Source of the DNA: a candidate division KSB1 bacterium
Lineage (GTDB): Bacteria; Zhuqueibacterota; Zhuqueibacteria; Residuimicrobiales; Krinioviventaceae
DNA length: 64,000 bases
NCBI GenBank assembly: GCA_034521575.1
Contig: JAXHMJ010000005.1
Coordinates: forward strand, 1,860,001 to 1,924,000
Direction of reading: 5' to 3'
The notes beneath the pieces are model-generated. The model had not been told where the DNA came from, searched no databases, and saw only the letters and a list, made by a program, of their open reading frames with translations. Shown here one piece after another: positions 1-64,000 of this stretch. The position numbers were made by a program, and so were the translations under genes. Position 1 is the stretch's first letter. Each line of letters opens with the position of its first letter.

Positions 1-373
1 ATAAATCATCCGCCGTCACTTCACCGGTGATCAGCATGCGGCCGGTCGGCCCCATGGACCCCAGCACGTAGACATCCGACCCGGCCGCCCGGCGCGAACA
101 CTGCGCTGCTTTTTCATTCAGCTCGGACACGCGATGTTCAAGCCCGAATCCCTCTAATTTGTATCGGCTGCCGCCGAAACTGTTGGTTTTCACCAGCTGG
201 GCTCCGGCAGTGATAAATTCTTTTGCGACCGACTGTACGAGCTCGGGATACTCCGCGTTCCAGAGCTCGGGACATGTCCCGGCTTTCAATCCTTTGCTCT
301 GCAGGTTGGTTCCCCAGGCGCCGTCCGATAACATGACCGCACCTTTGCGTATTTTCTCTGATAATGATTGCAT
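1..373 (-). CDS. Homocysteine S-methyltransferase family protein (3' end outside window)
   Basis: The first 124 residues are present. They begin MQSLSEKIRKGAVMLSDGAWGTN, with the DGAxGTxL motif that opens the betaine/homocysteine methyltransferase barrel, followed by the family patterns VKTNSFGG and LGSMGPTG. The family moves a methyl group to homocysteine using zinc held by three cysteines, which would lie beyond the window edge. The start ATG lies four bases downstream of the CobW-type gene's stop codon, so it is probably the next gene of the same operon. In a corrinoid operon it may act as the MetH-like acceptor module that makes methionine from corrinoid-bound methyl; that role is inference. 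Because the C-terminal part is missing, I cannot say whether a corrinoid or pterin domain is fused to it. Confidence 0.85.
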   Translation of the reverse strand, partial: MQSLSEKIRKGAVMLSDGAWGTNLQSKGLKAGTCPELWNAEYPELVQSVAKEFITAGAQLVKTNSFGGSRYKLEGFGLEHRVSELNEKAAQCSRRAAGSDVYVLGSMGPTGRMLITGEVTADDL

Positions 374-377
374 CATA

Positions 378-1286
378 TTATTTCCCTGTTAGTTCAACTC
401 TCATTTTTTCCGGATCAATTCCCTTTCCCATGGCGATCAATTCCGTGACGCCGCTGTATCCGTTGATCACGGTCTGATTGCAGAGTCCTGATGCACATTG
501 AACCGCCCGGACGCTCCCGTCCGTGCACACCACATAGCCCTTCATACGCAGGGTTTTCGGAGTATAAACAGTTAGAAAGCGCTCCAGGCGTTCAGGCGTC
601 ACAGACCGGCTGATGCGCAGCACCGCAGAGTTGACAGCCGGCCGGCCGCCGGGCTTGATATTCCGCCATTCCCCCGCATGATCCGACACTACGCTCCCTG
701 CAGTTTCAGGCTGCAGCAGCGGCTCTGCAGGGATATCACAAAAAGAGGATAACGGCACACGCGCATAGGGATTCAGTTCCTTCACCCGCTGCTCTACGGC
801 TTTTGTATTATCAATTAAATCGATTTTGTTGATGATCACCGTATCCGCCACGCGGACCTGATGCGTGATACGGGTCATTCTCGGCTGCATCGTCATAAAG
901 CTGGACGCATCCACAATCGACCATAGATGAGCCAGATGCAGACGCTCAAGCTGCGGCGCATGCAGCAGTTCACCAATGGAAATGGGATCAGCCAGTCCCG
1001 ACGCTTCTACAATCACACAATCCGGATTCTGCTGTTCAACAAATTTTTGCAAAGAGGTGATAAAATCACCGAGCAGACGCACGCAGAACACCGATCCGTT
1101 GTTGATCTCCAGGATCTCGAACGGTTTGCCGGTCTGTTTGAGATCAACGCCGTCACTATTGCCCGGAGCAAACTCATTCTGAATAACGCCTATTTTCATC
1201 CGCTCCGCATGCTCGTTCAGGATGCGCTTGAGCAACGTGGTTTTACCGCTGCCCAGAAATCCGGTGACAATATACAGCGGAATCAT
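378..1286 (-). CDS. CobW/G3E-family P-loop GTPase
   Basis: A protein of about 302 residues starting MIPLYIVTGFLGSGKTT. The Walker A motif (GFLGSGKT) is at residues 9-16, the EASG switch at 94-97 and the GTP-specificity motif NKID at 153-156. COG0523 proteins act as GTP-driven metal or cofactor chaperones. The usual CxCC metal motif is not present: the equivalent place reads NNGSVFC, with a single cysteine near residue 68. I chose the ATG at 1286 because it overlaps the upstream stop in an ATGA arrangement and because the longer reading frame upstream is only the shadow of the preceding gene. Its position among corrinoid methyltransferase genes suggests help with corrinoid or zinc loading of these enzymes rather than general metal homeostasis (inference). 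Confidence 0.85.
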   Translation of the reverse strand: MIPLYIVTGFLGSGKTTLLKRILNEHAERMKIGVIQNEFAPGNSDGVDLKQTGKPFEILEINNGSVFCVRLLGDFITSLQKFVEQQNPDCVIVEASGLADPISIGELLHAPQLERLHLAHLWSIVDASSFMTMQPRMTRITHQVRVADTVIINKIDLIDNTKAVEQRVKELNPYARVPLSSFCDIPAEPLLQPETAGSVVSDHAGEWRNIKPGGRPAVNSAVLRISRSVTPERLERFLTVYTPKTLRMKGYVVCTDGSVRAVQCASGLCNQTVINGYSGVTELIAMGKGIDPEKMRVELTGK

Positions 1287-2911
1287 ATGTTTTCGATTTC
1301 TTTGATCCATTCCTTGATCACATCCACAGAAGGGTGATAACCCTGTGATTTTACTATCGTGTTCACGGTCACCAGAGCCGGGGTTTGTGTGACACCGTAA
1401 GCGGCAATGTCGTTCGCATCGGTCACGCATCGCACCGACAGATCGGTGCCGAGCTCATACTGGGCGCGTTCCAGCGCTGATTTCAGTTCATCGCATTCAG
1501 CCGGGTCGTTGCCCAGTAGAATCAGCTCACCTTTTTTGACCCTGACCTTGTACTGCAGTTTTTCATTAATGCGCTCCTGGATTGCCTCGATCAATTTATT
1601 TCGCGGCGGAATCTGGGAGACAAACTTGATTTGACCGTCAATACAGATGGTCGGGATGTTTTTTACATACAAAGACGACATAAAGGTGACCGCCTTGACG
1701 TCTTTGACCGAATGTTCGCGCCACTCGACAATACCCTTGAACTGCGGCGCCACCTGCTTGACCGCCTCCACCATATACATACAGGGCGCGCAGGATTCCG
1801 AATCCAGGGTAATGATATCCACAATCACCTTGTCCCGGTTGCCATAGTCCTGTAAATTCAGCAGGTCATCCGCATCCTGTTTGACCTCCAGCGCCCGCAC
1901 CACATCCTGCCGATACGGATCGCGCACCAACTGCGTAACAGCCTTGAGATTCTCCGGCGGTGTGTCCATAGGCAGGTCACAGCCCGGCGCCAGGATAAAT
2001 CCGGTCTCTCCCGCCGCTTCGATACAGTCCATGGCCTCGCGCTGCGCATCTTCTTCCGATCCCATCAGCAGCACAATGGTCAGACGCATATTACCACCGA
2101 AACTGATCTTGTGCGCTAACGCAATCTCACGCACATAGTCGAGCGGTATATTCTCATCGATGGATATATTATCCGGCCGGCATTTGCACATGGCTTCAAT
2201 ATTCTGCTGCGCATGACCGCAGACGAAAAATGAACTCAATGCGCCCTGTTTGTGAATATGATCAAAAAGCTGTGTCGCCGGAGGCGTAACAAACTGTTCA
2301 AATGAAACCGGATCAATCTGGCTGGTCATCGGATCCACCACCGCAATGATATCGGCTCCCGCGTTTCGGTAAATATCGGCGGTTTTCACAGCGATATCAC
2401 GCGTAAAATCCAGCAGGTCGTGAATCGTATCGGGTTGCATCATCATTTGCGTAAAGATGTCTGTGCCCAACAGATGCAGAGCCAGGGTGAACGGTCCGGT
2501 AATCAGTCCGTACAACGCAAGGTTCGGATATTTTTCCCGCAGTCTCCGGGTCGCCTCTGCCGCCAGAGGCAGCCGATCCAGCGTCTCGTTATAGTCTTCC
2601 AGTTCATGTAATTTTTTATCCATGAGCGGATGCGTCACCACCGAGGGCGGGTTATCCGCCGACCACTGCAGTTCGCAGCCCAATGCCTCTGCCTCAATCT
2701 GTAGATCAAATATCACCGGAATGCCGTCCGGTTCATAAGCTTCGACGGCAGCGGAAACGCCGTCCACGATCAGATCCGCTGATTTCAGATACTGTTGCGC
2801 ATCGGTGCCGATGAGTGTGCCGCCGTGCACCCCCACAAACGGCACCCAGGGAATCCGCTCCACAGGTTCAAGCCGAAACGCGTGCTCAACAAGCTGTTTT
2901 CCTGTCATCAT
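1283..2911 (-). CDS. UroD/MtaA-like corrinoid methyltransferase fused to two thioredoxin-like domains
   Basis: Residues 1-340 form a uroporphyrinogen-decarboxylase-type barrel of the MtaA/CmuA methyltransferase group. The putative zinc ligands are in FFVCGHAQ (C231/H233) and in LAPGCDLP (C311). A thioredoxin-like domain follows, with a CAPC redox motif at 374-377 and a NIPT cis-proline near 420. A second domain of the same fold (about 462-540) has a TPALV cis-proline but only one cysteine. Family enzymes move methyl groups between corrinoid and a thiol or pterin. A fused CxxC module could keep the corrinoid or the active-site thiols reduced (inference). The 542-residue length compares with about 340 for the catalytic domain alone. 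The gene is coupled to the downstream GTPase by an ATGA overlap. ATG at 2911 or 2908 could be used. Confidence 0.85.
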   Translation of the reverse strand: MMTGKQLVEHAFRLEPVERIPWVPFVGVHGGTLIGTDAQQYLKSADLIVDGVSAAVEAYEPDGIPVIFDLQIEAEALGCELQWSADNPPSVVTHPLMDKKLHELEDYNETLDRLPLAAEATRRLREKYPNLALYGLITGPFTLALHLLGTDIFTQMMMQPDTIHDLLDFTRDIAVKTADIYRNAGADIIAVVDPMTSQIDPVSFEQFVTPPATQLFDHIHKQGALSSFFVCGHAQQNIEAMCKCRPDNISIDENIPLDYVREIALAHKISFGGNMRLTIVLLMGSEEDAQREAMDCIEAAGETGFILAPGCDLPMDTPPENLKAVTQLVRDPYRQDVVRALEVKQDADDLLNLQDYGNRDKVIVDIITLDSESCAPCMYMVEAVKQVAPQFKGIVEWREHSVKDVKAVTFMSSLYVKNIPTICIDGQIKFVSQIPPRNKLIEAIQERINEKLQYKVRVKKGELILLGNDPAECDELKSALERAQYELGTDLSVRCVTDANDIAAYGVTQTPALVTVNTIVKSQGYHPSVDVIKEWIKEIENI

Positions 2912-2981
2912 TCATCCTGTATTTCTGTTCGATAAATACCATCATAGTTAATGTCCTGTTAAAACATATATTTAGAACAAC

Positions 2982-4387
2982 TTATAATTTCCATCCGTTA
3001 TGATATTCTGGGAAAATCAGCGGCTCGGTATCCGCCACATTGGTCACTTTCATTTCATTCCAGTCCCAGTAACATTTCTCCTCAGTGCGCATGGCCACCA
3101 CACCGGACAGAATGGCTTCAATGAACGGACCGGAATAGCTCCAGTCGGACTCGCTCGATGACCCTGCTTGCAGGCGTCAATCCAGTCGCGATAGATCCCA
3201 CCGACCCGCAGCAGGGTTTTCGGAGGCAGGGTATAGTCCTGCATCTTCGATTCGGGAATAATACGCGGATTGCCGGCCCAGCCGGGACACATGATCTTGC
3301 CGTTTTCACCGACGAACAGAATACCGTGCCCGCCACCGGTCAAATCACGTCCCGGTTCCAGCTCGTCCGGACGCGGCGGCATCAGCCCTTCGTACCACAC
3401 CAGACGCACCGGCGGTTTGTCCCCGCGCGCGGGAAACTGGTAATGAACAATGGATGTAAACGGCCGCTTTTCCCGGTCTCCCCAGGCGCTGCGCGCTTCC
3501 ACCCATTCCGGATATCCCAGATCCAGCGCATAAAACGCGGGATCCATATCGATGATGAAAACCAAAATCACCAATCTTGGAGGTACCAAAATCCCAGTAA
3601 TAGCGCCAGCCGCTGGGTATATATTCCGGATGATAATCACGAAACGGCGCAGGACCGATCCACAAATCCCAGTCCAGACCCTCCGGTACCGGCGGTTTGT
3701 CCGTAGGCCGACCGCTGCAGGCCGGATTCGGATCCGGGTCCAGGCATGCACCTCGGTGACATTTCCGATGGCGCCGTCCTGGATCCATTCACGCGTCAGA
3801 CGAATCCCTTCATCACCATGACCCTGATGCCCCAGCTGGGTGACAATGCCGGCTTGGCGGGCTGCTTGGGTCAATGTCCTCACTTCACTGATTGTATGCG
3901 CCAGCGGCTTTTCAAGATAAATATGTTTCCGGCGTTCAATCGCCGCCATAGCCGCGACCGCATGCGTATGATCCGGAGTCGAGATCACGACCGCATCGTA
4001 ATCTTTTTCCTGATCCAGCATTCTGCGGAAATCGACATAGACCCGGCACTCGGGTTCGTGTTTTGTCGCGGATTGTGCTGCATAATGACGTGTGATGCGT
4101 TCAAAGGCCGGTTTTCGGCCGCCGGGTTCTTTGTGATAAGTCGAGCTGTAATCCGCCCAGTCCACGGTATCGGCAATCGCTGTAATCCGGACATCATCAT
4201 GCTGCAGCAGATTTTTGGTGTTCTGCATACCCTGTCCGCCCACACCGATCATGACAATATTCAGCCTGTCACTCGGCGCCGTATACCCGGAACCGCCCAG
4301 AACATGCCGCGGAACAATACTCACAGCGGCTGCAGCAGTGCCCGCTGTTTTTAAAAATTGTCGCCTTGATTTTTTTGTAAAATTCAT
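2982..4387 (-). pseudogene. Gfo/Idh/MocA-family oxidoreductase with three apparent frameshifts
   Basis: The product starts MNFTKKSRRQFLKTAGT, a Tat-type RRxFLK signal, then a Rossmann domain (VMIGVGGQGMQ) and the EKPLAHT motif of Gfo/Idh/MocA dehydrogenases. About residue 218 (near 3735) the conserved sequence moves to another frame, where GLDWDLWIGPAP and YYWDFGTSKIGD are found. It returns to the first frame near 3550 and leaves again near 3155, where the true end (SDWSYSGPFIEA to HNGWKL) reads to a stop at 2982. The net changes are -1, +1 and -1. The compensating first two shifts and the well-kept codons make sequence error as likely as true decay. Intact relatives are NAD(P)-dependent sugar dehydrogenases, often exported and found with sugar isomerases. 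AGGA lies upstream of the start. Confidence 0.8.
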
Positions 4388-4450
4388 AATCGCAATGTCC
4401 TGTAAAATCGTTTATATTTTCACCATGATCAAGTTCTCTGTTCAACAATC

Positions 4451-5119
4451 TTAACCGGTCATTGAATTTAAATAATCAACCGCGCCCTGCGGATCCGGCG
4501 AATAAAAATCCGCACCGATCTCTTTGCGGAACTCATCGGTCACCGGCGCCCCGCCGATCAGTATCTTGGTGTCCGGTTTTTGCTCCTTGATTTCTTTAAC
4601 ACTGGACTGCATATTCACCATAGTGGTGGCGAGCAAAGCCGACAGGCCGATCACCGCACCCGGATTTTCGTCAATGGTCTTGACAAACTCTTCTGTTTTC
4701 ACATCCGTACCCAGATCAACCACATTCCAGCCGCCGCCTTCGATCATCATGGACACCAGGTTCTTGCCGATATCGTGCAAATCGCCGGCCACCGTTCCGA
4801 TGACAAAGGTGCCCTTTTGCTGGATATCGCCGGACTGAAAAAAAGGTTTCAAATGCGCCATAGCGGCTTTCATGGCTTTGGCCGACATGAGCACCTGAGG
4901 TACAAATATTTCATTCGCCTTGAACTTTTTCCCAACCCGGCTCATGGCGGGCACCAGAGACTCGTTGAGAATGGCTTTGGCCGTCATATTCTCATCCAGA
5001 GCCTGTTTTGTCAACTCGTCGGCGCCGTCCTGATCTTTCATATCCGGGGGATAGGGTGACTGCCGGTCCACTTTGCCGAATTCAACACAATAAGCAATTT
5101 TTTCGATTAATGATTCCAT
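4451..5119 (-). CDS. Methyltransferase cognate corrinoid protein (MtaC-like)
   Basis: A 222-residue protein. It has an N-terminal helical cap (about 1-95, with LVPAMSRVGKKFKANEIFVP) and a Rossmann-type B12 domain carrying DLHDIGKN at 113-120; His115 would be the lower cobalt ligand. Further B12-domain hallmarks are GLSALLATTM (about 158-167) and ILIGGAPV (near 185). Such proteins carry the methyl group as methylcobalamin between a substrate-specific and an acceptor-specific methyltransferase in the cytoplasm. It is the only corrinoid-carrier gene seen in the window, although three UroD-type methyltransferases flank it. An AGGAG lies seven bases before the ATG. Confidence 0.93.
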   Translation of the reverse strand: MESLIEKIAYCVEFGKVDRQSPYPPDMKDQDGADELTKQALDENMTAKAILNESLVPAMSRVGKKFKANEIFVPQVLMSAKAMKAAMAHLKPFFQSGDIQQKGTFVIGTVAGDLHDIGKNLVSMMIEGGGWNVVDLGTDVKTEEFVKTIDENPGAVIGLSALLATTMVNMQSSVKEIKEQKPDTKILIGGAPVTDEFRKEIGADFYSPDPQGAVDYLNSMTG

Positions 5120-5225
5120 AATTCACTCCTGGTTATTGTATTCGTGTTCAAATATAAAATAATCAAACCTAATTTTGATATTAAATAAACCTGAACTCTC
5201 GTTTTAACGATCAGTTGTTCATTCA

Positions 5226-5474
5226 TTAGGTCAAAAGCCGTGATCCCACCGCGTCAAACACCATGCGGGTCAATTCCGGATCCTCCAGGGTCATCATACA
5301 CAGATGTTCATATCCGACCAGATCGATGACATTTTCCAGGACGCCGCAAGGTCCGCAGGCGATCAGTTTCATGCCGTCCGGAACAAACGCCGCCAGTTCA
5401 TTGTAAATATCATAATGTCCGGTTTCGGCATCCGGCCACGGATAGGCTTCACATGTATAGTACCCGTCAACCAT
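5226..5474 (-). pseudogene. Fragment of a UroD-family methyltransferase
   Basis: A short frame of 82 residues beginning MVDGYYTCEAYPWPDAETG. It overlaps the last eight bases of the upstream UroD gene. Its segment KLIACGPCGVLENVIDLVG followed by DPELTRMVFDAVGSRLLT resembles the middle of UroD-type barrels, where a substrate-site glycine stretch precedes the 'DPELxxxVFDxVG' helix. It ends at TAA with neither the N-terminal nor the C-terminal zinc region. I read it as an internally truncated relic of a fourth methyltransferase gene. A small expressed peptide cannot be excluded because the start is well placed for translational coupling. Confidence 0.55.
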
Positions 5475-6720
5475 TGAATTCCCTGACCGCCTCAATCATC
5501 GAAACCACATTTTCAACCGGCACATTGGCCTGAATATTATGAACAGTGTTGAACACAAAACCGCCGTCTTTACCGAATATGCCGCAGTGCTTGAGAACCT
5601 GTTCTCTGACCTCATCCGGTTTTCCATAGGGCAGCATTTTCTGCGTATCCACGCCGCCGCCCCAGAACACCAGATCACTGCCGTATTCATTTTTCAGGTG
5701 CTGCGGGTCCATGCCTTTGGCATTCACCTGAACCGGATTGATAATATCAAAGCCGGCTTTGATAAACAGCGGCAGGAACGGCTCCACCGCGCCGCAGCAG
5801 TGTTTGAACGTTTTCCAGTTCGTATGGGCATGAATCCAGTCATTAACCTTTTTATAATAAGGCAGCCACAGATCCCGAAAGGTATCCGCTGAGCAAAACT
5901 GCGAATCCTGAGTGCCAAAATCCGTACCGCAGATAAATATCGAATCAATCGTATCCTGCATGATGGAAGCAAACGTGTTCAGGTTTTTCAGTGCAATGTC
6001 CACCTGTTTTTCAAACACAGTTTTCACATAATCCGGCCGCATGACCGTGGACATGTACCATTCAGAGATATCTCGTATGCCTCTGGGATGCTTGGCAAAC
6101 GGCGCCGGCACCAGGGCGATATCACCCAGCGCGGTTCCGCCCATATTGCCGATCACCGACTTTTTACAGGTTTTAATTTCCTGCGCCATATCCTTCCAAT
6201 AAGCAATGTCCGCATCTGTGAACGGAGAAAATTCCTCCAGATTATCCACCGGATCCAGCTTGTCCTCCTGAATCGGCTCCTGTCGAATGATGGAATCAAA
6301 AAAATACGCATCCGACGGCATATGACCGCTGGGCGGCGCATCCGCGTCACCGCCGGGATGTATATACACACCGCCCTTGGGACTGTCGCTCACGTAAAAA
6401 TCGCCGCCCACCTGAACGGTCTGTCCCCAGGGCGTCACCCAGGGTTTCCAGTTGTCATTCGGGAATCCAAACAGGGTATTGCGCGGAGGCGCGCCGACCA
6501 CATCCACCCCTATGACGTTAGCCAGTTCATTATCCACCTCCCCCAGCATCTGGTACGGGTCCACAACTTTGACCGGTCTTTGTTCAAGACCGTAATGCCG
6601 GCGCAGTTTTTCAACGATCAGACAGTGAATCCCCGTAACCGCCGTAGACCCGAAATCAACCGGAATACGGTCCGGTGTTTTATGATGTAATGTCTGCTGA
6701 ACACGCTCTTTTGAATTCAT
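5467..6720 (-). CDS. UroD/MtaA-family methyltransferase
   Basis: A complete 417-residue barrel protein starting MNSKERVQQTLHHKTPDRIPVDFG, a typical opening for this group. The zinc-site region reads FKHCCGAVEPF and the C-terminal part has GGGVDTQKMLPYG and FNTVHNIQANVPVENV. Proteins of this longer UroD-like type accompany corrinoid proteins in demethylation operons. The substrate cannot be inferred from sequence. It lies between the activation-domain gene (upstream) and the corrinoid protein (downstream), which supports a functional set. The HCC region suggests a zinc-dependent thiol or methyl-donor site. Confidence 0.88.
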   Translation of the reverse strand: MNSKERVQQTLHHKTPDRIPVDFGSTAVTGIHCLIVEKLRRHYGLEQRPVKVVDPYQMLGEVDNELANVIGVDVVGAPPRNTLFGFPNDNWKPWVTPWGQTVQVGGDFYVSDSPKGGVYIHPGGDADAPPSGHMPSDAYFFDSIIRQEPIQEDKLDPVDNLEEFSPFTDADIAYWKDMAQEIKTCKKSVIGNMGGTALGDIALVPAPFAKHPRGIRDISEWYMSTVMRPDYVKTVFEKQVDIALKNLNTFASIMQDTIDSIFICGTDFGTQDSQFCSADTFRDLWLPYYKKVNDWIHAHTNWKTFKHCCGAVEPFLPLFIKAGFDIINPVQVNAKGMDPQHLKNEYGSDLVFWGGGVDTQKMLPYGKPDEVREQVLKHCGIFGKDGGFVFNTVHNIQANVPVENVVSMIEAVREFNG

Positions 6721-6749
6721 AAATCATTTCCACTCATGCAAAGTTTGTT

Positions 6750-7436
6750 TTAATGAAAGCCTTCAACCCGGCGATAGGCACAATCGGTGCGCCGGCAGGA
6801 TTCACAGGGAAACGGCTGAAACGTCACAGACTTACCGATACCGACAAGTCCGCTCACCGATTTGATCGGGATCATCAGCGAGTTGCTGTTCAACTCGACC
6901 CCGCAGAATCCGTCCGGCAGCAGAGTAAACAGTTTCTGCTGCTCGGAAACGCTCCAGTCGCAGTATCCCGGACTGTAGCTGTTTGTGATGTTGTATCCGG
7001 TTTTGTCCACATCGCGTGCGATCTGCTGCCGGACTTTTTCAGCGATTTCCGAGGTAATCAGTGACGCGATCACATCAGCTATCAAGCCTTTTAACGCGTC
7101 ATTGCATAGACAGTCCTGGGTCCAGTTGCTGATCTCGGAACCTGCCGTGCACACAAATACAGCCGCCGAGCCAAGGCCGGATAATTGTCCGCCGGCGCGT
7201 TTTCCGACATCAAAGGTAACCTGTTCGATTCTGACGTGTTGTTTGTCGATGCACTCGGCCGGGTCATAAAACACATACCCGCCGCACAATCCCTCAGCGT
7301 CAATAATTTCGTCAAGCAGGTCCCGCGCCAAACTCTGCGTATAGGCGTTTTCCTGCTCATTGCCGCCGAGAATAGCGTGAACTTTTTTTAAATTCAGGTC
7401 AAGTTCCTGGACAGTGTAATTCATTGTTTTGATCAT
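6750..7436 (-). CDS. MetH-activation-domain-like protein (corrinoid reactivation)
   Basis: A 228-residue protein matching the vitamin-B12-dependent methionine synthase activation domain as a stand-alone unit. It shows NSYSPGYCDWSVSEQQKLF, the SAM-binding type signature, then LMIPIKSVSGLVGIG. It ends with a cysteine cluster, CESCRRTDCAYRR, that is typical of stand-alone homologues. Family members bind S-adenosylmethionine and help re-methylate oxidised cob(II)alamin. The ATG at 7436 overlaps the upstream stop as ATGA, so it is translated together with the preceding methyltransferase. It presumably services the corrinoid protein encoded two genes downstream. The terminal CxxCx4C group might bind a metal or cluster; this is inference. 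Confidence 0.88.
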   Translation of the reverse strand: MIKTMNYTVQELDLNLKKVHAILGGNEQENAYTQSLARDLLDEIIDAEGLCGGYVFYDPAECIDKQHVRIEQVTFDVGKRAGGQLSGLGSAAVFVCTAGSEISNWTQDCLCNDALKGLIADVIASLITSEIAEKVRQQIARDVDKTGYNITNSYSPGYCDWSVSEQQKLFTLLPDGFCGVELNSNSLMIPIKSVSGLVGIGKSVTFQPFPCESCRRTDCAYRRVEGFH

Positions 7437-8440
7437 ACAGCTCCCGATGTACAGGCATTGGACAAGGCGGACACATGTTCATGCGGTGTATTGACGCTAA
7501 TCTCACACCCGCCGGACAGAATAAATGCCCGGTTTTCTTCCTTTTTGATCAGATCGCGGGCTTTGACGTACAGGGTTTGCGGTGATTCGTTCTGGATGCT
7601 CACCGGATTGATATTACCGCAGCGAGCGATATCCGGACCCAGCATTTCAGCGGCATGATCCGGGTCCACCTGCCAGTCCAGATCACAGATATCCGGTGCC
7701 ACCGTTTTGATCGACGGCAGCAGATGCGTGATATCCCCGCAGATATGCAGTTTCACCCGCGCGCCCTGATCCTGTATAAACCGCACCAGTTCGGCATGCC
7801 GGTCACGGACAAACTGATCGTAGGTCGCTTGATCAATTTGAGAGCAAATCGCGTCTCCGATGCCGATCACATCACAGCCCGCCTCGATCTGGGCTTTGGC
7901 AAATGCCCTGGCGGTCATCAGACATTTATCCATCAGCATGCAGACAAAATCAGGGTCCATCATCAGCTGCATTAAAACCTCACTGACGCCGGCCAGATCG
8001 CACGCTTCGGCCAGCGGTCCTTCGATCCAGCCGATGATCGGAACCCCGCCTTTCAGCTGCTTTTGAAACAGCTCGGCGCCGTGAATACGGTCACGGGTGC
8101 GCTCGGCTTTATACACATCCGGATTTGCAAGCGCTTTGATATCATCTTTGCTGCGAATCAGGATATCCTCGCATTTCGGTACCGCTTCATCCAAAAAGGT
8201 GATGCGGGCGCCGAATGCGGACGTCTCCCGGTAAGGGTCGGAAATGAGTCCGACCATATCGGTTTGAAAGGCATCCATGCATTCGATATTGGCGCGCACC
8301 AGGGTGCGGTAATCCGATGCAAACTGTGCGTATGTTGCGCCGATGTAACGCGCGGCAAAATGCATCAAAATCGGCCGAAACAGAGTACGGTTCAGCGGAT
8401 CACTATGGAACAGGGCGTCAAAGTCCTGTTTTTTGCTCAT
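7433..8440 (-). CDS. UroD/MtaA-family corrinoid methyltransferase
   Basis: A UroD-type barrel of about 335 residues starting MSKKQDFDALFHS. The motif KLHICGDITHLLPS supplies the His-x-Cys zinc ligands, and SGGCEISVNTP near the C-terminus supplies the third. This is the pattern of MtaA/MtbA-type methylcobalamin:thiol methyltransferases. I place the start at the ATG at 8440, which has AAAGG seven bases upstream; the frame also opens two codons earlier at a TTG with poorer context. The gene follows the sugar permease gene by about 10 bases. It is the shortest and most MtaA-like of the three methyltransferases, so it may be the one acting on the acceptor side (inference). Confidence 0.9.
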   Translation of the reverse strand: MSKKQDFDALFHSDPLNRTLFRPILMHFAARYIGATYAQFASDYRTLVRANIECMDAFQTDMVGLISDPYRETSAFGARITFLDEAVPKCEDILIRSKDDIKALANPDVYKAERTRDRIHGAELFQKQLKGGVPIIGWIEGPLAEACDLAGVSEVLMQLMMDPDFVCMLMDKCLMTARAFAKAQIEAGCDVIGIGDAICSQIDQATYDQFVRDRHAELVRFIQDQGARVKLHICGDITHLLPSIKTVAPDICDLDWQVDPDHAAEMLGPDIARCGNINPVSIQNESPQTLYVKARDLIKKEENRAFILSGGCEISVNTPHEHVSALSNACTSGAV

Positions 8441-8450
8441 GTTCAAACCT

Positions 8451-9830
8451 TTATATTAAATTCAAATCGTTTTCAATCTGTTCCAGGGTTTTGCCTTTGG
8501 TTTCCGGGATGACTTTATACACAAACACAAACATCAACACACACATGCCGCCGTACAGCCAGTAGGAAAATCCGTGATGAAAGCGCTCCACCAGCCATTT
8601 GTTCTCATCGATCATGGGAAAGGTCTGGGAAATCAGATAATTGGTCGCCCACAGACACACCGTGGCAATGGACATGGCGCGGGCGCGGATTTTGGTCGGA
8701 AATAGTTCCGACAATATGATCCATACCACCGGCCCCACCGAGATGGCGAAAAAAGAAATATATCCCAGAATCAGCAGCAGCGACCAGACCGTGGTGATCT
8801 GAACAAACGCCAGGATTCCCGTCGACACCAGACAAAACGCCATACCCAGTGAACCGATAAGCAGCAGCGGCCGGCGGCCGAGCTTGTCCACCTTGAGCAT
8901 GGCAAATACCGTGAATCCCATATTGAACACACCCACCACAAGGGTCTGCAGCAGCGCCGCATTGACATCGCTGCCGAACTGTTTAAAGATTTCCGGGGCG
9001 TAATACAGGATCACGTTAATGCCCACAGCCTGCTGCAATACCGCAAGCACAACCCCGATGAGCACGAGTTTCAGGATACGCGGTTCAAACAGCATGTTTG
9101 CCGAATCAGATTCGCGTGACAGGGTGTGTTTAATCTCACTGATCCGCTCTTTTGCACTTGTGCTGCCCTGAATTTTCTCAAGAATACGGTACGCTTTATC
9201 GGATTTTGCATTCAGGGCCAGCCATCTCGGACTTTCCGGCACAAAAAACAGGGCAATCAAAAACACAAACGCCGGAATCGTCTCTGAGCCGAACATCCAG
9301 CGCCAGCCGGTTTCGACGTTCCAGAGTTGCGTCCCCTGACGCGCAATAAAATAATTAATCAGATAAATCAGCACCATACCGCACACAATAGCAAACTGAT
9401 TCAACGACACCAGTCGGCCGCGCACCCGGGCCGGAGCCACTTCAGAGATAAACAAGGGCGTGATCATGGACGCCGCTCCCACACCGCAGCCGCCGATCAT
9501 CCGGTAGATTGCAAAAACATCCAGCCGGTCTGCAAGCGCGGAGCCCAGCGCCGAAACCTCAAACAGCACCGCCGCCAGTATGAGCACTTTTTTGCGGCCC
9601 AGCCAGTCGCTCAGTATGCCGGCGAATAAACATCCAATGATCGAACCGATCAATGCCGAAGCCGCCGCCCAGCCCATCTGGGCGGCCGACAGATCAAAAT
9701 GTATTCTCAGAAATCCAATGGCTCCCGAAATGACGGCCGTATCGTAACCGAACAGCAGGCCGCCCAGGGAAGCGGCAATCGCGACAAGGGTTACATAGGA
9801 TGTGTTAACAGGGGTGTTGCTCATCCACAT
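8451..9830 (-). CDS. MFS sugar:proton symporter (sugar porter family)
   Basis: A 459-residue inner-membrane protein with twelve predicted hydrophobic segments. It carries sugar-porter signatures: GGLLFGYDTAVISGA at the first helix, DWLGRKK between helices 2 and 3, APARVRGRLVSLNQ, PESPRWL at the middle loop, and PETKGKTLEQIE at the end. This XylE/GalP/AraE-like family imports monosaccharides with protons. It heads the corrinoid operon with only about 10 bases before the next gene. The imported sugar may therefore be linked to the methyl-transfer genes, for example a methylated sugar; that link is inference. Two ATGs (9830 and 9824) could serve as the start. Confidence 0.92.
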   Translation of the reverse strand: MWMSNTPVNTSYVTLVAIAASLGGLLFGYDTAVISGAIGFLRIHFDLSAAQMGWAAASALIGSIIGCLFAGILSDWLGRKKVLILAAVLFEVSALGSALADRLDVFAIYRMIGGCGVGAASMITPLFISEVAPARVRGRLVSLNQFAIVCGMVLIYLINYFIARQGTQLWNVETGWRWMFGSETIPAFVFLIALFFVPESPRWLALNAKSDKAYRILEKIQGSTSAKERISEIKHTLSRESDSANMLFEPRILKLVLIGVVLAVLQQAVGINVILYYAPEIFKQFGSDVNAALLQTLVVGVFNMGFTVFAMLKVDKLGRRPLLLIGSLGMAFCLVSTGILAFVQITTVWSLLLILGYISFFAISVGPVVWIILSELFPTKIRARAMSIATVCLWATNYLISQTFPMIDENKWLVERFHHGFSYWLYGGMCVLMFVFVYKVIPETKGKTLEQIENDLNLI

Positions 9831-10015
9831 TTCCAGTTTTCATTCTATTAAAATAAAATCATCCGCTTCAAAATTCAACACGTTATTTTACAATATCTGA
9901 TACTATTTTAGCATCATGGGACGAATAGGCATACAAAATATATAGACTCCATCCCGGAATAACAAGGCACAAACCGGCCCAATTGCTCCACAAACACGAC
10001 AAAAACCGGTGTATC

Positions 10016-11224
10016 TCATTCTTCTTTGTATGTCTGCAGCAGCTCACCGGTTTCTGCATCCTTGAGAATGCGTTTGCTGCGGCCGTCCGGCATGACTTCA
10101 TCCTTGATCAGCAGGTATTTGCCGTCAATCAACGGCCGCGATTCCCGGTCAACATCCGCACCGGTTTTACCGCGCCAGTCCTGCAGTTCGACAGGCTCCC
10201 AGGCTCGGGTTTGAGCGGATTTGTAACAGGCGTCAATAACGGCATTTACCACATAGCCGTCATAAAAACTCTCCATCGGCGTTTCACCCGTCTCGATGGC
10301 ATGAAACATATCCTTGAACATATTTGGATACCCGAGAGTATGCACTTCATCGCCCACCGGGAACAGCCAGCCTTTATCCGATTCCGCTTTCTCCGCCACA
10401 TAACCGCCCGAGTCGCCGGAGGTAAACATCTCAAATCCGGTGCGCAGCCAGTGATTGATCCAGATAGTTCCCGCGCTGCCGGACACTTCATCACGCAGAT
10501 CCATGCCGCCGCGGAACGCCCAGCTGACTTCAAACTGACCGATGGCCTCGTTCTCAAAACGGATCAGACAAATCGCAAAATCCTCGGCTTCGATAGGATG
10601 CACCTTGGTGTCCGCCGTACACATGACCTCAACCGGCCGGACATCCTTGCCGATATAATTGCGGATGATCTCGATACAGTGACAACCCAGATCCACAATC
10701 GCGCCGCCGCCGGCTTTTTCCAGGTCCCAGAACCAGTCGGAATGCGGTCCGGGATGCGTTTCCCGTGACCGCACCCAGAGAATTTTTCCCAGCGCCCCTT
10801 TTTTTACAGACTCTTGTGATTTCAGGGTCTTGGGCGTATAAGCCAGATCTTCCAAATAACCGCCAAACACCCCGGCCTTTTCAACCGCGTCCAGTATATC
10901 TTTGGCTTCCGCGGCTGTGCGTCCCAGCGGCTTGGTGCACAGCACCGCTTTGCCCGCCTGCGCGCACATCAGCGCCGCCTCTTTATGCAAATGATTGGGA
11001 ATGCCGATGATCACCATGTCCGTATCCGGATCCTGGATAGCTGCTTTCATATCATCCGTGGCGTTGGGAATCTCCCACTGTTCGGCAAAGGCTCGCGCCG
11101 ATTCTTTTGTAGAGGCGCAGACATGATGAATGCGGTCTTTGCCGCGCATCTCATGAATGCTTTGCGTGTAGAAATGACCAATCAGTCCGGTTCCCAACAG
11201 CGTAATTTGATGTGATGTTGCCAT
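10016..11224 (-). CDS. Gfo/Idh/MocA-family oxidoreductase
   Basis: A cytoplasmic NAD(P)-dependent dehydrogenase of about 402 residues. It starts [19 protein letters not shown] (Rossmann glycine motif) and has [12 protein letters not shown] in place of the usual EKP loop. The C-terminal fold contains [19 protein letters not shown], which carries the conserved D-x-G-x-H active-site region. I use the ATG at 11224 because AGGAGG stands about seven bases upstream; the frame extends further only through the end of the neighbouring permease gene. It has no signal peptide, unlike the two other Gfo/Idh genes here. With the permease just upstream it is likely to oxidise an imported sugar or polyol. Confidence 0.9.
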
Positions 11225-11255
11225 AATTTGACCTCCTGTCATACTTTTCCGTACG

Positions 11256-12479
11256 TTACTGTTTAACCACTTTTTCTCTGAACGCCAGACCGAAAAAGAC
11301 CAGTATGACCGCGGCAAATCCCGCCGGCAGCCACCAGAAATTCTGCCACTGGGCGCCGTTCAGAACGGACGCCGAGCCCAGAAATGCGCCGTAAATGCGC
11401 CCGGCCACCTGCGCGCCGATCAGCATGCCCAGTCCATAGGTCACCAGCACCAGCATGCCCTGCGCCTGACCGCGGATTGCGGGTGTCGATTTTTTGTCCA
11501 CGTAAATCTGACCGGTGACAAAAAAGAAATCATAACAAATCCCGTGCAGCAGAATACCGGCAATGATCATCCAGTAGACACCGGCCGGAGCAGCCATGGC
11601 AAACAACGCATAACGCAACACCCAGGCGCCCATCCCGACCAGCAGCATCTTTTTAACACCCAGTCGCGCAAAAAACACGGGAATGAGCAGCATAAAGACC
11701 ACCTCGGACATTTGTCCGAACGACATGGTGAACGCCGGACTGGAAAAGCCCGCATCCTTGACAAAAATAGGCGCAAAATTATAATAAGCAGACAGGGGAA
11801 TACAGATTAAAAACGAACTGAGGAGAAAGACAAAAAAGGACGGGCTTTTGAGTTGTTTCAGAGCATCTACACCGACAATGCTGCGGATGGAAACGGGCTG
11901 ACCGGCGGCCTGAGGCGGGGTATGCGGTAATGTAAAACTGTACAATCCCAGCAGCAGACTCGCCACGCCGGTCGCATACAGCGGCAGCGGCGTCAGGTCC
12001 GGCAGGTTTCCGCCGGCAAAATGCACCAGCCCAAAACTGATAAACAGTCCGGCAATGATCCAGCCGATGGTCCCGAATACCCGGATCACCGGGAATTGTT
12101 TTTCCTGATTCTGAATGTTATGAAACGCCAGCGAGTTGGTCAGTCCGATGGTCGGCATATAACACAGATTGTACAACAACAGCATGAGGATAAAAACGGT
12201 CGGATTGCCGGTGAACGACGGTACAAACAGCATGACAATACCGCCTGCCAGATGCAGCACACCCAGCACCCGCTCTGTGGGGAAATAACGGTCCGCGATC
12301 AATCCCAGAAAAAACGGCGCAATGATCGCCGCTATGGGATTCACGGTATACGGCCAAAAGGTCAAATGCCCCATGCCGTGTGCGGTCATATAATTACCGA
12401 TCACCACGTACCAGGCTCCCCAGATAAAAAACTGCAGAAACATCATGGTGCTGAGACGCACAGTCACAAAGTTTTTCAT
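11256..12479 (-). CDS. MFS transporter, NupG/XapB nucleoside-permease family
   Basis: A 407-residue membrane protein with about twelve hydrophobic segments. The start [23 protein letters not shown] and the internal [18 protein letters not shown] are characteristic of the nucleoside:H+ symporter branch of the MFS; later parts include [13 protein letters not shown] and [14 protein letters not shown]. In saccharolytic bacteria members of this branch often sit beside Gfo/Idh enzymes and hydrolases and probably carry sugars or sugar derivatives rather than nucleosides. AAGGGAG precedes the ATG. It lies downstream of the sulfatase gene and 32 bases before the Gfo/Idh start, so the three are likely co-transcribed. 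Confidence 0.9.
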
Positions 12480-12519
12480 AATTTTTGCTCCCTTCTTATG
12501 GTTTAAGAACCCTACCTTT

Positions 12520-14352
12520 TTATGTTTTTATCAGATTAATTGTGTACAGTTTGTCAAAAACCGGGACATCTGCAGAGGCATTGCTGATCGTCAGGGTCAG
12601 AAACTGCTCACCGGATTCAAGGTCCATGCTGCCGAGCACGGCCCGGTTCGGATCATCGATCACGCCTTCAATCCGGGCGCCGTTCACGGCAACCTGTACC
12701 ATGGAACCCTTTACCTCTGCCGCTTCATAATCCAGGCTCACCCGGTAGCTTCCCGGAATCTGCACACGGATGTGATATACGGCAAAATCCCCTGCTTGAC
12801 GCCAGTTATAGGTGTGATCAAATGCACATTTTACATCTTTGCTGATGTCATAGGGGGCATAGGCCAAAACTGTACTGTGTTTTTTTCCGTTATGCCCGAT
12901 CAAAAACACCGGCATCTTGAACGAATTTCTTTCACGCAATACGCTCTGCCACCAGCGTTCCAGCCGGCCTGTGAGTTTGTTAACCCGTTTGGGATGCTCC
13001 GCTTTGATGTCATTCTGCTGCATTGCATCCTCACCCACATCATAGAGACATAATCCCTGTTCGGCGCATTCAGGCATCTCGTCAATCCGGCCGGGATTCA
13101 TCATCAGCTTGTAGTTTTCCTTCTGGATGGAAATAATCTGATCCCGCAGCTTTAGATTCTTTTTCTCCTCCGGCGTCACCGGCCGGTATTCCTGTTTGAC
13201 ACCCCGTGGCGTCCAGGGCTCATCAGTCGGCACCCAGGCAGGCTGTGCATAATTGTATGAATATTTAGGTTTTAACTTTTCCGTCTCAGCGTACAGATAA
13301 TCAGCAATACTCCGCCCGTCCAGGGTGCGGTTGTGCGGGTTCCGCACACCGGCCAGCTCCAGCAGGGTCGGGTACAGATCACAACAGTCCACCAGCCGTT
13401 CCACCGTCGCCGGTTTTAAGTGATTGTTCCAGCGCACAAAAAACGGCGAACGCACACCGTTTTCCCAGATATTGCCCTTGTGGCCGCGCAGATCATTGAC
13501 ATAACGTGTTTCCCGGTCCGCATGCGTCAGATCGGCGTTCAGCACAGCCGGACCGTTATCACTGAAAAAGATAACCACGGTGTTCTCTGACAATCCAAGC
13601 GCATCAAGTTCATCCAGCAGCCGCCGCACCTGTTCGTCCATACGCTCCACCATGGCATAGACAACGGCCAGAGCGCGACTGATTCCTTTTTCCATATAGC
13701 GTTTAACCCGGTCATCACGCGCATTGAGCGGCGCGTGACACGACAGAAACGGCACATACGCGAAAAACGGCTCATCCTGATGCCGCTGCATAAAATCAAT
13801 GGCGTAATCAACCAGCACATCCGTAATCCAGCCTTTATGCTGTTTCGGCTCACCGTTGTAGAATCCCTGATTATCCCGATGCTGATACAGTCCCGCCATA
13901 TACGCTTCCTCAAATCCGCGCTGCCAGGGGAAATACCCCTCGGTTTTGCCGCTGTGCCATTTCCCCCACATGCCGGTGCGGTAGCCGTTATCCCGCAGCA
14001 CATCGGCAACCGTCACTTCATTTAGGGCCAGGAAATCCTTGCCGCCGTGTACATGCGACACCCCGGTGCGCAGAAAATGCCGACCCGTCAGCAGCGAGGC
14101 GCGCGTGGGGGCACACACCGGATTGACATAAAAATGCTTGAACTGCACCGATTCCTGTGCAAAGCGGTCCAGGTTCGGCGTTGCGATGATGCTATTGCCG
14201 TGCAGAGACAGATCGTCCCAGCCCATGTCATCCGCGACCAGCAGCAGAAAATTGGGTTTCTCCGCGCCTGCAGGCTTGCTGTTGCAGCCTGGTAAAATCG
14301 CCGCCGCCAGCGCTGTCGTACCGGCGGCCTTTAAAAATCGTCTTCGTTTCAT
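12520..14352 (-). CDS. Sulfatase (S1, arylsulfatase A-like) with C-terminal beta-sandwich-like module
   Basis: A 610-residue exported sulfatase. The N-terminus MKRRRFLKAAGTTALAAA with LPGCNS combines a Tat-like signal with a lipobox cysteine (about residue 23). The metal-binding DDMGWDD begins at about residue 41. The formylglycine signature CAPTRASLLTGR is at 80-91, so Cys80 should be converted to formylglycine. GKWHSGK and FSDNGP follow as expected. Beyond about residue 480 an extra domain with alternating beta-strand-like sequence resembles an appended carbohydrate-binding module. Such enzymes remove sulfate esters from polysaccharides in the periplasm or at the cell surface. Unlike the second sulfatase in the window, the active site is intact. 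Confidence 0.93.
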   Translation of the reverse strand: MKRRRFLKAAGTTALAAAILPGCNSKPAGAEKPNFLLLVADDMGWDDLSLHGNSIIATPNLDRFAQESVQFKHFYVNPVCAPTRASLLTGRHFLRTGVSHVHGGKDFLALNEVTVADVLRDNGYRTGMWGKWHSGKTEGYFPWQRGFEEAYMAGLYQHRDNQGFYNGEPKQHKGWITDVLVDYAIDFMQRHQDEPFFAYVPFLSCHAPLNARDDRVKRYMEKGISRALAVVYAMVERMDEQVRRLLDELDALGLSENTVVIFFSDNGPAVLNADLTHADRETRYVNDLRGHKGNIWENGVRSPFFVRWNNHLKPATVERLVDCCDLYPTLLELAGVRNPHNRTLDGRSIADYLYAETEKLKPKYSYNYAQPAWVPTDEPWTPRGVKQEYRPVTPEEKKNLKLRDQIISIQKENYKLMMNPGRIDEMPECAEQGLCLYDVGEDAMQQNDIKAEHPKRVNKLTGRLERWWQSVLRERNSFKMPVFLIGHNGKKHSTVLAYAPYDISKDVKCAFDHTYNWRQAGDFAVYHIRVQIPGSYRVSLDYEAAEVKGSMVQVAVNGARIEGVIDDPNRAVLGSMDLESGEQFLTLTISNASADVPVFDKLYTINLIKT

Positions 14353-14366
14353 AAAACGCTTCCGGC

Positions 14367-15569
14367 TTATTTAGAGTTTAATTTATGGGTTTTGATAAAC
14401 TCACGCAGCACATCCGACCACACCTCATAACCCTGTTCGGTCAAATGCGTGCCGTCTGTGGTGTATTCAGCGTTCAGTCCGTTCGCACCGGACATGTGTG
14501 CATTCAAATCAATAAAATGAACATCATGCTCCCGGCAGAATGTTTTTAACAGCTGATTCAACAGCCGGACATGCGCATTGTTCTCCGGATTGTTGTGCTG
14601 ATACAAGGTGGACTGCATCACCGGCGTGATATCATGCTCGATGAGCTGCCCGACGATGCGTTTGTGATTCTCAAAGATCTGATCAACCGGCACACCCAGC
14701 GTCAGGTCATTGATGCCGCCCATCACAAAACAGGCTTCTGGTGATGCTGCAATTACGCAAGTGTCCAGTATCCACAGCATCTGCCCGGTGGTATAGCCGC
14801 CCTGACCGCTGTTGCGGATGCGGTCGAACCCCAGACGTTTGTTCCAGTTGCCGCCCTGCTCCGTAATGGAATTCCCGAGCATCACCAGCTTGACATGTTT
14901 GGGGGACTGTTTCATAATTCGATCAATGCGCTCCTTTGCCAATTCAGTGTAATTTATGTATGTGGTTTGGCCCTGCTCACCGGTGTCATTCATACAGACC
15001 TTGAGCTGCGCCGCCCAGATCGTGTATGCCTCGTCGGTCAACTGCATGCCGTCGGTTGTAAAGTGTGGCGCCAGACCCGTTTCTCTGCACAGCGAACGAT
15101 TGATATCAATAAGCAGTATGCCTTTTTCCCGGCAAAAAATCTCCGTCTGAGCATTCAGCTTTTTGACGCTCTGGTTGATCAGCGGCCGGTTTTCCAGAAA
15201 CAGCGTGCTGTTGATCACCGGCTCAATCGCGTGCGCCCGCAGCGTGTCGCACAGCATGTGGTAACTTTTGATAATTTCCGATATCGGCACTCCCAGCAGC
15301 ACATCTTCCAGACCGGTGTAGATAAAACAATACGCCGGTTTATAGGGCAGCACACTGTGATCCAGCACCCAGGTCAGCTGCCGACTGGTAAAATCCGACA
15401 CGCTGGCGTTATGCACATCAGAACGGCCGATCAGCTGCGGCCAGTCCGCATTTTTAAACACAGAATTGCCGAGAAACACCGCATGCGCGGATCGGCCCCT
15501 GCCCGGATTCACGGCCAGCACAGTGCTGAACACAAATAGCGCACAAACAACCACCCACAGTTTTCTCAT
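14367..15569 (-). CDS. Tandem SGNH/GDSL hydrolase, first domain degenerate
   Basis: A secreted protein of about 400 residues with a signal peptide and two SGNH hydrolase domains in a row (residue numbers from the ATG at 15569). The second domain has the full set: Ser in LGNSITE (234), Asn in GGINDL (287) and Asp/His in TTDGTHL (372/375). The first keeps LGNS (Ser36), but the Asn block reads TGLEDV (Glu88) and the Asp/His block reads TTDGMQL (Gln176 in place of His). The two domains also share VLDHSV/ILDTCV and LLGVP/TLGVP, so this is an internal duplication. Intact family members are carbohydrate esterases or acetylesterases. The gene stands between GH9 and sulfatase genes, fitting removal of acyl groups from a glycan. 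Three start codons are adjacent (GTG-ATG-ATG). Confidence 0.85.
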   Translation of the reverse strand: MRKLWVVVCALFVFSTVLAVNPGRGRSAHAVFLGNSVFKNADWPQLIGRSDVHNASVSDFTSRQLTWVLDHSVLPYKPAYCFIYTGLEDVLLGVPISEIIKSYHMLCDTLRAHAIEPVINSTLFLENRPLINQSVKKLNAQTEIFCREKGILLIDINRSLCRETGLAPHFTTDGMQLTDEAYTIWAAQLKVCMNDTGEQGQTTYINYTELAKERIDRIMKQSPKHVKLVMLGNSITEQGGNWNKRLGFDRIRNSGQGGYTTGQMLWILDTCVIAASPEACFVMGGINDLTLGVPVDQIFENHKRIVGQLIEHDITPVMQSTLYQHNNPENNAHVRLLNQLLKTFCREHDVHFIDLNAHMSGANGLNAEYTTDGTHLTEQGYEVWSDVLREFIKTHKLNSK

Positions 15570-15584
15570 CATCACTCCATTGAT

Positions 15585-18074
15585 TTATTGATCCAGCAGC
15601 GTTTCCAGCGCCAGTACCGAGAAAATAAACGGCGTGGCGCCGAACACGATATATTCGGACTGCTGCCACAGATACGGATGATCCGGTTTCAATTCCGGGA
15701 AATCCGGAAAAATCAGATTTACACCCGAATACAGTCCACCCGGTGTGTAGGAATAATCACTGCGGTTGACGCCGAATGCCGGAATGGGCGCATGAGCGCC
15801 GACTCCGGACACCAGCGACAGACTGGACGCCGGATGCCGTCCCAGCATGTAATCCACCACGTTTTCCAGCGGCTTTGTGGTAAAGATATCCGGGTGCTGT
15901 TTAATTAGGTAATAATGCGTATACATGCGCCATAAAATATCCCATCCGAATCCCCAGACATGTTCCTCATACGCAACGCCAAAGGGATTTTTCGATAATT
16001 GTTCGTTCAACTCTTTTTGATACAGCTTGAGGTTTTCTTCAAACGCCGCCCGAAACGAATCACCGAGATGATCCGCAACCCGGCTCACCGTCCAGGCGGT
16101 TTGCGGCATTTGTTTGTAGATATTCTCCTGTTCATCCCGCAGTGCCTGCAAAAACCGGTCATCTCGGGTGGTCAAATACAGTTCAACCGCTGCGTTGATG
16201 CGCTGTTCAAACAGATTGCGCGGCGTGCCGACCGATGCATAAAACACCGGTTCGTGCGTCTCTTCATAGTCCCAGATCCGCTGCGCTGTGGCCAGGCATT
16301 CTTCGGCCGGCTCTTTGTAAAACGATTTCAGAGCCCGGGACGCCGCGCATAAATAACTGATCACCGCATATTCGCGCCGCGTATCCTTGTTGGTGAAAAT
16401 ATAACGGTCATCAAAAACCCCGGAATGCGTTCCGGTTTTCGAATCCTCCGGCATGTCCGGATCATAAAACAGGTTATCCGTCATCGCGCCCCAATGGCCT
16501 TCCTGCAGATAAGTGGAAAAGTCTTTGCTGATGATGCCGACAAAACTGTGGTCCGCGGCGCGATACTGGGCCAGCAGAAAATCAACGCCGTGTCGGATAT
16601 GCTGAATCATGTCCGGCAGACGGTCCGGCTGATGCAGATACACCATGCGGCTGTCAAAATCAATGCTGGTTTTATCAATATCAGGACGGAATTCCTCCCA
16701 GGTCAACGCCAGATGATACGTCGCGCGGCCCGAAGACCCGGTGTTTACATCATCATCTCCGGCATCGTGCCAGCCGCCCTGATTCATGCCCGGAATCGTG
16801 GTGTTGGGTTGATAGTCGGTCTCGGTTTCGCCGGTTTGATCATAGCCGTCGTAAAACGGCAGCGGCGCCGGCGCCTGCAGTCCGTCATCCATATGACACA
16901 AGCCATGCCACAGCCGGTTGCGGTCGCGTACCCGCATATGACACATCTGCACCGGCAGAAACGTCAACAGCGACGGCTGCCAGACTCCGTCGGTATACAC
17001 CGATTCGCTGATCCGGAACGGGGTTGTGGTCACGGTATCATAAACGATCTGGTACAATCCGTCCTGGCGCACCTCGGTGAAATCAAATTTGCCATACACA
17101 TACCGGTAAAACGAGCCCCAGCGTTCCGGTTCTGCTTCCAGCACCGTTTTCCGGCTGCCGTCCGGCTGAAACCGCAAAAGCCGCGCGCGCTGCAGGTCTG
17201 TGGTGCGCGAATCCAGTTCAAGAACCGCTTCTTTGCTCTGAGCCGGATGATAGCCGACCTGCGAATGAGCGATCACCGGCGTGCGCGTCCAGTTCTCCAT
17301 GACTTGCGGCCGGAAAATCAAATGAACGGCGTTTTCCTGTTGATCACAGTCCGCCTTCACCCGAATGCCGAACCAGCTGCGCTGTTCATTCAGCCGATCG
17401 TCAACCAGTTCAATCTCTCCGGCTCTGGATTCGATAGTCAACCCGTACAATTTCGATTCCGCGGCAAGCATCAGGTTGCGGCCGGAGGCCAGCACCCGCG
17501 GATCATCCGGGTTCACGTTGTGATACTGAAAGATCTGCGGGAACACACCGGACCCGGATTGCGTGACAAAACTTTTTCCCTTGTAATATTCCGGGTACAG
17601 TTCCATCTGAAAACTCAGCTGCTCCAGCCGGCCGTGTTCTGGTTTTTCTTTGAAATCCAACGTGACCGCAAACGCATGATCCGGCAGCGGATCGATCAGC
17701 AATTCAAAAGCTAAATTCACCTCCGCGTGGCTGAAGGGAATGCGGATTTGTTCGCTTTCAGCATCCACAATGCGCTCTGGATTGCTGATTTGCGGAATGG
17801 GTTCGGTCATGATCTCATCCGCCGCATCCGCGCCTGACAGCAGTACGGCAACATTGCCGTTGGTGGCAATGCGCCGGTCGTGCTGAATAATCTCGATACC
17901 GCCCTGTTTGCCCACCGGATAAACGTTGTGAAAGGCCAGCACAGACACCTGCGGCGTCCATAAATATTCTTCAGGGGTCAGCTCGAGCCGGGTTTGGCTG
18001 TAACTGGTCTGCACCATTAAAAGACAGCACAAACTGCATAATAACAAAATCATAATATTGCATGGATATCGCAT
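15585..18074 (-). CDS. Glycoside hydrolase family 9-like enzyme with large N-terminal region
   Basis: An 829-residue exported protein. A signal peptide ends around MVQTSYSQ. An N-terminal region of about 250 residues is not recognised. It is followed by an Ig-like cellulase-N type domain (from AHSQVGYHPAQSKEAVLEL) and a GH9 catalytic barrel. The catalytic part shows GGWHDAGDDDVNTG, the aspartate motif of GH9, then DYMLGRHPASSLSLVSG, and near the C-terminus SEYIVFGATPF, where GH9 enzymes place the catalytic glutamate. GH9 enzymes are inverting beta-glucanases or exo-glucosaminidases; the substrate here is uncertain. The histidine-rich end typical of plant and clostridial cellulases (HPHHR) is not seen. 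It is followed after 15 bases by the tandem SGNH gene. Confidence 0.82.
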   Translation of the reverse strand: MRYPCNIMILLLCSLCCLLMVQTSYSQTRLELTPEEYLWTPQVSVLAFHNVYPVGKQGGIEIIQHDRRIATNGNVAVLLSGADAADEIMTEPIPQISNPERIVDAESEQIRIPFSHAEVNLAFELLIDPLPDHAFAVTLDFKEKPEHGRLEQLSFQMELYPEYYKGKSFVTQSGSGVFPQIFQYHNVNPDDPRVLASGRNLMLAAESKLYGLTIESRAGEIELVDDRLNEQRSWFGIRVKADCDQQENAVHLIFRPQVMENWTRTPVIAHSQVGYHPAQSKEAVLELDSRTTDLQRARLLRFQPDGSRKTVLEAEPERWGSFYRYVYGKFDFTEVRQDGLYQIVYDTVTTTPFRISESVYTDGVWQPSLLTFLPVQMCHMRVRDRNRLWHGLCHMDDGLQAPAPLPFYDGYDQTGETETDYQPNTTIPGMNQGGWHDAGDDDVNTGSSGRATYHLALTWEEFRPDIDKTSIDFDSRMVYLHQPDRLPDMIQHIRHGVDFLLAQYRAADHSFVGIISKDFSTYLQEGHWGAMTDNLFYDPDMPEDSKTGTHSGVFDDRYIFTNKDTRREYAVISYLCAASRALKSFYKEPAEECLATAQRIWDYEETHEPVFYASVGTPRNLFEQRINAAVELYLTTRDDRFLQALRDEQENIYKQMPQTAWTVSRVADHLGDSFRAAFEENLKLYQKELNEQLSKNPFGVAYEEHVWGFGWDILWRMYTHYYLIKQHPDIFTTKPLENVVDYMLGRHPASSLSLVSGVGAHAPIPAFGVNRSDYSYTPGGLYSGVNLIFPDFPELKPDHPYLWQQSEYIVFGATPFIFSVLALETLLDQ

Positions 18075-18091
18075 TCCAACAACTCTTCTTT

Positions 18092-20086
18092 TTATTCAAC
18101 CGGCGTTAACGTACCGGCGAATCCGCCGGCGGACAGCAATGTCACGGTGATTTGAGAATCACGGGTCACGCGTTCATTTATGCTTCCGAATGATCGCTTG
18201 TTCATCCCGTCGGTAAACAAATTCAGCTTGTATTCCTGATCATCCAGAAAATCCAGATCCAGGCTCATTGATTTTTCATTAAATTCGCCGTTGATTCCCG
18301 CCAGATAATACACGCCGTCTTTCAGCCGCGCCAGCACAACAGAACGGCCCGGATATCCGTCGACAAAGCGGGTGTCATCCCAGCTCACCGGCACCTGTTT
18401 CAAAAAGCCGCGCACCTCCTGCGGCACCTTCTGCAGTCCCGCGATGCGGTCGGCAATATGCTGAATGCCGCACTGAAACACCACGGACAGCGCCAGTTCA
18501 TGCGCGTAACTGGTCACATGCGGGGTTTCCGGGGAATAATCCGAGAACGTCACCGGCGTATAGTCCATGGGACCGATGACATTGCGGGTGAACGGATACA
18601 CACTGTTCAGCCACACCGCGCGTTCGGCATACGGGGGATAGCTGTACAGCTCGGCGCCGCGCACCGACTCCATGGACAGCGCATTCGGATAGGTACGGTG
18701 CCAGCCGCGTGGAATGGTGCAGCCGTGCGTATTCACCACCAGATTAAAATCCGCCGCATCTTTAAAAATGTCAATATACAGATCAATCACTTGCTGTTTG
18801 TCGCTTTGAAAAAAATCGACTTTGATGCCCTTGACGCCCCAGTCGCTGATTTTTTGCATCTCCCGGCGCCGGATTTTCCGATCGTACATCAGGTCACGCG
18901 GTCCGGCGTTCATCACCCGCGTGTGCGGTCCGCCGGAATTGTACCACAGCAGAATACCCACATCTCTGCTGTTCGCATACTCGACCAGCTCCTCAATCGT
19001 GCCGCCTTCCATGATGTGCCAGTCCGCGTCCACCAGCGAGTATGTCCAGCCCATGTCCGCCGCCAGGTCCACATATTCTTTGAGTTTGTCATAGTTTCTT
19101 CCGCTGGAATGATCACCCCACCAGCTCCACGAGGCTTTGCCCGGTTCAATCCAGTCAGTGTTCTCCAGCACGGATTCGTCCGCCAGATGCGTCACCAGAT
19201 TTGACTCGACAACCGTCCCCAAATCATCTCCGATCACCGCCAGACGCCAGGGGGTCTCCCAGGGCAGCGTGGACGAGGGAGTGCGGTCCCACATGCCGTA
19301 GGCTTCCCAGTCGTGCGGAAATTCGATGCGGTACAGTCCGTCCGGCGCCTCCGCGGACAGATGCGCGCCACAGTATCCGCTATCCAGATTCGTTTCGCTC
19401 AGCAGCACCCACAGGCTGTCCGCTTCAAACAGCGCCGGAAATCCCCAGCCCGTGGACAGCGGCGGCGGATCGCCGATGGACAAATCCTTGATATACCCGT
19501 ATTCATAGGCGGGCGACCAGACGCCGAGCGTGTCGTACGGCTGCAGCCAGGCGCGGCCTTCATTCGGCAGATTAAACGAACTCCATTCACGTTCAACGGT
19601 GTATAGAGAATCGGATTGCTCCGGAAACACATACTTGTAAGCAATTCCGTCATTATAAGCGCGGAACACCACGTTCACCGGCGCAGTCTGATCATTCACC
19701 AGCTCAAGCGTCAATTCCCGGCATTCAACCTCATGCTGCAGCTGCTTGCCGGTGATCAGGGTATAGGACTGATTCAACATGCGCTCCGACTGACCGGCAT
19801 AGTTCAGATGAGTATAAAAAGTTTGATCCGCGCGCTGAATCCCCAGCGGCGAAGATTCAATCACCGTCCGTACATCGTCGCCGTGATACACAACCTGATA
19901 GCTCAGCATACCAGGTTGATGCGTGTCTCCGGCTGCGGCTCTTAGATCAATTTGGATCTCAAGCCGTCCATCGGGTGATTGGACGGACCACTGTGTCGGC
20001 CGCATCCCGCAGGACAACAACAGCGCAACACAAATCAGCAAAGACAACCGTATCATAATTTTCATCGTTCTTTTCCCTAATTTCAT
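18092..20086 (-). CDS. GH97 family glycosidase, lipoprotein
   Basis: A 664-residue protein with a lipoprotein signal (LLICVALLLSCGM). It has the GH97 layout: an N-terminal beta-sandwich (about 30-290), a TIM barrel and a C-terminal sandwich. WSWWGDHSSGRNYDKLKEYV near 321 opens the barrel. GVKGIKVDFFQSD has Asp424 where retaining GH97 alpha-galactosidases place their nucleophile, which argues against the inverting glucosidase type. MESVRGAE near 472 and WDDTRFVDGYPG near the end are further family marks. The enzyme probably removes alpha-galactosyl or similar units in the periplasm. The ATG at 20086 overlaps the upstream GH78 stop (ATGA); an ATG at 20065 preceded by AGGGA is an equally good start. 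Confidence 0.9.
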   Translation of the reverse strand: MKLGKRTMKIMIRLSLLICVALLLSCGMRPTQWSVQSPDGRLEIQIDLRAAAGDTHQPGMLSYQVVYHGDDVRTVIESSPLGIQRADQTFYTHLNYAGQSERMLNQSYTLITGKQLQHEVECRELTLELVNDQTAPVNVVFRAYNDGIAYKYVFPEQSDSLYTVEREWSSFNLPNEGRAWLQPYDTLGVWSPAYEYGYIKDLSIGDPPPLSTGWGFPALFEADSLWVLLSETNLDSGYCGAHLSAEAPDGLYRIEFPHDWEAYGMWDRTPSSTLPWETPWRLAVIGDDLGTVVESNLVTHLADESVLENTDWIEPGKASWSWWGDHSSGRNYDKLKEYVDLAADMGWTYSLVDADWHIMEGGTIEELVEYANSRDVGILLWYNSGGPHTRVMNAGPRDLMYDRKIRRREMQKISDWGVKGIKVDFFQSDKQQVIDLYIDIFKDAADFNLVVNTHGCTIPRGWHRTYPNALSMESVRGAELYSYPPYAERAVWLNSVYPFTRNVIGPMDYTPVTFSDYSPETPHVTSYAHELALSVVFQCGIQHIADRIAGLQKVPQEVRGFLKQVPVSWDDTRFVDGYPGRSVVLARLKDGVYYLAGINGEFNEKSMSLDLDFLDDQEYKLNLFTDGMNKRSFGSINERVTRDSQITVTLLSAGGFAGTLTPVE

Positions 20087-22477
20087 TCAAGCAAAAGTTT
20101 ATTGTTCCCGGATTCAAGTGGATAGATTTGCTCCTTGTAAATGAATCGGCCTGACAGCGACACGGGCAACGTTATTTCAGCGGTATAGGTATCCGGGTCC
20201 GTTTTTTTGTAATGCACAGAGATCACGCCAAGAGGATGAACACAGCGTCCCTCGATCGTTTCCAGATCACCCGGCTGCGGCTGAATGACAACACGTTTAA
20301 ATCCCGGGGATGCCGGGGCAATACCGCAGGTGATGTTCAGAAAATCAAACAGCGGATGCGCGCTCCAGGCGTGGCAGTCCGAGCGCCCCTCCACACCATG
20401 CTCGGGAAAGGTGGTCATGCCGTTATCCAGACAGCGTTTCCATTTGCCCAGCAGATTCAACATCTCGCCGCCGCGTCCGGCCTGTTTCAGGGCCTGAAAC
20501 ACATAAAAATCAAAATACAGCGTGGTTTCCGCCAGATCCGGATCGTGGATCAAAGCATCGGCAATTGTTGCCTGCAGCGAATCCGGGACCGCTTGCGCCA
20601 GGATGGCCAGACTGTTGGTGTGTTTGGTGTAGAGAGTTTTGTTCGGCGTCTCGGCAAACAACTGCCGCGACTCGTCGTAACAGGTTTCCCGGACCGCCCC
20701 CTTGATGCGCCGGGACAGTTCGCGATATTGCAACGGTTCACAGTCATGCCCGAAATACTGGAACAGCTCTGCAGCCAAATCCAGGGTCTGCGCGAACAGC
20801 AGACTGATGTGCGCCGAATTTCCCTCAAGAACACCCGGCGGTGACCCGGCTTTGAATTCCTTGACCCCGCCGTCAATATGATTCCAGAACGGCAGCGGCC
20901 CGAGCAGTCCGGTGTCATTTAGTTTGTCCGTGAACCAGCTCAGGATAAACCGCATCTGCGGCAGTCTGGATTCGACAAAGTCAAAATCATCCACATACAT
21001 AAAATAATCATGCGTCATCTGAATCAGCAGCAGGGAGAACGGCGGAATAATCTGCACGCCGGCGGACGGATGGCTGCTTTGGGTCAGGCCCATGGGCTGC
21101 ATTGAGTGATAAAACTGATTTAGAGCGTGCCGGGCCAGACGTGAATCGCCGGTCAGGGTATAGGAGATCAACGCCTGAATGCGCGTATCGCCGATATACT
21201 GCAGCTGTTCGTAATAGGGACAGTCCATATAGGTTTCCAGCGCACACAGCCGCGCCGTACGCCAGGAGGCCGTCCAGATCTGATTCAGGGTATCCCGGTC
21301 TGCCGTAAAGCCGCCCCTCTGTTCAAACGGATACGCGGTAAACCGGTTGTGCATGTCATGGATCACCAGCGGCTCATCGCCGGTGTCAATGACGAGTTTG
21401 ACATAGCGGAACACCCGCAGCCAGAGCGGCTCAAAGTCCCGGTTCTCACCGCCGTCCGGGATAAACACATCATAATAGCCCTTCATCTCTTTACCCTGCC
21501 ACACATCGCGGTTGCCTTTGCTGCCGTCCGGATTGAACAGCGCCTCCTGATACAGAATTTTGATCCGCGCGCCGCGGCCGCCGCTGACGGTTAACTGCGG
21601 AACGCCCATGGTCAGGCTGCCGTGATCGAGGAGAATCTCGATATGCGAATTTGCCGGACAGTCGACCGCCTTGAATTCCCCAAACGACGCCATGCCGCTC
21701 ACGCTCACCGCCGCTCCGACGGGCTCCTGCTGTTCCTGCATCAACGGGATGGGGCGCGGTTGCAAATACCAGGGCGTGCCGTGCCAGGTGTTCAAACCGG
21801 TTCGCTGACCTTTGCCGATGCGTTGAACGGCTGTCCAGTCAGAATCATCAAATTCAGGTGAATGCCAACCCCGGGCATGCGTCCGGCCGTCCAGACGCTC
21901 CGTGGCGCCGGCGATATATCCGCCGCCCACCTGCCGGGACGAGTGCGGGATAAATTCATAGCCGGGATCGCGAAACACCCGCCAGGTCGAATCCGTGATC
22001 AGATGACAGCCATCGCCGCTGCGGCCGTCACAGATCAACGCCGTACGCTGACTGATCTGCCGCGCCCCCCGGTGCGCTCCCTGGTTCCAGACCTGTACGG
22101 CGATCAGGTTGTCGCCCGGCTGCAGATGATCGGACAGTTCGATAGGTATCGTAATACCAGTGATGCAGATCCCCGACCGCCGGTCCGAATCCGATATAGG
22201 AGCCGTTCACATACAGTTTGTAACGGTTGTCCGCGGATATGTGCAGGACAAACGAGTCCGGTTCTGATCTCAGAGCAAACCTCTTGCGAAAATAAAACAC
22301 ACCGGCATCATCACCGTCGTATTCCGGATGTACGATCCAGTCGGCGACATCAGGATTGTTCAGATCCGCCGGATCCGCAATAAACGGATTCTCTGCATAC
22401 AGGCCAGTGGAACATATAAACGGTACAGCAAAATAAAAAAACCGGTATATAAAAATTCTTTTAGGGATGAGGAACAT
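20083..22477 (-). CDS. Alpha-L-rhamnosidase-like enzyme (GH78), one apparent frameshift
   Basis: The N-terminus MFLIPKRIFIYRFFYF to STGLYAENPF is a signal peptide. It is followed by a lectin-like region (VADWIVHPE, then ISADNRYKLYVNGSYIG) typical of GH78. Between about 22145 and 22160 the frame changes by one base. The continuation IPIELSDHLQPGDNLIAVQVW is found in the other frame, which runs on through the catalytic barrel. That part has DCPYYEQLQYIGDTRIQ and ends with a beta-sandwich (IYPLESGNNKLLLE). The predicted role is removal of terminal alpha-L-rhamnose. One extra base accounts for the break, so this is either a sequencing error or a recent inactivation. The longer reading frame upstream of 22477 lacks a good start and I do not use it. 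Confidence 0.82.
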
Positions 22478-22930
22478 GATTTCGAGCGGTTTCAAACAGG
22501 GTCTAAACAGCCGCCGATCTCTGAAAACAATTGATCCTGCCGTTTTTTTCCGAACCCGCCCCACCGTAGTGTTGAGGCAATCCCGCCGCTTCATACACAC
22601 CTCGTATCCGTTGTAGACTCGAAGGTTTTCGAAACCCGATCCGCGAAACCGGGGTACCATTCGTTTCGAATTCTGCAAACCAACCTGATTTTTGATGAAC
22701 ATCAATCATTTCTATTATACAAATTATAATATAAAAAAAATAGTAAAAAATGATAAAAAACAATGCCAAAGACCGGGTTGCCCCCACATAACAGTACAGC
22801 CGTAACTAGCGGCGCTCGGCCTCCCGAAACCCGGTTCGCCGGCAGGTAAAACCGCTGTGAAAGACTCCGGGCAGCCGGACAGAATCCCCGAAACCGTTTT
22901 TTATCCTGCCCCCCGGGCACGCTTGTAATG

Positions 22931-22976
22931 TAGGCCGACCAGTGGGTCGGCCCGCAGGACAACCCAATGGCTCTGA
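22931..22976. repeat. Family A hairpin repeat, copy 1
   Basis: GGCCGACC and GGTCGGCC form an eight-base-pair stem around AGTG, followed by the shared tail CCGCAGGACAA. The same unit recurs near 24178, 24791, 25484, 26756 and 28205, always between toxin-antitoxin genes. Confidence 0.75.
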
Positions 22977-23097
22977 ATGACACATTTGCCGATGAAAATA
23001 TCAGACACAGAAGGGGCTGTTAAATCCGTTCCGGTTGCAAAACTCCATTTTGCAGCCCGCTGCCCCGGTCACGCGAGTATGAGCGATCTCCTTTCCC

Positions 23098-23207
23098 CGG
23101 CCAAACCTCGGAGTTGTGAAAAAATCAGAGACCGACCGGTTCACAGCCGCGCGCTTTGGCACGTGGACCCGGATATCCCTCAACCCCGCTTGAGGGGGCG
23201 TCAGCCG
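23098..23207. repeat. Family C repeat, copy 1 (diverged)
   Basis: A mosaic of short inverted repeats. It has a CGCGCTTTGGCACG core (CGCGCTTTAGCGCG in the other copies) and a CCCCGCTTGAGGGG hairpin. It matches the units at 24694 and 28443 in order and spacing. Confidence 0.6.
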
Positions 23208-23312
23208 CCGCTGAACCGCAGCAGCACCATACAGATACAGACCGGCTCCCCACCTCTCGTTCCGCCGGTCCCCCGGCGGAATGCAGCCCGGACCCTCTGC
23301 GTCCCGGGAGGG
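23206..23312. repeat. Family B repeat, copy 1
   Basis: About 105 bases running from GCCGCTGAACCGCAGCA, through TTCCGCCGG..CCGGCGGAA (a hairpin), to CTCTGCGTCCCGGGA. Near-identical units lie at 28612 and 30511, and shorter ones at 24378, 29921 and 44983. Confidence 0.75.
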
Positions 23313-23348
23313 CCGGGACCCTGAATAAAAAGATATTTTTATAGCAGC

Positions 23349-23610
23349 CTACTCGTGGTTCTTTAACATTCTTTCATAATCATCATGGGAACCAATCCAA
23401 ACCCAAATGAAATCGCTATCCCGTTTCACAGCCAGTGCTCGCATACGATAAGCCTATCCTTACAGACCAAAATTTTCCAATCTTTTTAAAATGCAGTGAT
23501 GAATGAACGGGATTGTCTTTCAGTAAATCAAAATTTTTATCTGCGGCTTTTTTGATTTCAGGTTTGAGCTTTTCATAACATTAGCGGAATCTTTTCGTTG
23601 TTTAATGCAT
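23349..23610 (-). pseudogene. ParE/RelE-like toxin relic, copy 1
   Basis: Translation from the ATG 12 bases after the antitoxin stop gives a recognisable small toxin. It includes RFRQCYEKLKPEIKKAAD, then HSSLHFKKIGKFWSVRIGLS and, in another frame, IWVWIGSHDDYERMLKNHE. It is a member of the ParE-like group in which 'HPSLHFK..YSVRI..NYRAL' is conserved. It is broken by TAA at codon 3, TAA in RFR(stop)CYE, and a frameshift after RIGLSYA. It cannot encode a working toxin. The paired antitoxin upstream is intact. Confidence 0.8.
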
Positions 23611-23621
23611 GCCCCCGGGCC

Positions 23622-23813
23622 CTATAACTCACCATAGTCCTTTTCATTCCGGGCTTCATTGATCAAGAAATCTAATTCCCCGGACTCTGAATCTTTTTTA
23701 ATTTTTTTATCCCATTTCTGGTTTTCCTTGAGATAAAACCATTTACGCAATTTCTTATACTCATCTTCCGGCAAGGATTCTATCTCTTTTTCTAACTGTT
23801 CTACACTTTTCAT
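23622..23813 (-). CDS. Small antitoxin of a ParE-like toxin-antitoxin pair, copy 1
   Basis: A 63-residue, highly charged protein starting MKSVEQLEKEIESLPEDEY and ending INEARNEKDYGEL. It matches the pattern of short antitoxins ('ELEKQIEALPPEEFEQLAQWF...') that precede ParE/RelE-type toxins. The ATG at 23813 has GGAG seven bases upstream, so I prefer it to the one six codons earlier. The toxin it should neutralise, 12 bases downstream, is inactivated. A close paralogue lies at 25182. No DNA-binding domain is evident. Confidence 0.75.
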   Translation of the reverse strand: MKSVEQLEKEIESLPEDEYKKLRKWFYLKENQKWDKKIKKDSESGELDFLINEARNEKDYGEL

Positions 23814-23882
23814 ACAAACTCTCCAAATCATGTACAGGAACTTTTAAAATATTCAATCAAATGCAAGAAGAATGTTTGAGGT

Positions 23883-24089
23883 TCAATCTGCAAAGCATCC
23901 ATCGCGTTTGAGTTCCTCCATAACCCGGCTATGAGGGATGGGTTCTTCTTCACGCCGCTCTGCTAGTGCAGTCAAATCATGAATATCTTCGACCAACTGC
24001 TCGTATTCCTCAATAGAAAGAATCACAGCCCGTTTTTTGCCCTGCTTGTCCACAATAAATTTCGAATTTATATTTTTCTGCACATTCAT
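23883..24089 (-). CDS. Phd/YefM-type antitoxin, orphan copy 1
   Basis: About 68 residues: MNVQKNINSKFIVDKQGKK, then VILSIEEYEQLVEDIHDL and RREEEPIPHSRVMEELK. This is the Phd/YefM-type 'D..G....V.LS.eEYE.L.E' architecture. AAGGAGG precedes the start. The downstream toxin frame, which should begin MDIYQIEWKK as at 25919, is cut after about seven codons (MDALQIE). The junction is the same as in the copy at 29536, so the antitoxin is an orphan. Nearly identical proteins are encoded at 25900 (interrupted) and 29536. Confidence 0.78.
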   Translation of the reverse strand: MNVQKNINSKFIVDKQGKKRAVILSIEEYEQLVEDIHDLTALAERREEEPIPHSRVMEELKRDGCFAD

Positions 24090-24177
24090 CATGACCTCCT
24101 TAAAAAAAGATACAATCAAAAATATAAAATATTTGAAATAAAGAAAAGGATTTCTTTTTGTGGCATTGACAGGAAAG

Positions 24178-24223
24178 TAGGCCGTCCAGTTGGTCGGCCC
24201 GGAGGACAAACCAAAGGCTCCGG
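24178..24223. repeat. Family A hairpin repeat, copy 2
   Basis: GGCCGTCCAGTTGGTCGGCC is followed by CGGAGGACAAACC. The surrounding 110 bases (about 24140-24255) also match 25448-25560, so the repeat moved or was duplicated together with flanking DNA. Confidence 0.75.
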
Positions 24224-24693
24224 ACTCTCCTGCAGCCCACAATGAACAATTACAATCCAGTCCTGATTTTTTGCCGGAATGCGTCGCTAGCGCGCTCTAC
24301 CAAGTCTCCCGCAAGCCTGAAGCACATACCGGTGAACCAGCCTGCCGGCACATATGCACCGCCGCATCCTGGGATAGATATGTTTCCCGTTCCGCCAGTC
24401 TTCAGCGGAATGACACTGGGGGCTAAAGCCCCCGCGAAAAAGTGGTGTGTGGGGGATATCATTCACCCTCGAGCTAAAGCTCGGGGCTATGAAAAAAATT
24501 AGCAGCTGATCACTATTTCCCCTGATATAAGCAGCTTTTCAAATAAAATCCCCGGGCCATGAATAAATATCCAAACAACTTGAGGGTATTATTCGGTTCA
24601 TGGCCGCACGCTCTGCCTCTGGATTCAAAATCATCTTTGGCGCAATCCAGGGGATGAAAACCCCAAGGGGTCTGCTTACCAACAGTGTTTCCC

Positions 24694-24770
24694 ATTTCAT
24701 AGCCACGCGCTTTAGCGCGTGGTCCTCAGTATCCCCCGGCACCCTTGAGAGGAGCTTTAGCCCCCAGTCA
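24694..24770. repeat. Family C repeat, copy 2
   Basis: The core CCACGCGCTTTAGCGCGTGG is a nine-base-pair hairpin with a TT loop. CCCTTGAGAGGAG and a GCTTTAGCCCCC tail follow. The matching 5' half (CGAGCTAAAGCTCGGGGCTA) lies about 200 bases away at 24467. Confidence 0.7.
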
Positions 24771-24790
24771 TAAAATGATACTTTGATTGC

Positions 24791-24836
24791 TTTAGACCGA
24801 CCAGTTAGTCGGCCCGGAGGACAAGCCGGAGGCTCG
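24791..24836. repeat. Family A hairpin repeat, copy 3
   Basis: GACCGACCAGTTAGTCGGCC is followed by CGGAGGACAAGCC, with a weaker stem than the other copies. It continues into GAAATCACACGCTTTGCGG, which is also found after the copy at 28205. Confidence 0.7.
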
Positions 24837-24918
24837 AAATCACACGCTTTGCGGCAAAAATATCAAACACGTGATGCTCTGGTAAATTTGTTCTGGTTTG
24901 ATATGATAGTCCAAATAT

Positions 24919-25170
24919 TTATTTAAGCATTCTTTCATAATCATCATGTGTACCGATCCAAACCCAAATATAGTCACTATCTCTTTTTACAGCAAGTGCA
25001 CGGTGGGATAAGCCTATTCTTACAGACCAGAATTTCCCAATCTTTTTAAAATGCAATGATGAATGAAGAGGATCTTCTTTTAGTAAAGAAAAATTTTTGT
25101 CTGCTACTTTTTGAATTTCAGGCTGGAGTTTCTCATAACATTGTCGGAATCAAAAAGTGGTTTTATGCAT
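24919..25170 (-). pseudogene. ParE/RelE-like toxin relic, copy 2
   Basis: The frame after the antitoxin encodes a complete small toxin (FRQCYEKLQPEIQKVADKN, HSSLHFKKIGKFWSVRIGLS, HRALAVKRDSDYIWVWIG, HDDYERMLK). A TGA replaces codon 7, at 25150-25152. No alternative start follows the stop within the next codons. It is the least damaged of three copies of this toxin in the window. A single sequencing error could account for it, although the other two copies are clearly dead. Confidence 0.75.
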
Positions 25171-25181
25171 AATGCCGGGCC

Positions 25182-25373
25182 TTATAATTCGCCATAGTCC
25201 TTCTCATTCCGTGCTTCATTGATCAAAAAGTTCAATTTTCCAGACTTTGAGTTCTCTTTTATTTCATTATCCCATCTCTCATTCTCTTTGAGATAAAACC
25301 ATTGACGTAATTCCTCATATTCATCTTCCGGCAAAGATTCTATCTCTTTTTCTAACTGTTGAACACGTTTCAT
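25182..25373 (-). CDS. Small antitoxin of a ParE-like pair, copy 2
   Basis: A 63-residue protein starting MKRVQQLEKEIESLPEDEY, identical in layout to the copy at 23622 and sharing the end INEARNEKDYGEL. GGAG lies upstream. The spacing of 12 bases to the toxin start is also the same, so the two loci are duplicates that have since diverged. The antitoxin remains open while the toxin has an internal stop. Confidence 0.78.
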   Translation of the reverse strand: MKRVQQLEKEIESLPEDEYEELRQWFYLKENERWDNEIKENSKSGKLNFLINEARNEKDYGEL

Positions 25374-25483
25374 ACAAACACTCCAAATAATATACTTGAT
25401 CTATTATACTGTTAAAATATGATATAAAAATATAAAATTCCTGAACTAAACAAAAGGGATTTCTTTTTGCGACATTGACATGT

Positions 25484-25530
25484 TGGCCGTCCAGTTGGTC
25501 GGCCCGGAGGACAAACCAGAAACTCCGGAC
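25484..25530. repeat. Family A hairpin repeat, copy 4
   Basis: GGCCGTCCAGTTGGTCGGCC is followed by CGGAGGACAAACC. It is nearly identical to the copy at 24178, including flanking sequence. Confidence 0.75.
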
Positions 25531-25652
25531 TATTTTGCAGCACACAATGAACAATATACAATGAACATTGATCATTGTAAAAGTAGTAATCCAGTTTGCA
25601 GTCGGTCAATTTTCTGTAAACTCCCCTGGCCGGCAATCAAAAAACCCGCCGA

Positions 25653-25919
25653 TTAAAAAGTGTTATATACATCTTTTCGATGAGCAATTCGAATAATATA
25701 AATCCGCAGGATAGCATCGGATATCTCATAAACAATTCTATAATTACCTGCGCGTATTCGGTAAAAATACTCACTACCCCTTAATTTACGCACACCATCT
25801 GGTCTTGGATTAACAGCGAGCGCGTGGATTTTTTCCAGTATTTTAGGGATATTTGATTTATCAATTTTTTGTATTTCTTTAAGAGCTGATTTTTTCCATT
25901 CAATCTGATATATATCCAT
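25653..25919 (-). CDS. RelE/ParE-family toxin
   Basis: An 88-residue protein starting MDIYQIEWKKSALKEIQKI. It has NPRPDGVRKLRGSEYFYRIR, GNYRIVYEISD and IIRIAHRKDVY, the standard RelE signature. Family members are ribosome-dependent mRNA endonucleases or gyrase poisons. The start overlaps the antitoxin's last 20 bases. No inactivating change is visible in the toxin, yet its antitoxin gene has an in-frame TAG. Survival would then require antitoxin from one of the two orphan homologues in this window or readthrough (inference). Confidence 0.88.
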   Translation of the reverse strand: MDIYQIEWKKSALKEIQKIDKSNIPKILEKIHALAVNPRPDGVRKLRGSEYFYRIRAGNYRIVYEISDAILRIYIIRIAHRKDVYNTF

Positions 25920-26109
25920 CGCGTTTGAGTTCCTCCAAAACCCGGCTATGAGGGATGATTTCTTCTTCACGCCGCTCTCGCTAGCGTGCAGTCAAATCAT
26001 GAATATCTTCCACCAGCTGCTCGTATTCCTCAATAGAAAGGATCACAGCCCGTTTTTTGCCCTGCTTGTCCACAATAAATTCCGGATTTATATGTTTCAG
26101 CACATTCAT
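25900..26109 (-). pseudogene. Phd/YefM-type antitoxin interrupted by TAG
   Basis: It begins MNVLKHINPEFIVDKQGKK and continues VILSIEEYEQLVEDIHDLTA as in the two orphan copies. It then reads CGC TAG CGA where they read CTA GCA. Three extra bases keep the frame but create the stop at 25981-25983. Downstream codons (RREEEIIPHSRVLEELK) remain intact to the natural end, which overlaps the RelE start. About 45 of 69 residues would be made, lacking the toxin-wrapping C-terminal part. AAGGAGG precedes the start. Confidence 0.78.
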
Positions 26110-26192
26110 CATGACCTCCTTTAAAAAAGATATAAACAAAAATATGAAATTTTTGAAATAAACAAAAGGATTTCTTTCCTATTCAGCGGTTT

Positions 26193-26235
26193 CCCAATTT
26201 ACGGCAATACTGGACGCCTTTTGCCGTAAATTGGG
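26193..26235. repeat. Perfect 15-bp inverted repeat upstream of the antitoxin
   Basis: CCCAATTTACGGCAA pairs perfectly with TTGCCGTAAATTGGG across a 13-base loop. A decayed copy of the same structure lies at 29812-29855, upstream of the antitoxin at 29536. It may be a terminator-like or mobile-element end structure; no T-run follows directly. Confidence 0.6.
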
Positions 26236-26270
26236 TCTGAAATGATATTTTAATTCCCTGCTCGCAGATA

Positions 26271-26432
26271 GATATCAAGTATATTGCGGATAATTTTGCT
26301 CAAGCCATATTTTAATATCATCATATAATTTTCGGGTGGTCTGGATGAGTTCATTTACCTCTGTCTCAGAGATCAGACCGGCTGTATCATAATCGCTCTT
26401 ATTTCTCCTGCAAAGATTTCGAATTCATGTGA
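26271..26432 (-). pseudogene. HEPN-domain protein relic (C-terminal end), copy 1
   Basis: After a GGGAGG and ATG that still look like a start, the frame breaks. RRNKSDYDTAGLISETEVNE continues in the +1 frame and ends IKIWLEQNYPQYT, the tail of a HEPN domain. The body of the domain has been deleted. Together with the preceding relic it marks a dead MNT/HEPN pair. The same remains occur at 30185. Confidence 0.55.
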
Positions 26433-26564
26433 CCTCCCGATTACAAACATGTTTTCCCCGGCGAGCAACGAACGAAGGAAATGATTTTTATTTTTCAACT
26501 GTTGCAGAAATTCCTGTTTTGAAAATATAGAGTAATTGACTTGCCGCTGCAGAATCTCTTCCAT
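26373..26564 (-). pseudogene. MNT-type nucleotidyltransferase relic (C-terminal part), copy 1
   Basis: The frame starts MEEILQRQVNYSIFSKQEF and runs through HFLRSLLAGENMFVIG. This matches the C-terminal part of nucleotidyltransferases of MNT/HEPN modules ('VNYVVYSREEF...FLREVLAGPKIFLIG'). The catalytic GSxxxG...DxD region is missing. The last codons run into the downstream HEPN remnant in a wrong frame. A second copy lies at 30185-30415. An inverted repeat (TTGTTCTA/TAGAACAA) abuts the ATG and may be the old operator. Confidence 0.6.
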
Positions 26565-26584
26565 TGTTCTAAATATTAGAACAA
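26564..26584. promoter_or_regulatory. Inverted repeat abutting the MNT relic start, possible operator
   Basis: TTGTTCTA and TAGAACAA are perfect arms around AATAT; the left arm's first base is the first base of the relic's ATG (complement). The position is suited to autoregulation by a DNA-binding domain now lost. Confidence 0.4.
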
Positions 26585-26593
26585 TTTAGCCAT

Positions 26594-26748
26594 CTATTCA
26601 ATGAATGTCAAGTGTAAAGCGGGTTGATTGCATTCGTTTTCCGCAGCCTGCCCATGATATTTTTGCAGTCGTTCATAACGATCATGTGTACCCATGCAAA
26701 TGCAAATATAATTGCTATCCTGTTTAACAGACAGTGCCCGGTACAAAA
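26594..26748 (-). pseudogene. ParE/RelE-like toxin relic, copy 3 (3' part)
   Basis: The frame YRALSVKQDSNYICICMGTH, then DRYERLQKYHGQ, matches the C-terminal third of the toxins at 23349 and 24919 (YRALAVKRDSDFIWVWIGSH). No 5' part or antitoxin is found upstream, where a family A repeat begins. This is a truncated third copy. Confidence 0.65.
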
Positions 26749-26755
26749 GAAATGC

Positions 26756-26832
26756 AGGCCGACCCGCTTGGTCAGCCCAGAGGACTAAATCTATACACGA
26801 TTAAAGGGTTTCGGTTCACGAACCCACCCTAC
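26756..26832. repeat. Family A hairpin (copy 5) joined to family D repeat
   Basis: GGCCGACCCGCTTGGTCAGCC is a weakened family A stem. It runs into CTAAATCTATACACGATTAA and GGGTTTCGGTTCACGAACCC. The latter part recurs at 30432-30479. Confidence 0.65.
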
Positions 26833-26836
26833 AGCT

Positions 26837-27199
26837 TTATTCCTTTATATATCGCTTGATTCTGGCGATATCCTCATTTGCTTTATCCCCCTTGTAATAG
26901 ATCTCGATAAAATGCACATGATGAGTCCTTTTGTCAAACGAATATATCACACGCAGGCCGCTCCTGCTGCCTTTGCCTTTGAGTGCTTTGCAGGCAAATT
27001 TTTTAACCTTAAAGACCGATTCATCAGTCTGGAGGTCAGGAATTTGAAAAATACTCTGATTATCAATCCCCTGAATATGCCGCAGCTCGATAGCTGCTTT
27101 TTTCATCACCCTGAAATCCTCTGTCAGACTCGGAAACCTCTTTTTCAGCTTTTTAAACTCTTTTTTAAATGGTTCTGATTCACTGTATATCAGATTCAT
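26837..27199 (-). CDS. RelE-like toxin of a Panacea-type pair
   Basis: A 120-residue basic protein starting MNLIYSESEPFKKEFKKLKK. It ends with RSGLRVIYSFDKRTHHVHFIEIYYKGDKANED, the beta-strand pattern of RelE-family toxins with an elongated N-terminus. Its ATG overlaps the last 20 bases of the upstream HTH/DUF4065 gene. The toxin-after-antitoxin order and the overlap strongly support a toxin-antitoxin unit. No disruption is visible. Confidence 0.8.
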   Translation of the reverse strand: MNLIYSESEPFKKEFKKLKKRFPSLTEDFRVMKKAAIELRHIQGIDNQSIFQIPDLQTDESVFKVKKFACKALKGKGSRSGLRVIYSFDKRTHHVHFIEIYYKGDKANEDIARIKRYIKE

Positions 27200-27980
27200 A
27201 ATCTCTTACGGTTGTTTCGGACGTTCGGTAAAACACCGTTTCATAATCAAGTTCCTCTCCTTCTTTTGCTGTGATCCACGGAACATCCTGATGTGAATAG
27301 TGACTTAATTCCGAAGTATTTTTGCATCCCAGACGGTCCAGAACAAGGTCAATATGCTTGATTTCACAGGCCGTCAGCAAGCTCAAATCAGCAGACCGGT
27401 GCGGCAGATATTTGGTCTGTTCATATGTGAAAAAATTGCTTTTCACCTTTTCAAGGTCTCCCTGTTGTATCATCTGGTCTGTAATTTTTTCAAATTCAAC
27501 AGGCATCGGACCAAAGTAATTCTTGATATACCGGGCTCCGATCAGCTGGTCTTCGTATTTTTCATAATAATCAAAATCAATAAAATATAACAGCTTGTAA
27601 ATCACAGTTTGACCAACATGCGGTTCCGCGCCGCGTTTTTCCAGAATATAGAGCAGAACTTCTTTGAATTTTTCAACCCGGTTTTGCGGCACACTGATAC
27701 GGGTTCTCTGTACAGGCGCATTCTTTACGCTTTGATTAGGCTCTGCTTTTTCTTCTTCGACAACTACTTGATGCTTTGCCGACTCCCGTTCGGCCAGCAA
27801 ATCATTCAGACTCGATTCAAACAAGGCACTCAGTTTTTCAAGCTCACTGAGCGTCAGTTCGCGTTTACCGGCCTCGATTTGCCTATAGGTCTGACGCGTA
27901 CACCCCAGATAGCCGGCAATATACTCTTGGGTGTATTTGTTTTCCTCTCTTTGTGTTTTTATAAATTGATACACCGCCAT
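27180..27980 (-). CDS. XRE-type HTH + Panacea (DUF4065) antitoxin
   Basis: A protein of about 266 residues starting MAVYQFIKTQREENKYTQEY. A helix-turn-helix follows (YIAGYLGCTRQTYRQIEAGK, about 19-38), then a charged linker (85-100). The Panacea/DUF4065 domain contains VIYKLLYFIDFDYYEKY, and KNYFGPMPVEFEK and ends with the variable part. Panacea domains neutralise many unrelated toxins; here the partner is the RelE-like gene just downstream. The HTH points to autoregulation, and a strong promoter with a palindromic spacer is found upstream. AAGGT precedes the ATG at 27980, which I prefer to the longer frame. Confidence 0.85.
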   Translation of the reverse strand: MAVYQFIKTQREENKYTQEYIAGYLGCTRQTYRQIEAGKRELTLSELEKLSALFESSLNDLLAERESAKHQVVVEEEKAEPNQSVKNAPVQRTRISVPQNRVEKFKEVLLYILEKRGAEPHVGQTVIYKLLYFIDFDYYEKYEDQLIGARYIKNYFGPMPVEFEKITDQMIQQGDLEKVKSNFFTYEQTKYLPHRSADLSLLTACEIKHIDLVLDRLGCKNTSELSHYSHQDVPWITAKEGEELDYETVFYRTSETTVRDYESDIQ

Positions 27981-28016
27981 TTTCGTACCTTTTTTTTTCT
28001 CAACACAACTCATCCC

Positions 28017-28045
28017 AATATAATAATGTTCAAATTATTTGTCAA
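28017..28045 (-). promoter_or_regulatory. Sigma70-type promoter of the Panacea toxin-antitoxin operon
   Basis: TTGACA and TATATT are separated by 17 bases, about 37 bases upstream of the antitoxin ATG. The spacer contains CAAATAATTTG, two five-base arms around one base (28031-28041), a reasonable operator for the HTH antitoxin. Confidence 0.7.
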
Positions 28046-28204
28046 GTATTATGTAAATATTTTTTTACATATCCAGAATTCAGACAAACATTTTGTCCAG
28101 CAGACCATGGAATTTTTTCATTTTTCAGGAACACCTGCTAAAAGACACCTCAAAATATTGTTTCATGGCAAATTCATATTAAAACGGCTGTTAATCGATG
28201 TAAA

Positions 28205-28252
28205 TGCAGACCGCCCCAGTGGGTCGGCCCGCAGGACAAACCAAAGCCTCTG
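28205..28252. repeat. Family A hairpin repeat, copy 6
   Basis: GACCGCCCCAGTGGGTCGGCC is followed by CGCAGGACAAACC and TGAATCACACGCTTTCCGG. The tail also follows copy 3. Confidence 0.7.
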
Positions 28253-28442
28253 AATCACACGCTTTCCGGCAAAAAAAGCAAACACCTCATGCTCTGGTAA
28301 ATTGGCTCGGGTTACAAAATTTTATTTCGCAGCCCACCGCTCTGGCGCCCAAATTTCATTTGCAACCCCCTTCTCCGGAGCTGAGTCAAATATTTAGAAA
28401 ACAACAAGAGACTCGTAACAATAATAGTGAGCGAACCCTTTC

Positions 28443-28565
28443 CTCCGAGCTAAAGCCCGAAGCTATGATAAAATTCAGACCGACCGTTTCATAGCCGCGC
28501 GCTTTAGCGCGTATATCCGAATATTCCCCAATCCCCCTCGAGGGGACGTTAGCCCCCGGTCATGA
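28443..28565. repeat. Family C repeat, copy 3 (complete)
   Basis: Here both halves are joined: CGAGCTAAAGCCCGAAGCTA, the CGCGCTTTAGCGCG hairpin, a CCCCCTCGAGGGG hairpin, and TTAGCCCCCGGTCATGA. This is the best reference copy for the family. Confidence 0.75.
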
Positions 28566-28611
28566 AAGAATACTGAACAGCTCGTATGTTGCGCTGGCGC
28601 GGCAACCGTTC

Positions 28612-28722
28612 GCCGCCCCCGCTGAACCGCAGCATCACGATACACAAACAGACCGGCTCCCCGCCTACCGTTCCGCCGGTCTCCGACGGAATGCAGCACG
28701 GACGCTCTGCGTCCCGGGAAAG
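28612..28722. repeat. Family B repeat, copy 2
   Basis: It runs from GCCGCCCCCGCTGAACCGCA through TTCCGCCGG..CGGAATGCAG to CTCTGCGTCCCGGGAA. Similar to copies at 23206 and 30511. Confidence 0.75.
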
Positions 28723-28753
28723 CTAAAAAAGGATAAAGCTGTTGCAGGTTTTT

Positions 28754-29152
28754 TTAATTCTGAATAAAATTTTTAATAAAAAAAGTAAAATCTTTCATAT
28801 CTTGAAAATATTTTTCTACTTCCGCTTGTTCAAATTCAATATATGCATCGTAATCCCCGGTACGGCGAATATCATACGCTTCCCGTACGATTCTACCATA
28901 TTTGACATCAATTTTTCCAGAACGAATAAATTCTTTATTAAACCATCCAATTAATTGTAAATGCTTTGAGCTTTCGAACCCATATTTTAATCCGAGAGCC
29001 AGTAATGAATAAAAAATGCCGTAATATATTCTATTTACGGCAGTATTCAGTTTGCTATTCTCTATCAGAAAATCGACTGTTTCCACTGTTTCCAGTGCCT
29101 GCATGATACGGTATTGTATCAGCTGTTTTCTGTCTTTCTGATCCAGTGTCAT
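28754..29152 (-). CDS. HEPN-domain protein of an MNT/HEPN pair
   Basis: A 132-residue helical protein starting MTLDQKDRKQLIQYRIMQAL. NRIYYGIFYSLLALGLKYGF is typical of minimal HEPN domains, and YDIRRTGDYDAYIEFEQ of their C-terminal part. HEPN proteins in such pairs are RNases or substrates of the paired nucleotidyltransferase, which attaches nucleotides to silence them. The ATG overlaps the stop of the nucleotidyltransferase (ATGA). No stop or frameshift is visible, in contrast to the two decayed pairs of a related system nearby. Confidence 0.82.
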   Translation of the reverse strand: MTLDQKDRKQLIQYRIMQALETVETVDFLIENSKLNTAVNRIYYGIFYSLLALGLKYGFESSKHLQLIGWFNKEFIRSGKIDVKYGRIVREAYDIRRTGDYDAYIEFEQAEVEKYFQDMKDFTFFIKNFIQN

Positions 29153-29472
29153 ACGTAATGTCCGTTTCGAATGGCGTTCTGAAAAACAGGCTGCTTTCCA
29201 CGTGGTTTTTGCAACTCTGTTTCAGATAAAATATGTGTATCCAGAATAATCTCATATTTCAGTTCAATATCATAGCAATAATCCGATATCCTTTTTTTTA
29301 ACTTCCAATCCGGCACATGCTTTACCACAATTAAAATATCATAATCTGATCCCGGCATAGCTTTGTATTGCTGTGAACCGAATAACACGACATCCTTTAT
29401 ACAATTCCCAAGGTGCTGTTTGAGATAATGTTTTAACTCTTTTATTATTTGAATTCTGTCTGTCATAATCAT
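29149..29472 (-). CDS. MNT-type nucleotidyltransferase, partner of HEPN protein
   Basis: About 107 residues, with VVLFGSQQYKAMPGSDYDIL. This is the GS-x(10-11)-D-x-D nucleotidyltransferase motif with both aspartates (SDYD), followed by a third acidic strand in YEIILDTHIL. Minimal nucleotidyltransferases act as antitoxins that modify the HEPN toxin. It lies upstream of the HEPN gene and overlaps it by four bases. ATG codons at 29472 and 29466 are both possible. Confidence 0.82.
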   Translation of the reverse strand: MIMTDRIQIIKELKHYLKQHLGNCIKDVVLFGSQQYKAMPGSDYDILIVVKHVPDWKLKKRISDYCYDIELKYEIILDTHILSETELQKPRGKQPVFQNAIRNGHYV

Positions 29473-29535
29473 ACTCTATTTGCTCTCTTAAACATAATCA
29501 ATCATTAAATCGTATGCAAGAAGAATGTTTGAGGT

Positions 29536-29745
29536 TCAATCTGCAAAGCATCCATCGCGTTTGAGTTCCTCTATAACCCGGCTATGAGGGATGGGTTCTT
29601 CTTCACGCCGCTCTGCTAGTGCAGTCAAATCATGAATATCTTCCACCGGCTGCTCGTATTCCTCAATAGAAAGGATCACAGCCCGCTTTTTGCCCTGCTG
29701 GTCCACAATAAATTCCGGATTTATATTTTTCGGCACCTTTATCAT
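29536..29745 (-). CDS. Phd/YefM-type antitoxin, orphan copy 2
   Basis: About 69 residues starting MIKVPKNINPEFIVDQQGKK. It is nearly identical to the copies at 23883 and 25900 but with EEYEQP for EEYEQL. The C-terminal part (RREEEPIPHSRVIEELKRDG) is intact. The toxin that should follow is cut at the same base as in the copy at 23883, so these two are products of one duplication. The start has a weak ribosome site. Confidence 0.7.
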   Translation of the reverse strand: MIKVPKNINPEFIVDQQGKKRAVILSIEEYEQPVEDIHDLTALAERREEEPIPHSRVIEELKRDGCFAD

Positions 29746-29920
29746 GACCACCTTAAAAAAATATGAAATTCCTGAAATAAAGAAAAGAATTTCTTTCGTA
29801 TTCAGCGGTTTTTCAAATTTTCGGCAATACTGGACGCGTATTGCCGTAAATTGCGTCTGAAATGAGATTTTCATTCCCTGCTGGCAGATTACCTCATTCC
29901 TCAGCCATCCAGGACAGATA

Positions 29921-29986
29921 TGTTACCCACTTCTCATTCCGCCAGTCCTCTTGCGGAATGCGGCCCGGACACTCTGTATCCCGACA
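29921..29986. repeat. Family B repeat, partial copy
   Basis: TTCCGCCAGTCCTCTTGCGGAA is followed by TGCGGCCCGGAC and CTCTGTATCCCGA. Only the 3' two thirds of the unit is present. Confidence 0.65.
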
Positions 29987-30184
29987 CATCTGACAACCAA
30001 TATTTTCATTAAAATGACAGGTTCCCCATTAAAACACCCACCGATTTGTGCCGGATGAGAGGCGTATTGGGCGTGTTATTTAAATAGAATATGCGGTTTT
30101 TTTCTTTTGTAGCAGTTTTTATGGTATTCAGTGGATTTTTAACTTTGCAGAAATAGACTCAAACTCTTTTCTTAAAATTAACAA
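29987..30184. other. Non-coding stretch without recognised features
   Basis: About 200 bases of AT-rich sequence between a family B piece and the second MNT/HEPN relic. I see no gene or structured repeat here. Confidence 0.5.
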
Positions 30185-30415
30185 TACTCTGGATCATTCT
30201 GCTCAAGCCATGTTTTAATATCATCATATAATTTTCGGGACGTCTGGATGAGTTCATTTACCTCTGTCTCAGAGATCAGACCGGCTGTATCATAATCGCT
30301 CTTATTTCTCTTGTAAAGATTTCGAATTCATGTGACCTCCCGATTACAAACATGTTTTCCCCGGCGAGTAACGAACGAAGGAAATGATTTTTATTTTTCA
30401 GCTGTTGCAGTCAGT
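30185..30415 (-). pseudogene. MNT/HEPN relic, copy 2
   Basis: About 225 bases are over 90 percent the same as 26283-26510 by eye. They contain the nucleotidyltransferase end (HFLRSLLAGENMFVIG), the old HEPN start and the HEPN tail (YKRNKSDYDTAGLISETEVN to WLEQNDPEYC). Even less of the nucleotidyltransferase remains than in copy 1. Confidence 0.6.
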
Positions 30416-30480
30416 AAGGTGGGTTCGTATCCTAAATCTATACACGATTAAAGGGTTTCGGCTCACGAAGCCACCCTACT
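30416..30480. repeat. Family D repeat, copy 2
   Basis: AAGGTGGGTTCGTAT and CACGAAGCCACCCT form inverted ends around CTAAATCTATACACGATTAA. The middle part is identical to 26785-26804. Confidence 0.65.
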
Positions 30481-30510
30481 ACTGTGTTTCGCGCGCCCTC
30501 TGCAGCAACC

Positions 30511-30620
30511 ACCCGCCGCCGCTGAACCGCAGCACAATACAGATACAGACCGGCCCCCCGCTTCTCGTTCCGCCGGGGGACCGGCGGAATGCAGCCCGGA
30601 CGCTCTGCGTTCCGGGACTT
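30511..30620. repeat. Family B repeat, copy 3
   Basis: It runs from GCCGCCGCTGAACCGCAGCA through TTCCGCCGG..CCGGCGGAA to CTCTGCGTTCCGGGA. Close to the copy at 23206. Confidence 0.75.
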
Positions 30621-30657
30621 TCAAAATCGGGATTTTGATCAAGAAACCGTACATACC

Positions 30658-30701
30658 AACCTACCAATGGCACTTTGAATATAAAGTGCCATTGGTAGGT
30701 T
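30658..30701. repeat. Perfect 19-bp stem, 6-base loop hairpin
   Basis: AACCTACCAATGGCACTTT pairs perfectly with AAAGTGCCATTGGTAGGTT around GAATAT. It lies about 240 bases downstream of hsdR. No T-run follows in either direction, so a simple intrinsic terminator is unlikely. Confidence 0.75.
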
Positions 30702-30943
30702 CCGGTATACCGACACGGGTGAACCACAGCAGCCAAACAATGGTTTTGTTAAAACGGCAGACACAACCGGAAACCGGTGTGCGGTTTTGACGAGAAAGGG
30801 TGCGAAAATCTGCTCAAATTTGATGCAATCGTTTGACAACACCCCGCAGCATACTTTTTGTCTCTGTTGTGACTCTGGCTGTAACCCTATTGAGGCACAC
30901 CTACCAGAACTCTTGTGTTGTTGCAGCATTTGCAACGACCCCT
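30702..30943. other. Intergenic stretch downstream of hsdR
   Basis: About 240 bases with no gene of recognisable type. Open frames exist but look random in composition. Confidence 0.5.
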
Positions 30944-33900
30944 TTACGCTGCAGTCTGTTCATAAAACGGCGACGGCAGCGTTTCATAAACCCGCCGCAC
31001 ATGAATAAAAACCTCATTGGCTTTAGATGTCACATCCTGTTCGGTGTACCCTCCCACAGGCAATCCGGTTTTTTCACTCCACAGAAAATCGCGTATGGCA
31101 ACCTGGACCGCATCGCGTGTGGATTCTTTGTCAGTCCAGTGATCCACTCGCAATTGTTCTTTTTTCAGCGTCTCCAGCAATTGTTTGGAAACGCCTTTAA
31201 TGCGTTCAATATCCCTGGGTGAAAGATCCGGTTTTTTCAATAAATCAAACACGGCCAACTGTTCCTCCGTCAAGCCTTCTCGCGCAGCGCGGCTTTGCTC
31301 CTGATCCATCTCCTCAACAAACTTTAATAATTCCTCAAAGGTTTGTTCAATTGTGGCGCGGTCTTTTTCACGATTATAAGCGGCCACAATGTCTTCGTAA
31401 TGACGCTGAAAATCAGTGCGCATGGGATTTTGCTGCAATAACCGTTCAAGCCGCTGTTCAACAGCGGTTTTCAAATTTTTCACGGTTGTGTGCTGCGCAT
31501 GATGGCGTTCAAATTCCTGACGCAATCGCTCAAAATCAATTTGACTGATATCATAAGGACCGCATTCATCCGTAATGCCAGTTTTTTCCATCTCAATGGC
31601 CTCATCCACAACCGTGTGCAGCGAACGCAGGATATCGGTGATATCGGCCTGATAGCTGTCTTTCTGCAGACATTTATAAATAAAACTGATCGCTTGATAA
31701 TCGATCCGATATTCGTTCACGCTTTTGATCGTCAAACAGGCTTTGAATTTGGTAAATACAGCGCGGCACAGCACTTCAAAACGTTTGCGGGTTTCGTCGT
31801 TTTCATTGGCAGCCTCCTTGGCATCCCGAATCGCAGCGTTGCGCTCAAAACTGGACTCTGATGACATCGCTTGCAAAGAGGCGCCGCCTGCACTCAGGAA
31901 TTCCCGAACCAGTTGGATGCTCTCCACCAGATCATCCAACAGCTTTTTATTAGGAGCGGCAGGTTGTTGTTTGCTTGACTCTTCACGTCCCTGATCACCC
32001 GTGCCGCTAAACGTCGCCAGGGCTTGACGCAGGTTTCGCAGGATTCCGCAATAATCGACAATCATGCCGTTGTTTTTACCTTTATTCACCCGGTTGGCTC
32101 GGGCAATCGCCTGCATCAGAGTATGCGCTTTCAGCGGCTTGTCCAGATACAGTGTCGATAAACAAGGCACATCAAAGCCGGTCAGCCACATGGCGCAGAC
32201 AATGGCGATTCGAAACGGATGTTCTTCCTGTTTGAATGCATCATCCAAAGCCATGCGCTGCATATTGCTGAATTGCGGTTTTTGCCGCATTTCCGGCGTT
32301 AAATCAATTCCATCTTTGATCAGTTTGCGATGCGGCAGGATATTCAGATCCCATTTTTCAAATTTTTCGACTTCGCCCTGTTCTTCACTGACCACCACAG
32401 CCATTCGGGCTTGCCGCATCCAGTCAATGTGACGCTGGCGCATTTGCTCCTCCTGGTCATCATTGGCCTCACCAATATCGGCTTCCAGGCGGGAAATCCG
32501 TTGCTGCCAGTATATTTCAATGAGATCATACATGCGTACACAGGTGATCTTGTCGATGCACACCAGCATGGCTTTGCCGTTCTCTCCGGCTACAGAATAG
32601 TGTTCCACAAAATCTCGGGCCACCTGATCCAGACGTTTTTGTGCGGTAACGATATGATAATCGCGTCGCAGCTCCTGCTCCAATCTCTGCTGCACATCGA
32701 CATCCTGGATCTCCAGTTCTTCCAGCTTTTCTGCAATGCGTTCATTCAAATCACCAATAGCCACCCCCAGTTTATCACCCCGAGCGTCATAGTACAAGGG
32801 AACGGTTGCCTTGTCTTCAACCGCGCGCTGAAAATCATAGGTGGAAATATAATCTCCAAACACCTGTTTGGTGATTTGATCGTTTTTGAACAACGGCGTG
32901 CCGGTAAAACCGATATAACTGGCATTGGGCAAGGCGTTGCGCATATTCAATGCCAGCGTGCCATACTGGGTGCGATGCGCTTCATCCGTAATCACGATAA
33001 TGTCATCCCGCTCGGTATAGGGCTGATGCGGTTTCACCTCCGGACTGAATTTCTGGATCAGGGAAAAAATATGCGACTTGTGCTGTGAGAGCAGTTCTTC
33101 AAGATTCTCACAACTGGTGGCGCGGCAGGGATTGCGGTCGTTGTTGACCACCCCGCACCCGGCAAAGGTTTTGTATATTTGCGTATCCAGATCCTGACGG
33201 TCGGTTAGAATGAGAAATGTAAAATTACCACCCAGTTTGCGGTGAATTTTACGCGAGAAAAACACCATGGAATAGCTCTTGCCTGCGCCCTGAGTGTGCC
33301 AAAACACACCCAATTTGCCGTCTCGCTTTTTTCGTTCGATAACGGAATCTACAGCCCGATTCACGCCCAAAAATTGATGATTGCGCGCCAGGATTTTTTT
33401 GGTATCACCTGTAGAATCATCGAATACAATGAAATTTTCCAGCAAATCAATAAAATTATGTTTCTCGCAGACCCCCTTGAGCAATGTCTCCATATCCACA
33501 GCCCCCGCTTCATCTTCATGCAGGCGCTTCCATTCAAAAAAATGTTCAAATCGACTGGACATTGATCCCATTTTGGCATCAATGCCGTTAGCCAGCACCA
33601 CAAAGGCATTGTGATGAAACAGGTGCGGAATGCTTGTCAGATAGTCTTTGAAATTTTTCTCATAGGCAGCTCGGATATCCTTGCTCAGATTTTTCAGTTC
33701 CATGAACAACAACGGCAATCCATTGACAAATCCAACAATATCAGCACGACGATGGTACAAATCACCCTGCACCCAGAGCTCACGCACGCACAGAAAATGA
33801 TTATTCAAGGGATGTTCAAAATCAATCAAACGCAACCGTTGTCGCCGCCGTTTTCCATTTTCATCTCTAAACGTGACAGTCAACCCCTTTCGCAAAAGCT

Positions 33901-34192
33901 CGTATTTTTCCCGATTGACGGCGATCAAAGACTGCATGGACGAGGTACTGACAATCTGACGCACCGCATCGTCATAAACATTTTCCGGCAAAGCCGGATT
34001 CAGTTCAATGAGTTTTTGACGCAGGTAACGGGTCAACACCACGTCACGATCGGATGCACGGCCAAGCAGACTATCCGGACCAAAATCCTCCCGATTGTAA
34101 GCGTACACCGAGTCCCATTTCAGCTCATTTTTTAGATATTCAGCCGTGGTTCGCTGGACGAGGTTGTCTTCCGTGTAATCTGAGGGTGTCAT
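30944..34192 (-). CDS. hsdR: Type I restriction enzyme, R (motor/nuclease) subunit
   Basis: A full-length 1082-residue HsdR. The nuclease domain has Asp151 in RADIVGFVNG and ELK at 165-167. The superfamily 2 motor has Walker A THTQGAGKS-like WHTQGAGKSYS at about 299-308, DEAH at 403-406, GFTGTPL at about 428-434, and QAIARANRVNKG as motif VI. A helical C-terminal region that binds the methylase follows (after about 750). It translocates and cuts unmodified DNA. It is the last gene of the defence operon, separated from hsdS and hsdM by three inserted genes, with 38 bases to the upstream protease gene. No disruption is visible. Confidence 0.95.
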   Translation of the reverse strand: MTPSDYTEDNLVQRTTAEYLKNELKWDSVYAYNREDFGPDSLLGRASDRDVVLTRYLRQKLIELNPALPENVYDDAVRQIVSTSSMQSLIAVNREKYELLRKGLTVTFRDENGKRRRQRLRLIDFEHPLNNHFLCVRELWVQGDLYHRRADIVGFVNGLPLLFMELKNLSKDIRAAYEKNFKDYLTSIPHLFHHNAFVVLANGIDAKMGSMSSRFEHFFEWKRLHEDEAGAVDMETLLKGVCEKHNFIDLLENFIVFDDSTGDTKKILARNHQFLGVNRAVDSVIERKKRDGKLGVFWHTQGAGKSYSMVFFSRKIHRKLGGNFTFLILTDRQDLDTQIYKTFAGCGVVNNDRNPCRATSCENLEELLSQHKSHIFSLIQKFSPEVKPHQPYTERDDIIVITDEAHRTQYGTLALNMRNALPNASYIGFTGTPLFKNDQITKQVFGDYISTYDFQRAVEDKATVPLYYDARGDKLGVAIGDLNERIAEKLEELEIQDVDVQQRLEQELRRDYHIVTAQKRLDQVARDFVEHYSVAGENGKAMLVCIDKITCVRMYDLIEIYWQQRISRLEADIGEANDDQEEQMRQRHIDWMRQARMAVVVSEEQGEVEKFEKWDLNILPHRKLIKDGIDLTPEMRQKPQFSNMQRMALDDAFKQEEHPFRIAIVCAMWLTGFDVPCLSTLYLDKPLKAHTLMQAIARANRVNKGKNNGMIVDYCGILRNLRQALATFSGTGDQGREESSKQQPAAPNKKLLDDLVESIQLVREFLSAGGASLQAMSSESSFERNAAIRDAKEAANENDETRKRFEVLCRAVFTKFKACLTIKSVNEYRIDYQAISFIYKCLQKDSYQADITDILRSLHTVVDEAIEMEKTGITDECGPYDISQIDFERLRQEFERHHAQHTTVKNLKTAVEQRLERLLQQNPMRTDFQRHYEDIVAAYNREKDRATIEQTFEELLKFVEEMDQEQSRAAREGLTEEQLAVFDLLKKPDLSPRDIERIKGVSKQLLETLKKEQLRVDHWTDKESTRDAVQVAIRDFLWSEKTGLPVGGYTEQDVTSKANEVFIHVRRVYETLPSPFYEQTAA

Positions 34193-34230
34193 AAATTGCT
34201 TTCGTGTGCTCTATTGTAGATCATTTTTTT

Positions 34231-36745
34231 CTAAATTTTCGTCGGAATCGTTATACCTATCTGAGTGGCGACCGGTGTATACAAATCAATTTCTTCCTCT
34301 GGTGTGTGAATGGATACCACCAAAGAATATCGGGTTTTGGAACTCCATTTTCCCAAATAAGCCCGTTCACGCCACCATCCTATTTGAGGTGTTACAGCGA
34401 TTAAATTCGATTTGGCCAATTCAGCAGCTGTGCCTTTCCAGATATCTGAATGTATAGATCCCTTATCCCGAGCTTGTCCAATGGTCCAATGATCTGTTTC
34501 ACTTTTGGTTTCCAGTGTTTCATCTTTGCTCCGCGCTGCTTTATTGACTCTTTTGATAAATTCCCGTTTCGACTCTGTTGGTGAAATCAATTTAAATCTC
34601 AAAGCATGAGAAGCATAGCGATATCTTTCCTTCCAACCGATCTGACCGGGTCCGGGCTCTATGAAATAGGACAAGGTGATTCGCATGCTGACTTTCGTTT
34701 CATCCGGTAACGACTGTAATACATGCACAGGCCATGGCAAGTCATACAAATGCATATCTTTGGTCTGATAACCATTCGACTTTTCTTTTTCATTATACTT
34801 TTTATCAAAGGGTTGAATCTCGGATTGTGCAATCAAAGTCAGAGAATTGGCTGCACTGTAAAGGGCGCGTTCCAGATTGGGCACGCCATATCCACAAATC
34901 GTTAGCAAGCGGGCATAATCTGTTTTTGAACCATCGACGCTAAATTGAGATTTCAATACATCCGTCCATTCGGCAGAGTGGATCAAAAGAGCTCGTATCG
35001 TTTCCGGCCAAAACTCTGGATATCTCACCTGAATTTGAGCGGCCATCCAGGCTGCCTGTGCGGTTGCAGCACTGGTCATATTAAAACTTTGAAAATGACT
35101 GTGCTGTGGATCATAATGAGTTGACAATAAAGAAAGATCATCACACTCGGACGTAAAATTTTTGCCATCAATAGCGAGATTTCCGCCTTCTAACACGATA
35201 TCCGGTTTTAAAGGCCATTTATTATCTTCCCAGGTCACAGAAGTCGTGGAAAAAGGCGACAATCCGCCTTTAGGAGCAAGTGGCCTATACTCAGAAAACG
35301 TTTTATCTTTAATGGTATCCAGATCGGTAAAAGCACCTACTGCAATGGCATTCCAGGATTGCGCCGGATCATGTACTGAATCAGTCAACTGTGCAGCGGG
35401 ATACTGATTCCAGTTTTGCATATCAGCATTACCCGCGCAAACAATCATCAAGCGCCTTGTATCGTCATCCACTCCGGCAGCCAATTGGTCTAACTTGCCT
35501 GACCACGACGTGGGACGGCCTCTGTCGCGTGTATCCTCAGCGGCGACGGCCATACAGATAATGCGATTTGTATCAGGCGATTGTATTTCAGCCAGGCTGA
35601 TTCCCTGTAAAGTCATATCACCCCATAGTTCATGTGACTTTTTAACCGAGTCAAAGGGTATGATCTTGACGGATTCCAGACCATGGTTAATGTGAACAGA
35701 CTGATTGTTTGATAAAATCTTGATCAAATCTCCATAACCGGCTAAACCCGCCATTAATGTCCCATGTTTTACCTGATCATGTATTCCCCATTTGGAATTT
35801 ACCGTCTGACAATCGTCTACCTTTATCAGAGGAGAAAGCAGGGGATGTCCGCAATTCACACCGGTATCCAGGATACAAATGGCCACATCCGGATTCTCTG
35901 TAAATACTGTTCGTTCGAGCAAGTCCTCTACCCATTCCGCCTGTTCTTTGTTGGGCAGCGTGACCCAAAAGTCCGCAGTTGTTTTGGCGCGTCTGTATTC
36001 GGCAATATTATCAGATGAGAGAGATAGCCGTTCGAGGTCTTTACGAGACGCCAAAATCATTTTTACAGTTCGTTCAGGGAAACGAATAAATCCTGTTTTT
36101 GCTTCAATGCGGAGTTTTTTTAACAAAGTATCAAACTTTGATATAATATCATCCTTGTCACTGCTCAGACCAGACTTCACACCAAACCGGATCATCACCC
36201 GGAATTAATGATCGATCATCAACCCAGAATGAATCAATGGAAAATGCTTTATGAATATCGGAAATACTGTTGACCAAATCGGCATTTTGTGGCCGACCGC
36301 CTCTGGTTTCTTTTTCCTGATATTCATTGATTTTCTTGAGAAAATGGTCTTTTTTTGAATTTGCCACATAAACCGTGGCATAGGTTGTCGCCGCCTCTTT
36401 ATCGAATTTTGCGTCCTTGTCTTTGACTTTTGTTTGTTCTGTGCGAACATTCAACAAGCGTATTTTTTTTGACCGCATATCTTCAAGACTTTTGATGACC
36501 AAATCATCCCCGGGGTCACTTTTAAACTCTAAATAAACGCCCTGCCGTTCATAAACAGCGACAAAGGACTGTTCCGATTCGGCCTCTTGCCAGGCTTTAT
36601 TCAATCGCTTTCTCAGATAAAGACTGTGTGTATTGCGATCACGATCAGGAATTCGTTTTTCTCGCCATCCTGATGGTGGAGAAGTAAATGCGTAATTTTC
36701 CGGATGATCCTTTAATAAAATATGTGAATAATGTTCACCCGCCAT
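34231..36745 (-). CDS. S8 (subtilisin-like) peptidase of an AAA/S8 defence pair, one apparent frameshift
   Basis: Two overlapping frames together make about 840 residues. The first (36745 to 36158) starts MAGEHYSHILLKDHPENYAF and ends near DPVWCEVWSEQ. The second continues SSDKDDIISKFDTLLKKLRI. The catalytic region lies in the second: Asp in CILDTGVNCGHPLL, His in KHGTLMAGLAGYG, the oxyanion Asn in VCAGNAD and Ser in NMTSAATAQAAW. Known phage-defence associated S8 proteins of this type (PGAP name IteS, from memory) are single chains of about 800-850 residues with an N-terminal region like the first frame. One extra base between about 36150 and 36200 would explain the split. Alternatives are a real two-subunit gene or programmed frameshifting. 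The AAA ATPase gene ends 15 bases upstream, suggesting a joint ATPase-protease function. Confidence 0.82.
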
Positions 36746-36759
36746 TGGTTCCCCCGTGT

Positions 36760-37713
36760 TTAGTCTTGAGCGTATTTGCGTTCCTTTAACGTCGCCGCCA
36801 ATATGGATTCATCGACTTGTTGATCATAGAGAATAGCATTCTTGATGGCGTCCCGACAAGCCAAATCAATTTCCGCTTGACTGAGGGACTCGCTTATGGT
36901 TAACAGGTCATCCCATGTAAAGCTTGACGGTTTGAATGTGCCCAACACGTTTTCGATCAGTTGTTTTCGTTCGGATTCAGTGGGTTTGTCATATTGCATC
37001 ACATCGTCAAAACGCCGGAATAACGCCCGATCCAGTAAATTCGGACTGTTGGTGGCCGCCACAATCAGACTGTCCGAGGCATCCTGTTCGATAAACTGCA
37101 AAAATGAATTCAGTACCCGCCGCATTTCACCGACATCGTTGTCCAGTGAACGTTCTCCGCCAATGGCATCAAATTCATCAAACAGGTAGACTCCGATATC
37201 CTCCTGAATCAATTCAAAAATTTGCCTCAATTTGGCGCTTGTTTCGCCCATAAATTTTGTCACCAGACGGTCCACCTGAATGGTGTGCAGCGGCAGACGC
37301 AGTTCATGCGCCAGCACTTTGGCGGTCATGGTTTTGCCGGTTCCCGGCGGTCCGGTCAATAATACTTTACGACGATGTGACAATCCATGTGATTTTAATT
37401 TGTTCTGTTGACGGAACTCGTGAATGATGCGTTGAATTCGTTGTTCAAGCTCGGGCTTGATCACCAGCGCGGATTTGGGCACATTCGGTTGTTCGGATTG
37501 CACCAGCCCGAGCATATCTTTCGGAAACCGCAAGACCACGGCTCCCCGGTTGCGGCGATTTTTGTCAATGATATCACGAATATCATGCGCCAGCGCTTTG
37601 TGCCCCTGTTTTGCCTCGTGCGCCGCCACTTGCAAGGCAATGGAGTAAAACCGCTCGGAATCGCTGCTCAGATGCGAGCGGATCAATGATTTTATGTGTT
37701 CAGCGGTGGCCAC
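36760..37713 (-). CDS. AAA+ ATPase of an AAA/S8 defence pair
   Basis: A 317-residue protein with one AAA+ module. Walker A GPPGTGKT is at 121-128, Walker B YLFDEFD at about 176-182, sensor 1 AATNSP at 220-225 and the arginine finger RRFD at about 233-236. The N-terminal 115 residues (VATAEHIKSLIRSHL start) are a helical, probably substrate- or partner-binding, part. I choose the GTG at 37713 because AGGAG stands six bases before it; an ATG five codons earlier and longer frames lack a site. It probably drives or gates the S8 peptidase encoded immediately downstream, as in AAA/S8 pairs known next to defence genes (PGAP names IteA/IteS, from memory). Confidence 0.85.
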   Translation of the reverse strand: MATAEHIKSLIRSHLSSDSERFYSIALQVAAHEAKQGHKALAHDIRDIIDKNRRNRGAVVLRFPKDMLGLVQSEQPNVPKSALVIKPELEQRIQRIIHEFRQQNKLKSHGLSHRRKVLLTGPPGTGKTMTAKVLAHELRLPLHTIQVDRLVTKFMGETSAKLRQIFELIQEDIGVYLFDEFDAIGGERSLDNDVGEMRRVLNSFLQFIEQDASDSLIVAATNSPNLLDRALFRRFDDVMQYDKPTESERKQLIENVLGTFKPSSFTWDDLLTISESLSQAEIDLACRDAIKNAILYDQQVDESILAATLKERKYAQD

Positions 37714-37873
37714 GCTTGCTCCTGTCATATTGATAAAACAAGATACTGGTCTTGAGGGCAGAAATTGCAATGTAACTGTTAAAATGTAAGAAAATCCTGT
37801 TTCTTAATCAAAGTGTTTTCAGTGCCATTTATGATTAATTATATATTTAGATGCAAACAGATAGCATCGCCTC
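37714..37873. other. AT-rich gap inside the defence operon
   Basis: A 160-base gap between the DUF262 gene and the AAA gene, the longest within the defence operon. It could hold a secondary promoter, but I see no convincing -35/-10 pair or terminator. Confidence 0.4.
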
Positions 37874-39979
37874 TTACTCTTCATCATGACCGTTTCCCAT
37901 CTGTTTTTCAAATGCCTGACGTACCAATCCCATGATATAGGGCAAATCTGCCGATTTACTTAGACAAACTTCAACATCACCATTCCCCCACCGTCCCAGA
38001 TTGGTTACATCTTTGGCTATTTTGCGGGGATCGGACAACTCATGATATCGCAAATTCAAAGATAATCGTAACCTGCTTTTTTGTGGAACAACATCAAGAA
38101 AATTGGTTTCTGCCTTGTAGGCAATATACAACTTTAGTATTTCTTCGGTGACACAGTCATCAAGATCAAAAACAAGTTTTCGCAAGGATTCGAATAATCC
38201 ACGTACTGCAGTTCCTTTTGATAACTGGGGGTGGTCATCAAGAGAATAACCCGCCGTTCTATCTGTTTTTGGTTGAAATTGTTTTAAAATATCATCGGAT
38301 AACTCGGGTGATTTCCAAACTCGATTCGCTTCTGTTGCAAGACATTGGGCACGTTCATGGATTGTCTGTTCATTCCACGAGTCCATTTCGCCAAGACCTT
38401 TATTCAATTTGATCGGACTTTGCTTAAAGCCTCCTTTCATATCGCGTTTTTCAACAAATGATCTGTCGCTGTATTCACTGTTATATCCGGTCAATGTCAG
38501 ATTACCCAACGTATGCAGCCATGTTGCTTGTATTTGTTGCCAATTGTCGCCTAATGCCTCTCTCCACTTTGCTGACAAGTTTTCATTTTGTGGAAGGATA
38601 TGTTCAATCGTATACTCGTCCACCAATACTCGTTCCTTATGTTCATGATTTTCAAGCCGTCGGAAGAGGTAACTGCGACGTGGAAAGTTGTACAGATCCC
38701 GGGTCGATAGTTCGCGTTTGAATTCTTCATCATTCGGGAATCTTCGATAGGACGGCAATGATAAAAAATGAGCCTTGATGCTGTCCAGATATTGATTCTT
38801 TTTTAAAATGCGTCCAAAATTGGCAAATGTTTTATTGAGTGAATTGGTGGGGATAGAGCATACCGCTCTGCGAAAAACATAGGCTTCTATGAACCGAACA
38901 GCAGAAACAAAATCATCTTTTGCAAGATCATTTTGTTTATAATCATGATACAACTCAAGCAACAAGGGAAACGCAACATCTACTTTTAACTCTCTCAAGT
39001 CCTGAAAGGCCTCTGACAATTCTCTATCAGGCTCTTTATCCAAAGCCATAGCACAATAATACTCTGCAAACATGTGAATATCTTGAACCAGTGATTCAAC
39101 ACCGTGCTGTATGATTTCAGGGGTGCACGCATAAGCTTTGAAAGCTTCGTAAACCGCCCGGATATTGGGTATTTCGCCGGTTTTAAATGTCAAATAATGT
39201 CGAATAAAACTGTCGAACTGCTTGCCGTATGCTTCTTGACCGAATTCAACTTCCATGGGACGCCAATGATATTTATAAAGCACTTTTTGTTTTTCTGAAT
39301 CCAGTCCCATCAGGATAAAATTTCTGATTAAATCGGCTTGACTCAACTCCCGACCCGTTGAATTCATGCTTTCAAAAATAAGTTGAGGATTGTCCTGGTC
39401 GCGGTTAAGCGAGATATCGACGATCATGAGTTTCGCAAGTCCCTGGCAAAGGGGAACCAAGTCATCACCAAGGGATTTGACTTTATCCATAAAATAAGTA
39501 AAATTTTCCATGATACGCAGTGAATGGTCTTGAGGTGTTGACTTTTGCTGTATGAGCGATAACAGCGTTTCTTTATCCGTTTGCGTTAACAGCAACTTGA
39601 AAGCGTGTTCATCCTCTTCCAATGGATTCAAGAGATAATAACTGCGTATTTTTTTTGCGGAAAACCCATCCAATGGCTCTTTATCTCCCAATTGCCGAGC
39701 CAATGCCTCCAAGATCAACATGACCGTGGTCAGCCGTTGCTGCCCATCAATTACCAGCAAAGGGGATTGGCTGCTCACCTGATAAAGTCCTTTTTCAATA
39801 TAAACAATCGAACCGACAAAATGCGCCGAGATATTTTCATTATTCCCGGTTCGAATAATATCTTCCCACAACTGTTTACATTCCCGATCTGTCCAGCTAT
39901 ACGTTCGCTGATAAATGGGGATGATAAATTGCTGAGATTTTTTTAAGAAATCGAGGAGTTTGGCTTCGGTTGCTTGCAT
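37874..39979 (-). CDS. DUF262 + DUF1524 protein (GmrSD-like)
   Basis: A 701-residue protein starting MQATEAKLLDFLKKSQQFI. The DUF262 domain (GmrS-like, DndB-type fold) has IPIYQRTYSW at 20-29 and VIDGQQRLT at 77-84. FESMNSTGRELSQADLIRN is near 202-220. The DUF1524 His-Me-finger nuclease has EHILPQN at 459-465 and LGNLTLTGYN at 491-500. A C-terminal part (after about 590) resembles DUF5655-type tails. GmrSD enzymes are NTP-dependent restriction enzymes acting on modified phage DNA. Its start overlaps the end of hsdS by 37 bases, so it is embedded in the type I operon. No break is seen. Confidence 0.88.
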   Translation of the reverse strand: MQATEAKLLDFLKKSQQFIIPIYQRTYSWTDRECKQLWEDIIRTGNNENISAHFVGSIVYIEKGLYQVSSQSPLLVIDGQQRLTTVMLILEALARQLGDKEPLDGFSAKKIRSYYLLNPLEEDEHAFKLLLTQTDKETLLSLIQQKSTPQDHSLRIMENFTYFMDKVKSLGDDLVPLCQGLAKLMIVDISLNRDQDNPQLIFESMNSTGRELSQADLIRNFILMGLDSEKQKVLYKYHWRPMEVEFGQEAYGKQFDSFIRHYLTFKTGEIPNIRAVYEAFKAYACTPEIIQHGVESLVQDIHMFAEYYCAMALDKEPDRELSEAFQDLRELKVDVAFPLLLELYHDYKQNDLAKDDFVSAVRFIEAYVFRRAVCSIPTNSLNKTFANFGRILKKNQYLDSIKAHFLSLPSYRRFPNDEEFKRELSTRDLYNFPRRSYLFRRLENHEHKERVLVDEYTIEHILPQNENLSAKWREALGDNWQQIQATWLHTLGNLTLTGYNSEYSDRSFVEKRDMKGGFKQSPIKLNKGLGEMDSWNEQTIHERAQCLATEANRVWKSPELSDDILKQFQPKTDRTAGYSLDDHPQLSKGTAVRGLFESLRKLVFDLDDCVTEEILKLYIAYKAETNFLDVVPQKSRLRLSLNLRYHELSDPRKIAKDVTNLGRWGNGDVEVCLSKSADLPYIMGLVRQAFEKQMGNGHDEE

Positions 39980-41124
39980 ATGGTGATTTCTCCATTCATT
40001 AATTTGGGTAAAAGTAAATCACGAACCTTTGACAAAGTATCAATTTCCTTTATTAGGAGATAAATTTGTCTATGTATATCACTCGCATAATTTTCGAACA
40101 ATCTCAATATTTTATCGTCGGGAATTATTACAGATCTGCTATGTGCAAAATCACGATTTAAACCCGGTACTGCAACATCTGTGCTAATAAATGTTATATT
40201 TTTTAATGCATAATATAAATAATAGGAACAATTTTTATTCTCAATGTAATAAACTGTATCAATTGGGTAACAATCATCATAGGACCAAAATATTTTGCCC
40301 ACATTTCCTTTTCTCCCAATAATTATTGCTGGGCCTGAAATCAATGAACAAGAATGATAACCAATAATACCACTAGAGCCATAAACTGGGAATGGGCCTA
40401 TTTCACGATTACTTTTTTTTAGTGATTTACCATAATTTAATGGGGCAACATCACCCAAATGGTTATTTTCCCACCCCTCCGGCACCCCATCCACAATCTT
40501 TGCATGCTCATGTCCCGGAAACCGGAGATGCACAAACCACTCCCGGTACAGCAAGCGCGCCGAACGTTCCAGCAGCTGAATACGACGGCGGTTGTTTTCG
40601 ATGAGGTCGTCGTAGGAGGAGAGGATAGAAGCAATTTTTTCCTGTTTGGTTAACGAAAGATCATCAATTTCGATTTCTTTTAATCGCTCAATTGTGTATG
40701 CAGATTGTGAAGTACCGATAGTACATTTATGAAGTTGTGATCGTCCAATAGGTGATAACAACCAATAGTAAAAAAATGTACTATTCAATTTTTCAATATT
40801 CTTAAACCATATCAAATTTCCATCTTTAAAATAAAATTCATCATCAGAAGTTACAATATATGGAATACCAAGAGTTCCTACTGAAGTAATAAGTATATCA
40901 CCTTTTTCAGGTGCACCATATTTGTTTTTTATCAACTCAAATTTCTCTCGTGAGATATATAAATTGCTCCTCAATTCACCGTCATGTGCAAATCTCTGTA
41001 CAATTTCTCTACCTCTTATAAATGGTATACCATTATCAACATAATCGGATGCGTAGATACGTTTGCTCGATGTAATATGACAGTAATCTTTTAACTTGTT
41101 TTTACGATTATGGCTCGAGTTCAT
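39943..41124 (-). CDS. hsdS: Type I restriction-modification, S (specificity) subunit
   Basis: A 393-residue HsdS with two target recognition domains and two conserved helical spacers. TRD1 covers about residues 1-150. The spacer LTKQEKIASILSSYDDLIEN and NNRRRIQLLERSARLLYREW lies at about 157-197. TRD2 covers about 205-340 (with LNYGKSLKKSNREIGPFPVYG). The second spacer ends IDTLSKVRDLLLPKLMNGEI. It selects the bipartite DNA target for the methylase and the nuclease. The ATG follows the hsdM stop by only six bases. The TRDs are AT-rich relative to the spacers and hsdM, as is common for exchanged specificity segments. Confidence 0.93.
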   Translation of the reverse strand: MNSSHNRKNKLKDYCHITSSKRIYASDYVDNGIPFIRGREIVQRFAHDGELRSNLYISREKFELIKNKYGAPEKGDILITSVGTLGIPYIVTSDDEFYFKDGNLIWFKNIEKLNSTFFYYWLLSPIGRSQLHKCTIGTSQSAYTIERLKEIEIDDLSLTKQEKIASILSSYDDLIENNRRRIQLLERSARLLYREWFVHLRFPGHEHAKIVDGVPEGWENNHLGDVAPLNYGKSLKKSNREIGPFPVYGSSGIIGYHSCSLISGPAIIIGRKGNVGKIFWSYDDCYPIDTVYYIENKNCSYYLYYALKNITFISTDVAVPGLNRDFAHSRSVIIPDDKILRLFENYASDIHRQIYLLIKEIDTLSKVRDLLLPKLMNGEITICKQPKPNSSIS

Positions 41125-41130
41125 AATATA

Positions 41131-43242
41131 TTATATTCCCAACTCCTCAAAATTCCTCTTGATCCGTTCCGCCAGTTCCACCGCTTCGGCGTTCAAGGCA
41201 TCCAGTTCTGTGTGAATCTCGCGCAGGGTTTCCTCAAAATCAAAATCCTCGTCTTCCTCCTCCGGCGCCACGCCCACATAGCGTCCGGGGGTCAGCGACC
41301 AGTCATTGGCCTGCAGCTCGGCATGATCCACCCGTTTCACCAGCCCCTCCACATCGCACAGCTCGGCATCCGGAAAGCGTTCCGTGAGCCAGTGCGCCTG
41401 TTTCCAGACATAGCGCACCGGTTTCAAGGTCTCCACCGCAGCAGCGCGCGCGGCATCGATCTTTTTGCGCAATTGATTGATCGGTTTGCGCGGCCAGGCG
41501 TCGTGCGCTTTGGCGTCATAGTCGTTCTCACACAATTCCAACAGCTGAGCGGCCTGCTTGACCACCAGGTCCGCCTGTTTGATCAAATCGCGGCTTGCTT
41601 CCGCTAGAGGCGACAAGCGCTCCACAGCCTGTTTGAGCGCGCCGTTGTGTTTATCCTGCTCAGCCCAGCGCTGTTTTTGTTCGCCAAACCTATGTTTGAA
41701 TTTTCGAACATCCTCTTCAAATGCAATGACAGCATGTTCATAGTCCAGACTGCTTTTGTCAAGTTCCGCGTGTCCCATGGCCTCGACAAATGGCCGAACC
41801 GCTTCGCGCATGCTGTGAATTTGCGTCGCAAATCCGGATAGCGGTCGGACAGGTTCATTCGCATCGCTCTCATCAGACAGACACTGATCGCATTGATCCA
41901 GCATGCGCTGACAATACCCGGCCACGAGGTCCAGATAGCGCTGTGTTTGTCCGCGGTACAGCCAGACCATGGCGAGCAGATTCTGTTCCTGTTCGGGACT
42001 GAAATCATAAATTTTGCGCGTCACCTGCCGATAGACATTGCGCGCATCGATCATCAGCACCTTGTCGCGGTGTTCTTTCGGTTTGTCGCGGTTGAGAAAC
42101 CACAATTCACAGGGCACGGACCGCGTATAAAAGAAATTGGACCGGATCGCCATCATGATATCCACCGCCCCGGTTTCGATCAGTTTTTGCCGCACCTTGG
42201 CCTCATCGCGGCCGGCGCTGGACGCCTGGGATGACATGACAAATCCGGCGCGCCCGGTTTCATTCAGATAGCTGTAAAAGAAACTAATCCACACGTAATT
42301 GCCGTTCGGCACTTTATCGTTTTTATTCTTGCCCGGCAACCCAAACGGCATGCGTGAATCGCTTTTGACACTGTCCGCGTCGATCTCGTCCACATTGAAC
42401 GGCGGATTCGCCATCACATAATCGGCTTTGCCAACCAGAGCATGCGGATCCTGATAATAGGTAATCGCCTTTTGAATATTGCCTTCCAGACCGTGCACCG
42501 CCAGATTCATCTGGGCCAACCGAATGGTGGTCGAATTCTTTTCCATGCCGTAAAACGTCAGGCGTTCCGCCGGATTGTCACCGTGCTCCCGTACGGTGCG
42601 TGCACTCTGCACAAACATGCCACCCGAACCGCAGGCCGGATCCAGAACAATCCCGCCGTTTGGATCCAGCACATGCGCGATCATGGACACCAGGGAAACC
42701 GGGGTGAAAAATTCGCCATTGTCGTGCGCCTTGAGATCTGCGAATTTGGTGAGAAAATATTCGTAAATGCGGCCAAATACATCACCGGACACCTGTTTCA
42801 GGGCATCCGGATTCAGATATTCCAGCATTTGTTGCAAAACATCATTATCCAGTTCCTGATATTCACTTTTGGGTAAAATGCCTTTTAGACTGTCATAATC
42901 CTGTTCAATGGACTCCATGGCCTTTATGACGGCCTTGACGCGGTCTTTATCTCCGGGCAGGGAAACCAAATGATCAAATTGCGCTTCGGGGCGCAGATAA
43001 ATGGCATTTCTGCGCGAAAAATCTTCTTTGCTCAGGGGACGTGTTTTGCCGTTGCGTTTCGGCAATCCGGCAACAATCTCATCTTTGACCGCCAGGAATC
43101 GGCTGTAAGCGTGTCGCAGAAAAATAAGCCCCATCACCGGCAAAAAGTATTCATTGCTGGCATAATTGGAATTGGCCCGCAAGGTATCGGCAGCGCTCCA
43201 GAGGCGTTTTTCGATGGTTTTAATGTGTTCAAGTTGGGGCAT
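41131..43242 (-). CDS. hsdM: Type I restriction-modification, M (methyltransferase) subunit
   Basis: A 703-residue N6-adenine methylase. It starts MPQLEHIKTIEKRLWSAADT with the HsdM N-terminal helical domain. SAM-binding DPACGSGGMF is at 201-210 and the catalytic NPPF at 279-282. It is longer than common HsdM proteins (about 500 residues) because of a C-terminal extension (about 440-700) with coiled-coil-like stretches and an acidic EEEDEDFDFEE tail. I choose the ATG at 43242, since eleven extra upstream codons are not family-like. It heads the defence operon. A TATAAT is found about 60 bases upstream. Confidence 0.93.
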   Translation of the reverse strand: MPQLEHIKTIEKRLWSAADTLRANSNYASNEYFLPVMGLIFLRHAYSRFLAVKDEIVAGLPKRNGKTRPLSKEDFSRRNAIYLRPEAQFDHLVSLPGDKDRVKAVIKAMESIEQDYDSLKGILPKSEYQELDNDVLQQMLEYLNPDALKQVSGDVFGRIYEYFLTKFADLKAHDNGEFFTPVSLVSMIAHVLDPNGGIVLDPACGSGGMFVQSARTVREHGDNPAERLTFYGMEKNSTTIRLAQMNLAVHGLEGNIQKAITYYQDPHALVGKADYVMANPPFNVDEIDADSVKSDSRMPFGLPGKNKNDKVPNGNYVWISFFYSYLNETGRAGFVMSSQASSAGRDEAKVRQKLIETGAVDIMMAIRSNFFYTRSVPCELWFLNRDKPKEHRDKVLMIDARNVYRQVTRKIYDFSPEQEQNLLAMVWLYRGQTQRYLDLVAGYCQRMLDQCDQCLSDESDANEPVRPLSGFATQIHSMREAVRPFVEAMGHAELDKSSLDYEHAVIAFEEDVRKFKHRFGEQKQRWAEQDKHNGALKQAVERLSPLAEASRDLIKQADLVVKQAAQLLELCENDYDAKAHDAWPRKPINQLRKKIDAARAAAVETLKPVRYVWKQAHWLTERFPDAELCDVEGLVKRVDHAELQANDWSLTPGRYVGVAPEEEDEDFDFEETLREIHTELDALNAEAVELAERIKRNFEELGI

Positions 43243-43304
43243 GGTGTGGGTTCCGGTTAGATGCTTTGAGTTCAACAGTTGCTGGATAAACTTGAATCTT
43301 TTAA

Positions 43305-43331
43305 ATTATAACTTTTCCGGCACAGGATCAA
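43305..43331 (-). promoter_or_regulatory. Possible promoter of the defence operon
   Basis: A perfect TATAAT (43305-43310, complement) with TTGATC 15 bases upstream. The spacer is short and it overlaps the end of yidD, so the call is tentative. It is the only candidate between yidD and hsdM. Confidence 0.3.
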
Positions 43332-43539
43332 CTTTTTTCTCTAAAGCCTCGCGGTCTTTACATCGTGAAATACGCTCAAGTCCCAGTCTCAGTCCTTTGA
43401 TCAGACCAAAGCGCTGCAGACAGAGTCTGGCATAATCGGAACAGGACGGAATAAAATTACAGTCCGTTCTGAACAGGGCGCCGTCTTTGTTGACGCGCTG
43501 ATACCATTTAATGCAGCGTATGCAGAGATGCGCAAGCAT
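43306..43539 (-). CDS. yidD: Membrane protein insertion efficiency factor YidD
   Basis: A 77-residue protein starting MLAHLCIRCIKWYQRV, with NFIPSCSDYARLCLQRFG and GLRLGLERISRC, the conserved cysteines and arginines of YidD. It assists YidC-dependent membrane insertion at the inner membrane face. It follows the zinc-ribbon gene's stop by two bases. It is not in the usual rpmH-rnpA-yidD-yidC cluster, so it may be a displaced or second copy. Confidence 0.88.
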   Translation of the reverse strand: MLAHLCIRCIKWYQRVNKDGALFRTDCNFIPSCSDYARLCLQRFGLIKGLRLGLERISRCKDREALEKKVDPVPEKL

Positions 43540-43541
43540 GA

Positions 43542-43964
43542 TTACCGGCCCAGCGTGATGATTACAGATTCCCGGGTCCAGAACAGCAAATAGCGTTTCT
43601 GTTCCACCAGCTGAAACACAACCTGCCATCCGTCTTTTGCCAACTGATTCAGTTGCGCTTGCATTTTATTCACCGGAATAACTGACGAGCCGAGTAAGAG
43701 CGTACTGCACCCGCCTTCTTCCACGGTGATGACCTTGTATTCTTTAAATTTCTGCATGTCCATCTCCGGTTTTGTGATCGATTGTGTTGTCTGTTTTTGT
43801 TGATCCGGCTGACTCGGCGTTGACTGTCCCGGCATCTCCTGATAATGCCTGGAAGGCACGATTAATCGTGCACCGCACTTTTTACACGGCCCTGCTTTTC
43901 CGGCCATAGAATCATCTACGGTGTATGATTTTCCGCAGCTTTTACAGCTGAATGTGATGCTCAT
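43542..43964 (-). CDS. Zinc-ribbon + DUF4177 protein
   Basis: A 140-residue protein. The N-terminus is a zinc ribbon with CKSCGKSY and CKKCGARL (two CxxC pairs). A Pro/Gln/Ser/Thr-rich linker follows (about 38-68). The C-terminal DUF4177 domain has LNQLAKDGWQVVFQLVEQ and LLFWTRESVIITLGR, ending in the common 'ResviitLgR' pattern. The function of the family is unknown. It is co-transcribed with yidD (gap of two bases). AAAGGGG precedes the ATG. Confidence 0.78.
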   Translation of the reverse strand: MSITFSCKSCGKSYTVDDSMAGKAGPCKKCGARLIVPSRHYQEMPGQSTPSQPDQQKQTTQSITKPEMDMQKFKEYKVITVEEGGCSTLLLGSSVIPVNKMQAQLNQLAKDGWQVVFQLVEQKRYLLFWTRESVIITLGR

Positions 43965-44007
43965 GAGTTTGCCCCTTTACAGTTTAAATTTATTTCCAAA
44001 ATCAGCA

Positions 44008-44748
44008 TTAAAACTCGATCGCTCGCAGCAACTCCGGCGTATCCAGCTCATCATAGGTGTTCCCGGACATCATTTTACCGCGGATCACATATTGCTGCTG
44101 GTCGATCGTGACGACCAAATAGAAGGGTTTATCTTTATCCACATCTCTTCCCAGCAGTTCAAACAGGATCGCGCCGCTGTACATCTCTTCCGGCTGCAGG
44201 TTATGGTTTTTCAGCATGGATGCGATCAGGGTCATGGTGGTGTTTTGATTCTGCTGCTGAAGGACAGCGTGGTCTTGTGCCAGTTGATCATTTTTGTAGT
44301 TATAATAGGCGCGCTCTGCAGCGTTGTTGCTGTTGGCAATATAGCTCGAATTGGCCAGCGCCACCCCATACATTACACCGATTAGAGCGGATTTCTGTAC
44401 TTGAGCAACCCGCAGTTCTTTGGGCAAGACCGGCTGTAACTCGACAATCTCGTCCTTTTGTTTCTGCAACAGTTTACAGTGTGCGGGGTATAGAAAAATT
44501 TCGCGGTTTGAGTTATTGGCAACGGATGTATTAAAGTACACGTAATTACCCGCTTGCAGTCCGCTGACATACAGGTCGATATTGTTTTTACCCACATGAA
44601 TAAATTGAATGCCGTCCGTCCAGAACACATTCCTGTTCCGCCCCCTTCCATCTTTGAGCGTGTCCGACCATCGGACAAACATTTGATTGACGGTGCAGGA
44701 AAGCAAACTTGACAGCAATACAAAGAGTGCAATTATCCCGGTTCGCAT
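44008..44748 (-). CDS. Lipoprotein of unknown function
   Basis: About 246 residues starting MRTGIIALFVLLSSLLSCTV, a lipoprotein signal with lipobox LLSC. The mature part has YPAHCKLLQKQKDEIVELQP and a glutamine/asparagine-rich helical stretch (about 130-175), then a beta-rich end (PFYLVVTIDQQQYVIRGKMM). I do not recognise the family. The ATG at 44748 is chosen for the signal peptide; the frame runs further upstream without a start of better quality. It precedes the zinc-ribbon gene by about 40 bases. Confidence 0.6.
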   Translation of the reverse strand: MRTGIIALFVLLSSLLSCTVNQMFVRWSDTLKDGRGRNRNVFWTDGIQFIHVGKNNIDLYVSGLQAGNYVYFNTSVANNSNREIFLYPAHCKLLQKQKDEIVELQPVLPKELRVAQVQKSALIGVMYGVALANSSYIANSNNAAERAYYNYKNDQLAQDHAVLQQQNQNTTMTLIASMLKNHNLQPEEMYSGAILFELLGRDVDKDKPFYLVVTIDQQQYVIRGKMMSGNTYDELDTPELLRAIEF

Positions 44749-44862
44749 AGAACATCCCGGTTTTTCAGTTCGCGTTTTTATTCTATTCATCGATGAAAAA
44801 CGGTTATAAAACCCCGGAGAAACCCATATCCCCGCCGGTTCCCGTTCATTGAACATAAACAA

Positions 44863-45197
44863 TTACAGCGTTTTTCACAAGACATTTTCCGCTCTTGTAA
44901 TAGCCTGGAAACGCAGAGCCCACACCCTGTCTCGAATCAGGTGCAGCGGGCGGTTCCTCCCGTTCGCCTGCTCCGCTGCTCCTGGTTCCGCCAGTCACCT
45001 TGCATAAGGCAGCCGAGATACTCTGTGTCACGAGTCAAAAAAAATATGGCGCTGTTACAGGCTGTTATAAAGCAGATCTTGTCTTTCATAGCCTTTTCAA
45101 AACCGGCTCGACGCTCAACGGGGCGACGAACCTCGTCTACAACTTTGCTAAAAAACATCCATATATACCATTGTATTTTATTGTTTTAAATTACAGT
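44863..45197. other. Gene-free stretch with degenerate repeat
   Basis: No gene is supported. TTCCGCCAGTCACCTTGCA followed by CTCTGTGTCACGA (about 44983-45036) is a degenerate family B repeat, the only copy outside the accessory stretch. Confidence 0.5.
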
Positions 45198-45229
45198 AAA
45201 ACAGAACGTACTATAGTACGTTCTGTTTT
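45198..45229. terminator. Perfect 32-bp palindrome, probable bidirectional terminator
   Basis: AAAACAGAACGTACTA is followed directly by its exact complement. As RNA it gives a 14-bp stem with a TATA loop, A-rich on one side and ending TTTT on the other, on either strand. It lies between the decayed sulfatase end and the lipoprotein gene, where the glycan operon should stop. A symmetric protein-binding site is the alternative. Confidence 0.55.
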
Positions 45230-45290
45230 CCAATCATCATACGGCGGTTTCGTTGCCAGGCATTCCCCCCGCAGCCCGCTGTAAAATCCG

Positions 45291-45460
45291 TTACACCCGT
45301 TCCTCTTTCAGCTGATCACAACGGCTCTGCAGTTCCCTGACCATGCTTGCATAGTCCATTGGATCGGCCAGATGACGTTTTTCATGCGGGTCCTGCTGCA
45401 GTTCATCGAGTTCTTTGTAAACCGGCGGATGTATTTGTAGCGTTTATTACGCACCCCGGC
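45291..45460 (-). pseudogene. C-terminal relic of a sulfatase
   Basis: The frame VRNKRYKYIRR, then after a shift VYKELDELQQDPHEKRHLAD and YASMVRELQSRCDQLKEERV, matches the sulfatase C-terminus ('RTDRYKYIR..ELYDLENDPHEKxNLADDPAY'). All of the catalytic part is absent. It shows a third sulfatase gene once lay at the end of this operon. Confidence 0.65.
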
Positions 45461-45549
45461 CGATGCCGAAATACAGCCGATACTATCTTTACGTAACAGG
45501 ATTTGCGCCGCGGTTCAGCCGTTGCCGCAAATCCTGTCAAACTCATCCC

Positions 45550-46392
45550 TTACAGCTCGAGACTCTTGAGATACTCGCTGCTCGATTTCAGACACGCCAT
45601 ACCGTCCGGCGCCTTGTCGCGTTCGACAAAGTAGTGCTCAATCCCCTGATCCAGGGCCTCGGTCAAAATCGACGGGAAATCAATGATACCGCTGCCGGGA
45701 CAGGCAAAGGACTGTTCTTCGTCACCCGCCATATCCTTGACGTGCAGAATCGGAATCCGGCCGTTGTACTGCTGCAGAACCTGCAGCGGATCGGCGCCGC
45801 CTTTGGCCACCCAGTAACTATCCATCTCACACTTGACCAGCTCCGGATCGGTATGATCCATCAGATAATGGAACGGCAGGCCCGCTTCCATCTCGATGAA
45901 TTCATTATCGTGATTGTGCCAGCACAGGGTCAATCCGTTACCCGCAGCCAGTTCACCGATCTGATTCAGCAGATCCGCGCTCTTTTGACAATCCTCGAGC
46001 TTGAACGGCTCGCCGACCAGCCACGGCCAGTAGGACACGGCATAGGGCATCCCCAGCGCCAGGACGTTTTCAAAACTCTGTTTCACCTCGTCCATGTCCT
46101 CCGAGAATTTAATGCCCCCGGCCACCGGCGTCAATCCGACCTCCTGCAGGTACGCCAGGTAGTCCTGCGCCGAGTCCGCATACACACCGCCCTCGTATTC
46201 GCTGAACCCGTAAGAAGCAGCCTGTTTCAGCGCCGCCCGCCAGTCAGCTTTCAGCTCTTTGCCGATGAGTCCGCTGATAAAGCCGAGGTTGAATCGTGTC
46301 TGTGTCTGTGTTTCGCAAGCGACATACGGCAGTGCAGCCATGGCAGCGCCGGCGGCCGCGGTCTTTAATAAAAACTGTCGTCTGGTATCCAT
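45550..46392 (-). CDS. Exported sugar phosphate isomerase/epimerase-like TIM-barrel protein
   Basis: About 280 residues starting MDTRRQFLLKTAAAGAAMAA, a Tat-type signal, with a cysteine near residue 26 (YVACET). The xylose-isomerase-like barrel shows LCWHNHDNEF (metal-binding His/Glu), KCEMDSYWV and ILHVKDM. Such exported relatives are often encoded beside Gfo/Idh enzymes and are thought to act on oxidised sugars. The ATG at 46392 has GGAGAG upstream. The preceding Gfo/Idh gene ends 29 bases upstream, consistent with one operon. Confidence 0.85.
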   Translation of the reverse strand: MDTRRQFLLKTAAAGAAMAALPYVACETQTQTRFNLGFISGLIGKELKADWRAALKQAASYGFSEYEGGVYADSAQDYLAYLQEVGLTPVAGGIKFSEDMDEVKQSFENVLALGMPYAVSYWPWLVGEPFKLEDCQKSADLLNQIGELAAGNGLTLCWHNHDNEFIEMEAGLPFHYLMDHTDPELVKCEMDSYWVAKGGADPLQVLQQYNGRIPILHVKDMAGDEEQSFACPGSGIIDFPSILTEALDQGIEHYFVERDKAPDGMACLKSSSEYLKSLEL

Positions 46393-46420
46393 CATTCTCT
46401 CCTTTTGTTCAAAACAACAA

Positions 46421-47737
46421 TTAACCGATTTTCGGCAGCGTCCACGGTGACCGGTAGCGCGGCACAATATAGCTGTTGGCTTTATCGCAATTGCTAAAGC
46501 GGTTGTTCACATCATCCCAGATTAGAAACGGCTCGCCGATACGGGCGGATATATTGGCCGCGTGCACGTGCAGAGCCGCGGCGCGCCCGACTTGCGGCGG
46601 ACAGGCCGGAATCTGCCGCGATTTGATGCAATCCAGAAAATTGCGCACATGCTCGCCATGCGATTCTTTTCCAGAGGTCACCTCTTTGGCCTCGGTCAGA
46701 TGTTTTTCTTTCACCGGGTCCCATTCCGGCACCACCTTGTAGCTGTGCCGGTTCGCCTTGATGGTCGCCTTGTTGCCGATAAAATTGACGCCGTACATGA
46801 GTTCAAACGGACCTTCCTGCACACCGGCGGTCATATCGTAATTGATCACATAATCCTGGGTCGGATAAATGACATTCATGGTATCAAAGGTATCGCGTTT
46901 TTTGTTGGAATCGCTGTTGTTGGCCGCAAACGTCATCACCTGCCCCGGCGCTTTGACCTGATCCTTGGCCCACAACCCCATGTCCACCAGGTGCACGCCC
47001 CAGTCCGAGAACATGCCGCCGCCGTAGGCCCAGAAATGCCGCCAGCTGCCGTGAAAATGGTTGCGGTTGAACGGACGGCTCGGCGCCGGTCCCAGCCACA
47101 TATCGTAATCCACGCCGTCCGGTACCGGTTCATCCATGGCCGGTGTGGCGCCCAGGCCGTAATTGAAATTCGCCCACATGTTCACTTTGCGCAGCGACCC
47201 GATGACGCCGGATTTGATCAGTTTCATGACCTCGATAAAGATCTGATTGCTGCGCTGTTGCTGGCCCACCTGCACCACGCGGTCATAGTAATTGGCGGCC
47301 CTGACCATGATGTTGCATTCCTCAATGGTGTTGGCCATGGGTTTTTCCACATACACATCCTTGCCGGCCTGTACGGCATCCACCAGCTGCAGACAGTGCC
47401 AGTGATCCGGCGTGCCGATGATCACCGCATCGATGTCCTTTTGCTCCAGCATCTTGCGGTAGTCGTTATACAGTTTGGGTTTCTGACCAAAGGTCTTTTG
47501 CACCTCGGCCGCGCGTTCGTCCAGTACGCTCCGATCCACGTCACACATGGCCGTACAGCGCGCGTCATCATAGCCCAGACTGTCCTTGAGTATGCCGAAT
47601 CCCTTGTTGCGGCATCCAATCAGCGCCACGTTGATCCTGTCATTGGCGCCCAGGGCGGCTGCCGGAACAAACGCAGCGGCAGATGCCAGCGCTGTGGTTT
47701 TTACAAATTGTCTCCGATTTACATAACGGCTTTCCAT
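46421..47737 (-). CDS. Exported Gfo/Idh/MocA-family oxidoreductase
   Basis: A 438-residue protein with a Tat signal (MESRYVNRRQFVKTTALAS). The NAD(P)-binding part has VALIGCRNKGFGIL, GTPDHWH and YVEKPMANT (the EKP motif). The C-terminal domain has DMWLGPAPSRPFN and MFSDWGVHLVDMGLW. It is complete, unlike its relative at 2982. GGAGG precedes the start. It lies between two TIM-barrel isomerase genes, a frequent trio in environmental polysaccharide degraders. Confidence 0.9.
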   Translation of the reverse strand: MESRYVNRRQFVKTTALASAAAFVPAAALGANDRINVALIGCRNKGFGILKDSLGYDDARCTAMCDVDRSVLDERAAEVQKTFGQKPKLYNDYRKMLEQKDIDAVIIGTPDHWHCLQLVDAVQAGKDVYVEKPMANTIEECNIMVRAANYYDRVVQVGQQQRSNQIFIEVMKLIKSGVIGSLRKVNMWANFNYGLGATPAMDEPVPDGVDYDMWLGPAPSRPFNRNHFHGSWRHFWAYGGGMFSDWGVHLVDMGLWAKDQVKAPGQVMTFAANNSDSNKKRDTFDTMNVIYPTQDYVINYDMTAGVQEGPFELMYGVNFIGNKATIKANRHSYKVVPEWDPVKEKHLTEAKEVTSGKESHGEHVRNFLDCIKSRQIPACPPQVGRAAALHVHAANISARIGEPFLIWDDVNNRFSNCDKANSYIVPRYRSPWTLPKIG

Positions 47738-47759
47738 AAAACCTCCTTGTTGAAATAGG

Positions 47760-48662
47760 TTATTTTATCCCGCTGACAGCGGTCCGCATTTTTCGCAGAC
47801 CGGTTTCCGCAACCGTCAGGGGATCATGTTTCCAGTACTCCCGGTTGAACAGTTCCAGCGACAGCACCGTCGGCCCGCCGGCGTTCAGATCGGTGAGAAT
47901 CTGCACGACCGGAGCGACACCGTCCCCCGGATACACCCGGTCGGCGTCGTTCTGCTCTTCTCTCGCTTTGTCCGGATAATCGTTCATATGAAAAATATCA
48001 ATCAGCTGACCGCTGAGCATTTTCAATCCGTTGAACCCGGACCCGCCGCGGAACAGATGATACACATCCGGTAAAATCCGCGCATCCGGATCATTGGCCG
48101 CCGCTGCGATCATCAGCGCCTGTCCCAGATGCCACAGCACCTGTGACGCGCCCCAGAACTCCAGCTGCGGCATCACGCCGGTCTCGCGTCCCAGTTCTAA
48201 AAGTTCGGCATAAGCTTCGCCGGCTTTGAACAGGTCCAGAGGCGCATCCGACGGCACACCGGCCGGCGGCGCCGCAATTCGTCGGCAGCCAACCGCAGAC
48301 AACAGCTGCATGTCGTCGCGCATCTGATCGAATCCGGCCTTGCCCGTTAGCCAGGGCGCAAAACCGATCGCGCTCTCAACAGCGAGGCCGTGATCTTTGA
48401 TGCGCTGTTCAATTTCTGAAAGCGAATGCCCGGAATCCAGACAGGCTTTCAAATCGCGCACCCAGATTTCCACGCCGTCGTATCCCGCCTGTGCGGCGAT
48501 TTCCATACTTTTCAGCAGTCCGATTTCCCCGCCGTTGATCGTGCTGGTGTTCAGACAAAAGCGGAATGCCGGTTCGGGCTTTTCTGCAGTTGAGCATCCG
48601 CTTCCGATCACAGCGGCTGCGGGTGCGGCTGCCGCTGACATGACAAATCTTCTTCGGTTCAT
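47760..48662 (-). CDS. Exported sugar phosphate isomerase/epimerase-like protein
   Basis: A 300-residue TIM-barrel protein. The N-terminus MNRRRFVMSAAAAPAAAVIG with GSGC is a Tat-type lipoprotein signal. The barrel includes GYDGVEIWVRDL, QLEFWGAS, LPDVYHLFRGGSGF (metal-binding Asp/His) and IFHMNDYP. It is related to the neighbouring gene at 45550 in fold but not closely in sequence. It probably acts on the same sugar pathway as the Gfo/Idh enzyme directly downstream. Confidence 0.83.
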   Translation of the reverse strand: MNRRRFVMSAAAAPAAAVIGSGCSTAEKPEPAFRFCLNTSTINGGEIGLLKSMEIAAQAGYDGVEIWVRDLKACLDSGHSLSEIEQRIKDHGLAVESAIGFAPWLTGKAGFDQMRDDMQLLSAVGCRRIAAPPAGVPSDAPLDLFKAGEAYAELLELGRETGVMPQLEFWGASQVLWHLGQALMIAAAANDPDARILPDVYHLFRGGSGFNGLKMLSGQLIDIFHMNDYPDKAREEQNDADRVYPGDGVAPVVQILTDLNAGGPTVLSLELFNREYWKHDPLTVAETGLRKMRTAVSGIK

Positions 48663-48676
48663 AACAAATCATCCTT

Positions 48677-48850
48677 TTATATCTGATGCGGTACGGTTTG
48701 GGTTGTATCCAGTTTGCTAAAGCTGCCGTCCAGTTTTTTTCCGTCGACAGTCACCTCTTTGAGTTTAATATGTTCCGCCTGCTCGATCACCAGCCGCTCA
48801 CCGGTCACGCTGTCATCCATGACAGTGTTGATAAAAATATGCTTCACCAT
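48677..48850 (-). CDS. Small hypothetical protein or beta-helix enzyme remnant
   Basis: 57 residues starting MVKHIFINTVMDDSVTGERL and ending KLDTTQTVPHQI. The pattern 'IFINTVM..ERLVIEQAEHIKLKEVTVDG' has the strand spacing of right-handed beta-helix proteins such as GH28. It overlaps the end of the beta-mannosidase-like gene by seven bases. It may be the last coil of a lost enzyme or a real small protein; evidence is thin. Confidence 0.35.
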   Translation of the reverse strand: MVKHIFINTVMDDSVTGERLVIEQAEHIKLKEVTVDGKKLDGSFSKLDTTQTVPHQI

Positions 48851-51082
48851 GTTTCCCTCTGCTTCCCCGCGTGCCCATTTTCAGTTTTCAAAACCAGCCG
48901 ATACTCTGAATTCAACTCCGGCCTGCCCTCCACCTGCAGCCGCAGTTTAAAAATACCGGCTTTCCGGTTCGGCAGCCGGCAGCGGACCTGCGGCCCTCTG
49001 AGATTGTTGTTGGATTTTATCCGATCCGGCGTCCAGGACGTCAGAGTTTCGATCTCGCCGTCATGAATTAGGCTCACAGTCACTCTCCTGATCTCAGCCG
49101 CCTGAAACCGATCGTTCAGCGCCCAGAGTTCGCAGGAGAATTCCTCCCCGGGTTTCCATGTAAATTTGGGGATTTTGGCGCTCACCAGCAGAGGACGGCA
49201 GTTCTGCCGCACCTGGTCCAAGGCCGGTTTGGGTGTGAGCGGATAATCGATCAGGCTGGTGTTGGCCGCGGTGGTCCAGGGTTCATTGAAACACCAGCTC
49301 AGCGCCATGGCACAGTAGGGTTTCTGCCGCCGCGCTTCTTCGAAAATGCATTTCAATCCTTCCGCCTGCAGAATCTGACCGTGCTCCACAAGCTGCTGCA
49401 GATTCTCCGATGCGCCGAAACAGGATTCGATGAAATCCTGCATCAGCCAGGTGTCGCCGAGCCAGGCGTTATAGCCGTGATGGCTCGTCCAGGACGAGTC
49501 CGGGCGCGGCGGCCAGAGCTCGGAATCGGGTATGGCTTTTTTTATAGTCCCCACCCCACTGGGCGACGGCACACCGAATTCCGTGTACGCCGTCTTGCGT
49601 GAGCGGCTGTAGATTTGAAACACCTCTTCTCCGGTATCGTCATCGCGGAACACATAATGGCCGTGCCCCATGCCCATCTGCGGGGCGGTCATGATAAACG
49701 GCGTATCCGGATCGTATTTCAGGGTTTGACTGTTCAGCAGCCGCAGCGCTCGGGACTGATTGGTCATTCCGGACCATTCGTTAAACAGCCTCATTGCCGC
49801 CGCACCACAGAGCCAGACAGGCATGATTCCGCAGCTTGCGGATTATGGATTCGGATTCCTGCTCTAAAACTTTCAAGTAAACCGGCGAATCCGGATAAGC
49901 ATTGCAGGCCAGCGGAAATTCCTGCCAGATCAAAATGCCTTTTTCGTCACACAGGCTGTAAAAGGATTCTTTGTTAACAATACCGCCGCCCCACACGCGC
50001 AGCATATTAAAATTGGCTTTTTTTGCCTTTTCCAGCAATCCCTGATACCGTTCAGCCGTAATCACACCCGGAAATATCTCCGGATTGACCCAGTTGCAGC
50101 CTTTGCAGAATATGCGCCGGCCGTTCAGTTCAAGCTGCATCGGCGGCACACTCTGGGTTTTGGGAAACTGTTGCGGTTCATCCCAGGCGCCCGTGTTCAT
50201 CACCAGCCGCACCTGCTTGAACCCGATGCGCTGAGCCCGGTGACCCCAAAGCGCCCCGTTCTTGTAAATCTGAAACACACTCGTATACAGATGCGGCGTG
50301 CCGTGATCATGCGTCCACCACAGCAGCGGATTCTGAAGGTCATTGCTCAGCGTCAGCGTTTCTTCCTGGAAACGGCCGGTCTGCTGAACCACCGGCGTGC
50401 CATCCGGCGCCAGCAGTGACCATTGATAGTCCAGCCCCCGCACCGCATGTCCTTCGATCTCACAGATCAATTCAGCCTGACTGAAATCCGCGGACAGCGT
50501 ATAGCGCAGGTTAGATGAACGGACATGCTGCTCGGACCGAACCTGCAGTCCGGTTTCATCCCAGATCCCCAGCGGCACCAGACGCGGATGCCAGTCCCAG
50601 CCGTAACTCACCGCCGGTTTGACGCTGCCGGCGGCCTGACCTTTATCCAGCGGCCTCGCATAGGCCTTGGGAACCGGAAAAATCAGCACGGTCAGGGTGT
50701 TCTTGGACTTGATAACCGAGGTCAAATCCAGTTCAACCGGCGTGAACATGCCTTCCTGCCGCCAAAGCAGGCGGCCGTTCAAGCGGATTTCAAACTGATA
50801 ATCAATGCCGCGGCTGACAAAAAACAGGCGCTCATTGCCAGCCGGCTGCGGTTTTTCAAATTCAGCGGTATAGAGCCAGTACACATCTTCCATCCATAAA
50901 AACTGTTTCCAGTTTTCAGCGTGAAAAAAAGGTTCATAATGTTCAGCCGCGGCGACATCCAGCTGCACAGCCCCCGGCACCACAGCCGGATAGTGTTTTT
51001 CCGGGCTGCCGTCATACTCAAGCTGCCAGCCGATGTTCCAGGTCAGCGGCTGTATGTCATTTAACATCAAATGTTCATTCAT
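48844..51082 (-). CDS. GH2 beta-mannosidase-like enzyme, one apparent frameshift
   Basis: Two frames together make about 745 residues. The first has the sugar-binding domain (PLTWNIGWQLEYDG), AVSYGWDWHPRLVPLGIW, typical of beta-mannosidases, and LRVWGGGIVNKESFY. It ends just after the acid/base motif WCGGNE. The second frame continues LFNEWSG and holds the nucleophile region AYTEFGVPS and WCFNEPWTTAA. The frame changes by one extra base at about 49785-49792. No signal peptide is seen, so the enzyme may act in the cytoplasm on products of the neighbouring phosphorylase. Its C-terminal beta domains end at 48844. Confidence 0.83.
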
Positions 51083-51094
51083 AGTTGACCGCGC

Positions 51095-53491
51095 TTATCC
51101 GAGAATGACCTCGACTTTATTTTCCGATTCAAATTCGGCAGCCGGTATACGGGTGCCGTCCAGCGCTTTGCCGTTTACGATCAGGGATTTGACGCCCCGC
51201 TGCACACGTGCGGAATTGTCCACGCTGATATGAAAGGAACAGCCGCGAAATTCACGCGTCACGGTAAACGCGTCCCATTTGCAAGGAATACAGGGATCAA
51301 TGACCAGTGCGTCATAATCGGGACGAACACCCAGAATATAACGGGTGAGGGCATAATAGGTCCAGGCCGCGCTTCCGCTCAGCCAGGGCAATCTGGACGT
51401 GCCTTCTTTGGGACTGTGTCTGGAATGCGTGGACTGACACACCACATAAGGCTCCACCTCGCGCACATCCGCGTGATCATTATAAGCGGCCGGCAGATAA
51501 TCCCGCAAATATTCATACGCCCGGTCTCCATGCCCCAAAAGGGTTTCCGCTATGACCGCCCATCCCTGAGTATGGATAAAGATACCGCCGTTTTCCTTGT
51601 TGCCGGGATTCATCAGCTGCGCGCGCATAATGGTATGATCTTCACGGGTAAACGGCGGATCACAGATCATCAGTCCGTAACGGGTTGCCAGGCGTTCATG
51701 CACCGCATTCATAGCCGATTCCGCCTGTTCCGGTGATGCGGCGCCTCCCATCACCGCCCAGACCTGGGGATTTAAAAACAGACTGCCTTCTTTGTTCTCA
51801 TGACCGCCATAGCGTGCATGATTTTCACCGTAGCCGCGCAGAAACCATTCGCCGTCCCATACGTGTTTCTGAATGGCGTCATCCAGCTTTTCAAGGCGCG
51901 TTTGTCCCCACTCGACTTCCGATGCTTCACCCAGCCGCTCCGCCACATCCACGTACACACTCAGCGCCAGCCGCAATTGCATGGCCACAAACGCGCTCTC
52001 GCCGGTCTTGCCGAACCGCACACAATCGTTCCAGTCCGCTTTTAATCCCAGCGGCAACCCATGTTCACCCGAATGTTCAAGGGTAAACTCGATGGCGCGT
52101 TTCATATGCCGAAACACTGTATCCTCACCTCGATCCGCATACGGCAACACTTTGTTGTAAAAGTCCATATCGCCGGTTTCCTTGACGTAATCCGGAATGG
52201 CATAAAACAGCCACATGCTATCATCGGAACGGTATTCATCATCATGCGGCGCCGCTTCCTGTCCCGGTTTGTGCCGGGTCGGATACACCACCGGCAGCGC
52301 CGCGCCGTTGGACAGCTGACCGGTGATCATGAGTTTTAAACGTTCTCCCACCTGTTCCGGAATGCTGTGAACCACGCCGATAAAATCCTGAACCGTATCC
52401 CGGTACCCCAGTCCGTCCCGATCCACACCGGTGTACACCAGACTGACGGCCCGCGACCAGGAGTAGGTGATCAGATTGTTGTACATTCCCCACACATTGA
52501 CCGTGCTGTTCAGTTGCTGATCCGGGGTTTGCACGGTGAACCGGGCCAGATGATGATGCCAGGCCTGTTTCAGCTCATTTAGCTCCTGATCCGCCTTTTT
52601 GATGTCCTGATATTTGCCGCGAATCTGTTGGCCTTCCGCATCCGCGCGGCCGACGCCGACAAGCACCAAAAAGTCTTTGCTCTCGCCCGGTTCCAGATCA
52701 ATATCCGTCTGCAGACTGCCGCAGGCGTTATCCCCATAAGCCAGTGATCCGCTGCACGTGCCGGATTCCACCGCAATCGGATTTTTATAGGTTCTGTATT
52801 TTCCCACAAAGCGTTCCCGGTCCGTATCCCAGTTCGTCACCGGGGCGCCGGCCAGAGCCATGAACGTGTGCCGGCCCTGGTCTTTTTCATCAAAATTGTC
52901 CGGCATAGGCGGAATATTCACATTGGTGCCGTGATCAATGATCCCGTCTTTGACCGCCATGATGGTGGTGTATTGCGTATACTGGATATTCAGCAAATCG
53001 TCCAGAGCCGACCAGCTGCCGGAATATTCGACATAGGTAAAGGCGCTCAATTTTCGTCTGACGGAATCCCGGTTCGTCAACGACACCCGCCACACTTCAT
53101 AATGCTGATTCAACGGCACAAAAAACGTCACCTTGGATTCGATGTGTTTATAATTTGATTTGATGGATGTATACGCCGTTCCGTGCCGGCATTCAGTGGT
53201 ATAATCCTCGAGAGGAACCCCAACCGGCTGCCAGGAAGCGGACCAGATGTCACCCGCATCCCGGTCGCGGAAATATAAAAACTTTCCGGGCTGGTCCTTT
53301 AAAATGGTATTAAAATGCATCCGAATAAACCGACCCTTGCCGCCGGACCGGTAGAAACTATAGCCTCCCGCATTGTTGGTCACAATCGCGCCGTACTCCA
53401 CAGAGCCCAGATAATTGCTCCAGGGCTCCGGGGTCTGCGGATTGGTGATTACATATTCCTTGTTCTCGTCATCAAAAAAACCGTATCTCAT
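51095..53491 (-). CDS. GH94-family glycoside phosphorylase
   Basis: A 798-residue protein starting MRYGFFDDENKEYVITNPQT, the standard N-terminus of cellobiose/chitobiose-phosphorylase relatives. An N-terminal beta-sandwich (about 1-300) precedes an (alpha/alpha)6 barrel with GYRDTVQDF near 362 and ADWND at 485-489, which contains the catalytic aspartate. TQGWAVIAETLLGHGDRAYE follows later. GH94 enzymes split beta-linked disaccharides with phosphate to give a sugar 1-phosphate; the exact substrate is not determinable. There is no signal, so it acts in the cytoplasm. GAGGG precedes the ATG. Confidence 0.9.
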   Translation of the reverse strand: MRYGFFDDENKEYVITNPQTPEPWSNYLGSVEYGAIVTNNAGGYSFYRSGGKGRFIRMHFNTILKDQPGKFLYFRDRDAGDIWSASWQPVGVPLEDYTTECRHGTAYTSIKSNYKHIESKVTFFVPLNQHYEVWRVSLTNRDSVRRKLSAFTYVEYSGSWSALDDLLNIQYTQYTTIMAVKDGIIDHGTNVNIPPMPDNFDEKDQGRHTFMALAGAPVTNWDTDRERFVGKYRTYKNPIAVESGTCSGSLAYGDNACGSLQTDIDLEPGESKDFLVLVGVGRADAEGQQIRGKYQDIKKADQELNELKQAWHHHLARFTVQTPDQQLNSTVNVWGMYNNLITYSWSRAVSLVYTGVDRDGLGYRDTVQDFIGVVHSIPEQVGERLKLMITGQLSNGAALPVVYPTRHKPGQEAAPHDDEYRSDDSMWLFYAIPDYVKETGDMDFYNKVLPYADRGEDTVFRHMKRAIEFTLEHSGEHGLPLGLKADWNDCVRFGKTGESAFVAMQLRLALSVYVDVAERLGEASEVEWGQTRLEKLDDAIQKHVWDGEWFLRGYGENHARYGGHENKEGSLFLNPQVWAVMGGAASPEQAESAMNAVHERLATRYGLMICDPPFTREDHTIMRAQLMNPGNKENGGIFIHTQGWAVIAETLLGHGDRAYEYLRDYLPAAYNDHADVREVEPYVVCQSTHSRHSPKEGTSRLPWLSGSAAWTYYALTRYILGVRPDYDALVIDPCIPCKWDAFTVTREFRGCSFHISVDNSARVQRGVKSLIVNGKALDGTRIPAAEFESENKVEVILG

Positions 53492-53531
53492 AGCATCCCT
53501 CTCTCGATCTGTTTCTGTCCCGATTGCGATC

Positions 53532-54555
53532 TCAGTTCCCCATCGCAGTCTGTATCCTGTTTAGTTGTTGCGCTCTGCTTTGTGCCGCTTTGGCGCGGCT
53601 CACGGTCCAGGTTTCCTGCAAGGACATGCGTTCACCGGGCTGCAGTGCCTGAAAGGCGCCGTGCACTTCCAGTTCCAGCAGGTTTTGCTCATCAGCGCGC
53701 ACCTGATTGTAGATTTCCACCAGCCGATGCTCCGGATGCATCCGGTGCACGGGTACCGGCTCGAACTCTATCAACAGCATCTGGCCTTTATCAAATGCGG
53801 CAATAAAAGGCTCGCGCGGCGTTAAAAACGCTTTTTGCACGCGCTGTTGTTTGCCTTCCGACGGCGCCGATGTGTGGAATGTAAAATAGCCGTCCTGAAT
53901 CGAATAGGGCATCACATCCCGATGCTCGTCCGCTTTCATACTGACCCAGTCCAGATGTTCAGAATCAGCGGGCACGTAAAACGAGGCGTATCCGTCCAGA
54001 CGCGTGTTCATCCAGAGATCCCACTGCACGGATGTGTCGCGGATGTTTTCAGCGCTGACAATGAACGTCACCTGTGAATCCGCCAGACTGATCTCTTTGG
54101 TCAGCCGGATGCCGCTGACCGGACTCGGCGGACCGGCCATCTTGAGATAATCCTCACGCTGTTTTAGTACCGCAAACTCTGCATGGGTTAGAAACGGATC
54201 CGGGCCAGTTGGCTTTGCGCTGCAGCAGTGTGTCATTCACGTCCTGCTGCAGCCACCATCCGCTCTGCGGCCCGACCCACACGATATGCCCGTAATACGG
54301 GGTCATTTCATGCAGCCGTGTGGCTTTCGGCGTCTCGGCAGGTTTCTGTTCCCAGAGTTCAGGAACCGCTTTCAGAATATTGTCCATGCCCGGTTTGTGC
54401 AGCGACACCACCCGGCCGCCTACCTGCGGCAGTACACCCACCTCAACATGTTCCGTTCTCAATGTAATCAGCATAGTTGCTTCAGGTCGTTGATCCGGGT
54501 CAGTGCATCCGGACAAAAACAAAACCATTGCTGTAAAGAGTATTAAATATTTCAT
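53532..54555 (-). CDS. DUF4380 lipoprotein, one apparent frameshift
   Basis: The first frame starts MKYLILFTAMVLFLSGC, a lipoprotein signal. It has VGGRVVSLHKPGMDNIL and HIVWVGPQSGWWLQQ, the aldose-epimerase-like pattern of DUF4380. Near 54200 the frame moves by one base and continues GPDPFLTHAEFAVLKQRED, then KMAGPPSPVSGIRLTKE, to a stop at 53532. Together they make the usual length of about 340 residues. Function is unknown; the fold suggests sugar binding or mutarotation. GGAG precedes the start. Confidence 0.75.
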
Positions 54556-54577
54556 CATCAACTCCACTAGTTCAAGG

Positions 54578-56962
54578 TTACTGCGTATAAATCCCACGTC
54601 CGTCAAAATCTACAATTGTCAGATTATCCAGCCTCTGAATGCTATACTTGACTTTGTTTCCCCGGGCATCCGTAATACGCACACCCCGGTCCAGATGCTT
54701 GAATCTAAGCACATTTTGTCCTCTTGCGCGTATGGTATAGGAAATATCCGACCTTGCGTCTACAGACTCGAGTTCGACCGTGGAAGAGACCAGACAATTT
54801 TTCAATTCACTGCGTTCCCGCATGTTGACGGCAAGCGTATTATCTCCATTCTCAATCTGTTTGAGAGGAATTTGCAGGGTGTGCTGCAGCGGTTCACCGT
54901 TCAGCAGCACCTCGGCGATCGGTCCGCTGCCGCTGTAGGTCACATCAAACAAACCGTTCTGATACACATAATCCGTCAAAGAGTCCAGATACTTTGTGCG
55001 GCGCACGGCAATTCCGAACGGCAGCCGGTGCAGCCCCATATGGGTGACCGCCGACAGCCAGGGCGCGATGGAATACACCAGCGGCCGCACATCGTGAAAC
55101 GGATCGCCGTCCTCTTGATCCACCAGTTCCGGTATGGTATAGGGCATGGGCAGATATTTCCCGGGACGCACACTCTGCGGCACCAGATAATCCAGAGCCG
55201 CCATGATGCGGTCCTCATCATACAATTCCGTATCCATGCTGGTCAAAATAGCGTTATAGGCGCAGATAAACATGCCTTTCGGATTGTCCTCCATATCCGC
55301 AAGCAGGGCGTTTCGGGCGTTTTTATAATGTTCGGGATAATTCGGATGCAGCGGCGGAATGGCCAGCGCCCAGCGGTAATCGGTCTGATCCATGCCGTAA
55401 GGATCTGCTGCCATCATCGTACCGTTGTCGGTCAACAGATCGCCGTAAGAAGGAAGATCACCCGGCGTGTCAAAAAAATGCCGCATATTCTCTTCCAGAC
55501 CCTCGGCCTTGCGCAGATACGTTTCAGCCGTCTCGGCGTCGGTCATGGCGGACAACATCATGTAATTGCTGTAATTGAGCATATTGATATACAAATCATA
55601 AGACCGGACGATCAGACTGTCTTTGTACGTGGATTGCCAGAAATCATTCGGCCGACCCACCGCATTGTCATACCCGTCTCCGCGGCTGCCGGTCAGCGGC
55701 GTCTCGCAGTAATAGTACCGGTAAAACAAACCGCGATCCTCATCGAACGAATAACGCTCCAGCCAGTCCATGCCCTGTTGCAGGTTTTTGAGGTATTGGC
55801 CGCTGACATAGCGGTCCTCGCCGGTTTGCGTCCAATGCGCAAACGCCGGCCAGACGGCGTAAAACAGACCGTCTTCTTCCCATTTGGTGATGGGACCGGC
55901 CATCAATTGACCGAAAAACCTGCCTTTCGGTTCTTCCCGGCTGATATTGGGATTCAAAAGCGCGATTTTACAATGTTCAGCAGCCGCATCTGCCCAGCCG
56001 GAATAGCAGATATGCGAGGTGTTCATACCGCCGTCCCGGTACCAGAGCAGATAATAAATATACTGATTCGTGGAGCGCATAAATCCGCCGTCCTGCATGG
56101 ACAGGGCGATACGCCGGTTTTTTTCCAGCAGTTTCTGCATCTCGGGTCGGTCTTTGAGCTGAAAGCGTCCCGTTTTCAGCGCTTCGGACACCTTTTGTTC
56201 ATTCACCCGAATTAATGCTTTCATGTCCGTTGATGCAATCTCCGCAGCGGTTTCGGCAACCCGTTCCTTTTTCAGCTCACCCATGATCACCAGCGGCTGT
56301 CCGGCCGCCAGTTCTGCGCGCGCGTAAATACTGCGGCCCTTGTCCAGCGTTAGCTGATGCCGAAACTGTCCGGCGCCGTCCCCCATCACGGCGGCAAAAT
56401 TTAAGACCCGCCCGCGGTCCGTATGCTGCAGCACAAACTGATTTTCAGTGCGCGCCAGAGCCGAATCCGATTTGTGGCTGGCCAGATCCACCTTGCCGTC
56501 CTGCTCAAACCACAAAACCAGCCCCGGTTCATCGAACAAACTCACCAGATGCAGGGTCTGGTTTTTAAAATACAGAATGCTGTGAAAGGGATCAAAGTCG
56601 CAGCGTTCAAACCGGTCCAGATTCAAACCCGGCAGCGTGATGCGATCGTACACCTTGCAATGGTCATCGCGATTGGAAAAATTGCGGTCGCGGTAATCCA
56701 GAGACGTCCAGGCCTGCGGTGAAATCCACAACTGCAGATCACTGCGGTCCACGCAATACTCAACACGCAACCCGTTGCGGTTCTGCATCAGGATAAAGGT
56801 TTCCGGATAGGTAATTCCGTACTGCGACGCGTTCATGTACAGCAGTTCGTTTTCACCTTTTTCATTCTCATTGATATTGACCTCTGTCTCGGCGCCTGAC
56901 GCGTACAGTCCCGTCAACACACAACTTAGCATCAATATCAGAACAAGCTTTAATTTTGACAT
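54578..56962 (-). CDS. Exported six-hairpin glycosidase-like protein, family unassigned
   Basis: A 794-residue protein with a signal peptide (MSKLKLVLILMLSCVLTGLY). An N-terminal beta domain (about 45-270) precedes an (alpha/alpha)6-barrel region with YYLLWYRDGGMNTSHIC, AVWPAFAHW, RYYYCETPL and YRWALAIPPLHPN. The RDGGM and acidic patches recall GH15/GH65-like and amylo-alpha-1,6-glucosidase-type barrels, but I cannot place it in a known family. A C-terminal beta domain follows (about 690-794). AGGGA precedes the start. It lies between deoC and the DUF4380 gene. Confidence 0.6.
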   Translation of the reverse strand: MSKLKLVLILMLSCVLTGLYASGAETEVNINENEKGENELLYMNASQYGITYPETFILMQNRNGLRVEYCVDRSDLQLWISPQAWTSLDYRDRNFSNRDDHCKVYDRITLPGLNLDRFERCDFDPFHSILYFKNQTLHLVSLFDEPGLVLWFEQDGKVDLASHKSDSALARTENQFVLQHTDRGRVLNFAAVMGDGAGQFRHQLTLDKGRSIYARAELAAGQPLVIMGELKKERVAETAAEIASTDMKALIRVNEQKVSEALKTGRFQLKDRPEMQKLLEKNRRIALSMQDGGFMRSTNQYIYYLLWYRDGGMNTSHICYSGWADAAAEHCKIALLNPNISREEPKGRFFGQLMAGPITKWEEDGLFYAVWPAFAHWTQTGEDRYVSGQYLKNLQQGMDWLERYSFDEDRGLFYRYYYCETPLTGSRGDGYDNAVGRPNDFWQSTYKDSLIVRSYDLYINMLNYSNYMMLSAMTDAETAETYLRKAEGLEENMRHFFDTPGDLPSYGDLLTDNGTMMAADPYGMDQTDYRWALAIPPLHPNYPEHYKNARNALLADMEDNPKGMFICAYNAILTSMDTELYDEDRIMAALDYLVPQSVRPGKYLPMPYTIPELVDQEDGDPFHDVRPLVYSIAPWLSAVTHMGLHRLPFGIAVRRTKYLDSLTDYVYQNGLFDVTYSGSGPIAEVLLNGEPLQHTLQIPLKQIENGDNTLAVNMRERSELKNCLVSSTVELESVDARSDISYTIRARGQNVLRFKHLDRGVRITDARGNKVKYSIQRLDNLTIVDFDGRGIYTQ

Positions 56963-57081
56963 TTTGTATCCCTTTTCATTTCAATTCATCAATCTTTTTT
57001 TGCTTTCTGCAATCCTGCGCCGGCCTGTTGAATCCTCGGATCATGGCGGATCAAATAAAATCCAAAACAAAGAATATGCAG

Positions 57082-57134
57082 ATAAAAACATGCCTGCCGG
57101 ACAGCCATACATCCTTGCAGGACCGTCCGACAGG
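57082..57134 (-). terminator. Possible intrinsic terminator after deoC
   Basis: Read on the minus strand, CCTGTCGGAC and GTCCGGCAGG pair over ten bases with one G-U pair, and GTTTTTATC follows. It lies 16 bases after the deoC stop. Confidence 0.45.
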
Positions 57135-57149
57135 GATGCTGTTCAGAAT

Positions 57150-57863
57150 TTAACCGCCAAAGCGCTGCCTGGCGTCATCCAGGATCTTGACGGTCGCTGT
57201 GGCGCCGCAGCGCGCCGCGCCGCAGTCGCGCACCATCAGCAGCCCATTTAGGGTGCGCACACCGCCGGCCGCCTTGACCTTAACCTCGGGATCGGAATGT
57301 TTGCGCATCAGTCGGAGATCATGTTCGGTGGCGCCTTCATAGGCGTATCTGCCGTCCTCGCCCTTGACAAACCCGAATCCGCTGGACGTCTTGACATAAT
57401 CGACTTTGAGTTCGCTGCAGATCTCACACAGTTTGATAATGTGCGCATCATCCGGCATATAATCATTTTCAAAAATCACTTTTAATACGGCATGGTTCGC
57501 TTTGGTCACCTTGACAATACTGCCGATTTCCTTTTTGACATAATCCCAGTCACCGCTCAGGACTTTGCCGATATTGACGACCATATCGATTTCAACGGCG
57601 CCGTCTTTGATGGCCTGTTCGGTTTCGAACACCTTGACATCGATGGCGCTGTTGCCGTGCGGAAATCCGATGACACAGCCGTTGATCACATCCGAACCTT
57701 TTAAATATTCAGCCGCTTGTTTGACCGCGTACGGTTTAACGCAGACCGACGCCGTATCATATTTGACAGCAATTTCACACTCTCTTTTTAAATCCTCATC
57801 CGTCATGGTCGGATGCAGGATCGAATGATCAATCATTTTTGCGAGTTCTTTGACAGTTGGCAT
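57150..57863 (-). CDS. deoC: Deoxyribose-phosphate aldolase
   Basis: A 237-residue class I aldolase starting MPTVKELAKMIDHSILHPTM. The Schiff-base lysine is in YVKTSSGFGF, the second conserved lysine in KVKAAGGVRT, and EIDMVVNIG is present. It cleaves 2-deoxyribose 5-phosphate to glyceraldehyde 3-phosphate and acetaldehyde. In glycan loci close relatives may handle other short sugar phosphates. GGAGAGGAA precedes the ATG at 57863, which I prefer over a longer frame. Confidence 0.93.
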   Translation of the reverse strand: MPTVKELAKMIDHSILHPTMTDEDLKRECEIAVKYDTASVCVKPYAVKQAAEYLKGSDVINGCVIGFPHGNSAIDVKVFETEQAIKDGAVEIDMVVNIGKVLSGDWDYVKKEIGSIVKVTKANHAVLKVIFENDYMPDDAHIIKLCEICSELKVDYVKTSSGFGFVKGEDGRYAYEGATEHDLRLMRKHSDPEVKVKAAGGVRTLNGLLMVRDCGAARCGATATVKILDDARQRFGG

Positions 57864-57983
57864 ATTTTCCTCTCCTTTTTTAGCTATATGTTTATACCTG
57901 TTTTTCGAATACTGTTTTGGACACATTCAGCGTCCTGGTTCCTTGTGTCAGCTTTTGCCGATGCTGTTGTAAAATATCATATA

Positions 57984-59129
57984 TCAGTCCGCTTCTTTGC
58001 CAAATTCTCCGAATGTGTGCGGTAAATCTCTGACAAATGCACTCAGTTTTTCTTTCAGTTCAGAGGCGGTTTCACCATACCCCACGTCCGTAACCAGATT
58101 CCGCTGTTCGAACGGATCATTTTCCAGATCATACAATTGATCCTTGTCAAAATAATTCGGAAAATCCCGGACTGCGCTATAAATCACGCCTTCGCCCTGC
58201 CGGTGCCAGTTGGCAATGCCGCTCCAGCCGATGCGGCGCGGTTCTCCGGTTTCGGCGCTTGTTTGCGCTTCGGCCTGCATTTTGTCCAGCACCTCCTGCG
58301 GCGGCCGATTGGCAATATACTTCCATTTCGGCGTGACCACCGCCTTGATGTACGCGCATTCCAGCAGCAGCGAATCCCGCCATCCATCGGCTTGTTCTTT
58401 TAAAAGCGGCAGAAAACTGCGGCCATCCCGCGACATATTTTCCGGCGGGGTTCCGCCGGCCAGTTCAATACAGGTCGGCGCGATATCAACGCTCGCGGCG
58501 ATCTGATCGATCCGGGATCCGGGTTCGACATGGCCCGGCCAGCGCAGCAGGAACGGCACCCGGTTGCCTTCGTAGCAGGTAAACTTGCCGCGCGACTGGT
58601 GATCGCTGGTAAAAATGACCATTGTATGTTCAGCCAGACCCAGCTCGTCCAGTTTTGCCAGCACCGCGCCCACACTGTCATCCATCCAGGTGGCCATGGC
58701 ATTGCGCTTGTCAATGCCGTGTTGCTCCAGACGCTTAAAAATCGTTTGCCGCGGCGGCTGCACATCCGGCGCTTTATCCAGCATGCCCGCCGGCGTCGCC
58801 AGTTTGTTGCCCATTTCCCAGTCTGAAAAATACTGACCGTGCGGGATCGGAAGCGGCATGTACAGAAAGAACGGCTGATCCTGAGACTGCTCGATAAACT
58901 TTAACGCTCCCTCTGTAACCCATTCCATATTGTGTGTGCGCATCTCCTCGGGCAGTCCGAGAAACTCGACGTTTTCCATATAGGCGCGTTCAATAAAATC
59001 AAAGTCCAGATCATCCGCATTGATGAGAATTACATTGGGTTTTCGCGCTTTGGAACAGGACGCGTTCAGGAAAAATCCGCCGGCAATCGCCGAGGCGCCT
59101 GCTGTTTTCAAAAAGGTTCGTCGTTTCAT
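57984..59129 (-). CDS. Sulfatase-like protein lacking the active-site signature
   Basis: 381 residues starting MKRRTFLKTAGASAIAGGFF (Tat-like) with a lipobox-type cysteine (NASCSK). The first metal strand PNVILINADDL is present. The sequence then passes at once to FDFIERAYMENVEFLG and HNMEWVTEGALKFIEQ, which normally lie over 100 residues further on. The C/S-x-P-x-R formylglycine signature and its surroundings are absent. The second half is normal: MVIFTSDHQSRGKF, VASVDIAPT-like ASVDIAPTCIELAGG, and DQLYDLENDPFEQRNLV. The junction keeps the frame, so this is an in-frame internal deletion or an assembly collapse. As written it cannot be an active sulfatase. Confidence 0.85.
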   Translation of the reverse strand: MKRRTFLKTAGASAIAGGFFLNASCSKARKPNVILINADDLDFDFIERAYMENVEFLGLPEEMRTHNMEWVTEGALKFIEQSQDQPFFLYMPLPIPHGQYFSDWEMGNKLATPAGMLDKAPDVQPPRQTIFKRLEQHGIDKRNAMATWMDDSVGAVLAKLDELGLAEHTMVIFTSDHQSRGKFTCYEGNRVPFLLRWPGHVEPGSRIDQIAASVDIAPTCIELAGGTPPENMSRDGRSFLPLLKEQADGWRDSLLLECAYIKAVVTPKWKYIANRPPQEVLDKMQAEAQTSAETGEPRRIGWSGIANWHRQGEGVIYSAVRDFPNYFDKDQLYDLENDPFEQRNLVTDVGYGETASELKEKLSAFVRDLPHTFGEFGKEAD

Positions 59130-59140
59130 CCTGTCATCTC

Positions 59141-61211
59141 CTATTTCAACACACCATCGGTTACACCGGGCCAGTCATCGGTCCGAAACGGTCCGGCCGG
59201 CAGTCCGACCGAATTGTACAGATTGCACACCGGATTGTTGGCCCAGGCATAGCGCACGGCTCTCGGTTCATCCATTGTATCGGACCAGACCACAACCTGA
59301 TCGCCGCGGATCTCGGCCTGCGCCGGAACAAATTCGCGATCCGGTCCGGCGATACTAAACCCCTTCAGCGTATTGCTGCCGCGGCTCACCAGACTATCCG
59401 CGGTATGCGCAAAATCAATGATTGCCCGGCCGTTTTCTATGGACATGGACGTGTAAACCGGACCGGACCCGAGCACGTCCTGCCCATAGGCCTGTGCCCG
59501 CGCCCAGAGACCCAGGCGCTTTCCCACATCCTGTTTGTTTTTCGGGTGAATATCATCCGCTTCGCCGATATCGATAATGACCGCCAGTCCGGTGTTTTTC
59601 AGTGTTTCAGCGGTCATGGCCTGCGCTTCGCGCAGTTCCGCCCAGGCGCTTTCTTCCGGCCCCTCACTGACAGCCATGTAATTGGCCAGCTGAACAATAC
59701 CGAAATAACAGGTCTTTTGATCCCACACACGCCGCCAGTCGTTGATCATCGCAGGCAGCAGGGTGCGGTACTGCCGGGCGCGGCCGGCATTGGCCTCGCC
59801 CTGATACCAGATGGCGCCGCGCATGCCAAAGGGCGCCAGCGGATGAATCATGGCATTGTAGAGTCCGGCGGGAGTATGCGGATGTCCCGGACCGCGCGGT
59901 TCCGGCGGCAAATCGCCGCTGCCCGGTCCCGTGACCAGGGACGGGATTCCAGGGCTTGTTCCACTTTGTATGTCCAGGCGCCGTGCAGTTCAATCTCTTG
60001 TGCGGTATCGTTTTTCTGCTGAAGCAGCCGCATTTGCGAACGCGCGCCGGCAAATCCACCCTCGCCAAAACGATCAAACACACGCACGGCAATGACTGCA
60101 TCACCGGCGCGCACAAGTTCAGCCGGGACGCTATATTTACGCGGATGCGTCCAGAAGGACGGCGTTTCCTCACCGGTCCGGCCTACCTCAACACCATTGA
60201 AACAGGTCACATCAAAATCATCAATCGGACCCAGGGACAGATTCAAATCCTGACCGGCCCAGGCATCCGGAATGCTGACGGTTTTGCGGAACCAGACCGC
60301 GCCGTCAATGCGCATATCCTCCCATTGTTCCCAGAATCCCGGCAACGTGCAGGTGCGCCAGTCGCCGTCATCGAACTCCGGATCGGCCCATCCTTTTTTC
60401 ACGCCCCGGTTGCCGGTGTCCGTCTGGTCAGACATCCAGCGTTTCTTTATTGTTTTTGATCTTTTCCACCAGTTCGCGGTATTCCGCCATGCGCCGGGGA
60501 TAATTCTGCGTCACATTCTCTGCCCAGTGTGTGACAAGAGGTTTCAACAGCGAATCAGAAACCAGCGCTTCTTTACTTGTCCAGGCTTCCGCCGGGGTGC
60601 CGCCCCAGGAACTGTGAATCAGTCCCACCGGTACATCAAGATGTTCATGCAGATGACGGCCGAAAAAAAACCCCACCGCTGAAAAATCGGCCACGGTCTC
60701 CGGTGAACACGGCTGCCAGTCTCCTTTAAAAGCTAAACCGGGGTGTGTCCGCTACCGCCTGTTTTACCGTACACAGCCGTATAGTCGGATAGACCGCATT
60801 TTTAATTTCCGGTTCACTGTTCATGGAAAAGCGAACGCTCCAGTTCATATTCGACTGGCCCGAACACAGCCAGACTTCCCCCACCAGCACATCCTCAAAT
60901 CGCGTGGTGTCCGCGCCGATGACCGAAAGAGAATAGGGGCCGCCTGCCCGCACGGGTTTCAGCTTGAGCGACCAGCTGCTGTCCTCCGCAACCGCCGCGC
61001 CGCGCAGCTGATCCGCAAACTTTACCTGCACGTAACCGCCCGGGTCCGCCTTGCCCCAGACCGGAATGTCCATATCCCGCTGCAGCACCATATGATCGCT
61101 AAAGATTGCCGACAACCGGATATTTTCAGCCGTGGGCGGTTTAACACCGCATCCTGCTGCCAGCACAAGCACGATGACAGCCATACACAGATATATTTTC
61201 GGGTGTTTCAT
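59141..61211 (-). pseudogene. Sialate O-acetylesterase-like SGNH enzyme with three apparent frameshifts
   Basis: The start MKHPKIYLCMAVIVLVLAAG with a lipobox cysteine has GGAGG upstream. AIFSDHMVLQRDMDIPVWG, then WLCSGQSNMNWSV (catalytic serine), identify the SASA family. Near 60730 the frame moves and continues GDWQPCSPETVADFSAVGFF and LIHSSWGGTPAEAW. Near 60430 it moves again to GWADPEFDDGDWRTCTLPGF. Near 59940 it moves a third time to GPGSGDLPPEPRGPG and GMRGAIWYQGEAN, with DDIHPKNKQDVGKRL holding the active-site Asp and His. The changes are +1, +1 and -1. All family blocks are present and in order, so residual sequence errors are a serious alternative to decay. Predicted role: removal of acetyl groups from polysaccharide. 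Confidence 0.82.
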
Positions 61212-61227
61212 CAGTTCCTCCTGCAAT

Positions 61228-64000
<2,773 letters not shown>

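Follow-up and report, generated by a model that had tools for sequence, protein, structure and literature searches.

A type I restriction operon holding a GmrSD-type gene and an IetAS-like AAA/S8 protease pair between hsdS and hsdR

Within the window (the whole 64,000-nt stretch of DNA that was analysed), six genes follow each other on the minus strand at positions 30944-43242, in the order hsdM, hsdS, a GmrSD-type gene, an AAA ATPase gene, an S8 peptidase gene and hsdR, and the domains of all six exceed their Pfam cut-offs. ORF translations and domain tests bore out the order, strand and coordinates given in the original prediction, together with its 37-base overlap between hsdS and the DUF262 (GmrSD-type) gene, located at 39943-39979. 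It had also described six genes with little spacing; the order stood, but the S8 gene is made up of two overlapping frames instead of a single ORF. The features, from hsdM onwards, are the following:

41131-43242, minus strand: hsdM, type I methyltransferase subunit (HsdM_N and N6_Mtase; PADLOC MTase_I, E 1.2e-257; DPACGSGG and NPPF in the translation, which we take to be its motifs)
39943-41124, minus strand: hsdS, type I specificity subunit (Methylase_S, E 3.2e-28, in two stretches; PADLOC Specificity_I, E 1e-104)
37874-39979, minus strand: GmrSD-type (type IV) restriction gene with a C-terminal DUF5655 (GmrSD_N, E 4.3e-36; GmrSD_C, E 9.3e-25; DUF5655, E 2.7e-12)
37714-37873, minus strand: intergenic gap of 160 bases ahead of the AAA/S8 pair
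36760-37713, minus strand: IetA-like AAA ATPase (PADLOC IetA, E 7.8e-76; GTG start by homology)
36158-36745, minus strand: N-terminal region of the S8 gene, 195-aa ORF (corresponds by profile to the N-terminus of relatives with a single frame)
34231-36198, minus strand: catalytic part of the IetS-like S8 peptidase, 655-aa ORF (Peptidase_S8, E 7.1e-62; PADLOC IetS, E 4.2e-32)
30944-34192, minus strand: hsdR, type I restriction/translocase subunit (TIGR00348, 505 bits against a cut-off of 284.55; HSDR_N and SWI2_SNF2)

YidD is the gene preceding hsdM. Scanning for promoters and terminators was uninformative: 25 promoter sites were found where shuffled sequences gave 23.9, and 17 terminator sites where they gave 14.0. 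The hsdM, hsdS and hsdR genes carry the domains and catalytic residues of a type I system. For hsdM, the ATG at 43242 that had been proposed originally fits better than the TTG of the longest ORF (43275), because the homologue at locus L016 begins nearby. In HsdR, residues D151, E165, K167, G302/G304/K305/S306 and D403-E404-A405-H406 are invariant across 19 HsdR proteins, and HSDR_N was detected in all 19 proteins tested, that of the window included.

The third gene combines DUF262 and DUF1524 with DGQQR and a His-Me finger (EHxxP), as expected of GmrSD; its translation contains DGQQR, FESMN and EHILPQ, motifs named as such in excerpts of PMC11411939 and PMC12707154, and it matches the PADLOC profiles Orf5 (2.7e-199) and HEC-06 (1.1e-68). 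GmrSD genes inside type I operons have already been published, according to excerpts of PMC11411939 and PMC4619093. The exact six-gene order with GmrSD, for which the original prediction had suggested a search, was absent from all other loci among the 80 S8 relatives examined. A DUF262-profile match appeared at only one of these 80 loci (L053), outside any hsd operon; since only two sequences underlie this profile, it may overlook distant GmrSD genes. The contexts of the GmrSD gene itself were read in seven records, six plasmids and one E. coli chromosome. In Ruegeria (L097), the gene stands in one row with a methyltransferase gene, hsdS and a helicase gene, and in E. coli KE47 (L094) and Sulfitobacter (L095) it lies near hsd genes on the opposite strand. 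The incomplete PLSDB gene tables annotate no type I genes within 8 kb of it in L096, L099, L100 and L101. A methyltransferase gene and a helicase gene do occur in L100, on the strand opposite to the GmrSD gene.

As in IetAS, the AAA gene is directly followed by the S8 gene, and the two match the PADLOC IetA and IetS profiles. The AAA gene probably starts at the GTG at 37713 and not at the TTG of the longest ORF (37770), which leaves the 160-base gap behind the DUF262 gene. No other gap in the operon is sizeable; in L069 and L078, cargo genes are separated from the AAA gene by 299 and 230 bases. The stretches GxPGTGKT, DEFDA, K-F/Y-MGET and RRFD are conserved in the window and ten relatives, the first three presumably being Walker A, Walker B and a pore-loop-like element. 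In the catalytic part of the S8 peptidase, D111, H145, S376 and N257 are invariant with respect to three relatives. Along its entire length, the S8 protein of the relative L021 is about 39-40% identical to S8 proteins encoded on Agrobacterium plasmids, presumably including pTiC58 with IetS. The names IteA/IteS, the NCBI spelling of IetA/IetS, had been given in the original prediction and do exist as NCBIfam NF042959 and NF042956, but the window proteins score far below the curated cut-offs (216 bits against 510 and 55.5 bits against 900, respectively). Because these NCBI equivalog cut-offs are not reached, we file the pair as IetAS-like and not as an equivalog.

The S8 gene of the window departs from IetAS in lacking a single intact frame, being split into two overlapping frames of 195 and 655 codons. 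In contrast, 73 of the 80 relatives have a single open S8 frame of at least 790 codons, and intact relatives carry the N-terminal and catalytic parts in one frame of about 800-900 aa. The 195-aa ORF by itself gave no PADLOC match. The N-terminal S8 region was also considered as a subtilase propeptide. A structure model (pLDDT 84.4) contains a ferredoxin-like domain at residues 177-261 whose matches include the propeptides of PCSK9, Aspergillus alkaline protease and POIA1 with Z of 7.3-7.7. Domains of the ACT and ribosomal S10-like kinds match equally well, and a Foldseek search with the model gave zero matches with E below 0.001, so that a propeptide is no more than suggested. Given the split, any last-resort function of the protease may be dead or altered in this genome. 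It is nearly an even call whether the AAA/S8 pair has become a pseudogene here, leaving an operon of type I plus GmrSD only, a reading compatible with all the others considered below. Each of six long RND-family genes in the genome occupies a single frame, so that frequent indel errors are not evident, which agrees with true decay. However, the AAA gene and the S8 active-site residues are both intact, and the draft assemblies of L016 and L064 likewise show what look like broken frames. Moreover, another S8 gene of the genome is in two frames and a fragment of 149 aa is among the RND matches, and therefore a local assembly error may explain the split.

The original prediction had staked its case on the AAA/S8 and DUF262 genes occurring near hsdMSR beyond this genome, and for the AAA/S8 pair such loci were found in several phyla. 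Counts were made on the loci with readable flanks in the set of 80 relatives closest to the S8 gene. Of 66 readable loci, 18 have hsdR within 4 kb downstream of S8 in the same orientation and none has it in the opposite one; of 59, 15 have hsdS upstream of the AAA gene in the same orientation, again with none opposed; and hsdS or hsdM never follows S8 in the same orientation in the 66. Complete hsdM/hsdS-AAA-S8-hsdR operons account for 12 of the 44 loci in which both flanks are readable over at least 3 kb. The remaining 48 of the 66 loci have no hsdR within 4 kb downstream, a figure that becomes 47 (and the positives 19/66) when L015, whose hsdR ORF overlaps the S8 end beyond the 150-base limit, is added by hand. 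L013, a partial gene, enters no count. Several of the S8-hsdR junctions are tight, with spacings of -4 (L016), -1 (L049), -4 (L052), -1 (L054), -4 (L078) and +2 bases (L079), and the HsdR partners of embedded pairs are divergent, at 22-73% identity to the window HsdR.

Operons of the order hsdM-hsdS-AAA-S8-hsdR are present in several phyla. In samples drawn by phylum, the pair is followed by hsdR at 9 of 44 loci, or at 6 of 41 once the seeds are removed, and opposite-strand or other orders appear in L123, L137 and L177. These samples overlap the first set (L118, L121, L152, L153, L154 and L165 match L014, L066, L071, L079, L059 and L038), and a second match of G1040 was left out. The hsd labels come from iterated profiles built from the window genes and are confirmed by Pfam for 19 hsdR genes and by PADLOC for L157; those of L177 (50 bits) and L137 (48 bits) are weak. 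These observations indicate that the embedding seen in the window is no local accident.

The pair has other homes as well. In L034 it is found inside a BREX operon (PglX-AAA-S8-PglZ-BrxL), in L119, L128 and L072 it lies beside type III genes, and in type I loci the hsdS-AAA interval may hold other cargo, namely GajA/GajB, a complete Gabija pair, in L078 and PDC-S11 in L049; these loci were hand-picked and so give no rate. A viral home was rejected, as hsd-like genes adjoin the pair only in L137 among 21 viral-contig relatives, with weak scores and on the opposite strand; at the viral-contig relative L132 an hsdM-like gene lies by the pair. An S8 match occurs in 428 plasmid records, and in the one whose surroundings were read (Alteromonas, H1) the incomplete gene table annotates no restriction gene within 8 kb of the pair.

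To follow the embedded state, its changes on the S8 tree were counted as gains or losses, the trees leaving out L011 and L012 (same contigs as L063 and L074) and L015 and L064 (no S8 ORF of 600 aa). With 80 rows, 20 of them RM-labelled, there were 17 changes against a shuffled mean of 18.0, 14 of them forced by starred branches; with the 65 rows whose right flank is readable, 18 of them labelled, there were 14 changes against 15.9, 13 of them forced. Such scatter does not support one common entry of the pair into type I operons: the embedded state was gained or lost many times. Distances correlated between AAA and S8 (r 0.507, p 0.0004), between hsdM and S8 (0.453, p 0.02) and, almost perfectly, between hsdM and hsdR (0.988), but weakly between hsdR and either AAA (r 0.228, p 0.15) or S8 (r 0.254, p 0.06). 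The pair thus follows hsdR at most weakly; any coevolution of the two is weak and a contact tailored to HsdR is not indicated. Together with the 48 of 66 readable loci that lack a downstream hsdR, this speaks against tight coupling.

Recurrence across phyla and the published GmrSD genes in type I operons make the operon well supported as a layered composite in terms of architecture. As to function, we tentatively favour, just short of calling it probable, a type I operon with two further defence modules between hsdS and hsdR that would combine layered restriction with a protease as last resort. Judging from domains, HsdMSR would methylate self DNA and cut unmodified foreign DNA, and the GmrSD-type enzyme would cut modified-cytosine DNA that resists HsdR. 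Judging from its family, the subtilase would be restrained by the AAA ATPase and act once these layers are blocked, much as the nuclease PrrC acts from within the EcoprrI operon, where prrC presumably also sits in the hsdS-hsdR interval; as with PrrC-type guards, an effector gene is embedded in the hsd operon. The modules may be jointly regulated, or the protease may fire upon restriction failure. Finding this pair at the same position across many unrelated bacteria suggests that a backup for a failed first defence is built in, and excerpts describing IetS-type proteases as toxins (PMC8562856, PMC5006074) and PrrC as a toxin encoded within a type IC operon (PMC3874165, PMC12707154) are in line with a last resort. 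A wider proposal, which we consider doubtful, is that IetAS-like pairs serve ATP-driven restriction systems in general as guards: recruited repeatedly into type I, type III and BREX operons, they would monitor the motor and free a cytosolic subtilase upon phage inhibition, a proteolytic infection stop and protease counterpart of PrrC.

The hsdS-hsdR interval could instead be a tolerated insertion site with a shared promoter, each module working independently, an account that is distinctly possible while less than probable. It agrees with the covariation of AAA with S8 and the weak following of hsdR, with label changes near the shuffled number on the 65-row tree, with the differing cargo of such operons and with the lack of a downstream hsdR in most readable relatives. 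However, the near-fixed orientation and order in the 80 loci and the frequent S8-hsdR overlaps exceed what a shared location needs, and in excerpts of PMC11411939 the protection that tgvAB alone gives against several phages is 10-100 fold below that of the complete cluster. We regard it as very unlikely that AAA/S8 alleviates restriction by unfolding and cleaving HsdR or other restriction motors, sparing the host chromosome as ClpXP does with EcoKI. An AAA protein with a pore-loop-like stretch beside a protease and hsdR, the adjacency of the pair to other ATP-driven restriction systems and the ClpXP precedent (excerpts of PMC12707154 and PMC12255303) fit such a role; the scarcity of downstream hsdR genes, the weak covariation with hsdR and the reports of IetS-type proteases as toxins of stand-alone pairs speak against it.

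Individual cases of type I operons with an embedded toxin or second restriction enzyme are known, GmrSD and DarTG being published (PMC11411939, PMC4619093 and PMC12255303, in excerpt), and our literature search found no report of IetAS inside type I operons. Here, a toxin-antitoxin-type protease pair lies repeatedly in the hsdS-hsdR interval, with divergent HsdR partners, in several phyla and with BREX and type III parallels. A puzzling lone operon thus becomes a testable class, which raises the questions of what the subtilase targets and whether blocked restriction is sensed, and the intact homologues identified, among them the L021, L050 and L078 operons, are suited to functional tests.

Compared with known systems, as far as the cited excerpts describe them, the operon resembles TgvAB (PMC11411939), whose GmrSD-type genes are nested in a type I operon and add restriction of modified phage DNA; TgvAB requires two proteins, whereas the window encodes one two-domain GmrSD protein with DUF5655 plus the AAA/S8 pair. 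Pairs of an S8 subtilase toxin and an AAA antitoxin (IetAS, SgiAT and mycoplasma TA132-133; PMC5006074, PMC8562856) share the order AAA gene then S8 gene, but are stand-alone toxin-antitoxin or stability modules, while the pair of the window lies between hsdS and hsdR and has a split S8 frame. DarTG2 of the EPEC type I operon (PMC12255303) is likewise a toxin-antitoxin pair between hsdS and hsdR, of another toxin family, and that operon is preceded by the repressor gene rptR, the hsdM of the window by YidD. PrrC of EcoprrI (PMC3874165, PMC12707154) is a toxic effector encoded inside a type I operon that guards against a restriction inhibitor; PrrC is an anticodon nuclease, whereas the window holds a protease pair with a putative guard function.

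The type I restriction operon of the window carries a GmrSD-type gene, followed by an IetAS-like pair of an AAA ATPase and an S8 peptidase, between hsdS and hsdR:

41131-43242, minus strand: hsdM (Pfam and PADLOC)
39943-41124, minus strand: hsdS (Pfam and PADLOC)
37874-39979, minus strand: GmrSD-type gene (Pfam and PADLOC)
36760-37770 (ORF; start probably GTG 37713), minus strand: AAA ATPase gene (Pfam and PADLOC)
36158-36745 and 34231-36198, minus strand: S8 peptidase gene, two frames (Pfam and PADLOC for the catalytic frame)
30944-34192, minus strand: hsdR (Pfam and PADLOC)

Spacing is 6 bases between hsdM and hsdS, -37 between hsdS and the GmrSD-type gene, 160 between the latter and the AAA gene, 14 between AAA and S8, and 38 between S8 and hsdR. 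Taxonomically, the window's genome falls in the same order as genome G044, whose contig piece L012 matches L074, labelled candidate division KSB1, without a difference over 4865 bases. Toxin-antitoxin-like genes lie just beyond hsdR (27180-29874):

29536-29874: RelB/Phd-like antitoxin
28754-29472: MNT/HEPN pair
27180-28013: HTH-SocA/Panacea antitoxin

The nuclease and motor residues of HsdR were invariant in an alignment of 19 proteins. The GmrSD protein combines motif-bearing DUF262 and DUF1524 domains with a C-terminal DUF5655; an NCBIfam search gave no match, and PADLOC grouped it with Orf5 and HEC-06, the latter reported as antiviral (PMC12988326). In PADLOC, the AAA protein matched IetA (7.8e-76) and the S8 part matched IetS (4.2e-32), yet both fell far below the NCBI equivalog cut-offs (NF042959/NF042956). 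A related S8 protein, from locus L021, shares ∼39-40% identity along its entire length with S8 proteins encoded on Agrobacterium plasmids, and its full-length model (pLDDT 68.7) gave a best Z of 17.8 to SubHal over 366 residues (rmsd 3.7), which identifies it, at modest confidence, as a subtilase. IetAS of pTiC58 is described as a toxin-antitoxin system (Yamamoto 2009, as cited in PMC8562856 and PMC5006074).

The original prediction treated the S8 peptidase as a single gene, a description that has to be revised: it appears split into an N-terminal frame of 195 codons and a catalytic frame of 655 codons, which overlap in different frames. The 195-aa frame alone had no Pfam or PADLOC match, while all other genes of the operon were recognised. 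Among the 80 closest loci (best 80 of 513 relatives), 73 hold a single S8 frame of at least 790 codons; in the other seven, the ORF is cut by contig ends (L015, L080, L086, L088), shortened inside (L040) or looks frame-broken (L016, L064). Despite the split, the window S8 retains its catalytic residues. Alignment with L021 places the break at the initial strand of a ferredoxin-like domain immediately N-terminal of the catalytic domain, the usual place of the subtilase propeptide; the fold match of this domain is not specific. The split may be genuine or an assembly error. Six long RND genes of the window's genome each occupy one frame, and there is also a fragmentary RND match of 149 aa. Another S8 gene of this genome (G000:C5:2060618-2061260) likewise appears in two frames.

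We then examined how often this arrangement recurs, retaining the best 80 of 513 S8 relatives found in the genome collection. Of the 66 loci whose right flank spans 1.5 kb or more, 18 have a same-strand hsdR no more than 4 kb downstream (opposite strand, 0/66); of the 59 whose left flank is at least that long, 15 have a same-strand hsdS no more than 6 kb upstream (opposite strand, 0/59). In 2/59, hsdR was upstream, one being a 91-aa fragment, and neither hsdS nor hsdM was found downstream on the same strand (0/66). Where both flanks reached 3 kb or more (44 loci), 12 were complete hsdM/hsdS-AAA-S8-hsdR operons, and HSDR_N was found in 19/19 HsdR proteins tested, including that of the window. 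The seven further S8 places in the window's genome served as a small control: no match to TIGR00348, the hsdR model, lay within 10 kb of any of them. The same genome has a second TIGR00348 hsdR (G000:C5:27404-29932, 368.8 bits in one frame).

In even draws from three phyla, the S8 gene occurred in 12/395, 12/387 and 19/392 genomes. We read 44 loci, three seeds (L027, L049, L091) and 41 fetched, and found hsdR after the pair in nine (L027, L120, L122; L049, L151, L153, L157; L091, L162), or 6/41 without the seeds; since L153 matches L079 in layout and length, these represent five new operons, not six. Contig ends near the pair at several loci make these counts lower bounds. At L157, OloA/OloB-like genes lie upstream of the pair and no hsdM or hsdS was recognised. 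Elsewhere, hsdMSR adjoins the pair on the opposite strand (L123), a weak hsdS lies downstream (L159), weak hsdS- and hsdR-like genes lie upstream (L177), or there is only an hsdM-like gene (L164/L165). The window's own phylum has the S8 gene in 5/82 genomes, the window's included; in one locus (L010, family f23), an hsdR-like gene starts ∼0.8 kb downstream.

S8 genes embedded in type I operons were scattered across the S8 tree. With 20 of 80 rows embedded, the tree required 17 changes versus 18.0 in shuffles, at least 14 being forced by supported branches; with 18 of 65 readable rows, it required 14 versus 15.9, at least 13 being forced. Distances between operons, computed on 11 to 17 operons, gave r = 0.988 for hsdM-hsdR, 0.507 (p 0.0004) for AAA-S8, 0.453 (p 0.02) for hsdM-S8 and 0.233 (p 0.20) for hsdM-AAA, and correlated weakly for S8-hsdR (r = 0.254, p 0.06) and AAA-hsdR (r = 0.228, p 0.15). 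The HsdR partners share between 22% and 73% identity with the window's HsdR. Taken together, the tree scatter, the correlations and this identity range indicate that the AAA/S8 block either joined divergent type I families many times at the same place or was lost many times; it is not a constant component of a single lineage.

The cargo between hsdS and AAA also varies, in loci that were picked by hand and give no rate:

window: GmrSD
L078: GajA+GajB (1.5e-178, 7.6e-250)
L049: PDC-S11/DUF4268
L069:6132-8183: orphan of 683 aa
elsewhere in such operons: DarG-like macro protein (L077), SIR2 protein (L064), PDC-M19A (L151)

The Gabija pair of L078 (4552-8210, a Geobacteraceae genome) is complete, in an hsdM-hsdS-[GajAB]-AAA-S8-hsdR operon. 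The 683-aa protein had no match in Pfam and PADLOC searches and is a candidate defence gene. The AAA/S8 pair also occurs in other host systems, in loci likewise picked by hand: between PglX and PglZ-BrxL in a BREX operon of Marinomonas algarum (L034:4277-16852), after a type III methyltransferase and before a UvrD-type helicase (L128:1377-12847), after a type III methyltransferase and a candidate PDC-S46 (L119:11552-16590), and after a DNA methylase-ResIII pair (L072). A Ruegeria sp. TM1040 megaplasmid (L097:4311-13489) holds, in one row, genes for a methyltransferase, HsdS, a hypothetical protein, a relative of the GmrSD protein with 58% identity, and a helicase.

Embedded defences are reportedly the topic of Payne et al. 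2024, which may mention IetAS in type I operons. Among the openly licensed papers searched, we found no report of IetAS inside such operons. Already published are GmrSD genes within type I operons, as well as RloF, PrrC and DarTG2 (PMC11411939, PMC4619093, PMC12707154, PMC12255303).

Domain content, gene order and the recurrence of that order are established here. As to mechanism, the S8/AAA proteins may, with less certainty than the GmrSD role considered below, be a toxin and its keeper, and their nesting with restriction motors might make them a last resort upon blocked restriction. Covariation with hsdR is weak, which favours a loose link, such as common expression or the sensing of some event, over a tailored contact. 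A rival reading, in which the modules merely share a location, is nearly as probable as a last-resort function. For the latter, the model would be PrrC, which plays this part once restriction fails. The GmrSD protein, judging from its relatives, would add restriction of modified DNA, as proposed by analogy with TgvAB, which restricts modified DNA and is likewise encoded within a type I operon (PMC11411939).
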